From Candidatus Polarisedimenticolia bacterium (GTDB taxonomy: Bacteria; Acidobacteriota; Polarisedimenticolia; Gp22-AA2; AA152): a DNA stretch of 64,000 bases. Below are positions 1 to 64,000 of this stretch, piece after piece; positions within the stretch are counted from its first letter, which is position 1; every line of letters starts with the position of its first letter. A program made the position numbers and the translations under genes. A model generated the notes under the pieces. That model worked only from the letters and a program-made list of their open reading frames with translations. It ran no database searches and was not told the DNA's origin. The DNA lies in NCBI GenBank assembly GCA_036004685.1, contig DASYRE010000031.1, forward strand, positions 62,001-126,000, read 5' to 3'.

Positions 1-391
1 TGCCCGAAGGCTGGCCCGTCCCGGCGCAGACGAAGCCGACCCCTATGACGCTCTGGCAGGTGTCGGCCTGGGTGCAGGAATTGCCGTCGCTACAAGAAGT
101 TCCTGCGGCCACAGGATGGTTACAACTGAAGAATGACGTCCCAATCGGAACGCAAAGGTCGGTCGTGCAGGGATTGCGATCCTCACAGTCGCGCGGATCG
201 TGGCGGCAGGTGCCGGTGGTGGTATCGCAGGAGTCGATGGTACAGGCGTTGAAGTCGTTACACGAGGGGCACGTAACTTCCAGTGCGGCGTGCCCTCCGG
301 TAGCAAAGACGTTTCCCAGGCTGAGCAGGAGCAGGACGGGGAGCGCACAGATGAAGCAGAGGAGGCGACGACAGGCAGGCGCGGTTTTCAT
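1..391 (-). CDS. Cys-rich secreted repeat protein, N-terminal part (cut by left edge)
   Basis: An open frame starts at ATG 391 and runs off the left edge, giving about 130 residues. A GGAGA element sits about 9 nt upstream. The protein opens with a signal peptide (hydrophobic core LPVLLLLSLGNVFA), followed by Cys-rich repeats such as TCPSCNDFNACTIDSC and CSDGNSCTQADTC. Its first 80 residues closely match the N-terminus of the next gene upstream (start 2506), so the two are a tandem duplication 120 bp apart and probably co-transcribed. Repeats of this kind occur in secreted, possibly metal-binding proteins of the MopE-like type; function is unknown. The C-terminus is outside the window. Confidence 0.8.
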   Translation of the reverse strand, partial: MKTAPACRRLLCFICALPVLLLLSLGNVFATGGHAALEVTCPSCNDFNACTIDSCDTTTGTCRHDPRDCEDRNPCTTDLCVPIGTSFFSCNHPVAAGTSCSDGNSCTQADTCQSVIGVGFVCAGTGQPSG

Positions 392-511
392 CGGATTTGT
401 TCTCCAATCGGTTGCTTACGAACGGGCCATCGCGAGGCAATTGTTCGAGACTGCCTGCCCGCAGTCTCGCGCGACCGACGCTCGCTCAACCGCGATAATC
501 CCTCCCGACTC

Positions 512-2506
512 TCACCGCAGACCCTTGTTCTTCACCAGAACCAGCATGCATGCCTGGAAGTCCGCGGCTCCGGCCTTGCCGGAGATGCAGATCGTGGCGC
601 TGGTGTTGTCGGGCACGGATGCGAGCCGTGCGGCGATGTCCTGCCGATTGCCGTCCAGCGTGGCGCAGTCGCCGTCGCTCGGCAGGTTGAACTTGAACGT
701 GACGTTGGCGTTGGAGACGTCGCGCGCCTCCAGGTTCTCGGAGATCCCTCTCTCGTACAGAAAGCCCAGGACCGGGTCGGGGCACGGAAGCGTCAACGGA
801 TCCGGCAGCGTCACGTCGTCGCCGGGATCATCGGCGCTGTCCACTCTTGAAACGTAGACCTGGCTCACGGTCGAGCCCGAGATCGGAAACGGATTCGCCG
901 GATCGCAGACGTCCTGGAGCTTGCAGGTCATCGAGACGCTGCCGCCCTGGGAGTTCAAGTTCATGGTGGCGGGGCTGATCGTGCAATCGATCTGGACCCG
1001 GTTCTCATCGACCAAGCCGTCGCAGTCGTCGTCGATCCCGTTGCAGACTTCAGGGGTAGGAGCGCCAGGCACGCAGGTCTGGGGGACTCCGCCGATGCAA
1101 ATGTCCACTGTGCGCCGACAGGCTCCCACACCACAAGTGGTCTGGCTGGTAACGGGCTGGTGGACGCAACCCGAGCCCGGATCGCAGGTGTCGATCGTGC
1201 AAACGTCCTGATCGTTGCAGGAGGCGGTGATGTCGGAATGCGCGCAGCCGGTCGCGCCGCAGGAGTCGGCAGTGCACGCATTGGCATCGTCGCAACTCAC
1301 CGGCGTTCCACTCTGGCACGTGCCGTTGCTGCAAACGTCTCCCGCCGTGCACGCGTTTCCGTCGTTGCAGGGAGTGGTATTGTTGGGAAAGGAGCAGTTG
1401 CCCGTCGCCGGATCGCAGAGATTATCCGTGCAGGGGTTGCTGTCCAAACATTTTGTTGGGGAGCCCGGCCTGCAGAATGAGCGGACGCATTCATCGAAGA
1501 TAGTGCACGGGTTTCCGTCGCATTCCCTGAACCCCCCCGAGGTCAGGTTCTGGCAACCACCCGAGCAAAAACCTCCTGTGAAGTTGCAGCCATTGCAAAC
1601 CCAATGTGCGCAAGCACTGTCCGGGGGGCAGAGACTGTTGTCAGGGAAGCTGATGCAGCCCGTGCTCGGGGAGCACGTGTCACGCGTGCAGAATCTGTCA
1701 TCGCTGCAGGGGTTGGGCGTCCCGGGCGTGCAGTTCCCCGAGCTGCAGGAATCCGATAACGTGCATGGGTTCCCGTCGCTGCAGCCGCCGGTGACGTAAG
1801 TCCGGACACATTGGCCGGTAGCCGCGTCGCACGAGTCGGCTGTGCAGGGGTTTCCGTCGTTGCAATTCACGGGAGCGCATTGGCCTGTTCCCGGATCGCA
1901 GACGTTCTGTGTGCATGGATCCGCGTCATCGCAGTTCTTAAGAGCTCCGACGCACGTCGGCGGACCGGCGGGAGACGCGACGCAAACCTCGTCCGAGGTG
2001 CACAGGTTGTGATCGTCGCACGGGCTTCCCACGGCGGAAGACGTCCCGACGCAAATAGCTTCCACACTGCAGGTGTCGGAAGAGGTGCAGGCGTTTCCGT
2101 CCTCGCAGGCGGTTCCCTCGGGCTGAATCGTGCCGCGGCACTCCATCCCACCGCCCACTATGTTTTGGCAGGTCTCTCCGATCGTGCAGGAGTTCCCATC
2201 GTTGCACGGCGCCCCTACCGCCGGGGAATGGTGGCAGGTATGGAAAGTACTCCCAGGAAACGACTGGCATATATCGACGGTGCATGGATCGCCGTCATCT
2301 TCGCAAATCAATGGATCGTGGCGACAGGTTCCAGTCGTCGCGTCGCAGGAGTCGATGGTGCAGCCGTTGAAGTCGTCACAGGAGGGGCAGGTAGCTTCCA
2401 GGGCGGCGGGCGCTTCAGCGCCGAAGACGTTCCCCAGGCTGAGCAGAAGCAGGACGGGGAGCGCGGCGACGAAGCGGACGAAACGACAGGCGGGGTCGGC
2501 CTTCAT
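512..2506 (-). CDS. Secreted Cys-rich repeat protein with MopE-like metal-binding motif
   Basis: 664 residues. ATG 2506 is chosen because GGAGG lies 6 nt upstream and a clean signal peptide follows (MKADPACRF, then LPVLLLLSLGNVFG). The body is roughly a dozen repeats of the type C-x-D-G-N-x-C-T, dense in Cys, so an extracytoplasmic disulfide-rich or metal-binding protein is likely. Near residue 500 it has CNGIDDDCDGLVDE, the motif of the MopE-type copper/calcium-binding family (PF11617). After this the C-terminal ~150 residues lose the repeat character and look like a beta-rich domain. It precedes a truncated paralogue on the same strand and diverges from the BNR-repeat gene. Function not known; surface attachment or metal binding is only an inference. 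Confidence 0.8.
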   Translation of the reverse strand: MKADPACRFVRFVAALPVLLLLSLGNVFGAEAPAALEATCPSCDDFNGCTIDSCDATTGTCRHDPLICEDDGDPCTVDICQSFPGSTFHTCHHSPAVGAPCNDGNSCTIGETCQNIVGGGMECRGTIQPEGTACEDGNACTSSDTCSVEAICVGTSSAVGSPCDDHNLCTSDEVCVASPAGPPTCVGALKNCDDADPCTQNVCDPGTGQCAPVNCNDGNPCTADSCDAATGQCVRTYVTGGCSDGNPCTLSDSCSSGNCTPGTPNPCSDDRFCTRDTCSPSTGCISFPDNSLCPPDSACAHWVCNGCNFTGGFCSGGCQNLTSGGFRECDGNPCTIFDECVRSFCRPGSPTKCLDSNPCTDNLCDPATGNCSFPNNTTPCNDGNACTAGDVCSNGTCQSGTPVSCDDANACTADSCGATGCAHSDITASCNDQDVCTIDTCDPGSGCVHQPVTSQTTCGVGACRRTVDICIGGVPQTCVPGAPTPEVCNGIDDDCDGLVDENRVQIDCTISPATMNLNSQGGSVSMTCKLQDVCDPANPFPISGSTVSQVYVSRVDSADDPGDDVTLPDPLTLPCPDPVLGFLYERGISENLEARDVSNANVTFKFNLPSDGDCATLDGNRQDIAARLASVPDNTSATICISGKAGAADFQACMLVLVKNKGLR

Positions 2507-2617
2507 GAGGGACCTCCATGAGGACGCTTCGGGCGGGCGCGGCCTCCGGCACGGACCGGACGGGGGGGAGTGATTTGTCTGGACTCTGACTCGCAGCCTA
2601 CTCCCGCGCAATTCCCC

Positions 2618-2645
2618 TTGTCAACAGCCCCTATCGCCGTAATAA
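2618..2645 (+). promoter_or_regulatory. Candidate sigma-70 promoter for the BNR protein
   Basis: TTGTCA and TAATAA separated by 16 bp, about 75 bp before the start at 2721, inside the divergent intergenic region. Sequence match only. Confidence 0.35.
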
Positions 2646-2720
2646 GACCCTGAAGAGCAAGGCCCGATGAGTTTGGAGCGCCGGGACTCGGAGCCGGGCC
2701 AATCTTCCAGGTGAGTGCCG

Positions 2721-5432
2721 ATGAGGGATATCGGTCAGGCTGCCAGAATCTGTGCGTTGGGGCTCGTCGGGGCCTTTCTACTCGTGTTCACTGGGGAGCA
2801 GGTTCGGCCGCCGAACCTCCACGCCGCGCTCCCCACCGAAGCCCTTATTCCGGTACGCGCGGCGCGGCACGAGCCGCCGGATCGGTGGTTCATGGGACAG
2901 CGGCTCAGCGGACGCCAAGGCATCCCGCCGCGGGCCCGCGCCCGGGCGCTCGACGCCGCGAAGGCTCGGGGCTTCCTCGCCGCCGCTCCGGGACTCTGGG
3001 TCGGCGCGGGACCGGCGAACATCGGAGGACGGGTCACGGCGGTCGGCCTGGATCCCCACGACACCGATCGGCTGTGGCTCGGAAGCGCGGAAGGAGGAGT
3101 GTTCCATTCGATCGACGGCGGGGTGAGCTGGACTCCGGTCTTCGACGCCCAGACCGCGCTTTCGATCGGCTCGCTCGCGACCCATCCCAGCGACTCGGCC
3201 ATCGTCTACGCCGGAACGGGCGAAGACAACGGGGGCGGCTTCTCCTATGACGGAGAAGGAGTCTTCAAGACGACTAACGGAGGGGCGACCTGGACGAACC
3301 TGGGTCTCGGAGAAGTCCGGCGCATCGGCAGGATGGCGATCGATCCGTTGAACCCCCAGCGGGTGTTCGTCGCCGCGGGCGGGGATTGGTTCAACCGAGA
3401 TGAGAACCGGGGGATCTACCGCTCCACCGACGGAGGCGCCAGCTGGAGCAAAGTCCTGTTCGTCGCGGACGACGCCGGGGGAATCGACGTCGCCATCGAT
3501 CCGGCCGCGCCGAGCCGGATCTACGCCGCGATCTGGCAGCGCCAGAGTCTCGGCTCGACCTGGTACATCGGGGGGCCCGAAAGCGGGATTTATCGCTCCG
3601 TCGACGGCGGCGACAGCTGGAGCCGGCTCACGAACGGTTTGCCGGCGGGGTCGAACGTCGGCCGGATCGGTCTCGCAGTTTCCCGCTCGCAACCGAGCAC
3701 GGTCTACGCCCTGATCCTCAGCAGCCAGGGAACTCTGCTCGGCGTCACCAAGACGGCGAATGCCGGCGACTCCTGGACCCTGGTCAACACCACCGCTCCT
3801 CTGGGCGATTTCGGCTATTACTTCGGAAACATCCGCGTCGATCCCGCCGACTCCAATGTCGTCTACCTTCTGGACGTTGCCTTGCTCAAGTCGACCGACG
3901 GCGGCGTGAGCTTCACGGTGATCGCCCCCGCGGTCCATCCGGACTGGCACGATCTGCTCATCGCGGGCCGCCTCCTCCTGGGAGGAAACGACGCCGGCTT
4001 CTTCCGCAGCCGGAACAGCGGCTCCTCCTGGACGCAAGCGGCGACGCTGCCCATCACCCAGGTCTACGACCTGGGAATCGATCGCGCCCAGCCGCAGCGG
4101 CGATGGATCGGCTCGCAGGACACCGGAACGATTCTCACCGCCACGGGAGGGGCGGCCGACTGGCAGGTAATTCTGTCCGGAGACGGTCTGCAGTGCGAGG
4201 TGGACCCGGTCGACTCCAATCTCGTCGTCGCCGAGCGCCAGTACGGCGCCATCTACCGTTCGGCCAACGGCGGAACCTCGTGGGCGCTGGCCACGACGGG
4301 AATCGATCCGTCCGAGCGCAGGAACTGGAGCGCCCCCATCGCGATCGACCCGGCGAGCCCCACCACTCTTTTTACCGCCACCCAGAGGGTCTATCGTTCC
4401 CTCGATTCGGCGCTCTCATGGAGTCCCATCAGCCCCGATCTCACCAACGGTCCTTCGGGTCCATCCCTCCCCTTGCGCGCCAGCCGTGACGGCGGGGCGG
4501 ACCACCTTCAAGGACTCATCGAAGGGACGATCACGGTGGTCGCTCCATCGCCGGTGGACGGCCGGATCCTGTGGGCCGGCACGGATGATGGGAACGTCTG
4601 GGTCTCCGGGAATTCCGGATCCTCCTGGCAGCAGGTCAACCCCGCAGGGCCGGCTTACTGGGTCACGGACATCGCCGGGGATCCCTTCGACGCATCGGCG
4701 GCCTACCTGACCGTCAGCGGCTACCGGCAGGGGGACCGGCTGCCCTACGTCCGGGTGACCAGGGATCTCGGGGCGACGTGGGCCGACTTGAGCGGGACTC
4801 TTCCTCAGGTTCCCATCAACACCATCCTCCCCGACCCGGCCTGGCGCGGGCGGCTCTTCGTGGGGAGCGACCTGGGGGTTCACCTGAGCGACGACGGCGG
4901 GGCGACCTGGTCGATCATGAACGGCGGGATGCCCTACGTCGTCGTGCTGGACCTCGCGTTGGACGAGGCGAGGCGCACTCTCTTTGCCGGCACGCACGGG
5001 CGCTCCGTCTTCACCTATGAATTGAATCAGCTTCCTCCGGCGGACGGCGACGCCGACGGCGTCGACAACAACCATGACTGCGCGCTCGCCGATCCAAGCG
5101 CCTATTCGCCTCCTTTGGAGGTGAGCCCGGTCGTGGTCGAGGACGGGCCGGACGGCGGGGCGCTGCTCTTCTGGCCGAGCCTGGGTGGACAGGCCGGGCC
5201 GGGGACGGTGTACGACGTCGCCGCCGGAGATCTGTCTTCTCTTCCCACCGCCGGAACGGCCGGCTCTTCGGCGTTGGCTTGCGGCCTGAGCGCCACGACG
5301 GCGGTCGATCCGGCGATTCCCCAAGCCGGAGCCGCGATCTACTACATGGTGCGCGGCCGAAACGCCTGTGCCGCCGGAACCTGGGGAGAAAGCTCCCAGC
5401 TCGTCGAGCGCCTCTCCCCCGCCTGCCCGTGA
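2721..5432 (+). CDS. Secreted BNR/Asp-box beta-propeller (sortilin-like) protein
   Basis: 903 residues. ATG 2721 has AGGTGAG 5 nt upstream; GTG 2715 is an alternative two codons earlier. An N-terminal signal peptide (ALGLVGAFLLVF) is followed by about ten Asp-box/BNR repeats of the form S-x-D-G-G-x-S-W (STDGGASWSKV, SVDGGDSWSRL, SDDGGATWSIM), the fold of sialidase, Ycf48 and VPS10-like propellers. The repeats end near residue 770. A DGDADGVDNNHDC linker and a C-terminal beta-sandwich-like segment complete the protein. Catalytic residues of true sialidases are not recognisable, so a binding or scaffold role outside the cell is more likely than glycosidase activity. Confidence 0.8.
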   Translation: MRDIGQAARICALGLVGAFLLVFTGEQVRPPNLHAALPTEALIPVRAARHEPPDRWFMGQRLSGRQGIPPRARARALDAAKARGFLAAAPGLWVGAGPANIGGRVTAVGLDPHDTDRLWLGSAEGGVFHSIDGGVSWTPVFDAQTALSIGSLATHPSDSAIVYAGTGEDNGGGFSYDGEGVFKTTNGGATWTNLGLGEVRRIGRMAIDPLNPQRVFVAAGGDWFNRDENRGIYRSTDGGASWSKVLFVADDAGGIDVAIDPAAPSRIYAAIWQRQSLGSTWYIGGPESGIYRSVDGGDSWSRLTNGLPAGSNVGRIGLAVSRSQPSTVYALILSSQGTLLGVTKTANAGDSWTLVNTTAPLGDFGYYFGNIRVDPADSNVVYLLDVALLKSTDGGVSFTVIAPAVHPDWHDLLIAGRLLLGGNDAGFFRSRNSGSSWTQAATLPITQVYDLGIDRAQPQRRWIGSQDTGTILTATGGAADWQVILSGDGLQCEVDPVDSNLVVAERQYGAIYRSANGGTSWALATTGIDPSERRNWSAPIAIDPASPTTLFTATQRVYRSLDSALSWSPISPDLTNGPSGPSLPLRASRDGGADHLQGLIEGTITVVAPSPVDGRILWAGTDDGNVWVSGNSGSSWQQVNPAGPAYWVTDIAGDPFDASAAYLTVSGYRQGDRLPYVRVTRDLGATWADLSGTLPQVPINTILPDPAWRGRLFVGSDLGVHLSDDGGATWSIMNGGMPYVVVLDLALDEARRTLFAGTHGRSVFTYELNQLPPADGDADGVDNNHDCALADPSAYSPPLEVSPVVVEDGPDGGALLFWPSLGGQAGPGTVYDVAAGDLSSLPTAGTAGSSALACGLSATTAVDPAIPQAGAAIYYMVRGRNACAAGTWGESSQLVERLSPACP

Positions 5433-5513
5433 AGGGAGGCGCGGGGCGCTGCGCCGAATCGGGCCGCGGGGGCCGCTTTTAGAGGGTTCCCCGCCGTCTC
5501 GTCGGGGATCCAC

Positions 5514-5543
5514 TTGAATTGCCTACCCCTTTTGCTGTAGAAG
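5514..5543 (+). promoter_or_regulatory. Candidate sigma-70 promoter for hppA
   Basis: TTGAAT and TAGAAG separated by 18 bp, giving a predicted start about 115 nt before the hppA ATG. Confidence 0.4.
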
Positions 5544-5663
5544 ATCCGGCCACCCTTCCCCAGGTTCGCCTCTTTTTCGGATGACCCGGGGAGGTTTGCT
5601 CTCGACCCGAGGGGTTCGGCCGCCCTTCCGTACATCTTAATGAGGGAGTCAAAGGGGATCCTG

Positions 5664-7829
5664 ATGGACGTCAATATCGTTCTGCCGATTGTCCTGGCGA
5701 TCAGCGTCTTGTCACTGGCGGTGGCGGCGCTTCTTGCCCGCCAGGTCCTCAGCGCCGACACCGGCAAGCCGGAGATGATCAAGATCTCCGACGCCATCCG
5801 GGAAGGGGCCGAAGCGTTCCTGCGGCGGCAGTATCGGACCATCGGGATGCTGTCGGTCGTGGCGGCCCTGATTATCTTCGGTTTCTACTTCTACAACCGG
5901 GACGTGAAGAACATCGCCGAGATGGGATCGGGCACCGCTTTCCGGATCACCCTTTCCTTCATCGTCGGGGCGCTGTGCTCGGCGATCGCGGGCTACATCG
6001 GGATGTTCGTCTCGATCCGGGCCAACATCCGCACCGCCACGGCGGCGATGAAGAGCCTCAACGGCGCGCTGCAGCTCGCCCTGCGGGCCGGCGCGGTGTC
6101 GGGGCTAAGCGTCGTGTCGATGAGCCTGCTGGGCGTCGGCGGCCTCTTCTGGATCTTCGGCGGGATGGAGGACTTCCACCACGTGCCGCTGCAGATCGTG
6201 GGATTCGGATTCGGGGCCTCGTTCGTGGCGCTCTTCGCGCAGCTCGGCGGCGGGATCTACACGAAGGCGGCCGACGTCGGGGCCGATCTCGTCGGCAAGG
6301 TCGAGGCGGGGATCCCGGAGGACGATCCGCGCAACCCGGCCGTGATCGCGGACCTCGTCGGGGACAACGTCGGCGACTGCGCGGGCCGCGGCGCCGACCT
6401 GTTCGAGTCCACGGCGGCGGAGAACATCGGCGCGATGATCCTGGGGATCGCGCTTTACCCTGTCTTCGGGATGGGGGGAATCCTCTTCCCGCTGCTGGCG
6501 CGCGCCTTCGGGCTCATCGCCACGATCGCCGGGGTCTTCACGGTGAAGTGCCGCGAGGACGAAGACCCGATGAACGCCCTGAACCGCGGCTACCTGGTGA
6601 CGACGATTCTCGCGATGGGCGGCTTCGCGGCGACGGTCTATTTATTGTTGCGGCCGGTCGCGGGCGCCGCGACGGCGGTGCATCAAGGCTATCTCCTGCT
6701 GGCCGGGATCATCGGCATCGCCACGGCCTACGCGTTCGTCTGGATCACGCAGTACTACACCGAATATAAATACCGCCCGGTCCGGACGATCGCTGAAGCC
6801 TCGCGCACCGGGCCGGCCACGAACATCGTCAGCGGCCTCGCGGTGGCGTTCGAGTGCACCGGCCTGCCGGTCCTGACGATCTCGGCCGCGCTGATGGGCT
6901 CCTACTGGTGCGGCAAGATGGGCCTCGAGGGGGTGGACGGCGCCGGGCTGTACGGCACGGCGATCGCCACGATGGGAATGCTCGCCCCCTGCGCCTACAT
7001 CCTGGCGATGGACACCTTCGGCCCGATCACCGACAACGCGGGCGGCATCATCGAGATGTCGAAGCAGCCCGAGGCGATCCGGCAGAAGACCGACCGGCTC
7101 GACGCCGTGGGCAACACGACCAAGGCGCTGACCAAGGGATACGCCATCGGCTCGGCGGCGCTCGCGGCCTTCCTCCTGTTCCGGGCCTACCTCGACGAGG
7201 TCCAGAAGATCACCGGCTTGAGCATCGGCGTCGACCTGACGCGCGTCCCGGTCTTCGTCGGCAGCCTGATCGGCGCCTGCCTCGTGTTCGTGTTCAGCGC
7301 GCTCGCCATCCGGGCGGTGGGAGAGGCGGCGCAGGTGGTCATCGCCGAGGTGCGGCGACAGTTCAAGGCCGATCCCGGGATCATGAAGGGGACGTCGAAG
7401 CCGGATTACGCCCGCTGCGTCGACATCGTCACCCGCGGGGCGCTCAAGCAGATGATCGCGCCGGGGCTTCTGGCCGTGGCCACGCCGGTTGCGGTAGGCT
7501 ACAGCTTCAAGTTCCTCTCTCATACGGGGCAGATCGGCGCCGAATCGGTGGCCGGGCTGCTCATGGTGGGGACGATCGCCGGCATTCTCATGGCGACCGT
7601 CATGAACAACGGCGGCGGCGCGTGGGACAACGCGAAGAAATACATCGAATCGGGCGAGTTCAAGGTGGACGGCGTCGTGGTGGGGAAGAAGTCGGAGCCC
7701 CACAAGGCGGCGGTCGTCGGCGACACGGTGGGCGACCCCTTCAAGGACACGGCGGGGCCGTCGCTGCACGTCCTGATCAAGCTGCTCTCGACGATCACCC
7801 TGGTGCTGGCGCCGTTGTTTATTGGGTAG
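5664..7829 (+). CDS. hppA: K+-independent H+-translocating membrane pyrophosphatase
   Basis: 721 residues with about 16 membrane segments. It hydrolyses pyrophosphate and pumps protons across the cytoplasmic membrane. ATG 5664 has AAAGGGG 6 nt upstream, which is better than the in-frame codon 24 nt earlier. Family signatures are present: DVGADLVGKVE, the acidic loop EDDPRNPAVIADLVGD followed by NVGDCAGRGADLFES, and the C-terminal GDTVGDPFKDTAGPS. The motif GNTTKALTKGYAIGS carries Lys where K+-dependent enzymes have Ala, which marks the K+-independent proton-pumping class. It is monocistronic in appearance, with its own promoter and a repeat-bearing downstream spacer. Confidence 0.97.
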   Translation: MDVNIVLPIVLAISVLSLAVAALLARQVLSADTGKPEMIKISDAIREGAEAFLRRQYRTIGMLSVVAALIIFGFYFYNRDVKNIAEMGSGTAFRITLSFIVGALCSAIAGYIGMFVSIRANIRTATAAMKSLNGALQLALRAGAVSGLSVVSMSLLGVGGLFWIFGGMEDFHHVPLQIVGFGFGASFVALFAQLGGGIYTKAADVGADLVGKVEAGIPEDDPRNPAVIADLVGDNVGDCAGRGADLFESTAAENIGAMILGIALYPVFGMGGILFPLLARAFGLIATIAGVFTVKCREDEDPMNALNRGYLVTTILAMGGFAATVYLLLRPVAGAATAVHQGYLLLAGIIGIATAYAFVWITQYYTEYKYRPVRTIAEASRTGPATNIVSGLAVAFECTGLPVLTISAALMGSYWCGKMGLEGVDGAGLYGTAIATMGMLAPCAYILAMDTFGPITDNAGGIIEMSKQPEAIRQKTDRLDAVGNTTKALTKGYAIGSAALAAFLLFRAYLDEVQKITGLSIGVDLTRVPVFVGSLIGACLVFVFSALAIRAVGEAAQVVIAEVRRQFKADPGIMKGTSKPDYARCVDIVTRGALKQMIAPGLLAVATPVAVGYSFKFLSHTGQIGAESVAGLLMVGTIAGILMATVMNNGGGAWDNAKKYIESGEFKVDGVVVGKKSEPHKAAVVGDTVGDPFKDTAGPSLHVLIKLLSTITLVLAPLFIG

Positions 7830-7843
7830 TACCTAGGTCGAGG

Positions 7844-7970
7844 GTTGCCCGGCCGGGTCCGGAGCAAGTCCGGCCCCGTCCGTGGAGCAGGAGCTCACTG
7901 AGAAGCTGCCTATCGAGTGTTGTTGCCCGTACCGGTCTCGGAGCAAGTCCGAGCCCGTCCGTGGAACAGG
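7844..7970. repeat. Two direct ~48-bp repeats, each with a small hairpin
   Basis: Copy A is 7844-7891 and copy B is 7922-7970, with a 1-nt indel between them. Both contain the core GGAGCAAGTCCG and the tail CCCGTCCGTGG. Each folds as a hairpin with loop GCAAG: CCGGA/TCCGG in A and CTCGGA/TCCGAG in B. The pair C7859-G7873 in A becomes T7938-A7952 in B, a compensatory change. They lie between hppA and the permease gene. REP-like element or attenuator are both possible. Confidence 0.6.
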
Positions 7971-8015
7971 TAGTCCGGTCGTGGCAGGCATTTGAAGTGA
8001 CCCATTTCTTCTTCC

Positions 8016-8045
8016 CGCGCCCCCGGTCCGCCGGCCGGGGGCGCG
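8016..8045 (+). terminator. Strong GC hairpin before the permease start
   Basis: An 11-bp perfect stem (CGCGCCCCCGG / CCGGGGGCGCG) with an 8-nt loop ends 10 nt before ATG 8056. It is followed only by TTGACGTTTC, so it is a weak intrinsic terminator of hppA or a leader hairpin controlling translation of the permease. The two cannot be separated by eye. Confidence 0.35.
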
Positions 8046-8055
8046 TTGACGTTTC

Positions 8056-10176
8056 ATGAAGATTCCTCGCCGCCCGGCGGAATCCCCCGATCAGCCCGGC
8101 GCGATCTCCCGGCTCCTGCGCCGCCTCTTCGGCGCGCCGCGCAACGTCCAGGACCCGCGCATCTTCCACCGCCTTTCTCTGGTCGCGTTCCTCGCCTGGG
8201 TCGGCCTGGGAGCGGACGGCCTGTCGTCCTCGGCCTATGGTCCCGCCGAAGCCTTCAAGAACCTGATGGCGCGCAACCCCGTCACCGGGGCCTGGGAGGG
8301 GCAATGGTACCTGGCGGTGTTCCTGGCGCTGGCGACGGCGATCACGGTCTTCATCATCTCCTACGCCTATACGCGCGTGATCGAGCAGTTCCCCTCGGGC
8401 GGCGGCGGCTACGTCGTCGCGACCAAGCTCCTCGGCGAGCGGGCGGGAGTCGTGTCGGGGTGCGCGCTGCTGGTCGATTACATCCTGACGATCACCGTGT
8501 CCGTGGCGGCGGGCGGTGACGCGCTGTTCGACCTGTTCCCGGCCGTCTTGCGCACGAACCACTTCCTCAAGGTGCTGTGCGAGATCGCCGTCCTGGGGAT
8601 CCTGATCATCCTGAACATGCGAGGGGTGAAGGAATCGGTCACGATGGTGATGCCGATCTTCCTCTGCTTCCTCGTGACGCACGCCGTCCTGATTCTGGGT
8701 GGGGCGCTGGCGCACTCCTGGCGGATCCCTGAAATCGCGGGCCAGATCACGAGCGGCGTGAGCCAGGGGATCGGCACCTTCGGGACGTGGGGACTGTTCC
8801 TGATCTTCGTCCGGGCGTTCGCGCTCGGAGGCGGCACGTTCACCGGGATCGAGGCGGTCTCGAACGGCATCATGGTGATGCGCGAGCCGAAGGTGGTGAC
8901 GGGAAAGAAGACGATGGCCATGATGGCGGCGTCGCTCGCCTTCACGGCCGGCGGCATCCTGCTCTGCTACTTGCTTTTCGACGTCCAGAACTTCCTGAGC
9001 CTGCCGGAGAGCCTGCGCCTCGGGCGAACGCTGAACGGGGTCCTGGCCGAGAATTTCGCCGGGGCCTGGGCGCCGGCGGGCGTGCCCGTGGGCTTCATCT
9101 TCGTCGTCCTGATCCTCGCCTCCGAGGCCGCCTTGCTGTTCGTCGCCGCCCAGACCGGGTTCATCGACGGGCCCCGCGTGATGGCCAATATGGCGGTCGA
9201 CTCATGGCTCCCCCACCGCTTCGCTTCCTTGTCGGACCGCCTGACGATCAAGGACGGCGTGATCCTCATCGGAGGGACCGCCACCGCGCTGCTCCTGCTG
9301 ACGCGGGCCAGCATCGACACGCTGGTCGTCATGTACGCCGTGAACGTGTTCCTGACGTTTTCGCTGACGGAAAGCGGGATGTGCCGGTTCTGGGTCTCCC
9401 AGAGGAAGAACGACCCGCAGTGGATGCGCCACATCAGCGTCCACGTCGCGGGGCTGACGCTCTGCCTGGTGATCCTGGCGACGATGGTGGTCGAGAAGTT
9501 TCAGCAAGGCGCCTGGAAGACGCTCGTCATCACCTGCAGCCTGATCGCCTTCTGCGTCTGGGTGCGCGGCCATTACCGCAAGGTCCTGCTCCAGGTCCGG
9601 CGCCTGGATCACGCCTTCCTCCACATCCACCCGGAGGACTTGCACGGCGGGGAGCCCGATCCCGCCCAGCCGACCGCGGTCCTGATGGTCCGCGACTACG
9701 ACGGCATCGGGATCCATTCGCTGCTCTCGATCCAGAGGATGTTCCCGGACTATTTCAAGAACGTCGTGTTCGTCTCGGCCGCCGTGATCGACTCGGGCCA
9801 CTTCAAGGGGAAGGAGGAGGTGGAGGCGCTACGGAAGCAGGCGGAAGTCTCGGTGGCCAAGTACGTCGATCTCGCGCGGAAGCTGGGGTGGAACGCCGCC
9901 GGCATGGTCGGCGTCGGCACCGACGCGGTGGAGGAGATCTACCGGATGTGCATCGAGGTCTCGAAGAAGTTCCCGCGGGTGATGTTCTTCGGGGGAAAGC
10001 TGATCTGGAAGCGGGAGAGCTGGTGGCAGCGGATCCTCCACAACGAGACCGCCTTCCAGGTCCAGAGGCGCCTGCAGTGGAAAGGGTTCCCGATGACGAT
10101 CGTTCCGCTCCGCACCGGGCCCGATTCCCCGCTCAGCGTGGTGCCGCCCTCTCCGGCCGGCCCGGCGCCCGCCTGA
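8056..10176 (+). CDS. APC-superfamily permease, KimA/YdaO-like
   Basis: 706 residues. About 12 membrane segments occupy residues 30-510 and a cytosolic tail of about 200 residues follows. The N-terminal part has GADGLSSSAYGPAEA and FPSGGGGYVV, then GCALLVDYILTITVSVAAG. These resemble the KimA (YdaO) branch of the APC superfamily, whose characterised member is a high-affinity K+/H+ symporter; other relatives are annotated as amino-acid permeases. The substrate is therefore likely K+ but not proved. No good ribosome site is visible before ATG 8056; a strong hairpin sits 10 nt upstream. The C-terminal tail contains LMVRDYDGIGIHS and is probably regulatory. Confidence 0.85.
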   Translation: MKIPRRPAESPDQPGAISRLLRRLFGAPRNVQDPRIFHRLSLVAFLAWVGLGADGLSSSAYGPAEAFKNLMARNPVTGAWEGQWYLAVFLALATAITVFIISYAYTRVIEQFPSGGGGYVVATKLLGERAGVVSGCALLVDYILTITVSVAAGGDALFDLFPAVLRTNHFLKVLCEIAVLGILIILNMRGVKESVTMVMPIFLCFLVTHAVLILGGALAHSWRIPEIAGQITSGVSQGIGTFGTWGLFLIFVRAFALGGGTFTGIEAVSNGIMVMREPKVVTGKKTMAMMAASLAFTAGGILLCYLLFDVQNFLSLPESLRLGRTLNGVLAENFAGAWAPAGVPVGFIFVVLILASEAALLFVAAQTGFIDGPRVMANMAVDSWLPHRFASLSDRLTIKDGVILIGGTATALLLLTRASIDTLVVMYAVNVFLTFSLTESGMCRFWVSQRKNDPQWMRHISVHVAGLTLCLVILATMVVEKFQQGAWKTLVITCSLIAFCVWVRGHYRKVLLQVRRLDHAFLHIHPEDLHGGEPDPAQPTAVLMVRDYDGIGIHSLLSIQRMFPDYFKNVVFVSAAVIDSGHFKGKEEVEALRKQAEVSVAKYVDLARKLGWNAAGMVGVGTDAVEEIYRMCIEVSKKFPRVMFFGGKLIWKRESWWQRILHNETAFQVQRRLQWKGFPMTIVPLRTGPDSPLSVVPPSPAGPAPA

Positions 10177-10212
10177 AGCCTGGCAAAAAATCGCCGTCCG
10201 GCCGCCCGGCGC

Positions 10213-10242
10213 TTGACTTCGCCGCTCCGGGCGGTCTATAAG
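10213..10242 (+). promoter_or_regulatory. Candidate sigma-70 promoter for the 10281 gene
   Basis: TTGACT, 18-bp spacer, TATAAG. The predicted start is about 30 nt before the TTG start codon. One of the better promoter matches in the window. Confidence 0.5.
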
Positions 10243-10280
10243 GGGCGCCGTCCTCATCATCGTCCGCGTGGGAGAAGACG

Positions 10281-11318
10281 TTGGCAGGAACTCGGGGCCG
10301 GGTCGTGAGACGGGTCGCGACGGGATGGGCGTTCGCCGCGCTGCTGGCGCTCGCGGCGCCGACCGGCGCCTCGGCGGCGGCCAACGACGAGCTGAAGGGA
10401 TGGATGCTGGCGCTGGAGGTTGCCCTGACGCAGCCTACCGGACTCGATCAGGAATACGCTTTCCTCAGTGCGACGTCACCGGCGGTCGAGGGCTCCCGGC
10501 TCATTCTCGACAACGACACCGATCTTACCTATCGTATCTCCGGCGGGTACAACTTCGGCCTCGACATGGGAAGCCTGGAGGTTTCCTACTGGACCTTCGA
10601 CAACGACGACAAAGAGTCCAAGTCCCCGAGTGCGGCCGTCTATCCCACCCTGTTTGGCTACGGCTTCTACGGCCTACCCACCCACCTCAGCGGGGCTACG
10701 ACGCGGGCCGGCTCCAATTTAAAGGCGAGCACCCTGGATGTGGACTACTCCCGCGCGCTCGACGTGGGAGAGAAGTTCACGTTCCGCTGGCTCGCCGGTC
10801 TGCGCACCGCCTCTTTCGAAGAGGATCGGTCCCTCGACCTGGATGGAGTCGACACTTACGGATACTACTATTCGGTCCGCCAGACAAGGCACCTCGATTC
10901 CGACGCCTTCGGCGTCAAGGTGGGAGGCCGGGGAACCTTCGGCTTCACGGAACACTTCGGCATGGAAGGAGGGCTTGCCGTCAGCCTGCTCCAGGCCGAC
11001 TCGAAAGGCAACTCGTTCCAGGGCATCACCGAGCTTTCCGGTCCCACGACCTCGTCGGAGCGCAATCGCGGTGAGGACGACTCGGCGCTCGGGAAGATCA
11101 TCGACCTCGACTTGCGGGGGACCTGGACCTCCGGCATGCTGACCGTCTACATTGGCTACTCTGCCTCGAGCTGGGAAGGTTTCGTGCGGGATCCCAATCC
11201 CCCGCGCACTAGTTTTTTTCCGCTTGCGTCGGGGCGGAGCCGCGACAGCGTCTCCTTCAACAGCCTCAATGCCGGCGTCATCTTCCGCTTCGGCTCCCAG
11301 CGCCTCGCCGCACCTTAG
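10281..11318 (+). CDS. Predicted outer-membrane beta-barrel protein, function unknown
   Basis: 345 residues. TTG 10281 is taken as start because GGGAG lies 6 nt upstream and a signal peptide follows (WAFAALLALAAPTGASAAA). The mature part shows alternating hydrophobic/polar strands rich in Tyr, Gly and Asp (YNFGLDMGSLEVSYWTF, AGVIFRFGSQ at the end), typical of a Gram-negative beta-barrel with 10-12 strands. No specific family is recognised. Preceded by its own promoter match; the next gene is 250 bp downstream and no operon is evident. Confidence 0.7.
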   Translation: MAGTRGRVVRRVATGWAFAALLALAAPTGASAAANDELKGWMLALEVALTQPTGLDQEYAFLSATSPAVEGSRLILDNDTDLTYRISGGYNFGLDMGSLEVSYWTFDNDDKESKSPSAAVYPTLFGYGFYGLPTHLSGATTRAGSNLKASTLDVDYSRALDVGEKFTFRWLAGLRTASFEEDRSLDLDGVDTYGYYYSVRQTRHLDSDAFGVKVGGRGTFGFTEHFGMEGGLAVSLLQADSKGNSFQGITELSGPTTSSERNRGEDDSALGKIIDLDLRGTWTSGMLTVYIGYSASSWEGFVRDPNPPRTSFFPLASGRSRDSVSFNSLNAGVIFRFGSQRLAAP

Positions 11319-11571
11319 CTGCCCGACGCCGGATTCCCCGCGCGCCCCTCGCCTCCGTCCAGCCTCCCAGTCTGCCGCGTACCTCCACCCCCGGCCCCTT
11401 GCGAATCGCGGGTACCTCCGGGTCTCCTTGGCCGGGCGTTCGCATCATCCTTGAGATTCAGCGGCAGCATCATGCCTGTTGTCCTTCCTGTTCAACTGGT
11501 CTACGCTGCAGGGGTGGCGCGTCCGAGGACGGGCTCCGGACAAGGCGGTCGACGGAAGGAGGCGGATGGAA

Positions 11572-12528
11572 ATGAAACGCGCGGCGAGTTCACTGTTCTT
11601 GCTGACGGCCCTGTGCCTGGCGGCGGGAGCCGGCGCCGGCGACCAGCGATCCTCAACGCCCGGCCGCGCCGATCGGATCGCACCGGCGGCGTCCAAGGCG
11701 CCGCTCGACACAGCGAAGATCGAGCAGCTCACGGGCGCGATGGGCAGCTTCAACGAGCGCGAGGGGGTCTTCAAGGTCTCCGTCCCCCGGAGCGATCTTT
11801 CGGTCGTGGCCGCAGGCGTCAAGCTCACGCCGCCCATGGGACTCACGTCCTGGGCGGCCTTCAGGAAGGCCGGCCAGCATGACGTGGTGATGGGCGACAT
11901 CGTCCTGCTCGAGGATCAGGTGAACCCCGTCATGAGCGCGGCGCTCGACGGCGGCCTGGAAGTCACCGCCTTGCACAACCACTTCCTCTGGGACCAGCCC
12001 AGGGTGATGTTCATGCACCTGGGCGGCATGGGGGACGAGGCGGCGCTGGCCGCCGCCGTCGGGAAAGTCTTCGCGAAGGTCAAGGAAACGAGCGGCGGGC
12101 GGGGTGAGGCTCGCCGCGCGGAGATCGATCCGGCGAAGAGCACGCTTGACCCGAAGCGCATCGACGCGGTGATCGGCAAGTCCGGAGATCTGAAGAGCGG
12201 CGTCTACAAGATCGTCATCGGCCGGGAGACGAGGATGCACGGCGCGACCCTGGGCGAGACCATGGGGGTCAACACCTGGGCGGCTTTCGCCGGCAGCGAC
12301 GACCAGGCCGTGGTCGATGGAGATTTCGTGATGCTGGAGCCGGAGCTGCAGGGCGTCCTCAAAAGCCTGCGCGGCGCCGGGATCGACATCGTGGCCATCC
12401 ACCAGCACATGAGCGGTGAGCAGCCACGCGTCCTGTTCCTGCACTTCTGGGGGATCGGACGGAGCGAGGACCTCGCCAAGGGCCTCAAGGCCGCTCTCGA
12501 TTCGCAGAAAAGGCAGCATCCCCGGTAG
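11572..12528 (+). CDS. Secreted protein with two DUF1259 (LppY/LpqO-like) domains
   Basis: 318 residues. AAGGAGG ends 9 nt before ATG 11572; ATG 11566 is in frame but only 3 nt from it. A signal peptide (SSLFLLTALCLAAGAGAG) is followed by two tandem copies of the DUF1259 fold. Copy one contains GLTSWAAFRKAG and ALHNHFLWDQPRVMFMHLGG; copy two contains GVNTWAAFAGSD and AIHQHMSGEQPRVLFLHFWG. The conserved HNHFL/HQHMS His residues suggest a metal or ligand site. The family is named after LppY/LpqO lipoproteins and has no established activity. The 250 bp upstream show no gene. Confidence 0.85.
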   Translation: MKRAASSLFLLTALCLAAGAGAGDQRSSTPGRADRIAPAASKAPLDTAKIEQLTGAMGSFNEREGVFKVSVPRSDLSVVAAGVKLTPPMGLTSWAAFRKAGQHDVVMGDIVLLEDQVNPVMSAALDGGLEVTALHNHFLWDQPRVMFMHLGGMGDEAALAAAVGKVFAKVKETSGGRGEARRAEIDPAKSTLDPKRIDAVIGKSGDLKSGVYKIVIGRETRMHGATLGETMGVNTWAAFAGSDDQAVVDGDFVMLEPELQGVLKSLRGAGIDIVAIHQHMSGEQPRVLFLHFWGIGRSEDLAKGLKAALDSQKRQHPR

Positions 12529-12643
12529 GCCCGGTCTGGGCCGAGCGCCCTCCGTCGCCGGGGCGCCGGAATGACGGGCGGCGGGCGTCTCGCCCCCGCA
12601 CCGGAGTGACGCCTTCGGAGGCGATCCCGACCCGAAAAGCTGC

Positions 12644-14872
12644 GTGACTCACTACCGAAGGTCTCCACGGCAAAAATTCGGACTCCCGCTTCCCAGGGTC
12701 GCGCTGATCCTGCTCGGGATCTCCTCCGTCTTCCAACCCGCCGTGCCGGCGAATCCGCCGGAGACTCGGCCAGCGCCGCGGGCTGTCGTCGGGCGGAAGA
12801 AAGGAGAGATCCACCTCGACGGAATCCTGGACGAGCCGGCCTGGATCGACGCCGGCCTCATCCCCGATCTGGTTCAGCAAAGCCCGCACCCGGGGGAGCC
12901 GACTCCCTTCCATACTCAGGTTCGTCTCCTGGCGGACGAGGATCACCTCTACCTCGGCGTCGTCTGCTCCGATCCCGAGCCGGAGCGCATCGCCGTCCAC
13001 ACGCTCTCGCGGGACGGCGACCTCACCGGCGACGACTCGGTGGCTTTCGTGATCGATCCATTCGGCGACCATCGAAACGGCTATCAATTCCGGGTCAATG
13101 CGGCGGGGGCGCGGCAAGACGGGCTGATTTCCGGGTCCCTGGAACCTTCCCTCGATTGGGACGGGGTCTGGGACGCGCGCGTCAGCCGCGGCCCATCGGG
13201 CTGGAGCGCGGAGATTGCCCTCCCCTCCCGGACGCTGCGCTTCGACACCCGGCTCCCGGCGTGGGGCTTCAACGTCGAACGCTTCGTGGCCCGGAGCCGC
13301 ACGACGCTCCGATGGTCCGGCACGACCCTGGATTCGTCCCTGGCCGATCTGCGCCGGGCCGGGTCGTTGGAGGGCCTTGGAGACCTCGAGCAGGGAGTCG
13401 GGCTTTCGGCCGCGCCCTATGGATTGGCCCGCTCCGTCACCGACTTCACGGCCGACCGCTCCTCGCTCATCGGACAGGCGGGGATCGACGTCACCTACAA
13501 CCTGACGCCGGGGGTCGCGACCGTGCTCACCATAAATCCCGACTTCGCGGAGACGGAGGCGGACACGCGCCAGATCAACCTCACCCGCTTCCCGCTGTTC
13601 TTCCCGGAAAAGCGTCCCTTCTTTCTCGAAGGCTCCGATCTCTTCGAGTTCGGACTCGATCTGGGCACGGACTTCATTCCCTTCTTCTCCCGGCGGGTCG
13701 GCCTGTTCGAAGGAAACCGGGTGCCGCTGCGCGCCGGAGTCAAGATCCTGGGAAGAGCGGGGGGCTTCAGCGTCGCCGCGCTCGACGCGCAGACCGGAGA
13801 CGTCCCCTCGGCGCCGGGAACGAATCTCTTCGCCGGACGGGTGACCTTCGACGCGGACGAACACCTGAGAATCGGCGCCATCGGCACGCATGGAGACCCG
13901 GACGGCGTGCACGACAACTCGCTCGGGGGAGTCGACGCGGTATGGAAGACGTCGTCGCTGTTCGGATCGAAGAACTTCTCGGCCGGAGGCTGGGGAGCCC
14001 GCAGCGGGGGGGACGCGCCGGAGGGACGCCGCGGGGGATGGGGATTCAAGATCGGCTATCCCAACGATCGGTGGGACCTGTCCGTGCAGGTCAACCAGTT
14101 CGATAGCGCCCTGGATCCGGCGCTGGGCTTCCTGCCTCGCCCCGGAACCCGCTCCTATCTGGGAGGCGTGGCGTTCCAGCCGCGGCCGCAGGGAGGTCCG
14201 TTCCGCTGGGTCCGGCAGTTCTTCTTCGAGCTCTTTCCGACGCGGGTCGACGATCTCCGCGGGAATCCGGAATCGTGGCGGATTTTCGCGGCGCCGTTCA
14301 ACGTGGAGACGCAATCGGGGGAGCACCTGGAGGCGAACTACGCGCCCCAATTCGAACGGCTCGAGGCACCCTTCGAGGTCGCTCCGGCGGTCATCATCCC
14401 GGCCGGCGAGTACCGGTTCGATCGCTATCGCCTGGAATTCGAATCTTCCGGCCACCGGCGCTGGAGCGCCGGAAACACCATCTGGTTCGGCGACTTCTTC
14501 GACGGGCGTCTGTCGCAATGGGAAAGCTTCGTCCGATACGCGTCTTCCGGCGGGCACCTGCGCCTGGAGGCCCGCGCGGAGAACGATTTCGGACATCTCC
14601 CCGAAGGAGACTTCATTCAGCGCTTGCTGAGCCTGACGACGGTGTTCGCCTTCACTCCGGATCTGGTGCTTTCCGTCCTTTCGCAATACGACTCCGAGAC
14701 GCGTGACGCGGGGTTGAACGCCCGCCTGCGATGGACGGTGCGCCCGGGAAACGATCTCTTTTGCGTCTGGAACCACGAGTGGCGGCGCCCGCTCTCTCCT
14801 GAAAGCGAGTTTTCGATGAGCCCGGTCCGCGATGAGGTGGTGGTGAAGGCGCGCTGGACGTTCCGGAAGTGA
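12644..14872 (+). CDS. CBM9-like / DUF5916 outer-membrane-associated protein
   Basis: 742 residues starting at GTG 12644, with a weak ribosome site. The signal segment is VALILLGISSVFQPAVPA. Residues ~45-230 are a carbohydrate-binding family 9-like domain (IHLDGILDEPAWIDAG, DDSVAFVIDPFGD). The rest matches DUF5916, with its signature FPLFFPEKRPFFLEGSDLF and a C-terminal beta-barrel-like region. Such proteins are common in Acidobacteriota and Bacteroidota and are usually annotated as carbohydrate-binding surface proteins; no enzyme activity is established. It converges on the phosphodiesterase-TPR gene, whose stop is only 3 bp away. Confidence 0.85.
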   Translation: MTHYRRSPRQKFGLPLPRVALILLGISSVFQPAVPANPPETRPAPRAVVGRKKGEIHLDGILDEPAWIDAGLIPDLVQQSPHPGEPTPFHTQVRLLADEDHLYLGVVCSDPEPERIAVHTLSRDGDLTGDDSVAFVIDPFGDHRNGYQFRVNAAGARQDGLISGSLEPSLDWDGVWDARVSRGPSGWSAEIALPSRTLRFDTRLPAWGFNVERFVARSRTTLRWSGTTLDSSLADLRRAGSLEGLGDLEQGVGLSAAPYGLARSVTDFTADRSSLIGQAGIDVTYNLTPGVATVLTINPDFAETEADTRQINLTRFPLFFPEKRPFFLEGSDLFEFGLDLGTDFIPFFSRRVGLFEGNRVPLRAGVKILGRAGGFSVAALDAQTGDVPSAPGTNLFAGRVTFDADEHLRIGAIGTHGDPDGVHDNSLGGVDAVWKTSSLFGSKNFSAGGWGARSGGDAPEGRRGGWGFKIGYPNDRWDLSVQVNQFDSALDPALGFLPRPGTRSYLGGVAFQPRPQGGPFRWVRQFFFELFPTRVDDLRGNPESWRIFAAPFNVETQSGEHLEANYAPQFERLEAPFEVAPAVIIPAGEYRFDRYRLEFESSGHRRWSAGNTIWFGDFFDGRLSQWESFVRYASSGGHLRLEARAENDFGHLPEGDFIQRLLSLTTVFAFTPDLVLSVLSQYDSETRDAGLNARLRWTVRPGNDLFCVWNHEWRRPLSPESEFSMSPVRDEVVVKARWTFRK

Positions 14873-14875
14873 GCC

Positions 14876-17800
14876 TCACCCCCCCAGGCTCGCGAGGAGC
14901 CGGCGCACCTCGTCCTGGCCGGGCTCGAGGCTCAGGGAGTGGCGGAACGCCTGGGCCGCTTGCTGCTTGAATCCGCGCTTCATATAAACCTCGCCGAGAG
15001 ACTTGTAGACCTGGGGAATGTCCTTCCGGAGGGCGGCGGCGCGCTCCAGATGGGTCTGCGCCTGCGCCAGGCTCCCCATCTTGAGGAACGTCTCGCCGAG
15101 GGCGATGTGGGCGCGGAGATTCCCGGGCTCGAGCCGGAGAACCTCCTCGAACTCCTGCACCGCCGGCTCCCGCCTCTGAAGCATCAGGTCGGTCAGGGCG
15201 ATCCCGAGGCGCGGCTCGACGGAGGCGGGCTCGACCACGATCCAGCGCTCGAAGGCGGGGCGCGCCTCGGCGAATCTCCCCGTCTCGAACAGGAGCGTCG
15301 CCAGGTTCCCCTGCGCCACGGGCCAGTCCGGATCGGCCTTCACGGCCCGCTCGAACTCGGCGATCGCCGCGCTCTTGTCCTTCTGGAGCGCCAGGAGCGT
15401 TCCGAGGCTGTTGCGCAGGATCGGATTCTCGGGGCGGATCGCGAGCGCTTTCTCGTAGAGCGCCTTCGCCTCGTCGAGCCGGCCCTTCTCCTGCAGGCAG
15501 AGCCCCAGGTTGTTGTACGCCCCGACGTACTGGGCGTCGCAGCGCAGCGCCTCGCGGTAGGCCTCCATCGCCCGATCCACCTCGCCGCGCTTTCGATGGA
15601 TGTTGCCGATGCTGTTGAATTCCACGGGACTCAGCGGCGCGATCTCGACGACCTTGCGGAACTCGGCGAGCGCGGCGTCGAGGCTGCCGCGCCGCTGGAG
15701 GAGCTCGCCGAGCATCGAATGGGCCAGCGTCAGCGTCGGGTCGAGCGCGATCGCCCGGCGCAGCTCCCGCTCCGCCCCCGCCTCGTCCCCCTGCTTCGAG
15801 AGGATGCCGGCGAGCATCACGATCGCCGATTTGTTGCGCGGGTCTTCGGCAAGGGCCTGATCGACGTAGCGGCGCGCTTGCGCCAGATCCCCCTTCTTCA
15901 TCCAGGCCCGCGCCAGATTCGCGCGGATCATCCCCCCGGCGTCGCCGCCGACGGAGGCGAGCGCTTTCTCGAAATCGGCCACGGCGGCGTCGACGTCGCC
16001 CTCGTCCATGGCCATGATGCCGCGGTTGTTGTGGGCGGTGAGACGGTCCTCGCCGATGTAGCCCAGCGACCGGAGCTTCTCGATCAGCGCGGCGTCGCCC
16101 GCCGAAGCGGCGGGCGTGGAGGCGGAAGGAGCGCTCCGAGCGCCGCCGTAGGAATCGATCCAGGCCACCGGATGCCGTTCGAGAAACGCCGGCTCGAAAG
16201 CCTCGGTGAGGGGCTGGCCGTCCATGTCGCGCGCCGCCGGCAGGCCGAACAGGGCGAGGACGGTCGGGGCCACGTCCAGCACCGACGCGGCCGCCAGCGA
16301 CGACCCGCGGCGAACGTCGGGACCGGCCATGGCGAGAACGCCGATCGGAGCGTGCCACTCGGCGGCCTGTCCTTTCTCGATCGTCGAGTCGGAGTCGGGA
16401 GGACGGTCGGATCCCGCCTTGAAGCCGTGATCGGAGACGAGGAGGACGTCGGCCTCGGCGCCCGCCGCCGCGAGGATCTCCCCGATGTAGCGATCCTGAA
16501 GCTCGTAGTAGCGGTCGACGATCGCGCCGAACAGCTCCAGGTCGGCTCGCCGGGTGCCCGCGAGCAGCGGCGGCCGGTACTTCATGAAGAGGTGCGCGGT
16601 GGTGTCGGGCCCTTCGTAGTAGATCATCGTCAGCGGCGTGCCGGCTTCCCGTAAGCGCTGCAGCGCGACGGCATGGTAGGTCGCGCCCGCCGCCAGGACG
16701 GTCCGGAACCGGTTAAGAAGGTCTTTCTGCTCCGGGGTGAGGGAGGGCGGGAGCGTCCGTCGCGGGAGGAACGCGGCGACCTCGCCGTCGGTCACCTCGC
16801 CGGGGGCCTTGATGAGCGGGCGCACTTCGTCCATGAGCCCGGGCGGGTAGGTCTTGCCGCGATTCTTCGCGGGATCGGCGCTCTTCCAATCGTCCTGCCT
16901 GGCGTCCTCGAAGAGCTGGAAGGCGATCCGATCGGTGATGATGCTCCCCCGGACGGTCTCCGCGGGCCAGGTGGCCCACCAGGCCACCACCGTCACGTCG
17001 ATCCCCTGGCGGCTGAGAAGCGTCCAGAGGGCGGGAACCTGCCGCATCGCGCTGGTGACGGGAACCAGCTCGCCCGTGTCGCGCGCCGTGACGACGAAGT
17101 CGACGATACCGTGGCGCGCCGGCTTCATGCCGGTCGCGATGCTCGTCCAGATCACCGGCGAGAGAATCGGCCGCAGGGTGCGCAGGTTGGCGCGGACTCC
17201 GCGCGCCACCAGCTGCGCCAGGTTCGGCATCCTCCCCTGCGCGATCAGCGGATCGATGATCCGCCAGTCGAAGGAGTCGACGCCGATGACCACCACCTTG
17301 CGCCGCAGCGGCGCGGCGGCGACCCGCAGGATCGTCCCCGACGCCTCGCCGACGCCGGCCGTCTGGAAGATCCGGAGTCCGTCGATTTGCAGCCCTTCCT
17401 TCGAGACGGCGGCCTTGAGCGCGCCGCGCACCCCGCCGGCAAGCTCCGGATCGCGGTTGCGCACCAGGTCGTAGGAAACGGCGGCGACCCGCTCGGCCGT
17501 CCGCCTTCGGAGCGTCCCGGCGAGCCACGACGTCTCGTAACGCGGCCCCCGGAGGCGGTGCAGGTCGAGGACGCGATCGGCGGCCACCCGGTAGGCCAGC
17601 TCCGCCTCCACCTCGACCTTCGCCCCTTCGCGGCTCTTCAAAGCCTGGTCGCCGCTGAGGTCGACGCGGAGCTTGACGGGTCCGGAGGGGTACTCGGAAA
17701 CGCGCGCGAGCAGCCGGGGGACGAAGCGCCATCCAGGCTCGACGAGCCGCGGCGCGACTCCGAGAAGGGGCGCATCGACGACGAAGAAACGTCCGGGGGA

Positions 17801-17881
17801 GCGTAATGAGCGGAACGACAGGCCCGCGTAGGCCGCGGCCACGGCGAGGCCGACGAAGAATAGGAGCCGCCTGGAGGGCAT
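14876..17881 (-). CDS. SPFH-like / type I phosphodiesterase (AlkP superfamily) / TPR fusion
   Basis: 1001 residues from ATG 17881; a TTG 60 nt upstream extends the frame without a signal sequence. One N-terminal membrane anchor (FFVGLAVAAAYAGLSF) is followed at 30-175 by a segment resembling a band-7/SPFH domain (VDLSGDQALKSREGAKVEVE, AYRVA). Residues ~195-600 are a type I phosphodiesterase/nucleotide pyrophosphatase domain: IGVDSFDW, PILSPVIWTSIATG with the nucleophile Ser/Thr region, YYEGPDTTAHLF and LLVSDHGFKAG as metal ligands. Residues ~640-1000 are about ten TPRs. The catalytic part probably faces the periplasm. The substrate is unknown. It is divergent from a TPR gene 103 bp away. Confidence 0.85.
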   Translation of the reverse strand: MPSRRLLFFVGLAVAAAYAGLSFRSLRSPGRFFVVDAPLLGVAPRLVEPGWRFVPRLLARVSEYPSGPVKLRVDLSGDQALKSREGAKVEVEAELAYRVAADRVLDLHRLRGPRYETSWLAGTLRRRTAERVAAVSYDLVRNRDPELAGGVRGALKAAVSKEGLQIDGLRIFQTAGVGEASGTILRVAAAPLRRKVVVIGVDSFDWRIIDPLIAQGRMPNLAQLVARGVRANLRTLRPILSPVIWTSIATGMKPARHGIVDFVVTARDTGELVPVTSAMRQVPALWTLLSRQGIDVTVVAWWATWPAETVRGSIITDRIAFQLFEDARQDDWKSADPAKNRGKTYPPGLMDEVRPLIKAPGEVTDGEVAAFLPRRTLPPSLTPEQKDLLNRFRTVLAAGATYHAVALQRLREAGTPLTMIYYEGPDTTAHLFMKYRPPLLAGTRRADLELFGAIVDRYYELQDRYIGEILAAAGAEADVLLVSDHGFKAGSDRPPDSDSTIEKGQAAEWHAPIGVLAMAGPDVRRGSSLAAASVLDVAPTVLALFGLPAARDMDGQPLTEAFEPAFLERHPVAWIDSYGGARSAPSASTPAASAGDAALIEKLRSLGYIGEDRLTAHNNRGIMAMDEGDVDAAVADFEKALASVGGDAGGMIRANLARAWMKKGDLAQARRYVDQALAEDPRNKSAIVMLAGILSKQGDEAGAERELRRAIALDPTLTLAHSMLGELLQRRGSLDAALAEFRKVVEIAPLSPVEFNSIGNIHRKRGEVDRAMEAYREALRCDAQYVGAYNNLGLCLQEKGRLDEAKALYEKALAIRPENPILRNSLGTLLALQKDKSAAIAEFERAVKADPDWPVAQGNLATLLFETGRFAEARPAFERWIVVEPASVEPRLGIALTDLMLQRREPAVQEFEEVLRLEPGNLRAHIALGETFLKMGSLAQAQTHLERAAALRKDIPQVYKSLGEVYMKRGFKQQAAQAFRHSLSLEPGQDEVRRLLASLGG

Positions 17882-17984
17882 CGAGGAAATCGTATCACAC
17901 GGCGCCGGCCGCCCGGATCGTACCCGGACGGAGGGTTTCAAGGTAGAATTTCCATCCTGTCCCGTTCATCCATGGAGGAAGATG

Positions 17985-18689
17985 ATGATCAAGATCTCCC
18001 GTCGGCTCGTCCTTTCCGCGGCGGTCCTGGCAGCGCTCCCCTCCGTCGTGCAGGCCTCGGGAGGCTCGTCGATGCCGCCCCCGTCCCCCGGCCCCGGGTC
18101 GTCCTTTCCGTCGACTCCCCGGAAGCCCCCGGCGGAGGAAGCGATCGATCACTACAACGCCGGAGTCCGGATGCGCGACCGCGCCGTCGCCCTCCAGAAG
18201 GAAGCCGCCCAGGCGGCCGACGAGAAGGAGCGCGCCAAGCTCGAGAAGAAGGCGATGAAGGAATTCGACCGGGCGATCGGAGAATTCCGCGAAGCGGCGC
18301 AGAAGAACCCGCTGTTCTACCAGGCCAGCAGCGACCTGGGCTTCTGCCTGCGGAAGACGGGCGATTACCCCGCCGCCCTGGAGGCGTACGATCGCGCCAT
18401 CTCGCTCGCGCAGAACTACGCCCCGGCGATCGAGTACCGGGCCGAGGCCTATCTGGGGCTCGATCGCACCGAGGAGGCGAAGCAGGCCTACCTCCAGCTC
18501 TTCGCCAGCGACCGGGCGCGGGCGGACGAGCTGATGGCGGCGATGAAGGCGTGGGTGGAGAAGCACAGCGCCGCTCCCGGCCCGGTGGCGCCCGACGCCG
18601 TGAAGGAATTCTCGAGCTGGGTGCAGCAGCGCGAGGAGATCGCCACGCAGACTCCGAGCGTCTCACAGCTCCAAGAACGGAAGTGGTAG
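17985..18689 (+). CDS. Secreted TPR protein (paralogue of the 20008 gene)
   Basis: 234 residues. GGAGG lies 6 nt before ATG 17985, and the ATG one codon earlier is only 3 nt from it. After a signal peptide (RLVLSAAVLAALPSVVQA) comes a Pro-rich linker, a charged helix (EKERAKLEKKAMKEFDRAIG) and about three TPRs. The order and sequence are shared with the gene at 20008. The stop overlaps the next gene's GTG by 7 nt, so this protein and the di-heme peroxidase are translationally coupled. A periplasmic scaffold or assembly role for the peroxidase is possible but unproved. Confidence 0.85.
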   Translation: MIKISRRLVLSAAVLAALPSVVQASGGSSMPPPSPGPGSSFPSTPRKPPAEEAIDHYNAGVRMRDRAVALQKEAAQAADEKERAKLEKKAMKEFDRAIGEFREAAQKNPLFYQASSDLGFCLRKTGDYPAALEAYDRAISLAQNYAPAIEYRAEAYLGLDRTEEAKQAYLQLFASDRARADELMAAMKAWVEKHSAAPGPVAPDAVKEFSSWVQQREEIATQTPSVSQLQERKW

Positions 18690-19858
18690 CCGGCTCCTTC
18701 CTCCTCGTCGCGCTGTTTCTCGCCTTGGGCGGCGCCACCGCAGCGCGCGCCGCGGAGCCCGCGGAGCGTCCTTCCGCGCCTCCGGCCGCGTACGCCTGGC
18801 GCCTGCCGCCGGGCTTTCCCGTCCCGCTGGTCCCGGCGGACAACCCGCAGACGCAGGCCAAGGTCGATCTCGGCCGGCTCCTGTTCTACGAAAAGTCGCT
18901 GTCGGGCAACGGTAGCTACTCGTGCGCCTCGTGCCATCGCCAGGATCTCGCTTTCACCGACGGGCGGGCGCGGGCCCTCGGCTCCACGGGCGAAACGCAC
19001 CCGCGCAGCGCCATGAGCCTCGCGAACGTCGCCTATAGCGCGACTTTGACCTGGGCCGATGCGCGGCTGCGGCGGCTGGAGGATCAGGCCCTGATCCCGA
19101 TGGTCAACGATCATCCGGTCGAGATGGGCCTCGCCGGACGCGAGGCGGAAGTGCTCGCCAGGCTGCGGGCCTCTCCCGGCTACCCCGCGCGGTTCGCCGC
19201 CGCCTTCCCTCAGTCCTCCGGCCCCGTCACCATGGCGAACGCGGCGCGGGCCCTCGCCGCGTTCGAGAGAACGCTGCTCTCCGGAGACTCCCCCTACGAC
19301 CGGTTCGTCTACCGCGGGGACGGCGCGGCGCTCTCGGAGCCGGCCAAGCGCGGCATGAAGCTCTTCTTCTCGGACCGCCTCCACTGCTCCGTCTGCCACG
19401 GGGGATTCACCTTCTCCGGCCCCGTCGCGTTCGCCGGCCTGCGCCCCATCGACCCGGTCTTCCACAACACGGGGCTCTACAACCTCGGCGGGGCCGGCGC
19501 CTACCCCGAGGACGACCCGGGACTGTGGAAGATCACCGGAAAGCGGGAGGACATGGGGCGATTCCGCGCTCCCACCCTCCGGAACATCGAGCTGACGGCC
19601 CCCTACATGCACGACGGGAGCATCGCCACGCTGGAGGGAGTGGTCGATCACTACGCGCGCGGGGGAAGAACCATCACGGAGGGGCCCTACGGCGGAGCCG
19701 GCCGCGACAGTCCCTGGAAAAGCGAGCTGGTGGCTGGGTTCGAGCTGGACGCGCCCGGCCGCCAGGATCTGGTCGAATTCCTGCGAAGCCTCACCGATCG
19801 CTCCTTCCTGACCGATCCTTCGTTCTCCGATCCGCATGCGCCGCCCCCCGACCCCTGA
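18683..19858 (+). CDS. Di-heme cytochrome c peroxidase / MauG family protein
   Basis: 391 residues from GTG 18683, which overlaps the upstream TPR gene. The signal peptide is FLLVALFLALGGATAARA. Two CxxCH heme sites are present: CASCHRQD near residue 75 and CSVCHGGF near residue 240. The family hallmark RAPTLRNIELTAPYMHDGS follows. Length and order fit bacterial CcpA/MauG enzymes, which reduce H2O2 or carry out long-range oxidations in the periplasm. The electron donor and exact substrate cannot be read from the sequence. It is bracketed by two paralogous TPR genes. Confidence 0.93.
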   Translation: MVAGSFLLVALFLALGGATAARAAEPAERPSAPPAAYAWRLPPGFPVPLVPADNPQTQAKVDLGRLLFYEKSLSGNGSYSCASCHRQDLAFTDGRARALGSTGETHPRSAMSLANVAYSATLTWADARLRRLEDQALIPMVNDHPVEMGLAGREAEVLARLRASPGYPARFAAAFPQSSGPVTMANAARALAAFERTLLSGDSPYDRFVYRGDGAALSEPAKRGMKLFFSDRLHCSVCHGGFTFSGPVAFAGLRPIDPVFHNTGLYNLGGAGAYPEDDPGLWKITGKREDMGRFRAPTLRNIELTAPYMHDGSIATLEGVVDHYARGGRTITEGPYGGAGRDSPWKSELVAGFELDAPGRQDLVEFLRSLTDRSFLTDPSFSDPHAPPPDP

Positions 19859-20007
19859 ACGCGAATAAAAAGACAAAGCGTCCGCTTCCGGACACTGCCC
19901 GCATCCCGTGCTGCGCCGGCTCCGCGGCGATCCGCCTGAAGTCGTGAACTCAATCCTCGCGCCAACGTAAAACAGAAAGAGACGGGGGTGAGGCTTGGAG
20001 GGAAAGA

Positions 20008-20670
20008 ATGCGCAACGGCGCGTGGGGATTGGCTTCCGTGGGGTTCTTCCTGATCCTCTCCTGGCCGCCCGATCCAGCCTGGGGCGGCGACGCTCCTTCT
20101 CCCGACCCGCAACCTCCTGCCGTTCGGTCCCTCTCCGAGGCCGACGTCGTCCGCTTCAGGAAGGGCCTCAAGATCAAGGACAAGGCGCGGGCGTTTGACC
20201 AGAACGCCGCCCGGGCCGCCGATGCGGCCGAGCGCGGCCGTCTCGAAAAGAGGGCGGCGCGGGAGTTCGAGCGGGCGATCGGCCAATTCCGGCAGGCTGT
20301 CCGCCTGAACCCTTCCTTCCACCAGGCCTTCGCCGAGCTGGGCTACGCTTTGTGGAAGCGCGGCGACCCCGACTCCGCCATCAAGGCCTACGAGCGGGCG
20401 CTTCTCCTCGAGCCCACTTATCCGCAGACCATCGCCTACCGGGCCGAGACCTGGCTGGCGCTCGAACGGCTCGAAGAAGCGAAGCAGGATTACGTGCGTC
20501 TCTTCCTGAACGACCCGTCGCTGGCCGAGTCGCTCCTCGCGGTCATGAAGGATTGGCTGGCGAGGCACCGGGACGCGCCGGGGAAGATCGATCCCGTGGA
20601 CGTGAGAGAATTCTCGCGCTGGGTGGCCGGCCGGGAGAAAATCGCCCGGGAGAGGCCCGCCGCCTGCTGA
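20008..20670 (+). CDS. Secreted TPR protein (paralogue of the 17985 gene)
   Basis: 220 residues; GGAGGG lies 5-6 nt before ATG 20008. The signal peptide (GFFLILSWPPDPAWG) is followed by the same layout as the gene at 17985. That layout is a charged helix (RGRLEKRAAREFERAIGQFR), TPRs (NPSFHQAFAELGYALWKRGD) and a closing segment around VREFSRWVAGREKIA. The two copies flank the di-heme peroxidase, so this is a duplicated accessory gene. No enzymatic motif. Confidence 0.85.
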   Translation: MRNGAWGLASVGFFLILSWPPDPAWGGDAPSPDPQPPAVRSLSEADVVRFRKGLKIKDKARAFDQNAARAADAAERGRLEKRAAREFERAIGQFRQAVRLNPSFHQAFAELGYALWKRGDPDSAIKAYERALLLEPTYPQTIAYRAETWLALERLEEAKQDYVRLFLNDPSLAESLLAVMKDWLARHRDAPGKIDPVDVREFSRWVAGREKIARERPAAC

Positions 20671-20716
20671 AGGCCGGCCGGCGAGCCGGCGGGTCACCCC
20701 GAGCGAGCCGTGTCCC

Positions 20717-22066
20717 TCAGCCGCGCAGCGCGTACCCTTCCGACTTGGCCACGTAGGCCGCCGCCGTGATGTCGCCGGTCACGTTCAGGACCGTCCGGCA
20801 CATGTCCAGGATCCGGTCGACACCCAGAATGATTCCGATCCCCTCGGCCGGAACTCCCACCGTCACCAGTAGCGCCATCACCGTCGGCAGCGAGCCGCCC
20901 GGCACGCCGGCCGTGCCGATCCCCGCGAGTATCGAAAGAAGCACGACGGTGATCTGGCCGCCCAGGCTCAGGTGGATTCCGAAGAACTGCGCCAGGAAGA
21001 GAACGGTGATCCCTTCGTACAAGGCGCTGCCGTTCTGGTTGAGGGTCGAGCCCAAGGTCAGGACGAAGCCGCCGATCTCCCTCGGGATTCCCAGCTCTTT
21101 CTCGGCCACGCGCAGCGTCGTGGGCAGGGTGGCGTTGCTGGAAGAGGTGGAGAAGGCGGTGAGCATCACCTCCCGGATCCGCGCGAAGAACAGGGTGGGC
21201 GGATACTTCACTACGACCTTGAGCATCACGGAATAGGTGACGAATTGATGCAAGGCGAGCCCGACCAGGACGGTCGCGACGTACAGGGCGAGCTTCGCCA
21301 GGACGTCGAGCCCCGAGCGGGCCATGACGGTGAAGATCAGCGCCGCCACCCCGAAGGGGGCGAGCTGCATGGCCATGTCGATCACCTTCATGACCACCTC
21401 GAAAACGGCCTGCAGCCAGAGCAGCAGCGGCTCGACCACCCGCCGTTCGGCGAGCGTCGCGGCGATCCCGAGAAACAGCGCGAAGACCATCACCGCCAGG
21501 ATGTCGCCTCGGAAGGCGTTCACCATCGCCTCGAGGGGATTCTGCGGGATGAGATCCAGGAAGATCTGCAGTCCCGTCTTGGGGGCCGGCGGCTTTTGAA
21601 CCTCGGCGGAAGAGCGCCCCAGGATCTCCATGAGCCCGGCGCGCGAGGCTTCGGACAGCCCCTCTCCGGGGCGCACCAGATTCGCCAGGCCGACGCCGAT
21701 GAGGACCGAAATCGCGCTGAGGAGGACCGTGAATGCGAGGGTCTTGATGCCGACGCGCCCGAGGCGGCGGACGTCCCCGAGCTCCGCGACGCCCAGGATC
21801 AGCGCCGAGACGACCAGGGGGATGACGACCATGAAGATGAGGCGGAGAAAGATCTGGCCGGCGGGATAGGTGACGTTGTCGATGAAGCTCCGGAGGGCGG
21901 GGCTGTCGCCGGCCGTGAGATTCGCGGCGATCCCGAGGATCATCCCGGCGATCATTCCGTAGAAGATCCGGGTGTGCAGCGGGGACTTCTTCTTGGCCGC
22001 GGGCGGAGGCCCGGAGGGCGGCGGGCCGGGTCTCACGAATCCGGGCGGGTGCGAGTCCTCTCTCAA
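20717..22066 (-). CDS. Dicarboxylate/amino acid:cation symporter (DAACS family)
   Basis: About 449 residues. No ATG lies near the N-terminus. TTG 22066 has GGGAGGG just upstream; TTG 22087 is also possible. Eight membrane segments and two re-entrant hairpins are expected for this GltP/DctA-type fold. The serine-rich hairpin TSSSNATLPTTL, the NQNGSALYE motif (NMDGT in relatives) and GVDRILDMCRTVLNVTGD are the substrate- and cation-binding elements. It imports C4-dicarboxylates, glutamate or aspartate with H+ or Na+; which one cannot be decided from the sequence. It stands alone on this strand. Confidence 0.92.
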   Translation of the reverse strand: MREDSHPPGFVRPGPPPSGPPPAAKKKSPLHTRIFYGMIAGMILGIAANLTAGDSPALRSFIDNVTYPAGQIFLRLIFMVVIPLVVSALILGVAELGDVRRLGRVGIKTLAFTVLLSAISVLIGVGLANLVRPGEGLSEASRAGLMEILGRSSAEVQKPPAPKTGLQIFLDLIPQNPLEAMVNAFRGDILAVMVFALFLGIAATLAERRVVEPLLLWLQAVFEVVMKVIDMAMQLAPFGVAALIFTVMARSGLDVLAKLALYVATVLVGLALHQFVTYSVMLKVVVKYPPTLFFARIREVMLTAFSTSSSNATLPTTLRVAEKELGIPREIGGFVLTLGSTLNQNGSALYEGITVLFLAQFFGIHLSLGGQITVVLLSILAGIGTAGVPGGSLPTVMALLVTVGVPAEGIGIILGVDRILDMCRTVLNVTGDITAAAYVAKSEGYALRG

Positions 22067-22174
22067 CGGCCCTCCCGTGCGATGCAAGGCGAAGAGCGCC
22101 GCTTAGCCTAGCACAGGAGTCCGATTCGCTCACCGGGGGACGGCCCCCGGTGGACTGCGGGAGAAAACCGGGCG

Positions 22175-23614
22175 CTACTCGGTTCTCAAGGCGAGAAGCG
22201 GATCGACCCGGCTGGCGCGGCGGGCCGGCAGGTAGGCGGCCAGCAGGAGGATGGCGAGGAGGAGAAGCGCCGCGGCGGCCAGGAGAAACGGATCGTGCGG
22301 CCGGATGCCGAACAGCAGCGAGCGCGCCAGACCTCCCGCCGCCCACGCCGCCGGCAGACCGACACCGAGGCCGATCGCGGCCATCGTCATCGCCTCGCGC
22401 AGCACCAGGGCACGCACGCCGCGCGCGCTCGCCCCGAGCGCCATGCGGATTCCGATCTCGGAAGTCCGCCGCAGGACGGTGTAGGTCATCGTGCCATACA
22501 ACCCGATCGCCGCGAGCAGGGCGGCGACGAGGCCGAAGCAGATCGACAGCGCCGCCAGCAGACGCTGGCCGGAGAGCGAATCGTCCCTTTGCTGGGACAG
22601 GGTCTTGACGCCGGAGACGGGGAGGACGGTGTCCCAGCGCCGGACCGCCCCGCGCAGCGCCGGCACCAGGGTGCCGAAAGCAAGAGTGGAGCGCACGTAG
22701 AAAGTCGCCGAGCCGAGGTTCGGGTCCTGGGCATAGGGAAGGTAGACGAAGGGGCCCTTCTCCTGTCGCACGGAGGTGTGCTTGCTGTCTGCCGCCACGC
22801 CGACGATCTCGATGTCCAGTCTCGTGTCCGGCCCGGATCCGAAGGCCAGCCGCCGGCCGAGCGGATCCCGTCCGACGAAGTAGCGGCGCCTGAAAGTCTC
22901 GTTGATCACGGCGACCTTCGGGCTCTCCGAGGTGTCGGACTCCCGGAATTCACGCCCGCTCAGGATCGGCACTCCCATCGTCTCGAAGTAGCGCGGCCCG
23001 ACCCAGTTGTTCGCGACCTGGACTCCGCGCGGCCCGCCATCGTAGCCTTCGACAGTCATGTTATATCCGGCGCTGCTGTCCGCCAGCACGGGGATCTCTG
23101 CGGCGGTGGCGCCGGCCACCCCGGGCAGGGCGCCGCAATCCTGACGGATCCGATCCAGGAGCGCGAGGGTCCCATCCGGCGTGTAGCCCAGGAGCGCGGG
23201 CTCGATCGAGAAGGTTCCCAGCTCGTCGACCCGCATGCCGACGTCGACCCGCAGGAGCTGCCGCAGGCTCAGGCCGAACAGTCCGGCGGCTACCAGCAGG
23301 AGGGTGGTGAAAGCGATCTGGGCCGTGACCAGGCCCTTGCGGAGACGCACCTGGCCCGGCGCTGTTCCAGCTCCGGCGCCCTGCTCCTTGATCGCGGAAG
23401 CCAGCTCCAGCCTCGTGGAGCGGGCGGCCGGCAGCAGACCGGACAGCAGGGCGGTGAACAAAGAAGCGCTGAACGTGAACGTCAGCATGCGGAGATCGAG
23501 ACTGTTGGACAACGAGGCGGCCCCGCTGTCCGCCGGGAACAGGCCGAGCATCGCATCGATCGACCACGAAGCAACCAGCAGGCCGAGGGCGCCACCGACA
23601 AGCGAAAGCAGCAC
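22175..23614 (-). pseudogene. ADOP-type FtsX/MacB-like ABC permease, N-terminus missing
   Basis: 479 residues from GTG 23614. It covers only the second half of an acidobacterial duplicated orphan permease (TIGR03434). The frame opens in the middle of the family at RRLAESVLLSLVGGALGLL, then has FtsX helices, a periplasmic domain and the C-terminal PARRASRVDPLLALRTE. The usual N-terminal MacB-like periplasmic domain and first helices are absent. Immediately upstream in the same frame is the tail of another permease ending in a stop. GGAG lies 3 nt before the GTG, so a shortened protein could still be made, but a remnant is more likely. Confidence 0.65.
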
Positions 23615-23635
23615 GCTCTCCGCCAGGCGGCGCGC

Positions 23636-23728
23636 CTATTCGTTCCGCAGCACCGCCATCGGGTCCAGGCGCGCCGCCCGGCGCGCCGGAAGGTAGCAGG
23701 CGAGCAGCGCGGCGGCGCAGAGGATCAA
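23636..23728 (-). pseudogene. C-terminal remnant of a second ADOP/MacB-like permease
   Basis: About 30 codons read LACYLPARRAARLDPMAVLRNE and then stop at 23636-23638. This is the conserved C-terminal end of FtsX/MacB-type permeases. Only three codons separate the stop from the RRLAESVLL sequence of the next permease fragment, in the same frame. Nothing recognisable precedes it, and I see nothing in 23729-23955. It marks a deletion between tandem permease genes. Confidence 0.6.
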
Positions 23729-23955
23729 CGGGCGGCGGCGCGTCAGGAACCGGCGGCGGCTGCAGGCGCCGTGCCATGCGGCCGGGTTCCTTAATGCCTC
23801 ATTCCAGGAGTCTTGCCCGAATCGCTGCGACGCGGCCCCCCGGCCGCCGTCCGGAGATGGGATCCGCCATTCCGGGATCGGACACCAAAAGCGAGCAAGA
23901 GGAAGAATCTCGTCAAGGCCTTGCGCGGGAGGCGCGCAGGACCAAGATTCTCCCT

Positions 23956-24225
23956 ATGAAGAAAACCGGCGGTGGATTCGGTTATGTGATCGCCCTCGTG
24001 GCCCTCGTGATCCTCCTTCTCCTGTCGGCGAAGGCCTGGAAGGGAGCCGCTCCCGCGGCGGCTCAGGCGCTCAAGCCGGGCGCTTCCGGCGGCGTTCCCG
24101 ATCATGGCCAGACGGGGGCCGGCGAAGCGATCCGCTCGGGAAACCTCCCGGACATGAAAAAAATGGGGCAGAACACCGACGCCCACGTGCAACAGGTCAA
24201 CGAGGCGGCCCACGGTCAGGACTAG
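23956..24225 (+). CDS. Small single-pass membrane protein
   Basis: 89 residues from ATG 23956 (an open frame continues upstream to 23776 but is Arg-rich and unlike a protein). A membrane segment (YVIALVALVILLLLSAKAW) sits at residues 9-27, then an Ala/Gly-rich and polar tail with DMKKMGQNTDAHVQQVNEA. No family recognised. The ribosome site is poor. It converges on the DUF1579 gene. Confidence 0.45.
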   Translation: MKKTGGGFGYVIALVALVILLLLSAKAWKGAAPAAAQALKPGASGGVPDHGQTGAGEAIRSGNLPDMKKMGQNTDAHVQQVNEAAHGQD

Positions 24226-24237
24226 GAGTTTGCCGGG

Positions 24238-24699
24238 TTACTTCCGGTAGGCGGCCTCGAGGAACTTCGCCCACTGCTTCCCGTCCCGGGAATTTTCCAT
24301 CAGCAGGCTGAATCGGTTGTCGCCTTCGAGCCGGTAGGTGTGCCGGCTGTGCCCCATGGGACCTGCTTGCTCGAAGATCAGGCTGTCTCCCTGCCATTTC
24401 CCCTGCATCGGCTCGCCGCAGGGCGAGCCCATCGAATCGAACCAGTGCATGGTGTAGCAGCTCGCCTTCCCGTCGTAGCCGTAGACGCCGTGGCCGCGGT
24501 AGCTGGGCTGGCCGCCGCGCTCCTGGACGTAGTCGGTCAGCAGGAAGAACCCGTCCAGCTCGATCCGGGATTGAAAGCGTCCGGTGGCCTGCCCGCCCTT
24601 CGGGTCCCAGGGCGACGGGTACATCGTCTCCTCGCCGGCCCAGGTCCCGCTCAGTGCCTGCAGTTTCCGGTGCTGTTCCTGAGGCTTGGGCATTTCCAT
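24238..24699 (-). CDS. DUF1579 family protein
   Basis: 153 residues. AAAGGAG lies 6 nt before ATG 24699. It begins KPQEQHRKLQALSGTWAGEE and has ATGRFQSRIELDGFFLLTDY, both typical of DUF1579, a small lipocalin-like cytosolic family without a known role. It is 12 bp downstream of a small membrane-protein gene and probably belongs to the transcript that begins with the ParB-like gene at 28338. Confidence 0.88.
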   Translation of the reverse strand: MEMPKPQEQHRKLQALSGTWAGEETMYPSPWDPKGGQATGRFQSRIELDGFFLLTDYVQERGGQPSYRGHGVYGYDGKASCYTMHWFDSMGSPCGEPMQGKWQGDSLIFEQAGPMGHSRHTYRLEGDNRFSLLMENSRDGKQWAKFLEAAYRK

Positions 24700-24711
24700 G
24701 ACGCGCTCCTT

Positions 24712-25086
24712 TCAGGCTGCCGAGTTGGCTTCGCGGCGCGGAGCCCGGCCGAAGCGATAGGTGGCGTAGCCGACGATGGCGCCCAGGACGCTCCCGGGCA
24801 GCATGATCTCGGGATAGTGATAGTTCCCCGCCGGGTCGGGCGACATCGCCGCGGTCGCCCAGCTCAGGAGAAAGCCGATGCCGAGGCCGCAGAGAATTCC
24901 CAGCGGGAGCGAGCGAAGCTTGACGGCCAGGAATCCGGTGAGCAGACCGGTGACGAGCCCCTTGAACGTGGAGCCGATGATGATCGACGTCATCACCGTC
25001 GCGACCGCCGGGTAGGCGAAGGCCCCCAGACCGTCCAGGAGCCCCAGCGCCGCGCCGAGGACCAGGCCCAATACAGGTTTGGACAT
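24712..25086 (-). CDS. Small integral membrane protein, unknown function
   Basis: 124 residues. AAAGGAGGTG ends 6 nt before ATG 25086, a very strong ribosome site. Four hydrophobic segments rich in Gly and Ala (VLGLVLGAALGLLDGLGAF, FKGLVTGLLTGFLAV, LGILCGLGIGFLLSW, PGSVLGAIVGYATYRF) suggest a compact membrane protein. No family is recognised. It lies between the kinase gene (50 bp upstream) and the DUF1579 gene (12 bp downstream). Confidence 0.75.
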   Translation of the reverse strand: MSKPVLGLVLGAALGLLDGLGAFAYPAVATVMTSIIIGSTFKGLVTGLLTGFLAVKLRSLPLGILCGLGIGFLLSWATAAMSPDPAGNYHYPEIMLPGSVLGAIVGYATYRFGRAPRREANSAA

Positions 25087-25135
25087 TGGAAACACCTCCT
25101 TTCGGATGTCTTGTTACCCGGGGACGGCGGATCGT

Positions 25136-26170
25136 TTACCGCCGGGCGAAAAAAAGGACGAGAACGCGCATCAGGAGGTAGGCGGCGATCAGGAACGCCA
25201 GCACGCGGTTCCGCGCCAGAAAGCGGGCGCTCTTCCCGAAGAGTCCGAGAGGCCGGGCCTGGACCGGCAGCGCGTCGAGGAAGCGATCGACGTCGGCCGA
25301 CAACTCGCCGACGCCCCGGTAGCGCGCGGCGGGATCCCGGGCCATGGCACGGTCGCAGATCGCTTCCAGGTCGCGGGGGATCGCGGCATCAATCTGCCGC
25401 AGCGGAGGCGCCGCGCCGTCGCGCGCCTGGCGCAGCGTCTCCTCCCGATCGGATCCCTGGAAGGGAGGGCGTCCGGAGAGAAGGAAATAGAGGAGCGCCC
25501 CGAGGGCGTGGACGTCGGTGCGCTCGTCGAGCCGGTGGTTTTCGCCGCGCGCCTGCTCCGGCGCCATGTAGGCGGGCGTTCCCAGGATGGCCCCCTCGGC
25601 CGTCCCGCCCGGATTCCCGGGAGCACCGCCGGCGAACGTGACCTGCTCGTCGAGCCGGGACGCGAGGATCTTCGCCACTCCCCAGTCCATCACGAGGGCC
25701 TCTCCGAACGATCCCACCATGACGTTCTCGGGCTTCAGATCCCGATGGATGACGCCCCGGGCGTGCGCGAAGGCGACCGCCTCGCAGATCTTCTGGAACA
25801 GCCGGAGCATCTCGGGGCGGGTCGGTCCCTTCCGTCTCCATTCGTCGAGCCTCTCGCCGCGCACGTACTTCATGACGTAGAAGACGCTGCCGTCGGCGAG
25901 CGGGCCGAGGTCGTGCACGGGGACGATGTTGGGATGCTCGAGCCGGGCGAGAAGCCGGGCCTCCGCCCGGATCCGGGCAGTGAGGCCGCCGCGCGGATCG
26001 GGGACGGTCAAAACCTTCAAGGCCGCCTCTCTTCCCAGCTCCTGGTCCTCGACCAGGTAGACGGTCCCCATGCCGCCCCGGCCGAGACGCCGGATCAGGC
26101 GGTAGCGCGTCCCCGACAGATCGGGGCTTTCGGAGACCTCGCGAAGCCGCCGGAGCACCCGGTCGTCCAT
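25136..26170 (-). CDS. Ser/Thr protein kinase with C-terminal membrane anchor
   Basis: 344 residues. ATG 26170 overlaps the sigma-factor stop codon by 1 nt, so the two are translationally coupled. A Hanks-type kinase domain spans ~20-290: GRGGMGTVY glycine loop, AALKVL lysine, HRDLKPENVM catalytic loop, DWG in place of DFG, GTPAYMAPEQ activation segment. One membrane helix near the C-terminus (AFLIAAYLLMRVLVLFF) leaves no extracytoplasmic sensor domain, so the signal must be intracellular or within the membrane. Direct pairing with a sigma factor suggests the kinase controls that factor's activity; this is inference. Confidence 0.93.
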   Translation of the reverse strand: MDDRVLRRLREVSESPDLSGTRYRLIRRLGRGGMGTVYLVEDQELGREAALKVLTVPDPRGGLTARIRAEARLLARLEHPNIVPVHDLGPLADGSVFYVMKYVRGERLDEWRRKGPTRPEMLRLFQKICEAVAFAHARGVIHRDLKPENVMVGSFGEALVMDWGVAKILASRLDEQVTFAGGAPGNPGGTAEGAILGTPAYMAPEQARGENHRLDERTDVHALGALLYFLLSGRPPFQGSDREETLRQARDGAAPPLRQIDAAIPRDLEAICDRAMARDPAARYRGVGELSADVDRFLDALPVQARPLGLFGKSARFLARNRVLAFLIAAYLLMRVLVLFFARR

Positions 26171-26931
26171 CACGGCTTCTCCCCGCCCTCGCCGAGGAGG
26201 ACGCGAGCCTCGCGGCGGAACTCCTCGTCGCTGGCGGTCATCTCGCGGAGCTTGTCCAGGAGGATCCGCCGGAACTCCCGGCGGGCGAAGGCGAGGTGGT
26301 TCGTCACGTCGGTCGCCCGGACGCCGAGCTCGGCGCCGAGAGCTTCGTAGGTGAGCCGCCCCTCGCCGCAATCCTGGAGATCGTAACGCTCGAAAATCCT
26401 GAACTGGAGCGTCTTGCCGCGCGCCTCGCACTCGGAGCGCAAGGCCTGCAGCGAGAGATTGAAGAGGCCGCGGACCCATTCGGCCTCGAAATAGGTCTCG
26501 GGCGAGTCCGGCGAGCGGAGCGCCGCATCCGTCAGCTCCCCCTCGGCGCCGCGGAAATCGAGGGAGAGGGGGATTTCGCCGCCGCCGCGCTTGAGGCGCA
26601 GATGGTCACGGCGTTGATTGGCCAGATAGGCGTCGAGGCAGGTCCGCACGTAGGTCCGGAATCGCGCCCGGGAGGGATCGTACGACTCGAAGAATTCCTT
26701 CTCCATCGCCCTCAGGAAGAAGCCCTGGGTCAGATCCTCCGCCTCCTCGTTCGATCGCCCCCACTTCACGCGGATGTACTTGTAGACCGGCCTCCAGTAG
26801 CCGGAGATCAGGCTTTCGAGCGAGCGGGCGCGCGCCGCGGGCTCGGCGCTGCGGAGGCCGAGGATGGCCGACCCGCGGGTGGTCGGAAAACGATCGCCGC
26901 CTCGGACCGGACCGCCGCGGCTCACCGTCAT
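26170..26931 (-). CDS. ECF-like RNA polymerase sigma factor
   Basis: 253 residues. ATG 26931 overlaps the stop of the zinc-ribbon gene. Region 2 lies at ~35-110: YWRPVYKYIRVKWGRS, EEAEDLTQGFFLRAM, ARFRTYVRTCLDAYLANQRR. Region 4 is near 190-235: LTYEALGAELGVRATDVTNH followed by the recognition helix. Regions 1.2 and 3 are absent, as in the ECF group. The linker between regions 2 and 4 and a 25-residue C-terminal tail are longer than in minimal ECF factors. There is no anti-sigma gene next to it; a membrane-anchored kinase takes that place. Target promoters are unknown. Confidence 0.85.
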   Translation of the reverse strand: MTVSRGGPVRGGDRFPTTRGSAILGLRSAEPAARARSLESLISGYWRPVYKYIRVKWGRSNEEAEDLTQGFFLRAMEKEFFESYDPSRARFRTYVRTCLDAYLANQRRDHLRLKRGGGEIPLSLDFRGAEGELTDAALRSPDSPETYFEAEWVRGLFNLSLQALRSECEARGKTLQFRIFERYDLQDCGEGRLTYEALGAELGVRATDVTNHLAFARREFRRILLDKLREMTASDEEFRREARVLLGEGGEKP

Positions 26932-27353
26932 TTCTTCTTGAACAGGGCATCGAAGGCGGCGCGGGCGCCGGAGATCGCCGGCCCGGCCGGGCCGCTCGGG
27001 GCGCGGCGGCCGGTGGCGTCCAGGACGGCCTGGGGAGTGAAAAGGTCGCATTCGTTGCGCGCCGTCTTGGAGCGGATCGGCGCCGCGATCGGCTTCCGGC
27101 ATTCCCAGCGCGCGCCGGGATCGAAATGCAGGCAGTTCCGGCAGATGTGGAGCTGCTCGCCGCACTTCTCGCAGACCGACTCGAAGGCGATCACTTCGGC
27201 CGGGGAGGTCTGGTGGCCGCAGTTGAAGCAGCGCACGACCGCCGTCGCCTCGCGGGTCGTGATCTCCCGCGGTCCGCGCGGCCCCCGCTTCTCCCGCTTC
27301 CGGCGCTCTTCCTGGTAGTCGTTGTCGTGATATCCGGGCTGGCGGTACTTCAC
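26928..27353 (-). CDS. Zinc-ribbon protein
   Basis: 141 residues from GTG 27353. The N-terminus is very basic (EERRKREKRGPRGPRE). Four to six Cys form metal sites: CFNCGHQTS and CEKCGEQLHICRNCLHFDPG, with later Cys in WECRKP and NECDLF. The layout suggests a structural zinc ribbon that binds nucleic acid or protein. It lies in the ParB-like/sigma/kinase operon and its stop overlaps the sigma start. A role in control of the downstream sigma factor is possible. No characterised homologue recognised. Confidence 0.75.
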   Translation of the reverse strand: MKYRQPGYHDNDYQEERRKREKRGPRGPREITTREATAVVRCFNCGHQTSPAEVIAFESVCEKCGEQLHICRNCLHFDPGARWECRKPIAAPIRSKTARNECDLFTPQAVLDATGRRAPSGPAGPAISGARAAFDALFKKK

Positions 27354-27417
27354 AGTCCCAGCTCCTCTTCCATCCTCGCTCCCGCTCGCGGGCCGGCGTC
27401 GCCGCCGCCGGCCGTTC

Positions 27418-28338
27418 TCAGGACGTAGCGGCGGCGACCGCCATCACCCCGGCGCGGGCCACTTCGTCGTAGCGGACCGCGGAGGCGTCGAAATTCTCCA
27501 GGTTCTCGATCAGCCGCTTCAGCGCGGTATCGAACGACGGCACCGTCTTCCTCGCCCGGGTCAGGGGGTTGCAGCGGGCGAGCACGAAATTCTTGACGAA
27601 GGGGTGACGGATGCCCCGCGCCTTCACCTTCGTGACCTGGCGGTCGAGGATGGCGCTGGCCTTCTCGACCTTCTCCGCGCGCCGGAGCCTTTCTTCGTAG
27701 GCCGAGGCGAGCGGCTCCTTCAGGAACTTGTCCACCCGCCGGAGGATCGATCCGAACGCTCCGCCCGCGAAGCGCGGGTGCTTCTCGTAGAGCAGCCCGA
27801 GCGTCGCGAAATAGGCTTCCTCGAACTGGAACGAGAACGAGTCCTCGTGCTTGCGGCCCTCCTCCTGCAGCAGGCCGCGGTACATCCGGATCACCTCGAG
27901 CGACTTTTCCTTGAGGTTGTGGGCCTTCTCCGTGTTCAGCGCCAGGATCTGGAACGCCACTTCGCTCTCCGCGAGAAGGATCAGGGGGATGGTGGCGGCC
28001 TTCATCTTCTCCAGGGCGGCCCGGCGGTGGTTCCCGTTCGGCGTCCAGTAGTCGCCGTCGGGCCCGCGCACGGCCACGACCGGATCGACGAAGCGATCGA
28101 GCTTGGCGATCACCTTGCGCAGCCGCTCGAGGTGGGCCTTGGAGAGGTCGCGCTGGTAGGGGGTCGGCCGGACTTTCTCCAGAGGGACGATCGCGAAGAT
28201 CTGCCAGTTCTTGCCGACCGGCTCGCGGTAGGCCGCCAACGGCCAGCCGCCGTCGCGGGCCACCTGCTCCGCGAGAAGGCGGACGGAGCGCGGGGGGTCC
28301 TCGCCGGCCGGAAAGATGGCGAGCGGTCCGGAAGCCAT
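27418..28338 (-). CDS. ParB-like nuclease-domain protein, not part of a parAB pair
   Basis: 306 residues. ATG 28338 has GAGGTG 9 nt upstream; GTG 28350 is an alternative. Residues ~45-130 are a ParB/Srx-type N-terminal domain: IVPLEKVRPTPYQRDLS, DPVVAVRGPDGDYWTPNGNH and RRAALEKM. The remainder is helical and basic. There is no ParA partner and no obvious parS cluster, so chromosome segregation is unlikely. ParB-fold proteins also act as CTP/ATP-dependent switches or regulators. It is the first gene of the regulatory operon and diverges from an amino-acid permease across a palindromic promoter region. Confidence 0.82.
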   Translation of the reverse strand: MASGPLAIFPAGEDPPRSVRLLAEQVARDGGWPLAAYREPVGKNWQIFAIVPLEKVRPTPYQRDLSKAHLERLRKVIAKLDRFVDPVVAVRGPDGDYWTPNGNHRRAALEKMKAATIPLILLAESEVAFQILALNTEKAHNLKEKSLEVIRMYRGLLQEEGRKHEDSFSFQFEEAYFATLGLLYEKHPRFAGGAFGSILRRVDKFLKEPLASAYEERLRRAEKVEKASAILDRQVTKVKARGIRHPFVKNFVLARCNPLTRARKTVPSFDTALKRLIENLENFDASAVRYDEVARAGVMAVAAATS

Positions 28339-28363
28339 GGGGACATGCACCTCGGGATTGGGA

Positions 28364-28391
28364 GAAGTACACTTCTATTATAGGACACTTC
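28364..28391 (-). promoter_or_regulatory. Promoter and candidate operator of the ParB-like operon
   Basis: On the minus strand a perfect TATAAT (28382-28377) is flanked by direct repeats GAAGTGT (28391-28385 and 28375-28369), 16 bp apart. The second lies in a 12-bp near-palindrome GAAGT-AC-ACTTC (28364-28375). The -35 box is poor, which fits an activated or tightly regulated promoter. The regulator is unknown. Confidence 0.45.
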
Positions 28392-28482
28392 CTTTTTCGC
28401 GGGGTTGAGCTTATCCTCCGTAAAGGACGCCGCCTTTGCGGCGGGCTTGCCGCGCGCCGCCCCCCCCTTGCCGGAGAGACTC

Positions 28483-29831
<1,349 letters not shown>

Positions 29832-29835
<4 letters not shown>

Positions 29836-30917
29836 GGCCGATGCGCTTGAAGCACAGCGTCTACATAACGTGGGCCAAGCGGCAGGCGGCGGCGCGCTAC
29901 AACCTCGCGAACAGCGGCATCCTGGGATGCGAGGCGGGCGACCTGCCGCTCGAGCCCGGCGACGTCGCGCTGAACGGCCCGGACAGCGACGGCTACCTTC
30001 CCTTGCGGCAGGCGATCGCGGCGAAGTACGGAGCGCGCGAGGAGCAGGTGGTCCTCGCCCAGGGGACCTCCTTCGCCAACTTCCTGGCGTGCGCCACGGT
30101 CCTGGAGCCGGGGGACGAAGCGCTGGTCGAGCAGCCCGTCTACGAGCCGCTGCTCTCGACGATCCGGTTCCTCGGAGCGGGCGTGAAGCGTTTCGCCCGG
30201 CGCCTGGAGGACGGCTTCTCGCTCGATCCGGACGAAGTCCGGCGGCGGATGACGCGGCGGACGAAGCTCATCGTCCTGACGAGCCCTCACAACCCGAGCG
30301 GCGTGCCGGCCGAACCGGCGACCCTGGCGGAGGTCGGCGCGATCGCGGCCCAGGCGGGCGCCCGCGTCCTGGTCGACGAGGTCTACCGCGACATCCTCTT
30401 CGAGGAAGCGCCGCCCAGCGCCGTGCACGCCGGAGAGCGGTTCATCGCCACCAGCAGCCTGACCAAGAGCTACGGACTCAGCGGCCTGCGCTGCGGCTGG
30501 ATCCTGTGCGACGCGGCGACCGCCGAGCGGATGCGCCGGCTCAACGACGTGATGGGGGTGGCCGGGCCGATGCCCGCGGAGAGCCTGAGCCTCGCCGCGT
30601 TTCGCAGGCTTCCGGCCCTGGAAGCCCGGAGCCGCGCCATCGTCGAGCCCAACGCCCGCCTGGTCCGGGAATTCCTCGCCGGGCACGGCGACCTTCTCGA
30701 GTGCGTCGTTCCCTCGCGCTCCATCGTCGTCTTCCCCCGGTTGCGCCGGGCCGGGAGCAGCGACCGGCTGCACGACCGTCTCCGAACGCGCGACACCTCG
30801 ATCGTCCCCGGCCGTTTCTTCGAATCGCCCCGGCACTTCCGCCTCGGCTTCGCCGTCCGGACCGAGGACGTGGCGGAAGGGCTGCGCCGCCTCTCCAAGA
30901 CGCTTCGGGAAGACTGA
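29832..30917 (+). CDS. PLP-dependent class I/II aminotransferase
   Basis: 361 residues. GTG 29832 overlaps the permease stop (GTGA) and has GGAGGG 4 nt upstream; ATG 29841 is an alternative. Fold-type I signatures: LTSPHNPSG, VLVDEVYRD with the pyridine-binding Asp, and TSSLTKSYGLSGLRCGW with the Schiff-base Lys. The C-terminal Arg (FRLGF) for carboxylate binding is present. It resembles aspartate/aromatic-type aminotransferases; the true substrate is unknown. Coupling with the upstream permease suggests an amino-acid use pathway. Confidence 0.9.
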
Positions 30918-30969
30918 GATCCCCAAGTCCGGGGTGGTTTGGGGAAGCCGGGCCTGGAACCCCTTGACC

Positions 30970-30999
30970 TTGACACTCGAAAGCCTGGCGGAGTAGGTT
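30970..30999 (+). promoter_or_regulatory. Candidate sigma-70 promoter for the 31071 gene
   Basis: TTGACA, 18-bp spacer, TAGGTT, about 70 nt before the start codon. Confidence 0.4.
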
Positions 31000-31070
31000 G
31001 GAGTCAATCGTTCACTCCATCGAAACAACCGGTCTGACCGAGCTCCCGCTCGGGGGAAAGGGGAGGATGC

Positions 31071-31451
31071 ATGGCCGACATCCACGTGATCTACGCGAGA
31101 GGAAGCAAGCCGATCGTCAAGAACGAGGCGGAATTCTTCAGCAGCGGAGAGCCGGTCTTCTGGTGCTTCCACTCCGATGACGACCAGATCGATTCCGTGG
31201 AGCTCAAGTTTGACGACCCGCGCGCGACGTTCTTCACGGGGAAAGGGCGGGATCCCTGGGGGAACGAGGATCCCTTGGTATTCCGGGCGCGGATGAAAAA
31301 CGGGCGCGCAGACTTCTACGGGCACGTTCCCGCCTATCCCAACGAGACGAGGCCGGTCCTCGCGAAGTACACGGTCCGGGGTCTGGATGCGAAGGGCGAC
31401 CCGGTGGAATGGACGGTGGTGGACCCGGTGATCTTCACGTCCAAACCCTAG
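31071..31451 (+). CDS. Small conserved-looking cytosolic protein, unknown function
   Basis: 126 residues; GGGGAGG lies 4-5 nt before ATG 31071. No signal peptide or membrane segment. The sequence is polar with alternating beta-like stretches (PVFWCFHSDDDQIDSVELKF, ADFYGHVPAYPNETRPVLAK) and ends VEWTVVDPVIFTSKP. That pattern looks like a single beta-sandwich domain. No family recognised. It has its own promoter and converges on the kinase-TPR gene. Confidence 0.7.
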   Translation: MADIHVIYARGSKPIVKNEAEFFSSGEPVFWCFHSDDDQIDSVELKFDDPRATFFTGKGRDPWGNEDPLVFRARMKNGRADFYGHVPAYPNETRPVLAKYTVRGLDAKGDPVEWTVVDPVIFTSKP

Positions 31452-31469
31452 GCCCGGGAAGAGGATGGA

Positions 31470-33692
31470 CTAGCCGGCCAGCTCCAGGATCCTACGGTAA
31501 CGGGGCAGATCTCGGAGGGGCGCGAGATCGGGGTCGTTTTCGATCCGGACTTTGCTCAGGCCAAGCTTCACCGCCCTCTCCAGATGCTCCATCGCGTCGT
31601 TCGTCTTGCCCAGGATGGCGAGGATGACCGCGTTGGTGAAGACGACTTCCAGACTATCCGGCTGCATGGACTCCGCCTTGCCCCCTTCCTCGAGGGCGCA
31701 CGCCTCTTCATGGGCACGGGCACAATAAAGGCCGAGGCTCGTGTGCGCCTCCGGATCCTGGGGAAGGAGGGCGAGCTTTTCCCGCGCGCGCCGGACCGCC
31801 TCGAGGTAGGCGCGACGGGCCCCGTCGCCGTTCTTCAGCATCCGGAAAGCGTCCCCCAGGTTCCCCCAATGGCCGGCCTCATGCGGCTCCATCTCGGTCG
31901 CCCGCCGGTAATGCTCCAATGCCTGCCCGAAATCCTTCTGGAAGTAGTAGGCCGTCCCCAGGTTGCTGTGCGCGTGGGCGCCTTCTTCGAGCTTGAGCGA
32001 TTCCTGGAACGCCGAGACGGCGTCGGCGGGGCGGTTCATCTGCAGGTAGATCGCTCCGAGATTGTTCCACGCCATCACGCTGTCGGGCTTCAAATCGATC
32101 GCCTTGCGGGAGGCCTTCTCCGCCTGGTCGTATTCCCCGAAGCGGTAGAAGAAGAGCCCCAGGTAAACCCGGTGGCGAAAGCTGTTGGGGCTGAGACGGA
32201 TGGCCGTCTGCAAGGCCTGCAGTCCGGGACGGTATCCATCCTTGATCTCCCGATAGGCCATTCCAAGATTCGCCCATGCCGCGTCGAAGTCGGGTTTCGT
32301 CCGGACGGCGCGCTTCAGATCCACGACCGCGGCCGCGAAATCTCCCGTGGCGATCAGACCGCGCCCCTTGGCGTTGAGAGCTTCCGGAAGATCCGGATTC
32401 TGCTGAAACGACCTCTCCTGAGCCCGAAGCGCCTCCTCCCGCGAAGAGGGCTCCCGGGTCCTCTCGTACCGGATCCAGTAGGCCTCCGCCAAGTTCGCCC
32501 AAGCAATCGACGATGACGGATCCTTTTCCACGGCGCGGTTCAGCATTTGAATGGCCTCGTTGAGGCTTCTCGACGTCTCCCCTTCGGCCCGCAGGTAGTA
32601 AAGGCCTCTGCGGTAGAAGGGATCGGCCTCGGAGGCCGGGAGGCGACCATGAGTCGGGGTGCCTGATACGCCCGGCTTAAGGATCCGGGGGACGAAGGCC
32701 ACTGCCAGGAGCACTGCGAGCCCTGTCCCCCCGAGCAACCACTTTCCCGTGGGGCGGCCCAAAGCCCCGGCGATCCGCCGCACGCCTCCCGCGGATTCGG
32801 AAGCCGGTCGAAGATCCCGAAGAGCCCGATCGATTTCCTCGGCCGTAACTCGGCGGTTCTTCGGATCCTCGGAGAGGAGCGTCTCCAGGATCGTGCGGAT
32901 GCCCCGGGGCAGCCGGTCGTGAGGAAGACGAGATCCCGGCTCCCCTGCCCTGTCCCCGCTCAGCATCTCCCGAAGCAGGAGCCCGAGGGCGAAGAGATCG
33001 GTCCGGTGATCGACGGGTCCGCCCCGGACCTGTTCCGGCGCCATGTATGAGGGAGTGCCGAAGCGCGCATCGGCCTGCGATCCCTCCCCGGGTCCCAGAG
33101 CAACCCCGAAATCCATGACGAAGACGGAGCCTTGGTGATCGATCATCACGTTCTCCGGCTTCAGATCCCGGTGCACGATCCCGCGGGAATGAGCGGCGCC
33201 CAGCGCTTGAAACGTCTTGCCGGCGATCTCCATGGCCCGCCGGGGCTCCAGCGGCCCGGATTCCATGAGGAGGCGCCGGAGAGTTTCTCCCTCGATCCAC
33301 TCCATCGAGAGAAAAAGAACGCCGCCCACCTCTCCGAGGTCGTGCACCCGGCAGACGTTCGGATGAGCGATCTGCCGGGTGAGCCGGACCTCCTGCTTGA
33401 AGCGTTCCACGAAGGCCGGGTTCTCTGCCAGATCCGCACGCAGGACTTTGAGAGCCACCACGAGATCGAGCGAGTTGTCGATGGCCTTGTAGACGACTCC
33501 CATGCCGCCCGCTCCTGCCTTCTGGATGATGGTGTAACGATTGGCAAAGGAGGCGCCGGGAGTCAGCTCCGGCACTTCGCGGGAGGATTGCGGAAGCGGC
33601 GCGGTCGGGGCGGAATCGTACAGGTCGGTGCCGCAGCCCGGACACCGGCTGTCACCCTCCGGGATCGTCGCCGAACAGGCCGGACATCTCAT
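31470..33692 (-). CDS. Ser/Thr protein kinase with zinc ribbon, membrane helix and TPR sensor
   Basis: 740 residues from ATG 33692. An N-terminal zinc ribbon (CPACSATIPEGDSRCPGCG) precedes a Hanks-type kinase domain at ~50-310: AGAGGMGVVYK, VALKVLR, HRDLKPENVMI, DFGVAL, GTPSYMAPEQ. One membrane helix (LLGGTGLAVLLAVAFVPRIL) near residue 325 separates it from about nine TPRs at 380-740. These would lie outside the cytoplasm if topology is simple. Many acidobacterial kinases share this order. The TPR part probably senses or recruits protein partners. It is monocistronic, with a promoter match upstream, and diverges from the adenosyltransferase gene. Confidence 0.93.
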   Translation of the reverse strand: MRCPACSATIPEGDSRCPGCGTDLYDSAPTAPLPQSSREVPELTPGASFANRYTIIQKAGAGGMGVVYKAIDNSLDLVVALKVLRADLAENPAFVERFKQEVRLTRQIAHPNVCRVHDLGEVGGVLFLSMEWIEGETLRRLLMESGPLEPRRAMEIAGKTFQALGAAHSRGIVHRDLKPENVMIDHQGSVFVMDFGVALGPGEGSQADARFGTPSYMAPEQVRGGPVDHRTDLFALGLLLREMLSGDRAGEPGSRLPHDRLPRGIRTILETLLSEDPKNRRVTAEEIDRALRDLRPASESAGGVRRIAGALGRPTGKWLLGGTGLAVLLAVAFVPRILKPGVSGTPTHGRLPASEADPFYRRGLYYLRAEGETSRSLNEAIQMLNRAVEKDPSSSIAWANLAEAYWIRYERTREPSSREEALRAQERSFQQNPDLPEALNAKGRGLIATGDFAAAVVDLKRAVRTKPDFDAAWANLGMAYREIKDGYRPGLQALQTAIRLSPNSFRHRVYLGLFFYRFGEYDQAEKASRKAIDLKPDSVMAWNNLGAIYLQMNRPADAVSAFQESLKLEEGAHAHSNLGTAYYFQKDFGQALEHYRRATEMEPHEAGHWGNLGDAFRMLKNGDGARRAYLEAVRRAREKLALLPQDPEAHTSLGLYCARAHEEACALEEGGKAESMQPDSLEVVFTNAVILAILGKTNDAMEHLERAVKLGLSKVRIENDPDLAPLRDLPRYRRILELAG

Positions 33693-33750
33693 GCTTGCTT
33701 CCCCGGCGGCCCGCTGTCGCTCGAGAGATCGGTCAGGAGTTTTGCCTGCA

Positions 33751-33779
33751 GATTAACAGTCGCTCCTTACCGCTGTCAA
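33751..33779 (-). promoter_or_regulatory. Candidate sigma-70 promoter for the kinase-TPR gene
   Basis: Minus strand: TTGACA (33779-33774), 17-bp spacer, TTAATC (33756-33751). It starts about 60 nt before ATG 33692. Confidence 0.45.
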
Positions 33780-33841
33780 AGGGTTCGCTCCGCGCCGGCG
33801 GTTCTCCGGGAAATCGCCGGCCATCAATAAATCTGGCGGTC

Positions 33842-33870
33842 TTGACCCCCTTTTCACCCCTCAGTAGAAT
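33842..33870 (+). promoter_or_regulatory. Candidate sigma-70 promoter for the adenosyltransferase operon
   Basis: TTGACC, 17-bp spacer, TAGAAT. The predicted start is about 40 nt before ATG 33918. Good match. Confidence 0.5.
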
Positions 33871-33917
33871 CGTTACTCTTCCGCAAGCAAGGGGATCCTC
33901 CAGGGCGCGGGAAGTCG

Positions 33918-34472
33918 ATGAAGATCTACACGAAGACCGGCGATAGCGGTGAGACGGGCCTTTTCGGCGGCGGGCGCGTCAAGAAGAGCGACCTCCGGGT
34001 GGAGGCCTACGGAGACGTCGACGAGGTGAACGCCCACCTGGGCCGGGCGCTCACGCTGTTGGCGAATCATCCGGTCCAGAAGGAAATCGAGGAGATCCAG
34101 GCCGATCTCTTCACGCTCGGGGCCGACCTCGCCACCGTTCCGGCCGCCGCCGCGAAATCGACGGCCCTGCGCCTCTCCCCGCAGCGGGCCCTCCGCCTGG
34201 AGGAGCTGATCGATCGATGGGAGTCGGAGATCGCGCCGCTCAAGCACTTCATCCTCCCGGGCGGCTCGCCCGGAGGCGCCGCGCTGCAGGTCTGCCGGGC
34301 CGTCTGCCGCCGGGCCGAGCGGTCGGTGGTCCGGCTTTCGATCGCTGAAAGCGTGAATTCCGACGCCGTCGTCTACTTGAACCGTCTCTCCGATCTTCTT
34401 TTCGTCCTCTCCCGATGGGTCAATGCCCGCGAGGGGGCCCCGGAGACGATCTGGAAGGGGGCCGGTCCCTGA
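33918..34472 (+). CDS. PduO-type cob(I)alamin adenosyltransferase
   Basis: 184 residues. It transfers the adenosyl group of ATP to cob(I)alamin to form coenzyme B12. The ATP-binding N-terminus KIYTKTGDSGETGLFGGGRV is diagnostic of the PduO type. RVEAYGDVDEVNAHLG, FILPGGSPGGAALQVCRAVC, RRAER and LNRLSDLLFVLSRW complete the helical-bundle signature. GGGAAG lies just upstream of ATG 33918. No B12-dependent enzyme or transporter lies nearby. It is followed by PspC-domain and TerB-like genes on the same strand. Confidence 0.95.
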   Translation: MKIYTKTGDSGETGLFGGGRVKKSDLRVEAYGDVDEVNAHLGRALTLLANHPVQKEIEEIQADLFTLGADLATVPAAAAKSTALRLSPQRALRLEELIDRWESEIAPLKHFILPGGSPGGAALQVCRAVCRRAERSVVRLSIAESVNSDAVVYLNRLSDLLFVLSRWVNAREGAPETIWKGAGP

Positions 34473-34570
34473 GCCCAGGAGCGCGCCGGCTGTCGGAAGG
34501 GGCTCCTTCTCTGATATTCTCTCCCCTAGGGGAGGCGTGAGGAGTGTCCCGATCCGCGGAGGAGAATCCC

Positions 34571-34759
34571 ATGGCCCGAGCGCTTCGAAAGTCTCGCAAC
34601 CGGATTCTGGGCGGGGTGTGCGGGGGGATCGCCGAGTGGCTGGAATGGGATCCCACCGTGGTGCGCGTCCTGTACGTCGTCTTCTCGATCGTCAGCGCGG
34701 CCTTTCCGGGGATCCTGGTCTATCTGATCCTCTGGCTGATCATGCCGCCGCCCGAATAG
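34571..34759 (+). CDS. PspC-domain membrane protein
   Basis: 62 residues; GGAGGAG lies about 6 nt before ATG 34571. Almost the whole protein is a PspC domain: NRILGGVCGGIAEWLEWDP followed by one or two hydrophobic helices (VVRVLYVVFSIVSAAFPGI, LVYLILWLIMPPPE). In phage-shock systems PspC is a membrane sensor. Stand-alone PspC proteins of this size are widespread and their roles are mostly unknown. It is 8 bp upstream of the TerB-like gene, so the two are probably co-transcribed. Confidence 0.9.
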   Translation: MARALRKSRNRILGGVCGGIAEWLEWDPTVVRVLYVVFSIVSAAFPGILVYLILWLIMPPPE

Positions 34760-34767
34760 GATTCCGC

Positions 34768-35298
34768 ATGTCGATTCTCAGGATTCTCGGATTGGAAGGG
34801 GGCCCGGGCCAGAGCGCGCCCGAGTCCGAGACTCTCCGGAAGATCACCCGGGCCCTGGAGGCGATGGACCCGGAGAAGGCTCGCTACGTCGCCGCTTTCG
34901 CGTTCGTCCTCGGGAGGGTCGCGAACGCCGATCTCTCGATCAGCGATGTAGAGACCCGGGAGATGGAGCGCATCGTCCAGCGCTGGGCGGGACTCCCGGA
35001 GGAGCAGGCCATTCTCGTCGTCCAGATCGCCAAGACCCAGAGCCGGCTGTTCGGCGGCACCGAGAACTTCCCCCTCACGAAGCTCTTCAAGGATCTCTCC
35101 ACGCCGCAACAGCGCGAGGAGCTGCTCCACTGCCTCTTCGCCGTCTCGGCCTCGGACGACTCGATCTCCACCGTCGAGGAGAACGAGATCTGGAAGGTCG
35201 CCGCCGAGCTGGGGATCACGCACTCCGCCTACGTGGCCATCCGGGCCGACTACTCCCAAAAGCGGCAGGTGCTGAAAGACCTTCCTTCGAAAAACTAG
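34768..35298 (+). CDS. TerB-like helical protein
   Basis: 176 residues from ATG 34768, with TAGGA 6 nt upstream. The helical pattern with acidic repeats (NADLSISDVETREMERIVQR, SASDDSISTVEENEIWKVAA) matches the TerB/DjlA-type domain. This fold binds metal in tellurite-resistance TerB and occurs in many stress proteins. Cytosolic, no membrane segment. Its pairing with a PspC gene suggests envelope-stress function, but only by context. Confidence 0.8.
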   Translation: MSILRILGLEGGPGQSAPESETLRKITRALEAMDPEKARYVAAFAFVLGRVANADLSISDVETREMERIVQRWAGLPEEQAILVVQIAKTQSRLFGGTENFPLTKLFKDLSTPQQREELLHCLFAVSASDDSISTVEENEIWKVAAELGITHSAYVAIRADYSQKRQVLKDLPSKN

Positions 35299-35466
35299 AG
35301 TCCCGTCTCCGAAACGCCGGCCGCCGATGCATCCGGCCCGTTGCACCTCGCTGGCGTACGGTCCCGGGGCGCAGCCCTTCGGCGCGCTTTGCGACCCGGC
35401 GTCTCGACGGGCTCGATGTCAACGGCATTTCCGAGGCGCGAATTGTCCTCTCGAAGTCCCCGCTCT

Positions 35467-36393
35467 TCAGCTTCCGGGGTTGTGGCCCCCGTGATGCCCA
35501 TAGTTGAGCTCGCCCGCCTCGATATTCACCTTGAGGCGGTTCGCGGGCGGGGGCAGAGGGCAGGTGGCGTACGGGGTGAACGCGCAGGGAGGGTTGTAGG
35601 CCTTGTTGAAATCGAGGACGACCTTCCCCTCGACCGGCATGTCGGCGTACAGGAAGCGTCCCGAAGGATAGGTGGTGTCGCCGCTGGTCCCGTCCCGGAA
35701 GATGAAGAACAGCTCCTTGTCGTCCGGGCTCTCGAGAACGGGCTCGAGACGGACGGTCTTCCCCTTGAGGGTGAAGGTGACGTACCCGGGGCTGGGGAGA
35801 CTCTCGGTCTGGCCGAGGATATTCGGGACCGGAATCTGCTTCGGAGGCTCATACGGGTTGAAGGTGGCCGTGATGCGGTACTCGGGCTTCACCGGATACC
35901 ACTTCAGGCCGGTGAATTCGCGGCGCATCTTGCTGTTCTTGTCCTTCAACCGGATGGCGTACTTTCCGCCCCGCTCGATCACGAACATGCTGAGATCGCC
36001 CAGGGCCAGGACGGTGGGATCGCCCGCCTTGTCGGGCGTCAGCTCCATCTCGGTGACGGTGCGCCCTGCGGAGGTGACGGTGGCGCCGCTGTCGACCCGG
36101 ACTTTCGTCTTCCCCTCCTTCAGCTCGAACACGCCGGTGTAGGCCGGGGCCGTCCCGGCGGGCAGGATGATGTCCGCGGCCGGATCGGTGCCGAAGCGGT
36201 TCGGCCCCTCCTTCAGCCAGAAGAGCCCCGCCACGGTCAGCCACCCCGTGTCGTTCTTCAGTCGGGCTTCCCGTTCCTGGCGCCATTTCTCCACCTCGGC
36301 CGCATAACCCGGAGGCCGGGCGGCGGAGAGGAGAAGCCCTCCCGCGAGCAGGACGGCGGCTCCGCCGGCGACTACCTTCCACCTTGGCATCAT
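35467..36393 (-). CDS. DUF1684 family protein
   Basis: 308 residues. ATG 36393 has AAGGAG 7 nt upstream, within the end of the macro-domain gene, which overlaps by 4 nt. An N-terminal membrane or signal segment (VVAGGAAVLLAGGLLLSAA) is followed by the DUF1684 core. Marks are WLTVAGLFWLKEGPNRFGTD, GRFLYADMPVEGKVVLDFNK and YNPPCAFTPYATCPLPPP near the C-terminus. The family has no established activity; it is often annotated as a conserved secreted or cytosolic protein. Translational coupling with a macro-domain protein is notable. Confidence 0.93.
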   Translation of the reverse strand: MMPRWKVVAGGAAVLLAGGLLLSAARPPGYAAEVEKWRQEREARLKNDTGWLTVAGLFWLKEGPNRFGTDPAADIILPAGTAPAYTGVFELKEGKTKVRVDSGATVTSAGRTVTEMELTPDKAGDPTVLALGDLSMFVIERGGKYAIRLKDKNSKMRREFTGLKWYPVKPEYRITATFNPYEPPKQIPVPNILGQTESLPSPGYVTFTLKGKTVRLEPVLESPDDKELFFIFRDGTSGDTTYPSGRFLYADMPVEGKVVLDFNKAYNPPCAFTPYATCPLPPPANRLKVNIEAGELNYGHHGGHNPGS

Positions 36394-36917
36394 CTCGGCT
36401 CTCCTTTTCCTTTCTCGGCACCGTCTCGAAGGCCCTCGGCCTCGAAGGCCCGGACCATCTCCTCCTCGAACGCGACGAACACGACCCTTTGAAGATGGCG
36501 GGGCCGGAACGCCCGGGCCGCGGCGACCATAGCGCGGGCTGCCTCGGCATGGGAAACCCGGCCGACCCCCGTGCCCATTCCGGGAAAAGCGAGGGATCTC
36601 AGCCCGGCGGCGTCAGCGCACTCCAGGGCCGCGCGGACCGCCTCGGAGACCTTCGCCACGCTGGTCCGCATGGCGGGAAGCTCCATCGTGGGGGCGTGGA
36701 TCACGCTGCGGAACGGCAGGTCGCCGGCGGTGGTCGCCACGGCGCTGCCGATCGGAATGGGGGCTTGCGCCATCGCTTCCTGCTCGATGATCGCCCCGCC
36801 ACGGCGCCGCAGGATTCCCGCCACGCCTCCGCCCATCTCGCCGCGCGAGTTGGCCGGATTCACGACGGCGTCGGCCGTAACCGAGGTGATGTCTCCCCGC
36901 AATAGCGACAATTCCAT
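36390..36917 (-). CDS. Macro domain (ADP-ribose-binding / deacylase) protein
   Basis: 175 residues from ATG 36917 (ATG 36962 is in frame without a better ribosome site). The macro-domain signature is clear: SLLRGDITSVTADAVVNPAN, GGGVAGILRRRGGAII, and LAFPGMGTGVGRVSHAEAA near residue 120. Such proteins bind ADP-ribose or hydrolyse O-acetyl-ADP-ribose or ADP-ribosyl groups. The catalytic Asn (VNPAN) and the GGGVAG loop are intact. It overlaps the DUF1684 gene downstream and diverges from the HExxH gene. Confidence 0.92.
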   Translation of the reverse strand: MELSLLRGDITSVTADAVVNPANSRGEMGGGVAGILRRRGGAIIEQEAMAQAPIPIGSAVATTAGDLPFRSVIHAPTMELPAMRTSVAKVSEAVRAALECADAAGLRSLAFPGMGTGVGRVSHAEAARAMVAAARAFRPRHLQRVVFVAFEEEMVRAFEAEGLRDGAEKGKGEPR

Positions 36918-37038
36918 TGCTGTAAGATCCCTGCGTCGCGGAGCGGATTTCGAGTGGCTCATTTTAGCCGAATTCGCCCGGCCGGGACAGGCTTCCGGCC
37001 CGGGCGCCATGGGGCGCGGCGGCAGGAGGAGAGAGCCG

Positions 37039-38367
37039 ATGGCGCTTTCCGGCGAGGCAATCGACACCGGGCTGCGGAAGCTCCGCGGGCGGCAGCTGCG
37101 CCTGATCCTCGGGACGAGCTGGAACCATCTGGCGGAGGCGCGGAGCGCCCTGAGCCTGCTGCGCCAGTGCCTCTCCGGGAGCATGCCGCGTTCTTCGAGG
37201 CGGCTCGCCGACAGCCCACTCCTCGGCGGATGGATTCAAGACGTCCTCTTCTGGCGTGAGGTCGAGCGGATGGCCGCCGCGCAGCGCGGCGAGGCGCCGT
37301 CTGAGGCTCGCGGCATTCGGCTCTTCGAGAGAATCGCCGGCACCGAGTTCCTCACCGAGCTGGTTCCTTCCGGCCGGGTGGAGCGGGGCTTCGCCGCCAG
37401 GGCGCGGCGGCGCGCCCTGGCGATCCTGCGGCAGCGCTGGGCCGACCTTCCCAGGATCCTGATTCCCTATCTCCCTCCAGGCGGTGGGCGCGGGACGTTT
37501 TCCCTGGCGCTTCACAGCATTCCGGACGAGGGGTGCCCCGCCGGCAGGATCCGGCTGGGAGAATCGCCGCTCCTCCTCTCGTGCCCGGCCCGGCGCGCCG
37601 GCTCGATCCGGGTGTGGCGGGTGGGAAGGGCCCTCTTTCTTCCCTCCTTCGTGGAGATCTCGCGGCAGGAGACCGTTCCCGGCACTTCGATCCTTCTCGC
37701 GCATCGGCTCTTCTCCTCGGCGCGGGCGCTGCGCGTCGGCGGTCCGGTGCCCCGCCTCGGCGCCCGGCTCTCCCGGGCCCTGGACCTGGTGGAAGGCGCC
37801 TGGCCGCAGGCGGGCCGGGAGATCCGCCGCAGGACCTGGTTGATCGTGCCGCTGGTCGAGCCGGGAACGGTAAGCTATTCGCACCTCGCGAGACCGGGAA
37901 TCTCGTACTTGAGCGTCTTTCGCGGGTCGCTCGTCGACCTGGCGGACGACCTCCTGCACGAGACGGCGCATCACCGGCTGCACGCCATGCAGGAAGTGAA
38001 GTCCCTGATTCGCGATCCGGGCGAGCGCCGCTTCTACTCGCCCTGGCGGCAGAGCATGCGGCCGCTGAACGGGATCCTCCACGGGACCTTCACTTTTCTG
38101 TACCGCGCGGAGCTGTTCCGGCGGTTGTCGCGGGGGTCGCCGCGACCCGGTAGGGCCCGCCTCTCGGCCGCCGCGAGGCGGAGGCTGGCCTCGGAAGCGA
38201 GGCGGGAGTTGAAGCGCTGCGCGGCGGGGCTGGCCGATCTGCGTGAGGCTTCCCGAGGCGGAGGGCTCACGGCGGCCGGCCGCCGGCTGGCCGCCAGAAT
38301 GGGGCGCCGATTGCGGGCTCTGGAGAAGGGACGCTTGTCGGGGAAACGGGGCTCCATTATATTGTGA
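37039..38367 (+). CDS. HExxH-motif protein, alphaKG-HExxH-type peptide beta-hydroxylase-like
   Basis: 442 residues. AGGAGGAG lies 6-9 nt before ATG 37039. The C-terminal half carries LADDLLHETAHHRLHAMQE (His307, Glu308, His311) followed by RFYSPWRQSMRPLNGILHG. This pair of motifs defines the HEXXH-motif domain family TIGR04267, whose members act on ribosomal peptides as non-haem iron, alpha-ketoglutarate-dependent hydroxylases, or are predicted to. The N-terminal half is Arg-rich and helical with no recognised domain. The next gene, a flavoenzyme, starts 1 bp after its stop and a small-protein gene follows. A peptide-modifying role is inferred from family and context. Confidence 0.75.
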   Translation: MALSGEAIDTGLRKLRGRQLRLILGTSWNHLAEARSALSLLRQCLSGSMPRSSRRLADSPLLGGWIQDVLFWREVERMAAAQRGEAPSEARGIRLFERIAGTEFLTELVPSGRVERGFAARARRRALAILRQRWADLPRILIPYLPPGGGRGTFSLALHSIPDEGCPAGRIRLGESPLLLSCPARRAGSIRVWRVGRALFLPSFVEISRQETVPGTSILLAHRLFSSARALRVGGPVPRLGARLSRALDLVEGAWPQAGREIRRRTWLIVPLVEPGTVSYSHLARPGISYLSVFRGSLVDLADDLLHETAHHRLHAMQEVKSLIRDPGERRFYSPWRQSMRPLNGILHGTFTFLYRAELFRRLSRGSPRPGRARLSAAARRRLASEARRELKRCAAGLADLREASRGGGLTAAGRRLAARMGRRLRALEKGRLSGKRGSIIL

Positions 38368-38368
38368 G

Positions 38369-39814
38369 ATGGTCGACCCCGAATCGACCCAGCCTCGCCG
38401 ACTCTTCTATCAGGAGTTCCTTTTGACCAAAGAGCAGCTTCAGGATCTGCAGCGCGCCTTGCCCGGACGCGTTCACGTCGACGGGGCCACGCTCTCCGAG
38501 AAAAGCTCCGACTTCGGCAGGATGATCCAGCGCACGCCCGGCGCCGTGCTCCGTCCCGCCTCGACGGACGACGTCGTCGAGGCGGTGCGCTTCGCCCGCA
38601 GCGCCCGCCTCGCCATCGCCACGCGCGGGGAGGCCCACACTCAAAGCGGCCAGGCCCTCACCGAGGGGGGAATCCTCCTCGATCTCACCGCGCTTTCGAA
38701 GATCGAGGCGATCGACGCGGCGGCGCCGAGCATCACCTGCGGGGCGGGATTGAAGTGGATGGATCTGGTCGCGGCGACGACCGCCCAGGGACTCATCCCG
38801 CCGGTGCTCACCAACAACCTCGGGGTGACGGTGGGCGGGACGCTGTCGGTCGCCGGCCTGGGCGTCGCCTCGTTCCGCTACGGGACCCAGGGGGACAACG
38901 CGATCGAGCTGGAGGTCGTGACCGGGGCCGGGGAGCGCGTCGTCTGCAGCCGCACCCAGCGGCCGGAGGTCTTCGACGCGGCGCGCTCCGGACTGGGGCA
39001 GTTCGCCATCATCACCCGGGCGAAGCTGCGGCTGCGCCCCTGCCGTCCGATGACCAGGACCTACTTCCTCTTGTACGACGACCTTCAGGTGCTGATGCGC
39101 GACTCGCAGGCGCTCATGGACGATCAGCGCTTCAACTATCTCGAATCCTGGTGCGTCCCGTGCCCGCAGGGCTTCCGGAAGGTCGGGGGGGAGTTCCAGA
39201 CGTTCGCCGAGTGGTTCTATCCGCTCCATCTCACCATCGAGTTCGATCCCGCCGCGCCGCCCGACGAGGCCTCGATCGTGGGGGGGCTCCAGTTCTACCG
39301 GAAGAGCCACGTCGGCGACCGGAGCCTCCTGGAGTTCTCCAATCGTCTCGAGCCGCTGTTCGCCGTCTGGAGGCGGATGGGTTACTGGGCCAACGCCCAT
39401 CCCTGGATGGAGACGATCCTGCCCTGGGGGACGGCCGCCCCTTACATCCAGCAGGTCCTCGCGCAGCTTCCTCCCACGGCGCTCGGCGGCGGGCACGTGC
39501 TTCTCTGGCCGTGCAAGGGAACGACCTCCTCGGTCCCGCTTTTCCAGGTCCCGCCCGGTTCCCACGTCATGGGATTCGGGATCCTCCCGGGAATCCCGCC
39601 CGAGCTCCTGGCGCCGATCAAGGCCCGGCTGAATCTTGCTTCGGACGCGAGCATGGCGGCCGGAGGAAAGCGCTACCTGTCGGGGTTCATCGAGTTCGAC
39701 CGGGCGCGATGGAAGCAGCACTTCGGCGCGGCGTGGGACAAGATCCAGGACCTGAAGAAGCAGCTCGATCCCGACCGAATCTTGAATCCCGGATTCATCG
39801 ACTATGAAACCTAA
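38369..39814 (+). CDS. FAD-binding oxidoreductase, cytokinin-dehydrogenase-like
   Basis: 481 residues. ATG 38369 follows the upstream stop by one base, without a ribosome site, so coupled translation is likely. Residues ~45-225 are a VAO/PCMH-type FAD domain: RPASTDDVVEAVRFARSARL, RGEAHTQSGQ with the His that carries FAD in relatives, and NNLGVTVGGTLSVAGLG. The C-terminal substrate domain (HPWMETILPWG, ending LDPDRILNPGF) resembles the cytokinin dehydrogenase cap domain. It has no signal peptide. True cytokinin oxidation is not implied; the natural substrate may relate to the neighbouring HExxH enzyme. Confidence 0.88.
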   Translation: MVDPESTQPRRLFYQEFLLTKEQLQDLQRALPGRVHVDGATLSEKSSDFGRMIQRTPGAVLRPASTDDVVEAVRFARSARLAIATRGEAHTQSGQALTEGGILLDLTALSKIEAIDAAAPSITCGAGLKWMDLVAATTAQGLIPPVLTNNLGVTVGGTLSVAGLGVASFRYGTQGDNAIELEVVTGAGERVVCSRTQRPEVFDAARSGLGQFAIITRAKLRLRPCRPMTRTYFLLYDDLQVLMRDSQALMDDQRFNYLESWCVPCPQGFRKVGGEFQTFAEWFYPLHLTIEFDPAAPPDEASIVGGLQFYRKSHVGDRSLLEFSNRLEPLFAVWRRMGYWANAHPWMETILPWGTAAPYIQQVLAQLPPTALGGGHVLLWPCKGTTSSVPLFQVPPGSHVMGFGILPGIPPELLAPIKARLNLASDASMAAGGKRYLSGFIEFDRARWKQHFGAAWDKIQDLKKQLDPDRILNPGFIDYET

Positions 39815-40070
39815 CATGAAGCCGGTCGAGCACTTCATCAAGTTCTTCCGCCAGCTTCCCGGCCTGAGCGCCAAGGTCCTGACCGAGAAGGAATGGTCCA
39901 GCCTGCTCGTGATCGAGGATCGCGAGGAGTTTCGGCAAAAGGTGGACGAGTATTTCCCGGGACTCACGGAGCCGCAGAAGGAACGCATGGCGCAGTTCCT
40001 CTACGACAAGAATCAGGAGCTGCTGCGGGAGATGGAGGAGGAGCCGGGCGACTCAGGCGGCGGGCATTAG
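39804..40070 (+). CDS. Small charged protein, unknown function
   Basis: 88 residues. ATG 39804 overlaps the flavoenzyme end by 11 nt; ATG 39816 is also in frame. No Cys, signal peptide or membrane segment. Helical, amphipathic and charged (KVLTEKEWSSLLVIEDREEF, KNQELLREMEEEPGD), ending DSGGGH. It does not look like a recognised leader-core precursor peptide. As the last gene of the three-gene set it is a candidate substrate or subunit of the two upstream enzymes. The role is unknown. Confidence 0.75.
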   Translation: MKPNMKPVEHFIKFFRQLPGLSAKVLTEKEWSSLLVIEDREEFRQKVDEYFPGLTEPQKERMAQFLYDKNQELLREMEEEPGDSGGGH

Positions 40071-40110
40071 GGGCGCTGAGCTTACGGCTTTTCTGAGACG
40101 CTAGGGGGGG

Positions 40111-41319
40111 TCAGGGGAGGGAGAGGTCGGCGGGGCGGATGCCGCGAAGGACGAGAAGCCTCTCTACGACCTCGCCGATGCGATTGTTCGGCGTGGAGGC
40201 CCCCGCCGTGATGCCGATCACCAGCGGCCCGGCCTGCAGCCAGCCCGATTGCGTCTCCTCCGATTTGCCGCTCACCGGCTTGTGGCGGATCGTCGAGGCA
40301 TCGACCAGGCAGGAAGAATCCTCGATGTGATAGGTGGGGACCTGCGCCGCGGAGAGCTCCGCGAGGTGGTTGGTGTTGCTGCTGTTGTACCCTCCGATGA
40401 CGAGCATCAGCGAAACGCCCTCCTTCAGAAGCTTCAGGACGGCGTCCTGACGGTCCTGGGTGGCGCTGCAGATCGTGTCGAAGGACCGGAAGTGCTTCGG
40501 CAGCTCCACCTCGCCGTAACGGGCGATCATCGCCTGGCGGATGCGCTCCGCGACCTCGAGCGACTCGGAGCTGAGCATCGTCGTCTGGTTGGCCAGGCCG
40601 GCGCGCTCCAGATCCCGATCGGGGTCGAATCCCTCCGAAACCGCCGGCTGGAAGCGGGTCAGGAAGGCGTCGCGATCTCCCCGGCCCAGAATGTGCTCGC
40701 AGACGATCCCTGTTTCCTCGTGATCCCGGACGACCAGGTACTTTCCGTCCTTGTAGAGGCTCGTCCGCGAGGCGGTCGACCGGGTCTCCTCGTGGTCGTA
40801 TTTCCCGTGGATGATCGACGTGAAGCCGTCCCGGGCGTAGCGCTCCACGTTCTTCCAGACGTTCAGGACCGATCCGCACGTGGTGTCGACGAGCGTGCAG
40901 CCTTTCCCGCGCAGCAGGTCCATCTGACCCACGGTGACTCCGAAAGCGGGAAGGATCACCACGTCGGTGGCGGACAGATCCTCCCAGGCCCCTGGCGGCG
41001 CGTCGGGACCGGTGAGGAAGCGAATCCCCATCTCACGCAGGCGCTGGTTCACGTGCGGATTGTGGATGATCTCGCCGGTGATGTGGATGTCGCGGTCCGG
41101 GAACCGTTTGCGTGTCTCGTAAGCGTATTCCACCGCCCGGTCGACGCCGTAGCAGAAGCCGAACTCCGCGGCCAGGCGGAACGTGAGGTCGCCGGCGGTG
41201 AGCGTGAAGCCGTTGCGTTTCAGAGCATCGACGATCCGGCTGCGGTAATCCTCCCGCAGCTTTCCCTCGATCTCCGACTTCAGCCCGAATCCTCGCGGAA
41301 AATACTGCACTTCGGCCAT
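40111..41319 (-). CDS. ispH: 4-hydroxy-3-methylbut-2-enyl diphosphate reductase, long (cyanobacterial/plastid-like) form
   Basis: 402 residues from ATG 41319. Last enzyme of the MEP pathway; reduces HMBPP to IPP and DMAPP with a [4Fe-4S] cluster. The three cluster Cys are present: FGFCYGVDRA, LVDTTCGSV, FDTICSATQ. YNSSNTNHL and ITAGASTPNN are substrate-site motifs. The length and NSSNT motif match the cyanobacterial/plant branch rather than the ~310-residue enterobacterial form. It lies 23 bp after a helical lipoprotein-like gene on the same strand; no other MEP gene is near. Confidence 0.96.
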   Translation of the reverse strand: MAEVQYFPRGFGLKSEIEGKLREDYRSRIVDALKRNGFTLTAGDLTFRLAAEFGFCYGVDRAVEYAYETRKRFPDRDIHITGEIIHNPHVNQRLREMGIRFLTGPDAPPGAWEDLSATDVVILPAFGVTVGQMDLLRGKGCTLVDTTCGSVLNVWKNVERYARDGFTSIIHGKYDHEETRSTASRTSLYKDGKYLVVRDHEETGIVCEHILGRGDRDAFLTRFQPAVSEGFDPDRDLERAGLANQTTMLSSESLEVAERIRQAMIARYGEVELPKHFRSFDTICSATQDRQDAVLKLLKEGVSLMLVIGGYNSSNTNHLAELSAAQVPTYHIEDSSCLVDASTIRHKPVSGKSEETQSGWLQAGPLVIGITAGASTPNNRIGEVVERLLVLRGIRPADLSLP

Positions 41320-41342
41320 GACTTAGTATAGCCGATCCGGTT

Positions 41343-41945
41343 TCACGGAAGGGCGGGCATGCCGAGGGTGCGCCGGTTCGCCGCGGCCTGCAGCCGGGTC
41401 GACTCCGAGATGATCCGGTCCCCGAGGTCGCGGGCGGCGAGGTAGTCGCCGCGATCCAACCCCGCCTGGAGGGCCGCCAGCGCCTCCTGGAGGCGCCTCA
41501 AGGAATCGGTCAGGTCGGCCACGCCGGCGGCGCCCTTGGCCTTCAGGGTCCGCGCGAGCGAGCCCTTCGCCGCCTCGACCGATTGGATCGCCGCGTAACG
41601 CGCGTTCATGGCCTCCTGGCGCGCCATCCCCTGGTTGATCCTGCCTTCCCGCAAGGCGTGACGCGCTTCCCCCCGGGCCTCTTTGTGGAGCTTTCCCGAA
41701 GACGCATGGGAGCGGAAGAGAAAGAACCGCTTTTCCTCTTCCCGGCACTGCTGGTCGGCCTCGCCGGCGAGCCTCACGCCTTTCTCGAAGCTCTCGGGCG
41801 CATAGACCCCGGCTTGAGCCCTCTTCGCTTCCTCCAGCGTGGCGGCCGTCCGCCGGGCTTCCCGCGCGCACTGTCCGGTGCAGGCGATTTGGCCGGCGAG
41901 AAACACCACGAAGGCCAGGAGCCCGGTCCGCGAAGAGGGGCGCAT
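41343..41945 (-). CDS. DUF4398-like helical secreted or lipoprotein
   Basis: 200 residues from ATG 41945. The N-terminus (LLAFVVFLAGQIACTGQC) is a signal segment with a possible but imperfect lipobox. The mature part is helical with repeats rich in Ala, Arg and Glu (TLEEAKRAQAGVYAPESFEK, the YAP stretch being typical of DUF4398). A second helix runs over EAARG-type heptads in 80-150. A periplasmic coiled-coil role is likely. It precedes ispH by 23 bp. Confidence 0.7.
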   Translation of the reverse strand: MRPSSRTGLLAFVVFLAGQIACTGQCAREARRTAATLEEAKRAQAGVYAPESFEKGVRLAGEADQQCREEEKRFFLFRSHASSGKLHKEARGEARHALREGRINQGMARQEAMNARYAAIQSVEAAKGSLARTLKAKGAAGVADLTDSLRRLQEALAALQAGLDRGDYLAARDLGDRIISESTRLQAAANRRTLGMPALP

Positions 41946-42049
41946 CAGAAGGCGAAGCCCGCGATCTTGCAAGAAGGGGCAAGCATGCCGCCGATGATAG
42001 TCATGCCGCTTCGGGAGCGTCAAACGGCGCGCTCTCCGCAAGCCGCCGC

Positions 42050-42080
42050 TTGCAGTTTGGCAGGGACTGTGTTCTATAAT
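42050..42080 (+). promoter_or_regulatory. Candidate promoter of the H1-like gene
   Basis: A perfect TATAAT at 42075-42080 with TTGCAG 19 bp upstream. The spacer is long, so the -35 is uncertain; the -10 is good. Confidence 0.4.
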
Positions 42081-42144
42081 CCGGTCGGTTACGCAGGTTT
42101 CCGATCTCATGTTTCCTGGCACCGCGTTGAAAGGGGGTGACAGT

Positions 42145-42456
42145 TTGGCGAAGAAGCGAGCAAAGAAGAAGAGCGTGAAGCGCGGCAAGAAGACCATGGC
42201 CCGCAAGCCGGCCCGCAAGGCTTCGAAGCGGAAGCCGGCCCGCGGCCGGACGGCGGCCAAGCGCCGAGCCGCTCCGAAGAAGAAGGCCGCTCCCCGGAGG
42301 AAGTCCGCTCCGAAAAAAAAGGCCGCTTCCAGACCGACCATGGCGTCGAAGCCGATGGCCCCCCGTTCCGCTCCGCCCACGATGCCTTCGGCGACTCCCA
42401 GCTTCGGTGGTCCCGCCGGCGCCGACAGTGACTGGGCCTCCGACGACGAGGAATAG
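42145..42456 (+). CDS. Lys/Ala/Pro-rich histone H1-like DNA-binding protein
   Basis: 103 residues. TTG 42145 has AAGGGGGTGA 5 nt upstream; ATG 42109 is in frame without such a site. The first 70 residues are almost wholly Lys, Arg, Ala and Pro (KKRAKKKSVKRGKKTMARK, APKKKAAPRRKSAPKKKAAS), like the C-terminal tail of eukaryotic H1 and bacterial Hc1/AlgP-type proteins. A neutral Pro/Met-rich stretch and an acidic tail (DSDWASDDEE) follow. It probably binds DNA or RNA non-specifically. It has a promoter match upstream and a strong terminator 45 bp downstream, so it is a single-gene transcript. Confidence 0.8.
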   Translation: MAKKRAKKKSVKRGKKTMARKPARKASKRKPARGRTAAKRRAAPKKKAAPRRKSAPKKKAASRPTMASKPMAPRSAPPTMPSATPSFGGPAGADSDWASDDEE

Positions 42457-42501
42457 CGGAGTCCATTCCAACGCTCCGGCCGGGCCGGTTTTGAGAGAAG
42501 G

Positions 42502-42530
42502 AAAGGGGGGAAGTTCCCCCCTTTTTTCTT
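42502..42530 (+). terminator. Intrinsic terminator after the H1-like gene
   Basis: A perfect 9-bp stem AAAGGGGGG / CCCCCCTTT with loop AAGTT is followed by more T residues (TTTCTT). Confidence 0.85.
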
Positions 42531-42543
42531 GCAGGGACGCATC

Positions 42544-44166
42544 TTGAATCCAATCTGCTATTCGTGGCCCCGAAGTCCCGGAGGCGGGCGGCACGGACGG
42601 AGGCCGGGGCGCCGCGAGACAGCGGCAGTCTGCTTCTTCCTCTGGCTGTTCGCCGCCAGCCTGCCGGTTTTTCCCGGCCCGTCCCAACCCTCCGATGCGC
42701 CGCCCCTGCTGGCGCCCAACGACGCCAAGGGGCTTCAAGAGCCGCTCTATCACCAGGCCGTCGTCTATCTCTTGCGCTTTCGCCCCGACGACGTCGGCCA
42801 GTCGGTCCGGCTCTTCAACCAGATTCTGAAGTTCAACAAGGAGTTCGCCCCTGCCTACGGAGGGCTTGCCGAGGCCCGCGCGCTCCGATACCTCTGGAGC
42901 TGGGAGCCCGATCCGGCACGGATGAAGCAGGGCCTCGAGGAAGGACGCAAGGGAGTGGAGCTCGCTCCCGCCCTTGCGGAAACCCACCTTGGCCTGGGGC
43001 TCGCCTACATGGCCGCCGAGCGTTACACGCCGGCCCTGGCCGAGCTGGATCGGGCGGTGAGCCTCGACGCCGGCTCTTTCCGCGCTCACCTCTACCGGGG
43101 GATGGTTCTCCGCGGCCTCCGCCGGAACGACGATCTCGGCAAGGAGGTCGCCGCCCTGATCAAGATCGATCCGTCCGCGGCAACGGCCCACGCGCTGCTG
43201 GGCGACTATTATCAGGAGGTCAAGGATTTCACCTCCGCGCGCCAGGCCTACCTGACCGGCGCCATGCTGGATCAGAAGCTGCTCTGGCCCCGGCTCGGCC
43301 TCGCCGCCTCCTATCAGCGGGGCCTCAATTACACGGCGGCGGCCAAGACCTATGACGCGACCGAGGCCGATTTTCCGGAAGAAATCAGCCGAACACGGAT
43401 CATGGCCGCCTCGCTGCTCGTGGCCACGCAGAACTATGAGGACGCTCTGGAGATTTATGAGACCGTGGAGAAAGACCCTGTCAGTCCGCCCCTTCTCCGC
43501 CGGTTGATGCTCGCCGGGCGCGCCTACTCGCTGGAAAAGCTCGGAGGCCCCGAGAAGGCGGAATTCTACTGGACCCGGATGGTCGAGGAATTCCCATCCG
43601 ACTTCGATGGCGCCATGCGGGATCGGGAGGTCTTTTCCCAGGGTTTCGAGGCGCTGTTCCGCTATTACGAACAGAAGGGGGATCGGAAGAAAGCGTCGTC
43701 CTTGCTTTCGCGCGCCTGCCGCGGGGAAGGAATGAGCTTCGTCCTCTACCGCAGCCTGGCGGCGCGGCAGATCTCCGCGGGCGACGTCCGGGCCGCGGTC
43801 GCGACCCTGCGGAGAGGGATTCACGGAGCGCCGCCCGGCTTGGACATGGTCTCGGCCAGCGAGGCGCCGCTGGCGATCTGGAGATCACGCGCGGCGCGCC
43901 GGCCATCCTCCGCCGAGGCCCGCGACCGGCTGCAGCTGCTGGAGGAGCTCGAAGCCCGCCTTTCCCGGGAGCCCTCCAGCTCCTACGTTCCCTACCTGAA
44001 TCTGGCGCGCGGCGAGGCCCTGCTGGGCCGGGAAACGGAGGCGCTGGCCTTCCTGCGTCAGGCCGTGGACAAGGGCTTTACGGGGACGAGGGAAGCGGCC
44101 AAAGATTCCGATTTCAATTCTCTCTCCCGGAATCCCGATTTTCGCGAGCTCACCGCCCGCCCGTAA
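42544..44166 (+). CDS. Secreted TPR protein
   Basis: About 540 residues. No ATG lies near the N-terminus. TTG 42544 has AGGGA 6 nt upstream; TTG 42529 is an alternative overlapping the terminator. A signal-like segment (VCFFLWLFAASLPVFPG) precedes at least eight TPRs (PALAETHLGLGLAYMAAERY, PSAATAHALLGDYYQEVKDF, SSYVPYLNLARGEALLGRET). The end of the protein, DSDFNSLSRNPDFRELTAR, is a common acidobacterial TPR closing motif. Probably a periplasmic scaffold; no catalytic domain seen. Confidence 0.85.
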   Translation: MNPICYSWPRSPGGGRHGRRPGRRETAAVCFFLWLFAASLPVFPGPSQPSDAPPLLAPNDAKGLQEPLYHQAVVYLLRFRPDDVGQSVRLFNQILKFNKEFAPAYGGLAEARALRYLWSWEPDPARMKQGLEEGRKGVELAPALAETHLGLGLAYMAAERYTPALAELDRAVSLDAGSFRAHLYRGMVLRGLRRNDDLGKEVAALIKIDPSAATAHALLGDYYQEVKDFTSARQAYLTGAMLDQKLLWPRLGLAASYQRGLNYTAAAKTYDATEADFPEEISRTRIMAASLLVATQNYEDALEIYETVEKDPVSPPLLRRLMLAGRAYSLEKLGGPEKAEFYWTRMVEEFPSDFDGAMRDREVFSQGFEALFRYYEQKGDRKKASSLLSRACRGEGMSFVLYRSLAARQISAGDVRAAVATLRRGIHGAPPGLDMVSASEAPLAIWRSRAARRPSSAEARDRLQLLEELEARLSREPSSSYVPYLNLARGEALLGRETEALAFLRQAVDKGFTGTREAAKDSDFNSLSRNPDFRELTARP

Positions 44167-44355
44167 CCCGCGCCAGTCGAGCACCATTCAGAAAGCCCAA
44201 CAAATTTTGTTTTCGGCCCGAGCAAAAAGTGTCCGCCCGCGGCCTGCCCTGTCCATTGGGCCGACATGAGGCGGAATCCCCCACCGATCCGCTAAACGCC
44301 GCTATCCCGGCCCGTTCCGGCGCTTCGGGGACCCCTCTCTTACAGGTCATAGCAT

Positions 44356-44371
44356 TGGTATTCTAGTTGCA
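44356..44371 (+). promoter_or_regulatory. Candidate sigma-54 (RpoN) promoter for the 44414 gene
   Basis: TGGTATTCTAGTTGCA fits the -24/-12 pattern TGGCAC-N5-TTGCW with exact GG-to-GC spacing. The predicted start is near 44382, giving a 30-nt leader that carries the AGGAGGT ribosome site. Confidence 0.5.
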
Positions 44372-44413
44372 GTAAATAGGCGTCGATTGATTCTCATATA
44401 GGAGGTAAAACTC

Positions 44414-44896
44414 TTGAGGAAACTATTGAAAGCCACGCTCTTCGGGATGGCGGTCCTGGCGATCCTGGCGATTCCGGCCCTCGCCGCCGAATCGTCCAAG
44501 GGGAGCTGCACCGCCACTTCTGGCTCGAACGTCATCACCTACGACTGCAACTACGTGGCGAAGAACTACGAGTTGGGAAGCGTCCTGCCTCTCCAGCTCG
44601 ACTATTCTTGCTCCGTGCGCTGCGGCGGCGTGCTGGCTTTCGGGCTGAGCGGTCCCGGCTACACTCCGAAGGGAGAGGTCGAGGGCCAGATCGTGTCGGT
44701 CGAGCGGAGCGCGGGCTCGATGGTCTTCTCGCTCCAGTTCGACAAGCTCCATGAGGCCGGCGGGGGAACTTGCAACGGCACGGCGTTCATGACGATGCTG
44801 CTGAACGTGGACGACGGCTCGGGGCGGTTCCGGCCGATGGCTCTCCCCTTCAAGGTTCACGTGAACAGCAACGGCGGGAGCTCCGGCTCGAACTGA
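44414..44896 (+). CDS. Small secreted Cys-containing protein, unknown function
   Basis: 160 residues. The start is TTG 44414: AGGAGGT lies 7 nt upstream and a signal peptide follows (LLKATLFGMAVLAILAIPALA). The mature part is beta-rich with five Cys (SCTATSG, YDCNYVAKN, SCSVRCGG, GTCNGT), a pattern that suggests two disulfides. No family is recognised. It has a sigma-54 promoter match and ends in a bidirectional terminator, so it is a single-gene unit. Confidence 0.75.
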   Translation: MRKLLKATLFGMAVLAILAIPALAAESSKGSCTATSGSNVITYDCNYVAKNYELGSVLPLQLDYSCSVRCGGVLAFGLSGPGYTPKGEVEGQIVSVERSAGSMVFSLQFDKLHEAGGGTCNGTAFMTMLLNVDDGSGRFRPMALPFKVHVNSNGGSSGSN

Positions 44897-44915
44897 GAGA
44901 GCTTCACAAAAACTA

Positions 44916-44961
44916 CGGCCCGGAGGCCCCGATCGGGGCGGCCTCCGGGCCGTTCTGTTTT
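44916..44961. terminator. Bidirectional intrinsic terminator
   Basis: A 13-bp perfect stem (44916-44928 with 44940-44952) is followed by TTCTGTTTT on the plus strand. The minus strand reads out into TAGTTTTTG, so it can end both the 44414 gene and the convergent lipoprotein gene at 44979. The loop contains the palindrome CCCCGATCGGGG. Confidence 0.85.
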
Positions 44962-44978
44962 CGCGGCGTCCCTGCGGC

Positions 44979-45782
44979 TTAGCGCCTGAGGTGCACGGTC
45001 AGGGGCTGCTGCAAGGTGATGACCAGCTCGGCGCCCGGCTCGATCTTCATCTCGGTCCCCTTGGTGCCGGCGGCCACGCCGGTCCCGATGGCCCCTCCGA
45101 CCACCGCTCCGATGGCGGCGTCCTTCGTGCTGCCGCCGAGGACCTTGCCGAGCAGCGCGCCGCCGGCCGCGGCGCCGCCGATCGTGCCGGCCTTCTTCTT
45201 CGTGGACTTGGCGACCTGGGAGAGCGAAGCGGCCATCGGGACGCTGCCTTCCGCGGTCGAGATCGAGTCGAACGTCAGCGTCAGCGCGCCGCCCGACTCC
45301 TTGATCCCTTTCTTCGCGGGGACGACGTCCGTCACCGTCCCCTGAATCGTCGCGCCGGAAGCCAGCACCACGCGATCCCCTATCACTACGGCGTCCACCA
45401 GCGTCGCCCGGAAGCGATCTCCGGGCTGGGTCGTGCCGGAGTTGAGCGGATCTTCCATCTTCACTTTCAGGGTGGTCGATTCGGGAACCGTCACGGCGAG
45501 CGTCTCAGGCTGTCTCGGCGCGGGTCTGGGCGCCGGGGCCTGGGCGGGCGGCGTGAAACGCTTCGGCGCCGTGTCGGCGGGAGGAGTCTGCTCGGCCGGC
45601 GCCGGAGCCTCTTCGGCGGGCTGGACCGGCTCAGGCTCCTGATTCTCGGAAATCTGGCTTCCATCCTCGGTGGGCGCGGGCTCCTGGCGCGTGCAGGCCA
45701 GGGAAAACATCGCGACCGCCGCGATCCCGACGAAGAGCATTCCGAAACGGAGACGGGAACGGAAAAGCATGGATCTGAGCAT
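44979..45782 (-). CDS. Glycine-zipper lipoprotein (paralogue of the 45840 gene)
   Basis: 267 residues; AAGGAGG lies 7 nt before ATG 45782. The N-terminus ends in a lipobox (VAMFSLAC), then a Pro/Glu/Ala-rich linker. The core (VPESTTLKVKMEDPLNSGTT, GDRVVLASGATIQGTVTDV) is a beta domain. A glycine-zipper segment follows (GTIGGAAAGGALLGKVLGG, DAAIGAVVGGAIGTGVAAG), resembling the SlyB/YMGG type, which spans or packs on membranes. It closes with a short beta tail. It is co-oriented and 57 bp downstream of a shorter paralogue. Confidence 0.85.
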   Translation of the reverse strand: MLRSMLFRSRLRFGMLFVGIAAVAMFSLACTRQEPAPTEDGSQISENQEPEPVQPAEEAPAPAEQTPPADTAPKRFTPPAQAPAPRPAPRQPETLAVTVPESTTLKVKMEDPLNSGTTQPGDRFRATLVDAVVIGDRVVLASGATIQGTVTDVVPAKKGIKESGGALTLTFDSISTAEGSVPMAASLSQVAKSTKKKAGTIGGAAAGGALLGKVLGGSTKDAAIGAVVGGAIGTGVAAGTKGTEMKIEPGAELVITLQQPLTVHLRR

Positions 45783-45839
45783 TCTGTTGCCTCCTTGATG
45801 GACCGGCGAGAAAAAGCGCGCCTCGCCGGCGCTCGTTAA

Positions 45840-46520
45840 TCAGGGCTTGACTGCCATCGTGAGCGGCTGGTCGAGGGTGATGGTGAGCTTCGAGCCGGCG
45901 GGAATCTCGACGTCCTTTCCCTTGGTCCCGGCCGCGATGCCGGTGCCGATGGCCCCTCCCACCACCGCGCCGACCGCGGCGTCCTTCGTGCTGCCGCCCA
46001 GGATTTTCCCAATAAGCGCTCCTCCCGCGGCGCTTCCCCCGATGATGCCGGCGGTCTTCTTGGTGGATTTGGGAGCGACGCTCGCGATGCCGGCGGACAT
46101 CGGCGAGCTGAATCCGGAAGGCGTGGTCACCTTGTCGAAAGCCAGAGCCAAAGAACCCTCCTTTTCCTTCAACCCTTTCTTGGCGGGGTTCACTTCGCTC
46201 ACTTGTCCCTGCACGGTGCTGCCCGACGGGATGGCGACGCGATTGCCGACGACGACGGGGTCGGTCGTCTTGGCGGTGAACGTGTCTCCGGCCTGGCTGG
46301 TCGCGGAGCTGACGGGAACGCTCATCGTCAGCCGTATTTCCGTTCCCTGGGGAACGGTGACTCGCACGCTTTGGGGAGCGGATGATTGCGAGCGCGGCTC
46401 CGGCGCCCTTTGCTCCGTTTTCTTATCCGGCGCCTGCTGAGTGCAGGCGAACGAGAGCGCGACGATGAGAGCCGCCAGGATGAGCGCGCCGCCGGAGTCG
46501 GTACGATTTCGTAATCTCAT
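45840..46520 (-). CDS. Glycine-zipper lipoprotein
   Basis: 226 residues; GGGAG lies 6 nt before ATG 46520. The signal peptide ends in lipobox LSFAC. The beta domain (VPQGTEIRLTMSVPVSSATS, NRVAIPSGSTVQGQVSEV) and glycine zipper (AGIIGGSAAGGALIGKILGG, DAAVGAVVGGAIGTGIAAG) parallel those of the next gene, with a shorter linker. The pair arose by tandem duplication. The upstream promoter match makes this the first gene of a two-gene transcript. Confidence 0.85.
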   Translation of the reverse strand: MRLRNRTDSGGALILAALIVALSFACTQQAPDKKTEQRAPEPRSQSSAPQSVRVTVPQGTEIRLTMSVPVSSATSQAGDTFTAKTTDPVVVGNRVAIPSGSTVQGQVSEVNPAKKGLKEKEGSLALAFDKVTTPSGFSSPMSAGIASVAPKSTKKTAGIIGGSAAGGALIGKILGGSTKDAAVGAVVGGAIGTGIAAGTKGKDVEIPAGSKLTITLDQPLTMAVKP

Positions 46521-46543
46521 CGGCCACTCCCGTTCGTCGCGGA

Positions 46544-46573
46544 AGTATATCGGATGCCTGTCCGCCTTTTCAA
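46544..46573 (-). promoter_or_regulatory. Candidate sigma-70 promoter for the glycine-zipper pair
   Basis: Minus strand: TTGAAA (46573-46568), 18-bp spacer, TATACT (46549-46544). It starts about 20 nt before the coding region. Confidence 0.5.
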
Positions 46574-46650
46574 TTTATCGCTTGTCACGGCGATTGCAAG
46601 CCGCGCGCCCGGAAAGCGCTCCGCGAGATCCTCCCCGGCGCGCGCGCCGG

Positions 46651-46679
46651 TTGACACCTGCCGGCCGTTTCTATATACA
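46651..46679 (+). promoter_or_regulatory. Near-consensus sigma-70 promoter facing a long non-coding region
   Basis: TTGACA, 17-bp spacer, TATACA. The predicted start is near 46686, about 560 nt before the porin start, with no convincing ORF between. It drives either a long porin leader or a small RNA. An 8-bp inverted repeat CACGCGCT (46682-46689) / AGCGCGTG (46721-46728) lies at the predicted 5' end. Confidence 0.5.
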
Positions 46680-46899
46680 CTCACGCGCTTTCCTCCGGCT
46701 CGCGCCGTCGCGGCCCGCGGAGCGCGTGGGACGACCATGAATCGCAGGGCCGGATCCAGTCGCTTGGATATTCATCCAACAATCCGTTTGAAACGAAGCC
46801 TGGCGGCGCCGGACGGCGACTTAAGAATCGGCTGCTTGGTTTGATTAACCTGTTCCCGGCGAATGACTTCGAGTCCACGTTGCGGTCCGGCGCCAGGCA

Positions 46900-46915
46900 T
46901 GGCAGTCATCTTGCT
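46900..46915 (+). promoter_or_regulatory. Strong sigma-54 (RpoN) promoter match upstream of the porin
   Basis: TGGCAGTCATCTTGCT matches TGGCAC-N5-TTGCW at all but one of the most conserved positions, with exact spacing. The predicted start is near 46926. Confidence 0.6.
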
Positions 46916-47249
46916 GTCACATCGCGACGGTCCATCGCTGTTTTTCCCCGAATGGACCGCTCGTCCCGGAATTGAGAGTCGAAAACCCCAATTCGCCGAG
47001 AAGGGGGGTGAGGCCGAACGATTCTGCTGTGCTTCATCCGGTCGCGTGCGTCCGGACGAACGAAAAGGAGGTGATGAGCGGGTAATTTCATCTCTTTCCT
47101 GCAGTTGAAGCAGTACCACCTGTCGCGTTGCGACGCCGGAACGTCACGATGATCCGGCGAGACCGTCGGTGCATCGAGCCCGGAGACGGCTTTCTCCGGG
47201 GCCGCCGGGAGCGGGTGGCCCAAAGAATCCTCTCATGGAGAAACGACTG
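46916..47249 (+). other. Structured leader of the porin gene, no supported coding sequence
   Basis: AAGGAGGTGAT (47065-47075) is fully complementary to the usual 16S 3' end. It overlaps a possible four-codon ORF (GTG ATG AGC GGG then TAA). Downstream are two 7-bp hairpins: CGCCGGA/TCCGGCG (47134-47140 / 47153-47159) and CCCGGAG/CTCCGGG (47179-47185 / 47194-47200). I cannot assign it to a known riboswitch class. Confidence 0.4.
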
Positions 47250-48626
47250 ATGAAGAAGTTCCTCTTTATGTTCCTGCTCGCGGCCGCCGTGGCAAGCGTC
47301 TTCACCTTCGTCGTCGCGGACGAGGATCAGGACGGCAAGAAGTTCGTCATCCACGGTGAGATTCGCGAGAGAGCCGACTACAACGACAACTTTTTCGACT
47401 TTGACAACGATGTCGCCGACTCCTTCCTGATCTTTCCCTACCGGGCCCGGCTGGCCGCGGAAGGGCATTTCGGCAAGGGCGTCGTCGGCTACGCCGAATT
47501 CCAGACGATCGGCGTGTGGGGCGACGACATCCCGAACTTCGGCGAGACGCCCGGTCCCGTGGGCGGAACGAGCGACGGCAGCTCGCTCTCGAACGTGCTG
47601 GGCAACTCGTTCATCCTCGACCAGAACATCAACAACGACGGCAACAACGACGTGAAGCTCTATCAGGGCTACATCGCCCTGACCGACATCGCCGGCTCCC
47701 ACTTCACCCTGAAGTTCGGGCGCCAGGAGATCGTCAAGGGCTCCGAGATGCTCTTGGGCGACAACGACTTCTACGCCGGTCTCTCGCATGACGCCGCGCT
47801 GGCCTGCTGGAACACCGACAGCATCGACCTCGACCTCTGGTGGTCTCGTCCCTTCCAGAGCCAGTTCGGCGTCTTCGGCACACCCGATCACGGGAGCGTC
47901 AACTTCTATGGCGCCTGGGTGGACTTCAAGAAGATTCCGGCCAACATCAACGTCGCGGCCTACCTCCTCTACTACGAGGACGGCAGGCAGGCTGGCCTTC
48001 CCGATCCGGCCCGCCGGGCCTTCTACACCGTGGGCGGCCGCGCCAACCACAGCGCCGACCCGGGCCAGAGCGGCCTCGTCTGGAGCGGCGAGCTGGCCCT
48101 CCAGAAGGGCGACTTCAACAACGGCCCCAGCCGCGGCGACACGGGCGACATCTCCGCCATGGCCTTCGAGCTGATGGCCGGATGGCAGTTCCACACCGGC
48201 AACGCCGACCACATCATCAAGGGCTTCTTCGCCAGGGCCTCCGGCGACGACGACCCGCTGGACAGCGACAACGAGTCGTTCGATCCGTTGTTCCAGGACA
48301 GCCACATGCGGTACGGGTTCACCGATCTCTTCACGCTGAGCGACCTCACCGCCGCCTCCATCGGCTGGAACATGCGGATGAACGACCACAGCTTCGGGGT
48401 CGATTACTGGATGTACCGGATGACCGAGGAGGAGCTCATCGCCGGCAACAACGAGGACGATCTCGGCACCGAGATCGACGGCTGGTGGAAGTATCAGTAC
48501 AGCCCGAACACGCAGGTGATGGCGGGCGTCGGGCTCTTCATGCCGGGCGACGCGATCGAGGCGTCCCTCGGAACGAGCGCCGATTCCTACATGCGCGTGC
48601 TCGGCAACCTGCGGCTGCGGTTCTAG
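47250..48626 (+). CDS. Alginate-export-type outer-membrane porin
   Basis: 458 residues. ATG 47250 has GGAG 9 nt upstream; ATG 47235 is in frame without a site. The signal peptide is FLFMFLLAAAVASVFTFVVA. The mature protein reads as an 18-stranded type barrel: FVIHGEIRERADYNDNFFDF, FTLKFGRQEIVKGSEMLLGD, ending in YMRVLGNLRLRF with a C-terminal Phe. The FGRQEI stretch is a mark of the AlgE-like alginate export family (PF13372). In non-alginate organisms such porins pass sugars or other small anions. It has sigma-54 and sigma-70 matches upstream and a terminator directly after. Confidence 0.82.
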   Translation: MKKFLFMFLLAAAVASVFTFVVADEDQDGKKFVIHGEIRERADYNDNFFDFDNDVADSFLIFPYRARLAAEGHFGKGVVGYAEFQTIGVWGDDIPNFGETPGPVGGTSDGSSLSNVLGNSFILDQNINNDGNNDVKLYQGYIALTDIAGSHFTLKFGRQEIVKGSEMLLGDNDFYAGLSHDAALACWNTDSIDLDLWWSRPFQSQFGVFGTPDHGSVNFYGAWVDFKKIPANINVAAYLLYYEDGRQAGLPDPARRAFYTVGGRANHSADPGQSGLVWSGELALQKGDFNNGPSRGDTGDISAMAFELMAGWQFHTGNADHIIKGFFARASGDDDPLDSDNESFDPLFQDSHMRYGFTDLFTLSDLTAASIGWNMRMNDHSFGVDYWMYRMTEEELIAGNNEDDLGTEIDGWWKYQYSPNTQVMAGVGLFMPGDAIEASLGTSADSYMRVLGNLRLRF

Positions 48627-48653
48627 TTTTCTTTTCGGGCGGATGACCGCCGA

Positions 48654-48685
48654 GGGCGGGGCGCAAGCCCCGCCCTTCTTGTTTT
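48654..48685 (+). terminator. Intrinsic terminator after the porin gene
   Basis: A perfect 9-bp stem GGGCGGGGC / GCCCCGCCC with loop GCAA is followed by TTCTTGTTTT. It touches the aroA stop codon from the other side. Confidence 0.88.
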
Positions 48686-49971
48686 CAGCGGTGCGGAGGG
48701 GTGAGGCGGCCGAGCTCGTCCCAGAAATCGGGAAAGCTCTTGGCGACGCATTGAGGGTCCAGGATCCGGATCCCCGGGACGCGCAAGCCGGCCAGAGAGA
48801 AGCTCATCGCCATGCGATGGTCGCCGTAGGTCTCGATCTCGGCGCCCCGCAGGGTCCCGGGCCTGATTTCGAGGAAATCGGCTCCCTCCTCCGCCTCGGC
48901 CCCCAACCGGCGGATCTCCTGGGCCGTGGCCCGGATCCGATCGGTCTCTTTGACGCGCAGCGTTCCCAATCCTCTCAGCCGGCTCGGACCCTTGGCGAAG
49001 AGCGCCACGACCGCCAGCGTCTGGGCCGCATCGGGCATCTCCGAGGCGTCGACGTCGAACCCCTGGATCTCCCCCCCGCCGGCCACGGTCCATCCATCGC
49101 GCTCGGGAGAGACGCGGCACCCCATTTTTTCCAGAACCGAGAGCATGCCCCGATCCCCCTGCTGGGAGTCGGATCGCAGGTTTTCGACGCGCACCTGCCC
49201 TCCAGTGATCGCCGCCGCCGCGAAGAAATAGGCGGCGCTCGAATAGTCCCCCTCGATACGGAACTCGCGCGCCGTGTATTCGCGGGGAGCATCGATCCGG
49301 AAAACCAGGGGCGGGTCCTCGACCGGAGTCACTCCGAAAGCGGTCATGACGTCCACCGTGAGCCGAACGTAAGGCAGGGAAACGGGGGATCCGCTCCACT
49401 CCAGGCACAGCGGCGCCGCGGCACGGGGGGCCGCCATCAGCAGGCCGGAAAGGTACTGGCTGCTCTTGGCCCCCTGGAGTCTTACCGTCCCCCCCGGCAG
49501 CCCGTCCGCGAGCACCTCCACGGGAGGGCAGCCGCCGGCTTCGCCGAGACATCGGGCATGGATGCCGAGGGCCGTCAGCGTTTCGACCAGAGGCCGAATC
49601 GGCCTTTGGCGCATGCGCTCGGAACCGTCGACGACGAAGCGGCCCCGCCCAAGGGTGACCATGGCCGTGAGGAAGCGGACGGCGGTGCCGGCGTCGCCCG
49701 CATCCAGGATCGCTCCCGGAGAAGGGAGAAGCCCTCCTTGACCCTCGACGTCCCACCCTTCGGGGCCTCGCCGCGAGTGGATCCCGAGGTCCCCGAGCGC
49801 CTTCACCAGCGTCTCGGTGTCGGTGGAATCGAGCGGATCCAGCAGGCGCGACCGGCCGCGGGCCAAGGAAGCGATGATCAAGGCCCGTTGGGTCACGCTC
49901 TTCGAGGAGGGAGCCTTGACCCGGGCGTCGACCGGTCCGGTTACGGAAATTTCACGCGCGTGACGTTTCAT
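48685..49971 (-). CDS. aroA: 3-phosphoshikimate 1-carboxyvinyltransferase (EPSP synthase)
   Basis: 428 residues from ATG 49971. It makes 5-enolpyruvylshikimate-3-phosphate in the shikimate pathway. The family marks are PSSKSVTQRALIIASLARG, DAGDAGTAVRFLTAM around the PEP/glyphosate-contact loop, GDYSSAAYF and LRVKETDRI near the C-terminus. The catalytic Lys, Asp and Glu contexts appear intact. No Shine-Dalgarno is visible before ATG 49971. It stands alone, without other aromatic-biosynthesis genes, and is divergent from the VWFA gene. Confidence 0.96.
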   Translation of the reverse strand: MKRHAREISVTGPVDARVKAPSSKSVTQRALIIASLARGRSRLLDPLDSTDTETLVKALGDLGIHSRRGPEGWDVEGQGGLLPSPGAILDAGDAGTAVRFLTAMVTLGRGRFVVDGSERMRQRPIRPLVETLTALGIHARCLGEAGGCPPVEVLADGLPGGTVRLQGAKSSQYLSGLLMAAPRAAAPLCLEWSGSPVSLPYVRLTVDVMTAFGVTPVEDPPLVFRIDAPREYTAREFRIEGDYSSAAYFFAAAAITGGQVRVENLRSDSQQGDRGMLSVLEKMGCRVSPERDGWTVAGGGEIQGFDVDASEMPDAAQTLAVVALFAKGPSRLRGLGTLRVKETDRIRATAQEIRRLGAEAEEGADFLEIRPGTLRGAEIETYGDHRMAMSFSLAGLRVPGIRILDPQCVAKSFPDFWDELGRLTPPHR

Positions 49972-50022
49972 AACAAGCCGAACACTAACAGACCTTTCCC
50001 GAAGAGGCCACCCTCGCTTTCC

Positions 50023-50051
50023 TTGCTCCACGCCTCCCCGGATTCTATATT
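50023..50051 (+). promoter_or_regulatory. Candidate sigma-70 promoter for the VWFA gene
   Basis: TTGCTC, 17-bp spacer, TATATT; predicted start about 35 nt before GTG 50094. Confidence 0.42.
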
Positions 50052-50093
50052 CCGCCTCGCTTCACCCCGGTCGGGAAGGCAAGGAGTCACTCG

Positions 50094-51338
50094 GTGCTCC
50101 GGCAGCGCTATTTCCTCGGATCCTTCGGTTTCGCCCTTCTCGCCCTCTTCCTCGCTCTGGGGATCGGCAGCTTTGCCTCCCCGCCCCCCGAATCAAGTTC
50201 CGAGCCGCAAGCCACCGCCGAGACGCCCGACGGCCAGACGGTGGCGCGGTCCGACGACGGCGCGTTCGTGTTGAAGCTGGTCGCGCCGCGCGGGCCGTAC
50301 CTGTTCGGCCGCCAGCGCATCGAGGTGTCGATCGAGCTGCCGCGGGGCGACGCCGTGGCGACCATCGACTTCTTCGTCGACGGCCGTCTCCGGAAGACCT
50401 CCATCGGCCCGCCCTACGCGCTCGAGATCGATCTGGGCGAAGAGATCGAGCGCCATACGCTGCTCATCCAGGGGCAGACCCGGGAGGGCCGGTCGGTGCG
50501 TCTCTCCCGCGTTTCGCGCTCCAGCAACCTGCAGACGCGCGTCGAGGTCAACCTGGTGAGCATTCCGGTGTCGGTCCTCGATCACGACGGCCGGTTCGTC
50601 GAAGGGCTGAGCCTGAGCGATTTCACTCTTCTCGAGGACGACCGCCCGCAGACCGTGGTCCATTTCGACCGCGATCCGACTCCCGTCTCGATCGCCTTGG
50701 CGCTCGACGCGAGCGACAGCATGAAGGGGACCCTGTGGAGCGCCCAGAAGGCGGCGAACGATTTCATCGCCTCCCTGCCCTCCTTCTACAAGGTCTGCGT
50801 CATCGGATTCAACGACTCCGTGACGCTGGCCCGGGACTTCACCTTCGATCGGCGGGGCCTGGCGCACGCCGTGAACCAGCTCAAGGCCTCGGGCCCGACG
50901 GCGCTCTACGACACGCTGCGCGCCGCGGTCGTCCAGCTGCGCACCCGCAACGACCGCCGGGCGGCCGTTCTCTTCACCGACGGCGGGGAGACGGCCTACG
51001 GCGACGATGAAGCCGGGAAGAAGCGCCTGGAAGAATCTCTGCAGATGGCGCGTGAAGGCGCCGTCACCTTCTACACGGTCGCCTTCGGGCCCCGGGCCGC
51101 GTCCTCCCTCCTGCGCCGGATCGCCGAAGAGACCGGGGGCGCCTATTTCGACTCCGGCGACCCTTCCTCGCTGCGCACGATCTACGGGCGCATCGGCGAG
51201 GACCTCAACCACCAGTACATCCTCAGCTACTATCCCACCCGACCGGCCGGCGAAGGAGGCTGGCGCCGCATCACGGTCCGCACGAGCCTGCCCGACGCCG
51301 TGGTGCGCGCCCGGCCGGGATACCTCGCCGCGCATTAG
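50094..51338 (+). CDS. VWFA-related acidobacterial protein (TIGR03436 type)
   Basis: 414 residues; AAGGAG lies 7 nt before GTG 50094. A signal-anchor (SFGFALLALFLALGIGSFA) leads to an Ig-like segment (VEVSIELPRGDAVATIDFFV), then VSIPVSVLDHDGRFVEGLSL and the von Willebrand A domain. The metal (MIDAS) site is intact: DASDSM near residue 205, then GPTALYDT and FTDGGE. The C-terminus (HQYILSYYPT, RITVRT) is the usual closing beta segment. Such proteins are secreted and very numerous in Acidobacteriota; the ligand is unknown. It is an important taxonomic clue for this window. Confidence 0.92.
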   Translation: MLRQRYFLGSFGFALLALFLALGIGSFASPPPESSSEPQATAETPDGQTVARSDDGAFVLKLVAPRGPYLFGRQRIEVSIELPRGDAVATIDFFVDGRLRKTSIGPPYALEIDLGEEIERHTLLIQGQTREGRSVRLSRVSRSSNLQTRVEVNLVSIPVSVLDHDGRFVEGLSLSDFTLLEDDRPQTVVHFDRDPTPVSIALALDASDSMKGTLWSAQKAANDFIASLPSFYKVCVIGFNDSVTLARDFTFDRRGLAHAVNQLKASGPTALYDTLRAAVVQLRTRNDRRAAVLFTDGGETAYGDDEAGKKRLEESLQMAREGAVTFYTVAFGPRAASSLLRRIAEETGGAYFDSGDPSSLRTIYGRIGEDLNHQYILSYYPTRPAGEGGWRRITVRTSLPDAVVRARPGYLAAH

Positions 51339-51409
51339 ACATCATGGATTGACCGGCCGCATCCGGCGGCGCCACGCTGGCCCCGCCCCGCGGCAACCCG
51401 GGCCGTTCG

Positions 51410-51438
51410 TTGAATCGGCAATATCGCTGGGCTATATT
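51410..51438 (+). promoter_or_regulatory. Candidate sigma-70 promoter for the 51501-59053 run
   Basis: TTGAAT, 17-bp spacer, TATATT; predicted start about 60 nt before ATG 51501. Confidence 0.45.
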
Positions 51439-51500
51439 AGCGAGGCTGCCGGATAGCGCCGACTCTCGTGCCCGGTCAACCAGGATTTCCAGGAAACGCG

Positions 51501-51971
51501 ATGACGCCTCCCAAGCTCGGACGCCCCCTTTCCCTGCTGGTGGTCCTCCTCTTTCTTTCGTCGGCGGCGCTTCCGGCCGGACGCGACGGGGCCGACCAGA
51601 TGGAGTTCGGCGTCCGGGCCGCGAAGAAGGGGCTCTGGCGCGAGGCCCAGTTCCGCTGGGAGCGGGCGCTGAAACTCTCGCCCGAGAATCCGCGGATCCT
51701 CAACAATCTCGCGGTCGCCTGCGAGACCATCGGAAACTTCGAGAAGGCGGCGGAGTACTACAAGGAAGCGCTCCGTTTCGCCCCGGACAATCGGGACATC
51801 CGGCAGAACCACGACCTCTTCGCCGGCTACTACAAGGAAATCCTGGCCCACAAGGAGATGGAGGCGGATCGCGACCACCCTCCCGGCGGCGCGGAGGCCG
51901 CGGGACAATCCGAAGAAGGCCAACCGGCCGCGGAACCGGAAGAGAAGCCCCCCGATGCGTCGCCGCGCTGA
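51501..51971 (+). CDS. Small secreted TPR protein
   Basis: 156 residues; AGGAA precedes ATG 51501 by 5 nt. The signal peptide (PLSLLVVLLFLSSAALPAG) is followed by two TPRs (GLWREAQFRWERALKLSPEN, GNFEKAAEYYKEALRFAPDN) and an acidic, Pro-rich tail. The end overlaps the next gene by 17 nt, so they are coupled. Probably periplasmic; it opens a run of envelope genes. Confidence 0.85.
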   Translation: MTPPKLGRPLSLLVVLLFLSSAALPAGRDGADQMEFGVRAAKKGLWREAQFRWERALKLSPENPRILNNLAVACETIGNFEKAAEYYKEALRFAPDNRDIRQNHDLFAGYYKEILAHKEMEADRDHPPGGAEAAGQSEEGQPAAEPEEKPPDASPR

Positions 51972-52635
51972 AGCCTTATCGCTTCTTCCCGTCCTGCTCC
52001 TCGCGGCGGCCGGCGCAGCCTGGGCCGGGACCGTCCAGGTCCAGGTCACGCTTCCCCTGCCCGAGCGCGTCGACATGACCGGGATCGACACCATCCTCGT
52101 GACCCGCCTGGTTCTCCTCACCGACAATCCGAAGGTGGACATCAACCGGGAGATGGTGACGCTCATCAAGCGCGAGCTCCGGAAGAAGACGCGCCTCCAG
52201 GTCCTCGACGTCGAGCCTCCACCGCTGCCGGAGCAGAATCTCGACGAGCTGGCCGCGAACGCCCCGTTCTGGAAGGACATGGGGGAAAAGTACGGGGCCG
52301 ACCTGATTCTCACCGGAAGCCTCGGCTACGAGGTGAGCGACCGATCCGGCTTCGTCCAGGAGGACGCCATCAGCTCCGTGACCGGCCAGCGCATCCGGCG
52401 CACGCGCTTCGCGGACCGGGAAGGGTTTGAGATGCACCTGCATCTCTATTTCATCCGCGGGCGCAGCGGCAAGCTGGTCTACGACGACAAGTTCAGCGAA
52501 GACACCACCGTTCCGGGAAGGGGCAACGATCCCCTGACGGTCCTCTTTTCCATGTTCGATCACATCGAACCGGACGTGATCGGCATCATCGCCCGCAAAG
52601 ACAAGACGGAATCAAGGACCCTTTTCACCGACTAG
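51955..52635 (+). CDS. Secreted protein, CsgG/LpoB-like fold suspected
   Basis: 226 residues from ATG 51955, overlapping the TPR gene. The signal peptide is LSLLPVLLLAAAGAAWA. The body, with VDINREMVTLIKRELRKKTR, LQVLDVEPPPLP and WKDMGEKYGADLILTGSLGY, follows the pattern of periplasmic domains in CsgG, LpoB and FlgO-like proteins: a terminus-proximal enzyme-like alpha/beta unit that scores whether a component is present. No lipobox. The family is not certain. It is directly upstream of the large barrel fusion. Confidence 0.6.
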   Translation: MRRRAEALSLLPVLLLAAAGAAWAGTVQVQVTLPLPERVDMTGIDTILVTRLVLLTDNPKVDINREMVTLIKRELRKKTRLQVLDVEPPPLPEQNLDELAANAPFWKDMGEKYGADLILTGSLGYEVSDRSGFVQEDAISSVTGQRIRRTRFADREGFEMHLHLYFIRGRSGKLVYDDKFSEDTTVPGRGNDPLTVLFSMFDHIEPDVIGIIARKDKTESRTLFTD

Positions 52636-52658
52636 CCGAGTAGCGAGGGGGGGCATCT

Positions 52659-55600
52659 TTGGGCCGCAAGGCGCGCGGAGGGTGGCTTCTGGTCCTGGCG
52701 GCGCTCGCCGCGTTCTCGTCGGCCAGCCCCGCCTTTCCCTTCGGCAAGAACAAGATCGCCTACGACCGCTTCGACTGGCACGTCTACAAGGCGCCCCACT
52801 TCGACGTTTACTACTATCCCGAGGAGGAGGGGCAGCTCGAGCAGGTCGTCTCCTACGCCGAAAGCGCCTACGTCAAGATCTCCCAGGCGCTGGATCACGA
52901 GATCAAGTTCCGCATCCCGCTGATCTATTACAAGACGCACGGAGAGTTCGAGCAGACCAACATCACGCTGGGGTTCATCCCGGAATTCGTCGCGGCGTTC
53001 GCGGAGCCGTTCGAGAACCGCATCGTCCTGCCGGTGGATCAGCCTCCGGACCTGCTCTACCAGCTCATCGCCCACGAGCTGACGCACGTCTTCGAGTACT
53101 CGATCCTCTACCAGGAGTCGCTCGGACGGGCCTTGCGCTCGCGCACCCCGCTGTGGCTGATGGAGGGTCTCGCCGAGCACATGGCGGGCGCCTCGAACCC
53201 GCTGAGCGAGATGGTGGTCCGCGACGCGGTCGTGAACGACATCATTCCTCCCATCCACAAGGTGAACGAGCTGAACTTCCTCACCTACCGGTTCGGGCAG
53301 GCGGCCTTCGACTACATCGAGGAGAAGTACGGGCAGGAAGGAATCCGCAACTTCCTCTGGGAGTACCGCAAGGTCCTGCTCGCCAACAATCTGGATAAGC
53401 CGATCAAGGAGGCCTTCGGGGTCGAGGCCGATGAGTTCGACCGGCAGTTCCGGCGCTACCTCCAGAAGAAGTACCTGGGGCTGCTGATCAACCAGAAGGA
53501 GCCGGAGGACTACGGCAAGGAGATCGGCATCAAGCTCGAGGGGATCTTCACCTTCTCGCCGGTCCTCTCGCCCAGCGGCGACCTGGTGGCCGCCCTGACG
53601 AACCGCTACGACGACCTGGACGTCGTGATCTTCTCCGCCAAGGACGGCGAGATGATCCGCAACCTGACCCGTGGGTTCACGAACAAGTACGAGAACATCA
53701 TCACCGAGGCCTTCGACGGCAAGAACGATCTCTCCTGGTCGGCGGAAGGGGACCGGATCGCCTTCTTCGCCCGCAAGGAGAACGAGCGCCGGCTCTTCAT
53801 CTACGACGCCTTGAAGGGCTCCGAGGTGGATCGCTTCTCCATCCCCGGGATCGACGTGGAGTCCTCACCCGCCTTCTCCCCGGACGGAAAATCGATCGTG
53901 TTTTCGGGCAACGAGCGGGGGGTGGTCGACATCTTCCGCTTCGATCTGGCGACCGGCAAGACGGCGCACGTCACCCAGGACGAGTTCTACGACAGCAACC
54001 CCTCCTGGTCGCCCGACGGGAAATGGATCGTCTTCAACCGCCGGATCAACCAGTACGAGAAGATTTTCATGGTCGACTCGGCGGATCCGAGCCGCCTCAC
54101 CCAGCTCACGTTCGGCGAGTCCGGGGACATCCAGCCCTCCTTCTCGCGCGACGGGAAGACCGTCTATTACGTCTCGGATCTCGGGAAGAACCGGATCTTC
54201 AATCTCTATTCGCTGAGCCTCACCGACGGCGAGATTAAGCAGTACACCGACCTCATCGGCGGCTGCTTCACGCCGCTGGAGATCCAGGCGTCCGACGGCA
54301 AGACGTCTCTCGCCGTCTCGACCTACTACAAGGGGCGCTATCGCCTGTTCCGGATGGAGCTGGGGGAGCCGGTCGCGGTGATCAAGCCCGGGGAGCAGTC
54401 ACAGGAGCCTCCCGAGATCGAGCCATTCGAGCCGCCGCTGAAGCTGGCGCTCGACCAGAAGGAGAAGAGCGTCTACGACAAGCTCGATTTCCACGTCGAG
54501 AGCAATCCCAGCGTCCTCATCGGCGTCGCCGACGACGGGACGGTGCTCAGCAACGCCCAGATCATCCTGTCGGACCTGCTGGGGAACAACCGGATCTTCA
54601 TGAACTTCCAGTCGGTCTCCACCTATTCGAACATCGACATCGAGTACTGGAACCTGAGGCACCGCTGGAATTACGCCTTCCAGCTGCTCGACTTCCGGGA
54701 TTTCTTCACCGTCAGCACCACTTCCGGCGATTTCCGGCTGCGCCAGAACAGCCGCATCACCGGCCTCGGCTCGCACCTCTCCTATCCGTTCTCCCGCGCC
54801 TATCGCGTGGAGGGGGGACTGGGGTACTACCAGCGCACCGTGGATCGGCCGTTCACCGAGATTGTGTCCACGCCGAGCGGGCCGCTTGTCCGGATCCGGT
54901 TCCTCACTTTCAAAGAGCAATACCCTCTCCTGACGGCCTCCTTCTCGGGAGACACGACCCGCTACAAGGAATTCGGCCCCTATCACGGCAAGCGCTTCAG
55001 CCTGAACGTGGAATACACCCCGACCGTCTCGGGAGACGGCCAGCCGTTCACCAACGAATACCTCGACTACCGCGCCTACGCCCATTTGACGCGCCGCTCG
55101 CTGTTCGCCTGGCGGCTGCTCGGGGCGGTGAGCAACAGCAAGGGGGATCCCGGCCTGGGCGGGAGCTTCATCTACTCCATCGGCGGGTTCAACCAGATCC
55201 GCGGCTACAATTTCCGGGAGTTCTTCGGGAACCGCGTGGCCTTCTCGAACCTCGAGCTGCGGTTCCCGCTGGTGGACGAGCTGCGCTTTCCCTTCGGCTC
55301 GATTCGGATGCTGCGGGGCTTCCTCTTCTTCGACGTCGGGGCCGCCTGGTTCCAGGGGGATCGGTGGTACGATCCCCATACGGGAGGCTCGGACGCCACC
55401 TATCAAGGGCTCGATCTCATCCGTGACGACCCGGCGTCGCCCGGGACTCTCATCGCCGTCCCCCGCGAGTTCGAGTTCTATGACAGCAAGAACCACATGC
55501 TCGCCGACGGCCGCGGCTCGTACGGCATCGGCTTCTCCTGGTTTCTGGGACCTTTCGAGCTCACGTGGACCTGGGCGAAGCGCCTGGAGAACAGCATCGT

Positions 55601-55712
55601 GGTGGGCGACGAGGTCGGGCCGACCGGGTTCCCGTCCTCGTTCAAGCGGATTCCCGATCCACGCTTCGACAACGGCACCGAGCAGTCCTTCTACATCGGC
55701 ACCTCTTTCTGA
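52659..55712 (+). CDS. Peptidase MA-like / TolB-type propeller / Omp85 barrel fusion
   Basis: 1017 residues from TTG 52659, with GAGGGG upstream. The signal peptide is LLVLAALAAFSSASPAFPF. Residues ~30-290 are a gluzincin metalloprotease-like domain: IAHELTHVFEYS (His139, Glu140, His143) and WLMEGLAEHMAG. Residues ~295-570 carry TolB/WD40-like PD repeats (SPSGDLVAALTNRY, FSPDGKSIVFSGNERG, WSPDGKWIVFNRR). Residues ~690-1017 are an Omp85/BamA-type barrel: GGFNQIRGYNFREFFGNRVA and LRGFLFFDVGAAW. The order suggests a secreted or periplasmic protease held on an outer-membrane barrel. It lies 23 bp from the preceding gene and 13 bp from the next. Confidence 0.85.
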   Translation: MGRKARGGWLLVLAALAAFSSASPAFPFGKNKIAYDRFDWHVYKAPHFDVYYYPEEEGQLEQVVSYAESAYVKISQALDHEIKFRIPLIYYKTHGEFEQTNITLGFIPEFVAAFAEPFENRIVLPVDQPPDLLYQLIAHELTHVFEYSILYQESLGRALRSRTPLWLMEGLAEHMAGASNPLSEMVVRDAVVNDIIPPIHKVNELNFLTYRFGQAAFDYIEEKYGQEGIRNFLWEYRKVLLANNLDKPIKEAFGVEADEFDRQFRRYLQKKYLGLLINQKEPEDYGKEIGIKLEGIFTFSPVLSPSGDLVAALTNRYDDLDVVIFSAKDGEMIRNLTRGFTNKYENIITEAFDGKNDLSWSAEGDRIAFFARKENERRLFIYDALKGSEVDRFSIPGIDVESSPAFSPDGKSIVFSGNERGVVDIFRFDLATGKTAHVTQDEFYDSNPSWSPDGKWIVFNRRINQYEKIFMVDSADPSRLTQLTFGESGDIQPSFSRDGKTVYYVSDLGKNRIFNLYSLSLTDGEIKQYTDLIGGCFTPLEIQASDGKTSLAVSTYYKGRYRLFRMELGEPVAVIKPGEQSQEPPEIEPFEPPLKLALDQKEKSVYDKLDFHVESNPSVLIGVADDGTVLSNAQIILSDLLGNNRIFMNFQSVSTYSNIDIEYWNLRHRWNYAFQLLDFRDFFTVSTTSGDFRLRQNSRITGLGSHLSYPFSRAYRVEGGLGYYQRTVDRPFTEIVSTPSGPLVRIRFLTFKEQYPLLTASFSGDTTRYKEFGPYHGKRFSLNVEYTPTVSGDGQPFTNEYLDYRAYAHLTRRSLFAWRLLGAVSNSKGDPGLGGSFIYSIGGFNQIRGYNFREFFGNRVAFSNLELRFPLVDELRFPFGSIRMLRGFLFFDVGAAWFQGDRWYDPHTGGSDATYQGLDLIRDDPASPGTLIAVPREFEFYDSKNHMLADGRGSYGIGFSWFLGPFELTWTWAKRLENSIVVGDEVGPTGFPSSFKRIPDPRFDNGTEQSFYIGTSF

Positions 55713-55725
55713 TTCCCACGGCGGC

Positions 55726-57348
55726 ATGAGCTTTCGATCGCGCGCGCTCCGCCTCGGGCTGGGCCTGTTTCTGCTGCTGGCCGTCGCGGCAGTGATGCTC
55801 ACTGCGCACCTCGGAGACGAAGGGCTCACCGACCCCGACGAATCGGCCTACGCCGAGTCGGTCCGGGAGATGGTGGAGCGCGGCGACTGGCTCGTCCCGC
55901 ATCTTTATGGCGAGCCGCTGCTGGACAAGCCGATCTTCTTCTACTGGGCGATGGGCGCGTCCTTCCGGCTCTTCGGAGAGAACGAGCTGGCGGCGCGCCT
56001 CCCCTCGGTCCTGGCCGCCCTGGTCCTGCTCCTGGCGGTCCTGCGGCTCGGTTTCCTGATCTATGGGAGCGAGACGGCCGGATGGATCGCCGCTTTCATC
56101 CTGCTCGCGTCCCCCCAGTTCGTGGTGATGGGGCGGGCGGCCGTGACCGACATGATCCTGACGGCGTTCTGCACGCTCGGGATCCTCTGCTATCTGGAGA
56201 CCCTGGGGGAGCCGAGACACCGGATCCTGCCGCTGGCGGGAGCGGCCTGCTTCGGGCTCGCGGCCCTCACGAAAGGGCCGGTCGGACTCCTCCTTCCCCT
56301 TCTGGTTCTGGGAGGCTATCTGGCGATCACGCGATCGCTGCCGCGGCTGCGCCTGCTCCGTCCCGTGGCGAGCCTGATCGTCATCGCCGCCCTGGCCGTG
56401 CCCTGGTACGCTGCCATCGCCGTCGCCCGTCCCGATCTCGTGGAGAGATTCTTCGTCACCGGCAACCTGGGGCGCTTCCTGAGGCCGGAGCACCAGGCCG
56501 AGCCGCCTCTCTACTATCTGGTGGTCCTGAGCATCGGGTTCCTTCCCTGGTCGGCGTTTCTTCCCGGCGCGGTCGGCCGATCGTTCCTGGATTGGCGGCG
56601 CGGCAGCATCCTCCGGCCCCGGCTTCTTCCCGCCGTATGGCTCCTGGCGCTGCTGGCGTTCTTCACGCTGGCGGCCAGCAAGCTCCCTTCGTACATCCTC
56701 CCGGCACTGCCGGCGGCGGCTCTTCTGGCGGCGGGGTCCTTGGAGGAATGGCTCGATCCCGAACCGGGCAAGACGCGGCCGGCCGGAGTCGGGGCGATGA
56801 TTTTCCTGACGATCTTCACCGCGGGGATCGCCTGCTTCGTCTGGAAGGCGAACAGCTTCGGCTCGGTGCCGATGGACCTGAAAGCGGCGCTGCTGCCCCT
56901 CACCCTCAGCGGCGTCGCCGGCAGTCTCGTCGCGCTCGGAGCGCTCCTGGCGGGCCGATCGCGGACCTCCTATTTCCTTCTTCTAGCCGGGAGCATGATC
57001 CTGATCTTCAGCCTCGTGGCGTTCGGGTTCCCGCGGCTTGAGGCCTGGAAGAGCAGCCGCGAGCCGGCCGACGTGGTGCGATCTCTGCTGCAGCCCTCCG
57101 ATGCGGTCATCCTCTATCGCGAGAACCACCCCGGCTTCGCGTATTACCTGCGCCGGGTTCCCGAGCTGATCCGCGCGGAGCCGGAGCTGGTCGCCAGGCT
57201 CGAAGCGCCGCGGCGCCTCTACTGCCTGATGGGATGGGACCGGTACGAAAGGCTGAAAATCCGCCACCCCGCCGCTCCCCTTCACCTTCTGAAGAAATCG
57301 GGGCACGTCGCGGTGGTGACGAATTTCCTCCCGGGGGTCGAGCCGTGA
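55726..57348 (+). CDS. GT39/ArnT-like integral-membrane glycosyltransferase
   Basis: 540 residues from ATG 55726. About 12 membrane helices. The first loop has the acidic catalytic motif LTDPDESAYAE at ~33-43, as in ArnT and PMT-family (GT-C) enzymes that use polyprenyl-phosphate sugars. KPIFFYWAMGASFRLFGE, LASPQFVVMGRAAVTDMI and LPSYILPALPAAALL are further family marks. It transfers a sugar on the periplasmic side; acceptor unknown. Its TGA overlaps the GT2 gene. Confidence 0.92.
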   Translation: MSFRSRALRLGLGLFLLLAVAAVMLTAHLGDEGLTDPDESAYAESVREMVERGDWLVPHLYGEPLLDKPIFFYWAMGASFRLFGENELAARLPSVLAALVLLLAVLRLGFLIYGSETAGWIAAFILLASPQFVVMGRAAVTDMILTAFCTLGILCYLETLGEPRHRILPLAGAACFGLAALTKGPVGLLLPLLVLGGYLAITRSLPRLRLLRPVASLIVIAALAVPWYAAIAVARPDLVERFFVTGNLGRFLRPEHQAEPPLYYLVVLSIGFLPWSAFLPGAVGRSFLDWRRGSILRPRLLPAVWLLALLAFFTLAASKLPSYILPALPAAALLAAGSLEEWLDPEPGKTRPAGVGAMIFLTIFTAGIACFVWKANSFGSVPMDLKAALLPLTLSGVAGSLVALGALLAGRSRTSYFLLLAGSMILIFSLVAFGFPRLEAWKSSREPADVVRSLLQPSDAVILYRENHPGFAYYLRRVPELIRAEPELVARLEAPRRLYCLMGWDRYERLKIRHPAAPLHLLKKSGHVAVVTNFLPGVEP

Positions 57349-58154
57349 CCGGGACCTCTCCGGTGGATCTTCCCGAAGAGGCGCTCCAGCTCCGGCTGGC
57401 GCGCCGGCATCCGGCGGAGAGCGTCACCGTCTTCTTCCCGATGTACAACGAAGAAGAGAACGTCCAGGCGGCCGTGTCGAGCGCCGCGGAGATCCTCGAA
57501 AGCCTCACCGACGACTTCGAGATCCTGATCGTCGACGACGCCAGCACCGACCGGACGAGCGAGATCGCGCTCGCCCTGGCCAAGGCGGATCCCCGCATCC
57601 GCGTCGTCCGGCACGACAAGAACCTCCGGCTGGGAGGGGCGCTGAAGACCGGCTTCGCCCAGGCCCGCAAGGATCTCGTCCTCTACTCCGACGCCGACTA
57701 CCCGTTCGACATGATCGAGCTGGTCAAGGCGGTCCGGATCATCCGGCAGGCCGACGTCGTGGCGGCCTACCGGTTCGATCGGACGGGCGAGGGGCCGGTG
57801 CGCACCGTCTATTCGTTCGGCTGGAACCTCCTCGTCAAGATCCTGTTCGGCCTGAAGGTCAAGGACGTGAATTTCTCCTTCAAGCTGGTGCGGCGCAAGG
57901 TCTTCGAGCGGGTGAGGCTTTCGAGCGAAAGCTCGTTCATCGACGCCGAGCTCCTGATCCGCTGCCAGTACCTCGGCTACCGGATCCTCCAGATGGGCGT
58001 CGACTATTTCCCCCGAAGCCGCGGAATCTCGACCCTTTCCAGCTTCTCCACGATCCGCAAGATGCTCGCCGAGATGTTCCGCCTCTACCCGGAGCTCAAG
58101 ACGATGCGCCGCGAGGTCCGCCGCTCGGGAGGCTTCCGGCGGCCGCCGGAATGA
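57345..58154 (+). CDS. GT2 glycosyltransferase, polyprenyl-phosphate-sugar synthase-like
   Basis: 269 residues. GTG 57345 overlaps the GT39 stop (GTGA). A GT-A fold with VFFPMYNEEENVQAAVSSAA, ILIVDDASTDRTSEIA, KNLRLGGALKTGFAQAR and LYSDADYPFD carries the DxD-like metal site. The short length and absence of a membrane tail resemble dolichyl/polyprenyl-phosphate mannose or glucose synthases. It probably supplies the lipid-linked sugar used by the GT39 enzyme beside it. Its end overlaps the next gene (ATGA). Confidence 0.9.
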   Translation: MTGTSPVDLPEEALQLRLARRHPAESVTVFFPMYNEEENVQAAVSSAAEILESLTDDFEILIVDDASTDRTSEIALALAKADPRIRVVRHDKNLRLGGALKTGFAQARKDLVLYSDADYPFDMIELVKAVRIIRQADVVAAYRFDRTGEGPVRTVYSFGWNLLVKILFGLKVKDVNFSFKLVRRKVFERVRLSSESSFIDAELLIRCQYLGYRILQMGVDYFPRSRGISTLSSFSTIRKMLAEMFRLYPELKTMRREVRRSGGFRRPPE

Positions 58155-59053
58155 AGCGGCTCCTGGTCGTCGCCGACGATCTGGGGCTCACTCCGGGGGT
58201 GAACGCCGGGATCGCGGCCGCGTTCCGCGACGGCATCCTCACCAGCGCCTCGTTTCTGACCAACACCGCCCACTTCGAGCAGACCGTCTCGCTGATCCGC
58301 TCCTTGCCGGGGTTGAAGGTCGGCGTCCATCTCTCGCTGGTGGGAGGAAAGCCGGTCCGGGCGCCGTCGGCCGTGCCGAGCCTGGCCCCGGACGGCGAGC
58401 GATTCCGGGAGTCGTGGCGGCAGTTCCTGCCCGCCTGGCTCCTCGGAAGAATCAAGACGGAGGAAGTCCGCGCCGAATGGGAGGCGCAGATCGCCCGGGC
58501 CACGGCGGCCGGCGTTCGCCCCGCCCACCTCGACAGCCACCAGCACCTGCACCTCCTTCCGCCGCTCTGGAGAGTCGCGGCCGGCCTGGCTCGCCGGTTC
58601 GGGATTCCGAGAATGCGCCTGCCGCGACGGGGCCAGAGCGGGGGAGACTCGGGCCGCGGCATGGGCGCGGGCCTCGCGGGAGAGGCGGGCGGCGCTTCCG
58701 GCGCCCCCTTGTCGCGCCGAGCTCTCGAGCTGGTCCTCGCGCGCCTCGCCGCCGTCTCCGACAAGGCCCCGGCCGCCGGCAAGCCGGCAGAAACGGCTTC
58801 GGACCTCACGCGGTGCGATCGGCTCTTCGGGATCGCGGAGACCGGCCGCCTCGATCTCCCCGCGCTTCTCGGAGTGCTGCGGCGGATTCCGGAAGGAACT
58901 TCCGAGCTCGTCACCCATCCCGGCTATCCCGACCCCGAGCTGCGGCGCGATTATCGCTGGGGCTATGCGTGGGAAGCGGAGGCGGCGGCGCTGATGTCGC
59001 CCGAAGCCCGCCAGGAGATTTCCAGGCGCGGCATCGCGTTGGAGAGGACGTGA
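58151..59053 (+). CDS. ChbG/HpnK-family deacetylase
   Basis: 300 residues. ATG 58151 overlaps the GT2 stop by 4 nt. YdjC-like fold: KRLLVVADDLGLTPGVNAGI with the metal Asp pair, VGVHLSLVGGKPV, AHLDSHQHLHLLPP and ELVTHPGYPDPEL with the metal His residues. Relatives deacetylate chito-oligosaccharides (ChbG) or hopanoid precursors (HpnK). With the glycosyltransferases upstream, an N-acetyl-sugar on a lipid carrier or envelope glycan is the likely substrate. An insertion of Gly/Ala-rich sequence (170-200) is unusual for the family. Confidence 0.9.
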   Translation: MKRLLVVADDLGLTPGVNAGIAAAFRDGILTSASFLTNTAHFEQTVSLIRSLPGLKVGVHLSLVGGKPVRAPSAVPSLAPDGERFRESWRQFLPAWLLGRIKTEEVRAEWEAQIARATAAGVRPAHLDSHQHLHLLPPLWRVAAGLARRFGIPRMRLPRRGQSGGDSGRGMGAGLAGEAGGASGAPLSRRALELVLARLAAVSDKAPAAGKPAETASDLTRCDRLFGIAETGRLDLPALLGVLRRIPEGTSELVTHPGYPDPELRRDYRWGYAWEAEAAALMSPEARQEISRRGIALERT

Positions 59054-59173
59054 TCGGCGCGGGCCTTGAAGACGGACCAGGGACGCGCCCGTGGCCTCGA
59101 GAACCGTCGCCGAAGGAAGAAATCCCTTTATAATGTGGCGCCGCGCAAGCGTTCGCCGTCTTCGGGAGAGTTC

Positions 59174-60208
59174 ATGCGTCCCCAACCCCGGCTCCTGGCC
59201 GTTGCGCTCCCTCTCCTCGTTCTCCCGGCCGCGATGAGTCTCTCGCCGGCGTTCGCCGGGCGCCGCGTGGCCACGTTCAGCATCGTGGGATACGACCCGG
59301 TGACGGGCGATCTCGGCGTCGCGGTGGAGTCGCGGTTCTTCGCCGTGGGATCGGTCGTCCCTTGGGCGAAGGCCGGAGTCGGCGCCGTCGCGACGCAATC
59401 CTTCGCCAACACGACCTTCGGGCCGAAGGGGCTGCAGCTCCTCGAGAAGGGCCTCGCCCCCGCCGAAGTCCTCGATCAGCTCGTGAAGGGCGATGCGCAA
59501 GCCGAGCAGCGCCAGGCCGGCATCGTGGACGCGAAGGGCAGGACCGCCACCTGGACCGGAGCGAAATGCAACGCCTGGGCCGGCGGGAAGATGGGTAAGA
59601 ACTACGCGGCCCAGGGCAACATCCTGGCCGGAAAGGAAGTCGTGGGGGCGATGGCCGCGAGCTTCGAGGCTTCCACGGCGCTGCCGCTCGCCGACCGGCT
59701 GGTGAAGGCGCTCGCCGCCGGCCAGGCCGCGGGCGGCGATGCGCGCGGGCAGCAATCGGCGGCCCTTCTGGTCGTTCGCGACAGGGGTGGCTACGCCGGC
59801 TACAACGATCGCTACATCGACCTGCGCGTCGACGACAGCCCGCGCCCCATCGAGGAGCTGCAGCGCCTCCTCGAGCTGCACCACACGACCAACGCTTACA
59901 GCGACGCGCGTTTCTGGGTGGACAAGGGGGAGCGGGAGCGCGCCGTCGCGATCATGGAGGAGGCGACGCGGCGGCGAGCCTCCGCGCCGGGCCTGAACGA
60001 GGCGGACCGGGGAAGCGCCTATTACGATCTGGCCTGCTTCTATTCGCTCGCGGCGCTGAAGGAGCCGGCCTTCGCGAACCTGGAGAAGGCGTTCCGGCTG
60101 AATCCGACGCTGGTTCCGTATTCCCTGAACGACACCGACCTCGACCCGATTCGGGACGATCCGCGCTACAAGGCCTGGGTCAAGGATGCCGGCGCTCCGA
60201 AGAAATGA
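59174..60208 (+). CDS. Secreted DUF1028 (Ntn-hydrolase-like) protein with TPR tail
   Basis: 344 residues; GGGAG lies 5 nt before ATG 59174, and a TATAAT at 59129-59134 may be its -10. A signal peptide (LLAVALPLLVLPAAMSLSPA) leads into DUF1028: VATFSIVGYDPVTGDLGVAV and ATQSFANTTFGPKGLQLLEK, a fold related to Ntn hydrolases. The C-terminal 90 residues (YYDLACFYSLAALKEPAF, LDPIRDDPRYKAW) are a TPR-type tail. Enzymatic activity is unproved. It is the last gene before the atypical restriction-modification pair. Confidence 0.9.
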   Translation: MRPQPRLLAVALPLLVLPAAMSLSPAFAGRRVATFSIVGYDPVTGDLGVAVESRFFAVGSVVPWAKAGVGAVATQSFANTTFGPKGLQLLEKGLAPAEVLDQLVKGDAQAEQRQAGIVDAKGRTATWTGAKCNAWAGGKMGKNYAAQGNILAGKEVVGAMAASFEASTALPLADRLVKALAAGQAAGGDARGQQSAALLVVRDRGGYAGYNDRYIDLRVDDSPRPIEELQRLLELHHTTNAYSDARFWVDKGERERAVAIMEEATRRRASAPGLNEADRGSAYYDLACFYSLAALKEPAFANLEKAFRLNPTLVPYSLNDTDLDPIRDDPRYKAWVKDAGAPKK

Positions 60209-60273
60209 TCGCCCGCGCCCTCGGGCCAGGCTCGGATCGAGGCTCATCGTCGATATCTGATAGAGTTCCGCCA

Positions 60274-61137
60274 ATGAGCATGGAGACTATCCGAAATATA
60301 GCTCGCTCCTCCAGGGCGGCAATCCGCCAACCAGCAGCGCGGGCGGCGATTCGCCAGGTGCCGGCTCTGCGTCCCCCGCTCAAGTGGGCCGGTGGCAAGC
60401 GCTGGCAGGTGCCGCACCTGAAACCCTTGTGGCGAAAGCACGCGAATCGGCGCCTGGTGGAGCCCTTCTGCGGAGGGCTCGCAGTGACGCTCGGTCTCGT
60501 TCCCGAGCGAGCGCTTCTGAACGACATTAATCAGCACGTTATCAACTTCTACCGCTGGCTAGGGCGCGGCCTCACGATCGATCTACAAATGAAAAACTCT
60601 GAAAAGCTTTATTACCGCCATCGCAACCGCTTCAACCAGTTCCTCGCTGAAGGCCTCGAGGAAAGCGCCGAGGCAGCAGCGCTTTTTTACTTTTTGAACC
60701 GCACCGGCTACAACGGCCTCTGCCGATTCAACAGAAAGGGCAGCTTCAACGTGCCCTTTGGCCGTTACGTCCGCATCAATTACACCACCGACTTCTCGGC
60801 GTACGTCGAAGTCTTCGCGAACTGGGAATTCACGAGCTCCGACTTTGGGGAGATCCAGCTAGAAACTACTGACTTCATCTATGCCGATCCGCCCTATGAC
60901 GTGGAGTTTACTCAATACGCTCAGAACGGATTCTCCTGGGACGATCAGGTTAGGACGGCGGAGCAATTGGCTCGCCATCGAGGTCCCGTCGTGCTGTCAA
61001 ACCAGGCCACGCCGAGGATCGTCAAGCTGTATGAGAAACTCGGCTATCGATTGAGCATTCTCGAGGCGCCGCGCATGATCAGCTGCACGGGAGACCGCAG
61101 CCGCGCCCGAGAGGTTCTAGCGGTCCGAAACCTCTGA
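60274..61137 (+). CDS. D12-class adenine-specific DNA methyltransferase (Dam-like)
   Basis: 287 residues from ATG 60274; ATG 60280 is also in frame. An alpha-class N6-adenine methyltransferase: motif X LKWAGGKRW, motif I LVEPFCGGLAVTL, and catalytic motif IV DPPYD. FLNRTGYNGLCRFNRKG is typical of the D12/Dam family, several of which recognise GATC; the target here cannot be told. The base composition is visibly more AT-rich than its neighbours, with codons such as TTT, ACT and AAA more frequent. It forms a restriction-modification pair with the nuclease gene 4 bp downstream. Confidence 0.93.
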   Translation: MSMETIRNIARSSRAAIRQPAARAAIRQVPALRPPLKWAGGKRWQVPHLKPLWRKHANRRLVEPFCGGLAVTLGLVPERALLNDINQHVINFYRWLGRGLTIDLQMKNSEKLYYRHRNRFNQFLAEGLEESAEAAALFYFLNRTGYNGLCRFNRKGSFNVPFGRYVRINYTTDFSAYVEVFANWEFTSSDFGEIQLETTDFIYADPPYDVEFTQYAQNGFSWDDQVRTAEQLARHRGPVVLSNQATPRIVKLYEKLGYRLSILEAPRMISCTGDRSRAREVLAVRNL

Positions 61138-61141
61138 GTCC

Positions 61142-61558
61142 ATGTCGACACGAGACACGGGAACGGGGACGGTTCTCGAGCAGATGATCCTGCCCGCCTT
61201 GCAGCGCGGCGGCTATGCCCATCGAAAACAAGTCATCATCGGCACCCGGATTGGCGGACGCCGGCATTGTATTGATGCGATTGCGGAAAAGGATGACCGA
61301 CAGTGGCTCGTCTCTCTCAAATGGCAGCAAGTTTCCGGCACCGCCGAGCAAAAGGTCCCCTTTGAAGTCATTTGCCTGGCCGATTCAGTTCTCTCGGGGG
61401 GCTATGAGTCCGCGTATCTCGTTCTCGGCGGAGAAGGCTGGACGCTTCGGAATTTTTACACCAGCGGCGGCCTGCAGAAATACTTGAGCGGCACGGCGTC
61501 GGTGAACATCGTGACCCTGGAGTCATTCATCGCGAAAGCGAACCAGGGACGTCTGTGA
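61142..61558 (+). CDS. PD-(D/E)xK-like nuclease, partner of the methyltransferase
   Basis: 138 residues; ATG 61142 is 4 bp after the methyltransferase stop. The central stretch RRHCIDAIAEKDDRQWLVSL then KWQQVSGTAEQKVPFEVI has a D-x(n)-x-x-K arrangement, a conserved mark of a small PD-(D/E)xK family associated with methyltransferases. It has a more AT-rich composition than the host, like the methyltransferase. It is probably the cognate type II endonuclease. The cleavage site is unknown. Confidence 0.75.
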   Translation: MSTRDTGTGTVLEQMILPALQRGGYAHRKQVIIGTRIGGRRHCIDAIAEKDDRQWLVSLKWQQVSGTAEQKVPFEVICLADSVLSGGYESAYLVLGGEGWTLRNFYTSGGLQKYLSGTASVNIVTLESFIAKANQGRL

Positions 61559-61600
61559 TAGAAGAGCGCTCCTGACCAGCGTCCTTCCGGAGGAATCAGC

Positions 61601-61948
61601 ATGCGGATCGACTGGCGGTACCACCGGAACGGTTGAACGAGCTGCGGGAGGGCGCAGGAGTTTCTTGCGCGGCAACGCATCGACAGCGTCGAAGTAGTGA
61701 ATGCCAAGAAGGAGACGATCGGGGAGAAGGAAGCGCTGGCCCTGGCCCGGCAGGCGGACGAGATCTACGCCATGCGCGGCAAGAAGGTCGTGCGCGTCGA
61801 TATGAAGCGCCAGCCTCCCGACGCGGCGACCCTGAGGAGCCTGATCATCGGCCCGAGCGGCAACCTCCGCGCCCCGGCGCTCCGCGTCGGCCGGACGCTC
61901 CTCGTCGGTTTCGACGACGCCACCTACCGGAAGGTGCTGTCGGGATAG
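61601..61948 (+). CDS. ArsC-like selenoprotein candidate (UxxC), TGA read as selenocysteine
   Basis: 115 residues if TGA 61634-61636 is read through. ATG 61601 has GGAGGA 6 nt upstream. The protein begins MRIDWRYHRNG-U-TSCGRA. The single in-frame TGA sits exactly where the first Cys of a CxxC redox motif is expected, and the frame continues to TAG 61946-61948. The C-terminal part (LIIGPSGNLRAPALRVGRTL, LVGFDDATYRKVL) is the ArsC/Spx thioredoxin-like fold, a family with known selenoprotein members. A SECIS-like hairpin follows at 61652-61670. A gene call that stops at TGA would start at GTG 61697 and lose the active site. It is probably a thiol/selenol oxidoreductase. Confidence 0.8.
61652..61670 (+). 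promoter_or_regulatory. Candidate bacterial SECIS element
   Basis: An 8-bp hairpin GCGCAGGA-GTT-TCTTGCGC (one G-T pair) starts 15 nt after TGA. The apical loop has G and T as its first two bases, at 24 nt from TGA, within the usual 16-37 nt for SelB-bound loops in bacteria. Confidence 0.7.
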
Positions 61949-61950
61949 CG

Positions 61951-63258
61951 TCAGCCCCGCTTCTCGGGGGGAACATAGCGCCGCTCGGTGGCTCCCATGT
62001 AGATCTGCCGGGGCCGGCCGATCCGGAACGCGGGATCATGCCTCATCTCCAGCCAGTGCGCGATCCAGCCGGCAAGCCGCCCCATCGCGAACATCACGGT
62101 GAACATGTTCACGGGGATGCCAATCGCCTGGTAGATCACGCCGGAGTAGAAGTCGACGTTCGGGTAGAGCTTCCGGCTGACGAAGTACTCGTCCTTCAAG
62201 GCCACCTCCTCCAGCTTCATGGCGATTTCGAGAAGCTGGCCGGAGCCCCCCACCCGTCCGATGACGTCGTCGCAAGTCTTCTTGAGGATCGCCGCCCGCG
62301 GGTCGTAGCTCTTGTAGACGCGATGCCCGAAGCCCATCAGCCGTGTCGTGTCGTTCTTGTCCTTGGCGCGCTGGAGGAATTTCTCCGCGCTTCCTTCCTT
62401 GGCCGCGATCTGCTCGAGCATCTCGATCACCTTCTGGTTCGCCCCGCCGTGCAGCGGCCCCCACAGGGCGCTGATCCCGGCCGAGATGCTGGCGAAGAGG
62501 TTCGCCCGCGAGCTGCCGACCAGCCGGACGGTGCTCGTGGAGCAGTTCTGCTCGTGGTCGGCGTGGAGGATCAGCAGGAGATCCACCGCTTTGGCCACCA
62601 CCGGGTCGACCGCGAAGTCCTCGCAGGGATTGCCGAACATCATCCGCAGGAAGTTGGAGCAGTAGTCCAGCTTGTTGCGCGGGTAAAGGGCGGGCTGCCC
62701 CAGGGAGTGCTTGTAGGAAAGCGCCGCGATCGTCGGCATCTTCGCCAAGAGTCGGACGATCGACTCGTGGACGTTCTGGTCGGTCTCCGGATACTGATAG
62801 AACGTGGCGAGCGCCCCGACGGCGGCGGCGCAGACCGGCATCGGATGGGCGTCCTTCGGCAGCGACGCGAAGAAGCGCTCGAAATCCTCGTGAAGCATCG
62901 TGTGGTAGGTGATCTCGCGGATGAAGTGCTGCAGCTCGGCCGGCGTCGGCAGCTCTCCATGAATGAGCAGCCAGGCGACCTCGAGGTAGTTGCTCTTCTC
63001 CGAAAGCTCCTCGATCGGGTATCCCCGGTAACGGAGAATCCCTTTCTCCCCGTCGATGAACGTGATGCTGCTCGCGCAAGCACCCGTGTTGCCGAATCCC
63101 GGATCCATCGTGATCAGCCCCAGCGTGTCCCGGAGCTTGGTGATGTCGGCGGCCACCTCGCCTTCGGTCCCCGTGATGACCGGTAGCTTCGCGGTCTTTC
63201 CCCGGCGGGAGAGCTCCAGAGTCTCTCCCGCGCTCTTCTCAGGCTGCTGCGTTCCCAT
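61951..63258 (-). CDS. gltA: Citrate synthase, type I-like
   Basis: 435 residues; AGGAG lies 7 nt before ATG 63258. It condenses oxaloacetate with acetyl-CoA in the TCA cycle. Catalytic and substrate motifs: SSITFIDGEKGILRYRGYP, HADHEQNCSTSTVRLVGSS with the first active-site His, GPLHGGANQKVIEML, MGFGHRVYKSYDPRA with the second His, and LYPNVDFYSGVIYQAIGIP with Asp. It converges on the selenoprotein gene with 2 bp between stops and is divergent from the efflux gene. Confidence 0.98.
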   Translation of the reverse strand: MGTQQPEKSAGETLELSRRGKTAKLPVITGTEGEVAADITKLRDTLGLITMDPGFGNTGACASSITFIDGEKGILRYRGYPIEELSEKSNYLEVAWLLIHGELPTPAELQHFIREITYHTMLHEDFERFFASLPKDAHPMPVCAAAVGALATFYQYPETDQNVHESIVRLLAKMPTIAALSYKHSLGQPALYPRNKLDYCSNFLRMMFGNPCEDFAVDPVVAKAVDLLLILHADHEQNCSTSTVRLVGSSRANLFASISAGISALWGPLHGGANQKVIEMLEQIAAKEGSAEKFLQRAKDKNDTTRLMGFGHRVYKSYDPRAAILKKTCDDVIGRVGGSGQLLEIAMKLEEVALKDEYFVSRKLYPNVDFYSGVIYQAIGIPVNMFTVMFAMGRLAGWIAHWLEMRHDPAFRIGRPRQIYMGATERRYVPPEKRG

Positions 63259-63323
63259 GACGTGGCTCCTCTCCGCCGCGTTCCGGGTGCGATTCGCACC
63301 CGATTGTCGGCAGGCGCGATCGA

Positions 63324-63353
63324 ATTCTACTCCCGCCGCTTGGCTCTTCTCAA
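63324..63353 (-). promoter_or_regulatory. Candidate sigma-70 promoter for gltA
   Basis: Minus strand: TTGAGA (63353-63348), 18-bp spacer, TAGAAT (63329-63324), about 65 nt before the start codon. Confidence 0.45.
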
Positions 63354-63356
63354 ATG

Positions 63357-63386
63357 TTGCCCGGGATTGCGGCGGCGCATTAGAAT
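63357..63386 (+). promoter_or_regulatory. Candidate sigma-70 promoter for the efflux gene
   Basis: TTGCCC, 18-bp spacer, TAGAAT, about 100 nt before ATG 63489; back-to-back with the gltA promoter. Confidence 0.4.
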
Positions 63387-63488
63387 GTCCCGCTCTTTCA
63401 AAGACGATACGAGCGGGCCTGAGAAAAGGACCCGCCACTCACGGTCGCGAGACCGGCGCATGAGCCGCCACCCGCGGATAGGATCGGG

Positions 63489-64000
63489 ATGATCGATGCG
63501 CACCGCCGCTCCCCGGGACTCGGCCAGGCAAGAAGGAAGGCTGCCTGGGCCCAGGGAGCCCTGCTCGTCCTGGCGCTGGCGCCGCCCAGCCTGCCGCTGT
63601 GCCAGGACGCGGCGCCTTCACCTCCCGTCCCTGAATCGCTCCAGGAGGTCGAGCGGCGCGCGCTCGCCGCGAGCCCACTTCTGAAAGCCGCCGACGCCCG
63701 GATCGAGCAGCAGCAGGGACTTCTCCGCCAGGCCGGCCTCTATCCCAATCCCGAGCTTTCCCTCGACGTCACGCGCTTCGCCGGCGGCTTCGCGCCGCGC
63801 GAGACGAGCCTGGCGATTCGCCAGCCTTTCCCCTGGCACGGCAAGCGGGGGCTCGACCGGAAGGCGGCCATGGAGCGGTTGGAAGCGGCGCGCAGCGACC
63901 GCGAGCGGGACCGGCTGGACGTTCTCCTCCAGGTCCGGGAGGCTTTCGCGCGCGTCTATTTCGCCGCCAAGGCGGTGAGCCTGAAGGAGGAGGACCTCGA
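63489..64000 (+). CDS. TolC/CzcC-like outer-membrane efflux protein, N-terminal part
   Basis: About 170 residues from ATG 63489, then cut by the right edge. The signal segment is ALLVLALAPPSLPLCQ. The mature part follows the outer-membrane factor pattern: ESLQEVERRALAASPLLKAA, GLLRQAGLYPNPELSLDV, and QPFPWHGKRGLDRKAAMERL, the last being typical of CzcC-type heavy-metal or RND efflux factors. The membrane-fusion and RND genes would be expected downstream, beyond the window. Confidence 0.88.
   Translation, partial: MIDAHRRSPGLGQARRKAAWAQGALLVLALAPPSLPLCQDAAPSPPVPESLQEVERRALAASPLLKAADARIEQQQGLLRQAGLYPNPELSLDVTRFAGGFAPRETSLAIRQPFPWHGKRGLDRKAAMERLEAARSDRERDRLDVLLQVREAFARVYFAAKAVSLKEEDL

Follow-up and report, generated by a model that had tools for sequence, protein, structure and literature searches.

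Three neighbouring genes in the 64,000-nucleotide window, i.e. the whole stretch of Candidatus Polarisedimenticolia DNA, from a soil acidobacterium, analysed here, may form a small oxidative operon rather than a RiPP cluster, and we tentatively favour a reading in which an aKG-HExxH oxygenase-like protein (gene 1) is combined with a flavo-oxidase (gene 2) and a lineage-specific partner (gene 3; Table 1). Judged from sequence and genomic context, the data suggest that gene 1 represents an orphan, stand-alone, vertically inherited, non-RiPP branch of the aKG-HExxH oxygenases. If this is true, the recently recognised aKG-HExxH oxygenase fold has a function in the cell as well as in peptide natural-product pathways, and the trio offers an expressible three-gene set for substrate finding. 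The source genome comprises 3.84 Mb in 62 contigs, and the nearest named relative found for the window is an Acidobacteria MAG (QHVQ01000020.1).

Table 1. Features of the three-gene locus, in window positions
Feature	Positions	Strand	Basis
Gene 1: stand-alone aKG-HExxH (TIGR04267) oxygenase-like protein, 442 aa	37039..38367	+	TIGR04267 score, PDB match ChlH, orthologues
HExxH (H307-H311) of gene 1	37957..37971	+	H307, E308, H311 invariant in 18/18 aligned homologues
PWR...RPLNGILH motif (P335-H348) of gene 1	38041..38082	+	P335, W336, R337, R341, G345, H348 invariant in 18/18; motif also in ChlH
Gene 2: cytokinin-dehydrogenase-fold FAD protein, 481 aa	38369..39814	+	Pfam FAD_binding_4 and Cytokin-bind, CKX structures
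His90 of gene 2 (in GEAHTQSG), at the site of the FAD-linking His105 (GHS motif) of ZmCKX1	38636..38638	+	Alignment to 3s1e; His in 30/30 readable distinct rows
Thr148-Asn149-Asn150 of gene 2, CKX counterpart Thr-Asp169-Tyr170	38810..38818	+	Alignment to ZmCKX1 (3s1e)
Gene 3: small acidic helical protein, most likely 84 aa (88 from upstream ATG 39804)	39816..40070	+	Conserved start and sequence in 4/4 family genomes; AlphaFold2

The initial annotation had described three genes on one strand, joined by a 1-bp gap and an 11-bp overlap, the last of them coding for 88 residues. Checking of the coordinates confirmed the common strand and the 1-bp spacing of genes 1 and 2, and a small third protein is indeed encoded; the overlap, however, depends on the start codon at 39804. 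In three relatives gene 3 begins with M/V-R-P-x-E-H-F, 7-8 bp past the stop codon of gene 2, and since this conserved start corresponds to ATG 39816 here, gene 3 most likely starts at this position and encodes 84 residues, and the junction of genes 2 and 3 is probably a 1-bp gap as well. Comparison with two to three relatives (NG86 counts) gave pS values of 0.48-0.64 and pN values of 0.17-0.34 for the three genes (pN/pS about 0.5 for gene 1 and 0.3-0.4 for genes 2 and 3), which indicates that all three evolve under purifying selection. As pN is well below pS and the genes are conserved in relatives, they are real genes and no chance ORFs. A promoter/terminator scan yielded a single weak promoter-like site and no terminator.

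Gene 1 had been assigned to TIGR04267 on the basis of its HETAHH, YSPWR and RPLNGILHG sequences, and the profile search bears this out: residues 245-421 cover the whole model with 91.3 bits at a cut-off of 40. In the genome-wide search the gene scores 94.6 bits and is the sole TIGR04267 gene of the genome; Pfam gives no match for it. The top PDB match is ChlH (8s5f; E 7e-12), the alignment to which contains HExxH, SPWR and RPxxGxLH in both proteins. The 18 aligned homologues in which the residues listed in Table 1 are invariant are acidobacterial and include three weak members, where R-P is replaced by R-T, R-S or R-K. Orthologues in G002/L006 and G003 are 52-56% identical, and a copy cut by a contig end (G001) is 61% identical over 193 aa. 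An AlphaFold2 model built from 2 sequences was unusable (pLDDT 41.4). According to PMC12636437 and PMC13060819, the members of the family studied there hydroxylate RiPP precursors, with one cleaving its substrate oxidatively, and the known members act on ribosomal peptides encoded adjacent to the enzyme genes; further sources cited are PMC12257519, PMC12707348, PMC12614342 and PMC7726476. Like the peptide beta-hydroxylases ChlH/ChlBH, BpmH/BipH, PflC/PosC and PesO, gene 1 lies above the TIGR04267 cut-off and keeps the HExxH, PWR and RPxxGxxH residues. In contrast to them, it is found outside a RiPP cluster, with no radical SAM/MNIO neighbour seen, is kept across an order and is linked to a CKX-fold flavoprotein.

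This difference in surroundings can be followed through the phylum. TIGR04267 proteins occur in 22 of 347 genomes, 15 of which carry the clade of gene 1, and in the gene-1 tree, which omits 3 of 23 rows for want of a match to the PWR filter (G047, G253b and G271), this 15-genome clade falls on one side with moderate support (79/87) and long branches. In five of the seven other genomes the gene has RiPP maturases or repeated short peptides as neighbours, and in four a RiPP-type radical SAM protein adjoins the HExxH gene. The neighbours are a YhhB protein together with a YhhA precursor, both over cut-off, in G326, a RiPP C-methyltransferase over cut-off in G271, and FxsB/YhhB-like radical SAM proteins that stay under the cut-offs of those models in G047 and G180. 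G253 has two near-identical ORFs of 47-52 aa, G034 has an ORF of 49 aa directly upstream of the HExxH gene, and in G305 the locus is truncated at the end of a contig. The present locus shares the TIGR04267 protein and the phylum with the YhhA/YhhB-type cyclophane RiPP cluster of G326, but has neither a YhhA precursor nor a YhhB radical SAM neighbour. In the gene-1 clade a regular expression for the radical SAM motif found nothing in 12 of 13 loci, the window included; the exception is L074, where an opposite-strand gene at a distance of some kb codes for a radical-SAM-like protein with CxxxCxxC. Likewise, no such motif occurs in 33 kb around the window locus, and in 30 window proteins scanned from 20.7 to 63.3 kb Pfam detected no RiPP maturases, protease or exporter, the functions being mainly house-keeping ones. 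As remarked in the initial annotation, no leader or transporter was found near the trio, and no radical SAM maturase either. Fusions of radical SAM and aKG-HExxH proteins have reportedly been described (Morishita, 2024).

Gene 2 matches FAD_binding_4 (9e-29) and Cytokin-bind (2.9e-15) of Pfam, both over cut-off, and its best PDB matches are CKX structures (E 3e-55). Nevertheless, gene 2 probably belongs to a CKX-fold subfamily that is no cytokinin dehydrogenase, as Asn-Asn replaces the Asp-Tyr of CKX. The roles of the active-site and substrate residues of CKX are taken from PMC4574047, and residue numbers of gene 2 were counted by hand on the printed alignment to 3s1e. With the cytokinin dehydrogenases ZmCKX1, R. 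fascians CKX and NoCKX1 gene 2 has fold, domains and the FAD-linking His in common, and the HPW and HFG sequences and the Tyr491 position of ZmCKX1 are also retained; unlike them, it has Asn149-Asn150 for Asp169-Tyr170 and Leu330 for Glu381, and in the same alignment Val378 corresponds to Leu327. Asp132 was considered as equivalent of the catalytic Asp of CKX and rejected, as the alignment places Asn149 there. Of 31 distinct Acidobacteriota rows of gene 2 homologues, 30 have TNN and one has TSN, and TDY is retained in four plasmid-borne homologues from Streptomyces and Nostoc. Thus, the earlier description of gene 2 as a cytokinin-dehydrogenase-like flavoenzyme holds for domains, fold and FAD-linking His, but not for the catalytic Asp and the substrate Glu, and members of the TNN-for-TDY subfamily should not be annotated as cytokinin dehydrogenases without an assay.

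For gene 3 the profile searches returned no family with a meaningful score, and a sequence search of the PDB returned nothing below 0.08. The AlphaFold2 model from two sequences (mean pLDDT 75.8) predicts four helices, the acidic tail being of low confidence; a fold search with it gave no PDB match at E <= 0.001, the best being 1.1. A profile search located gene 3 in 4 of the 347 genomes of the phylum; each of them belongs to family f1, which includes the window genome, and the single-sequence search gave 4 of 100. Marginal matches in 18 further acidobacterial genomes (E 0.008-0.09) were dismissed, being at chance level for 347 genomes at E <= 0.1. In the alignment of the family genomes conservation extends over all of the helical part (75 residues), variation being confined to the acidic tail, with no sign of the conserved leader and the variable, distinct core that a RiPP precursor beside its maturase gene would show. 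Since 11 of the 15 genomes carrying the gene-1 clade lack gene 3, it cannot be the general substrate. Of the two roles originally suggested for the small protein, substrate or partner, the former is thus disfavoured by the restriction to f1, the lack of a variable core and the four-helix prediction, while a partner remains the candidate, and a lineage-specific one added in f1 is the likelier role.

The cassette as initially annotated recurs as such in its own family: the three genes are contiguous in 4/4 f1 genomes, the contig of G001 starting inside gene 1. This contiguity says little, however, because the surrounding region is collinear in f1 as well. In the sister family f2 genes 1 and 2 lie on one strand 4-5 kb apart in five genomes (G004, G005, G007, G008 and G009) and, of 30 window proteins tested, are the only ones found in the loci. 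In two further f2 genomes (G006 and G010) they are on separate contigs, the ends of which fit a break between the genes, in or near a MauE-like gene. The genes between them include those for a MauE/DoxX protein, a thioredoxin-like protein and an opposite-strand TPR protein and, as opposite-strand genes intervene, the pair forms no operon in f2. In G012 (f3) and in G024 and G026 (f11) genes 1 and 2 are on different contigs with no linkage seen. No publication on the pairing of gene 1-type and gene 2-type proteins was found in the open-licence literature.

On the level of the phylum, gene 1 was found in 18 of 347 genomes at E <= 1e-5, i.e. in the 15 of its clade (E <= 1e-40) and, weakly, in G034, G305 and G326, and gene 2 in 32 at E <= 1e-60. 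Gene 2 accompanies gene 1 in 14 of the 15 clade genomes, G018 being the one without it (best E 1.4e-23), and within the order, represented by 12 genomes, 11 have both while G011 (63% complete) has neither. Conversely, 16 of the 32 genomes with gene 2 lack gene 1, or 18 when the RiPP-type copies of G305 and G326 are not regarded as gene 1. Fisher's test by genome gives p = 2e-15 for the co-occurrence, a value inflated by relatedness; by family within the class (four with both genes, one with gene 1 only, three with gene 2 only and four with neither) the association is not significant (p = 0.29). We count this value, the collinearity within f1, the missing operon in f2, the lack of linkage in f3 and f11, the absence of gene 2 from G018 and the frequent occurrence of gene 2 without gene 1 against our main reading.

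Based on what is known of the two enzyme families we suggest that gene 1 acts as Fe(II)/alpha-ketoglutarate HExxH oxygenase, which would hydroxylate a substrate, peptidyl or peptide-like, whose gene lies elsewhere. Gene 2, which may hold its FAD covalently via the conserved His and whose active site appears rewired, might then oxidise the substrate of gene 1, the simplest way being dehydrogenation of a carbinol or amine made or left behind by gene 1; we propose hydroxylation followed by dehydrogenation because this is the simplest chemistry joining both enzymes. Gene 3 would be a folded four-helix partner acquired in f1 that docks on one or both of them. In a more specific version, which we consider doubtful, the target would be an endogenous cellular protein that is hydroxylated by gene 1 as house-keeping enzyme and taken through the next step by gene 2 (net +14 Da), with gene 3 as lineage-specific adaptor, amounting to a two-step protein oxidation.

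The most serious competitor, although somewhat unlikely, is that genes 1 and 2 do unrelated jobs, that their closeness reflects inherited gene order and that gene 3 serves gene 2 alone as an accessory. The lack of significance at family level fits this, as do the many genomes with gene 2 and no gene 1 and the recurrence of gene 2 beside other genes, e.g. that for IspH; yet the proximity of the pair is kept in f1 and f2, where nothing else of 30 window proteins tested is common to the loci, and gene 2 is hardly ever missing from the gene-1 clade. Quite unlikely, in our view, is a role of gene 3 as dedicated substrate, hydroxylated by gene 1 and oxidised at its residues by gene 2. One operon with 1-bp gaps in 4/4 family genomes, and the adjacent-encoded ribosomal peptides that known family members modify (PMC12636437, PMC13060819), would agree with it, but the absence of gene 3 from most of the clade, its uniformly conserved helical part without leader/core pattern and the lack of a RiPP-typical protease or transporter among the window proteins (Pfam) do not.

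Some parts of RiPP systems are encoded remotely, so the trio might instead belong to a cryptic RiPP system with its precursor elsewhere in the genome, and the characterised aKG-HExxH members in the cited literature are all RiPP enzymes. We regard this as improbable, given the near-universal vertical inheritance of gene 1 in the order and the lack of maturases and exporters near the clade gene, whereas other acidobacterial TIGR04267 members have them. It is more improbable still that gene 1 is a metallopeptidase instead of an oxygenase: HExxH is a motif of zincins, and the family member PflC hydrolyses leaderless peptide (PMC12636437), but the PWR and RPxxGxxH residues that gene 1 has in common with the oxygenase ChlH are the ones invariant throughout the homologues (Table 1), the R-P exchanges of the weak members aside.

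A further observation concerns the surroundings of gene 2. IspH as its functional neighbour was noticed post hoc and discarded, as, by a rough hand estimate, chance would already produce some neighbour that recurs in two lineages; an IspH gene lies near gene 2 in 11 of the 32 genomes, from 3 families.

IspH (LytB) is encoded at most about 5 kb from a homologue of gene 2, the cytokinin-dehydrogenase-fold FAD protein of the window, in 11 of the 32 genomes that carry such a homologue, a count that includes two cases represented only by contig-edge fragments, and these cases are spread over three families. The IspH type found in the window's own family f1 comprises 402 amino acids, and families f29 and f58 have an IspH of a different type, which is accompanied by an AMP-ligase and QueF. 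The proximity of IspH may point to an isoprenoid-related substrate; as it was noticed post hoc, we regard this as a lead only.

Other genes also recur next to gene 2 homologues. In the sister family f2 (loci L066-L069, L072 and L108) gene 2 is followed by genes whose products are a membrane protein of the MauE/DoxX type and another that is thioredoxin-like, an arrangement that we take to resemble MauE-MauD pairs. In families f11 and f6 (L077, L079, L101) an SCP2-like protein follows the gene 2 homologue, the copy at L101 having a Pfam match.

On a plasmid of Streptomyces sp. NBC_01558 (L114) a TauD/TfdA-type αKG dioxygenase gene is convergent with the gene 2 homologue, another case of a flavo-oxidase adjoining an αKG oxygenase; beyond the dioxygenase lie a peroxiredoxin and then DoxX. 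In the acidobacterial genome G180 (L138) a HExxH gene of the RiPP type has, at a distance of ~2.7 kb and on the opposite strand, an FAD-oxidase that matches the gene 2 profile with an E value of 8e-29; between the two are ORFs that look transposase-like by eye.

HExxH proteins of the TIGR04267 type are also found in RiPP-type surroundings within the phylum (Table). The two peptides of G253, encoded next to the tandem HExxH proteins, are near-identical, 47-52 amino acids long, and have in common a C-terminal half that contains Cys. Beside these genes no radical SAM gene was called, and the locus is possibly an unusual RiPP cluster. In G271 the TIGR04267 protein scores below the cut-off, and the 66-residue protein is a possible precursor.

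Table. Coordinates of IspH genes, RiPP and possible RiPP clusters and a small lysine/alanine-rich protein
Feature	Location	Strand	Remarks
IspH (LytB)	window 40111-41319	(-)	near gene 2
IspH (LytB)	L007, L008, L009, L082, L094, L095, L097, L098, L099, L106		near gene 2 homologue
Compact RiPP cluster	L081:5230-8037 (G326)		precursor of the YhhA family (over cut-off), radical SAM enzyme YhhB, HExxH protein
Tandem pair of HExxH proteins, two small peptides	L139:6827-9988 (G253)
RiPP radical SAM C-methyltransferase (TIGR03975), TIGR04267 protein, 66-aa ORF	L140:4418-7831 (G271)
Small lysine/alanine-rich protein	window 42109-42456	(+)	histone-H1-like (by eye)

ORFs resembling the lysine/alanine-rich protein of the window occupy the equivalent position at L006, L007 and L009.

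What the first reader, a model, noticed from the sequence alone, without database searches (positions are those of the whole stretch)
61601..61948. ArsC-like selenoprotein with TGA at the first position of a CxxC motif
Seen: a frame from ATG 61601 (good ribosome site) to 61948 is broken by one TGA at 61634. The residues after it (TSCGRA) form the rest of a CxxC motif. A strong hairpin with a G-T-containing apical loop lies 15-34 nt after TGA. Known: bacterial selenoproteins need a SelB-bound SECIS just 3' of UGA, and ArsC/Spx-type members with Sec in UxxC exist. Inferred: this is a functional selenoprotein that standard gene callers truncate to an 83-codon fragment lacking the active site.
Basis: partly seen in the sequence, partly recalled or inferred. 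Interest (0 to 1): 0.85.

Follow-up and report, generated by a model that had tools for sequence, protein, structure and literature searches.

The report
Selenocysteine-containing Spx/ArsC-like redox protein gene
This is a real bacterial gene that reads an in-frame TGA 'stop' as selenocysteine in a small redox protein; the protein belongs to a selenoprotein family that is already catalogued, so it is well supported but ordinary.

Summary
ATG 61601 to TAG 61951 is one frame broken only by TGA at 61634. Read as Sec, the protein is a full-length hit to NCBIfam NF041106, 'ArsC family (seleno)protein' (139 bits, cut-off 85). The same genome holds tRNA-Sec (UCA), selA, selB and selD, and selD has an in-frame TGA at its own Sec site. 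In a 396-genome phylum sample, 36 genomes carry this gene with one TGA and all 36 have selA (63% of the sample has it). In the 37 TGA copies read out, TGA is always the first position of the UxxC/S site. The hairpin 16-34 nt after the TGA fits the published bacterial SECIS model; in 25 distinct sequences its five core pairs form in 125 of 125 cases, with compensatory changes at four. A cyanobacterial homologue has TGC here and has lost three of those pairs. The closest solved relatives are Spx proteins; membership of catalytic ArsC is not supported. The family is known (NCBIfam; PMC13188914), so this is a new member of a known kind. What the protein reduces or senses is unknown. A restriction-modification-like gene pair directly upstream is a separate observation.

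The parts
61589..61593 (+). Shine-Dalgarno-like GGAGG, 7 nt before the ATG
   Evidence: sequence
61601..61951 (+). Sec-containing Spx/ArsC-like gene: 116 codons (115 residues by the tools' count to 61945 plus the last Gly) and TAG
   Evidence: translation with TGA=Sec; NF041106 139 bits; AlphaFold2 model mean pLDDT 94.6
61634..61636 (+). in-frame TGA, residue 12, selenocysteine codon, first position of UxxC
   Evidence: aligns with the first Cys of the Spx CxxC
61643..61645 (+). TGC, Cys15, second residue of UxxC (presumed resolving thiol)
   Evidence: replaced by Ser in one relative, L040
61652..61670 (+). bacterial SECIS hairpin, 8-bp stem with GUU loop at 61660-61662, 23 nt between UGA and loop
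   Evidence: fold -10.5 kcal/mol; covariation; model constraints quoted from PMC13188914
61697..61948 (+). 83-codon open fragment (GTG start) that remains if TGA is read as a stop; lacks the redox site

Best explanation
A functional bacterial selenoprotein gene. The ribosome reaches UGA at codon 12; SelB carrying Sec-tRNA-Sec binds the hairpin just downstream and selenocysteine is inserted instead of termination (inferred from the parts, not observed). The product is a roughly 115-residue thioredoxin-fold protein of the Spx/ArsC type whose U-T-S-C site most likely works as a selenenylsulfide/thiol redox centre: Sec attacks the oxidised substrate and Cys15 resolves it. It most likely acts as a small disulfide/peroxide-type oxidoreductase or a redox sensor rather than as a classical arsenate reductase; the substrate is not known. 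Shown here: frame, family, machinery, conserved TGA, covarying SECIS. Inferred: actual Sec insertion, the redox chemistry and the role.
For: NF041106 match over its full length, 139.3 bits against a cut-off of 85. Own genome: tRNA-Sec 75.1 bits, anticodon UCA; selB over cut-off including its C-terminal part; selA 564 bits; selD 369 bits with its own in-frame TGA in GGUAAK. 36 of 396 phylum genomes carry the gene with exactly one TGA; all 36 have selA, against 251 of 396 overall (p about 3e-8 ignoring relatedness). TGA in the same motif position in 37 of 37 copies read, the window's included. Stem: five core pairs 125/125, compensatory changes at four pairs, slid controls 22-50%. The Cys homologue L022 has TGC and three broken core pairs. 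pN/pS 0.37-0.62 downstream of the TGA among five relatives. AlphaFold2 pLDDT 94.6; best PDB folds are Spx. TGA is an ordinary stop elsewhere in the window (19 of 32 long ORFs).
Against: No protein or 75Se evidence. Substrate and partner unknown. SECIS stems in some close relatives are not the minimum-energy fold (e.g. L030, L032, L038), and the divergent members L057-L059 have the hairpin in another register. One TGA carrier, L026, has no selA found in its assembly (the assembly may be incomplete). The pN/pS ratio is only moderately below 1.
Confidence: 0.96

Rival explanations
1. A broken (pseudo)gene or a sequencing error: a Cys codon TGC/TGT turned into TGA, leaving an untranslated remnant.
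For: A single TGA in an otherwise open frame looks like this at first sight, and a Cys form exists in a relative (L022).
Against: The same TGA occurs in 37 of 37 TGA copies read from genomes in several families and phyla together with a compensated stem; codons after the TGA are under purifying selection; the genome has the full Sec machinery.
Confidence: 0.02
2. Translation starts downstream (GTG 61697) and gives an 83-residue protein without the redox site; the TGA is outside the gene.
For: The 83-codon ORF is open.
Against: The family profile aligns from residue 3 to 109, across the TGA; residues before the TGA (Y7, R9, G11) are conserved, Y7 and R9 invariantly in 20 sequences; the Cys form L022 has an uninterrupted frame through this part; a good ribosome site precedes ATG 61601.
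Confidence: 0.01
3. UGA is read as another amino acid (Trp, Cys) or by unspecific read-through, not as Sec.
For: Read-through of UGA by near-cognate tRNAs is known in bacteria (general knowledge).
Against: TGA is a normal stop for most long ORFs of the window; the site is a redox Cys in homologues; a covarying SECIS-like hairpin follows at the right distance; Sec machinery present.
Confidence: 0.01

Closest known systems
NCBIfam NF041106 ArsC_rel_Se_1, 'ArsC family (seleno)protein'; 'Arsenate reductase-like protein, UxxC' in Table 1 of PMC13188914
   Same: Full-length sequence match above the curated cut-off, UxxC with Sec first, single Sec.
   Different: Nothing essential; a new sequence of this family.
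'Arsenate reductase 2', UxxC, cd03032 in the Global Ocean Sampling selenoproteome (PMC2398784)
   Same: ArsC-type protein with a UxxC site, with Sec and Cys forms.
   Different: Marine metagenome fragments; whether they are the same subfamily as NF041106 was not tested here.
Spx / MgsR (TIGR01617; PDB 1z3e, 6ghb, 7f75)
   Same: Best solved relatives by sequence and by fold; Sec12-x-x-Cys15 aligns with the CxxC redox switch of Spx.
   Different: 22.4 bits against a cut-off of 75, overall TM about 0.55, so a separate subfamily; binding to RNA polymerase not shown.
Glutaredoxin-coupled arsenate reductase ArsC (TIGR00014 / PF03960)
   Same: Distant common fold; weak PF03960 match.
   Different: PF03960 17 bits against 24; TIGR00014 not among matches up to E = 1.

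Membership tests
NF041106 ArsC family (seleno)protein | whole-protein score above the curated cut-off of 85 bits | tested here: met
   139.3 bits, profile 1-107 of 107
NF041106 ArsC family (seleno)protein | Sec (TGA) or Cys at the first position of the UxxC site | tested here: met
   TGA at 61634; TGA in all 37 TGA copies read, TGC in L022
bacterial SECIS (bSECIS model in PMC13188914) | apical loop 3-9 nt, stem 4-16 bp | tested here: met
   loop GUU, 8 bp
bacterial SECIS (bSECIS model in PMC13188914) | G in the first two loop positions | tested here: met
   first loop base is G61660
bacterial SECIS (bSECIS model in PMC13188914) | 16-37 nt between UGA and apical loop; energy at or below -7.5 kcal/mol | tested here: met
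   23 nt; -10.5 kcal/mol for the 19-nt hairpin
bacterial SECIS (bSECIS model in PMC13188914) | binding by SelB | not testable with these tools
   selB gene present, including C-terminal part
Sec-decoding genome | selA, selB, selD and tRNA-Sec present | tested here: met
Spx/MgsR regulators (TIGR01617) | score above the cut-off | tested here: not met
   22.4 bits against 75.05
Spx/MgsR regulators (TIGR01617) | binds RNA polymerase alpha C-terminal domain | not testable with these tools
   none
arsenate reductase ArsC (PF03960, TIGR00014) | score above the cut-off | tested here: not met
   PF03960 17 against 24; TIGR00014 not listed at E up to 1
arsenate reductase ArsC (PF03960, TIGR00014) | arsenate reductase activity | not testable with these tools
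   none

The most novel reading that the evidence does not exclude
The selenoprotein is a working part of a defence cassette: a D12-type adenine methyltransferase and a small PD-(D/E)XK nuclease sit directly upstream in the same direction here and in two other genomes (methyltransferase only in a fourth), so the Sec protein might couple the cell's redox state to restriction-modification. Most copies of the Sec gene have no such neighbours, and both types of the methyltransferase-nuclease pair occur without the Sec gene, so coincidence or a shared insertion site is more likely.
Probability: 0.04. Interest if true: 0.55.

Novelty: new member of a known kind. Interest (0 to 1): 0.17.

Why it matters
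It confirms by several independent lines a selenoprotein that simple gene calling would cut to an inactive 83-residue fragment, and it gives strong covariation evidence for the SECIS of family NF041106. The family has no known function, so the useful open question is what an Spx-like protein gains from selenium. It does not change any general picture.

Tried and rejected
Pseudogene/sequencing error, downstream start and unspecific read-through were considered and rejected. Classical arsenate reductase as the family was rejected on scores. Rfam found nothing over threshold in the window. No homologue on PLSDB plasmids. Conserved operon partners: none across the family; neighbours differ from clade to clade, except the D12 methyltransferase upstream in four genomes of the class; both types of that methyltransferase-nuclease pair also occur without the Sec gene. 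A tree did not place those four Sec proteins in one clade. A first pairing count without a loop gap mixed two registers and was replaced (then). The whole genome was not available as a file, so the complete selenoproteome was not listed.

Full report
Observation. ATG 61601 is preceded by GGAGG at 61589-61593, the frame runs to TAG 61949-61951, and TGA at 61634 is the only stop inside it. With TGA as Sec the protein begins MRIDWRYHRNGUTSCGRAQEFLA. If TGA is taken as a stop, an ORF finder reports an 83-codon piece from GTG 61697.

Family. The read-through protein matches NCBIfam NF041106, ArsC_rel_Se_1, 'ArsC family (seleno)protein', over the whole profile with 139.3 bits (cut-off 85). Matches to Spx (TIGR01617, 22.4 of 75 bits) and ArsC (PF03960, 17 of 24 bits) are below their cut-offs. 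The nearest solved structures by sequence are Spx proteins, with Sec12 and Cys15 aligned to the CxxC of Spx. An AlphaFold2 model from an alignment of 20 sequences has mean pLDDT 94.6 and pTM 0.87; its best Foldseek matches in the PDB are Spx structures (best E 3.5e-5, TM about 0.55), followed by ArsC-like proteins and glutaredoxins.

Machinery. The genome that holds the window has tRNA-Sec with anticodon UCA (75.1 bits), selA (564 bits), selB (302 bits for the first part, 327 with the C-terminal stretch in the same frame) and selD (369 bits). selD carries an in-frame TGA in ...SSGGUAAKLSPEDL..., which fits the UxxK motif listed for selenophosphate synthetase in Table 1 of PMC13188914. A second, unrelated gene in the same genome thus also appears to use TGA for Sec.

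Conservation of the TGA. In 396 genomes of the phylum, 36 have a close relative (53 bits or more) with exactly one TGA inside. All 36 have selA, while 251 of the 396 do (hypergeometric 2.7e-8, which ignores relatedness). In the 37 TGA copies read out, from this set and from named Acidobacteria and Gemmatimonadetes assemblies, the TGA is always at the first position of the motif. The cyanobacterial relative L022 has TGC there; its genome also has selA, so the Cys form is not simply due to loss of the pathway.

SECIS. The hairpin 61652-61670 has eight pairs and loop GUU, 23 nt after the UGA, -10.5 kcal/mol. It meets the constraints of the bacterial SECIS model as given in PMC13188914 (loop 3-9 nt, stem 4-16 bp, G in the first two loop positions, spacing 16-37 nt, energy at most -7.5). 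By itself it would be weak evidence, since 2.5% of TGAs in the window have such a stem nearby. Across 25 distinct relatives, however, the five core pairs form in 125 of 125 cases; four of the five show changes on both sides (for example C-G to U-A, A-U to C-G or G-C, G-U to C-G), and slid controls pair in 22-50% (the alignment has one hand-placed gap in the loop). In the Cys homologue three of the five core pairs are broken. Three divergent members (L057-L059) have a hairpin in another register.

Selection. Downstream of the TGA, pN/pS is 0.44-0.60 between the window copy and four relatives and 0.37-0.62 among those relatives, consistent with a protein under constraint.

Mechanism. Most likely SelB with Sec-tRNA-Sec binds the hairpin and Sec is inserted at codon 12, and Sec12 and Cys15 form a selenenylsulfide/thiol couple in a thioredoxin-fold protein. 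Insertion and chemistry are inferred. Cys15 is replaced by Ser in one relative (L040), so the resolving thiol may come from elsewhere in some members. The substrate, or a possible Spx-like regulatory role, is unknown.

Surroundings. Downstream, convergent, is a citrate-synthase-like ORF (61951-63438, minus strand; named from its sequence, not from a profile search). Upstream, in the same direction, are a D12-class adenine methyltransferase (60205-61137) and a PD-(D/E)XK_11 protein (61142-61558). The same order recurs at the Sec gene in L060 and L062, and with the methyltransferase only in L061. The nuclease also occurs with D12 methyltransferases in five genomes of another family of the same order without the Sec gene, and most Sec genes have other neighbours. 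The two genes are probably an independent restriction-modification-like unit that happens to lie here.

What is known. The family is listed in NCBIfam and in Table 1 of PMC13188914 as 'Arsenate reductase-like protein, NF041106, UxxC'; ArsC-like selenoproteins have been reported since 2006-2008 (PMC1794560, PMC2398784). The finding is correct and well supported, and it is a new member of a known kind.

Noticed in passing
window 60205-61558; L060 3824-5236; L062 5311-6639; L061 6504-7436: D12 adenine methyltransferase plus PD-(D/E)XK_11 nuclease directly upstream of the Sec gene in three genomes, methyltransferase only in a fourth. The window pair is of a different type (methyltransferase 68-71% identical to pairs in another family of the order, only 32-35% to the other Sec-linked ones), as if one unit had replaced another at the same site.
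   Followed up: partly
L088-L096: A second group of ArsC/Spx-like proteins with TGA in a UT[ST]C motif followed by SECIS-like hairpins, in nine genomes of the phylum; below the NF041106 cut-off. In L088 the gene lies about 5 kb from selA on the same contig.
   Followed up: partly
L040 (G215): A member of the family with U-T-S-S: Sec kept, the second Cys replaced by Ser.
   Followed up: no
L018 1501-2427: selD of the same genome appears to be itself a selenoprotein gene, with TGA in GGUAAK.
   Followed up: yes
L057-L059: Divergent members whose SECIS-like hairpin sits a few nucleotides nearer to the UGA in two of the three, with a CGUGA loop.
   Followed up: no
L022 5001-5339: Cys form in a cyanobacterial assembly whose genome still has selA.
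   Followed up: partly
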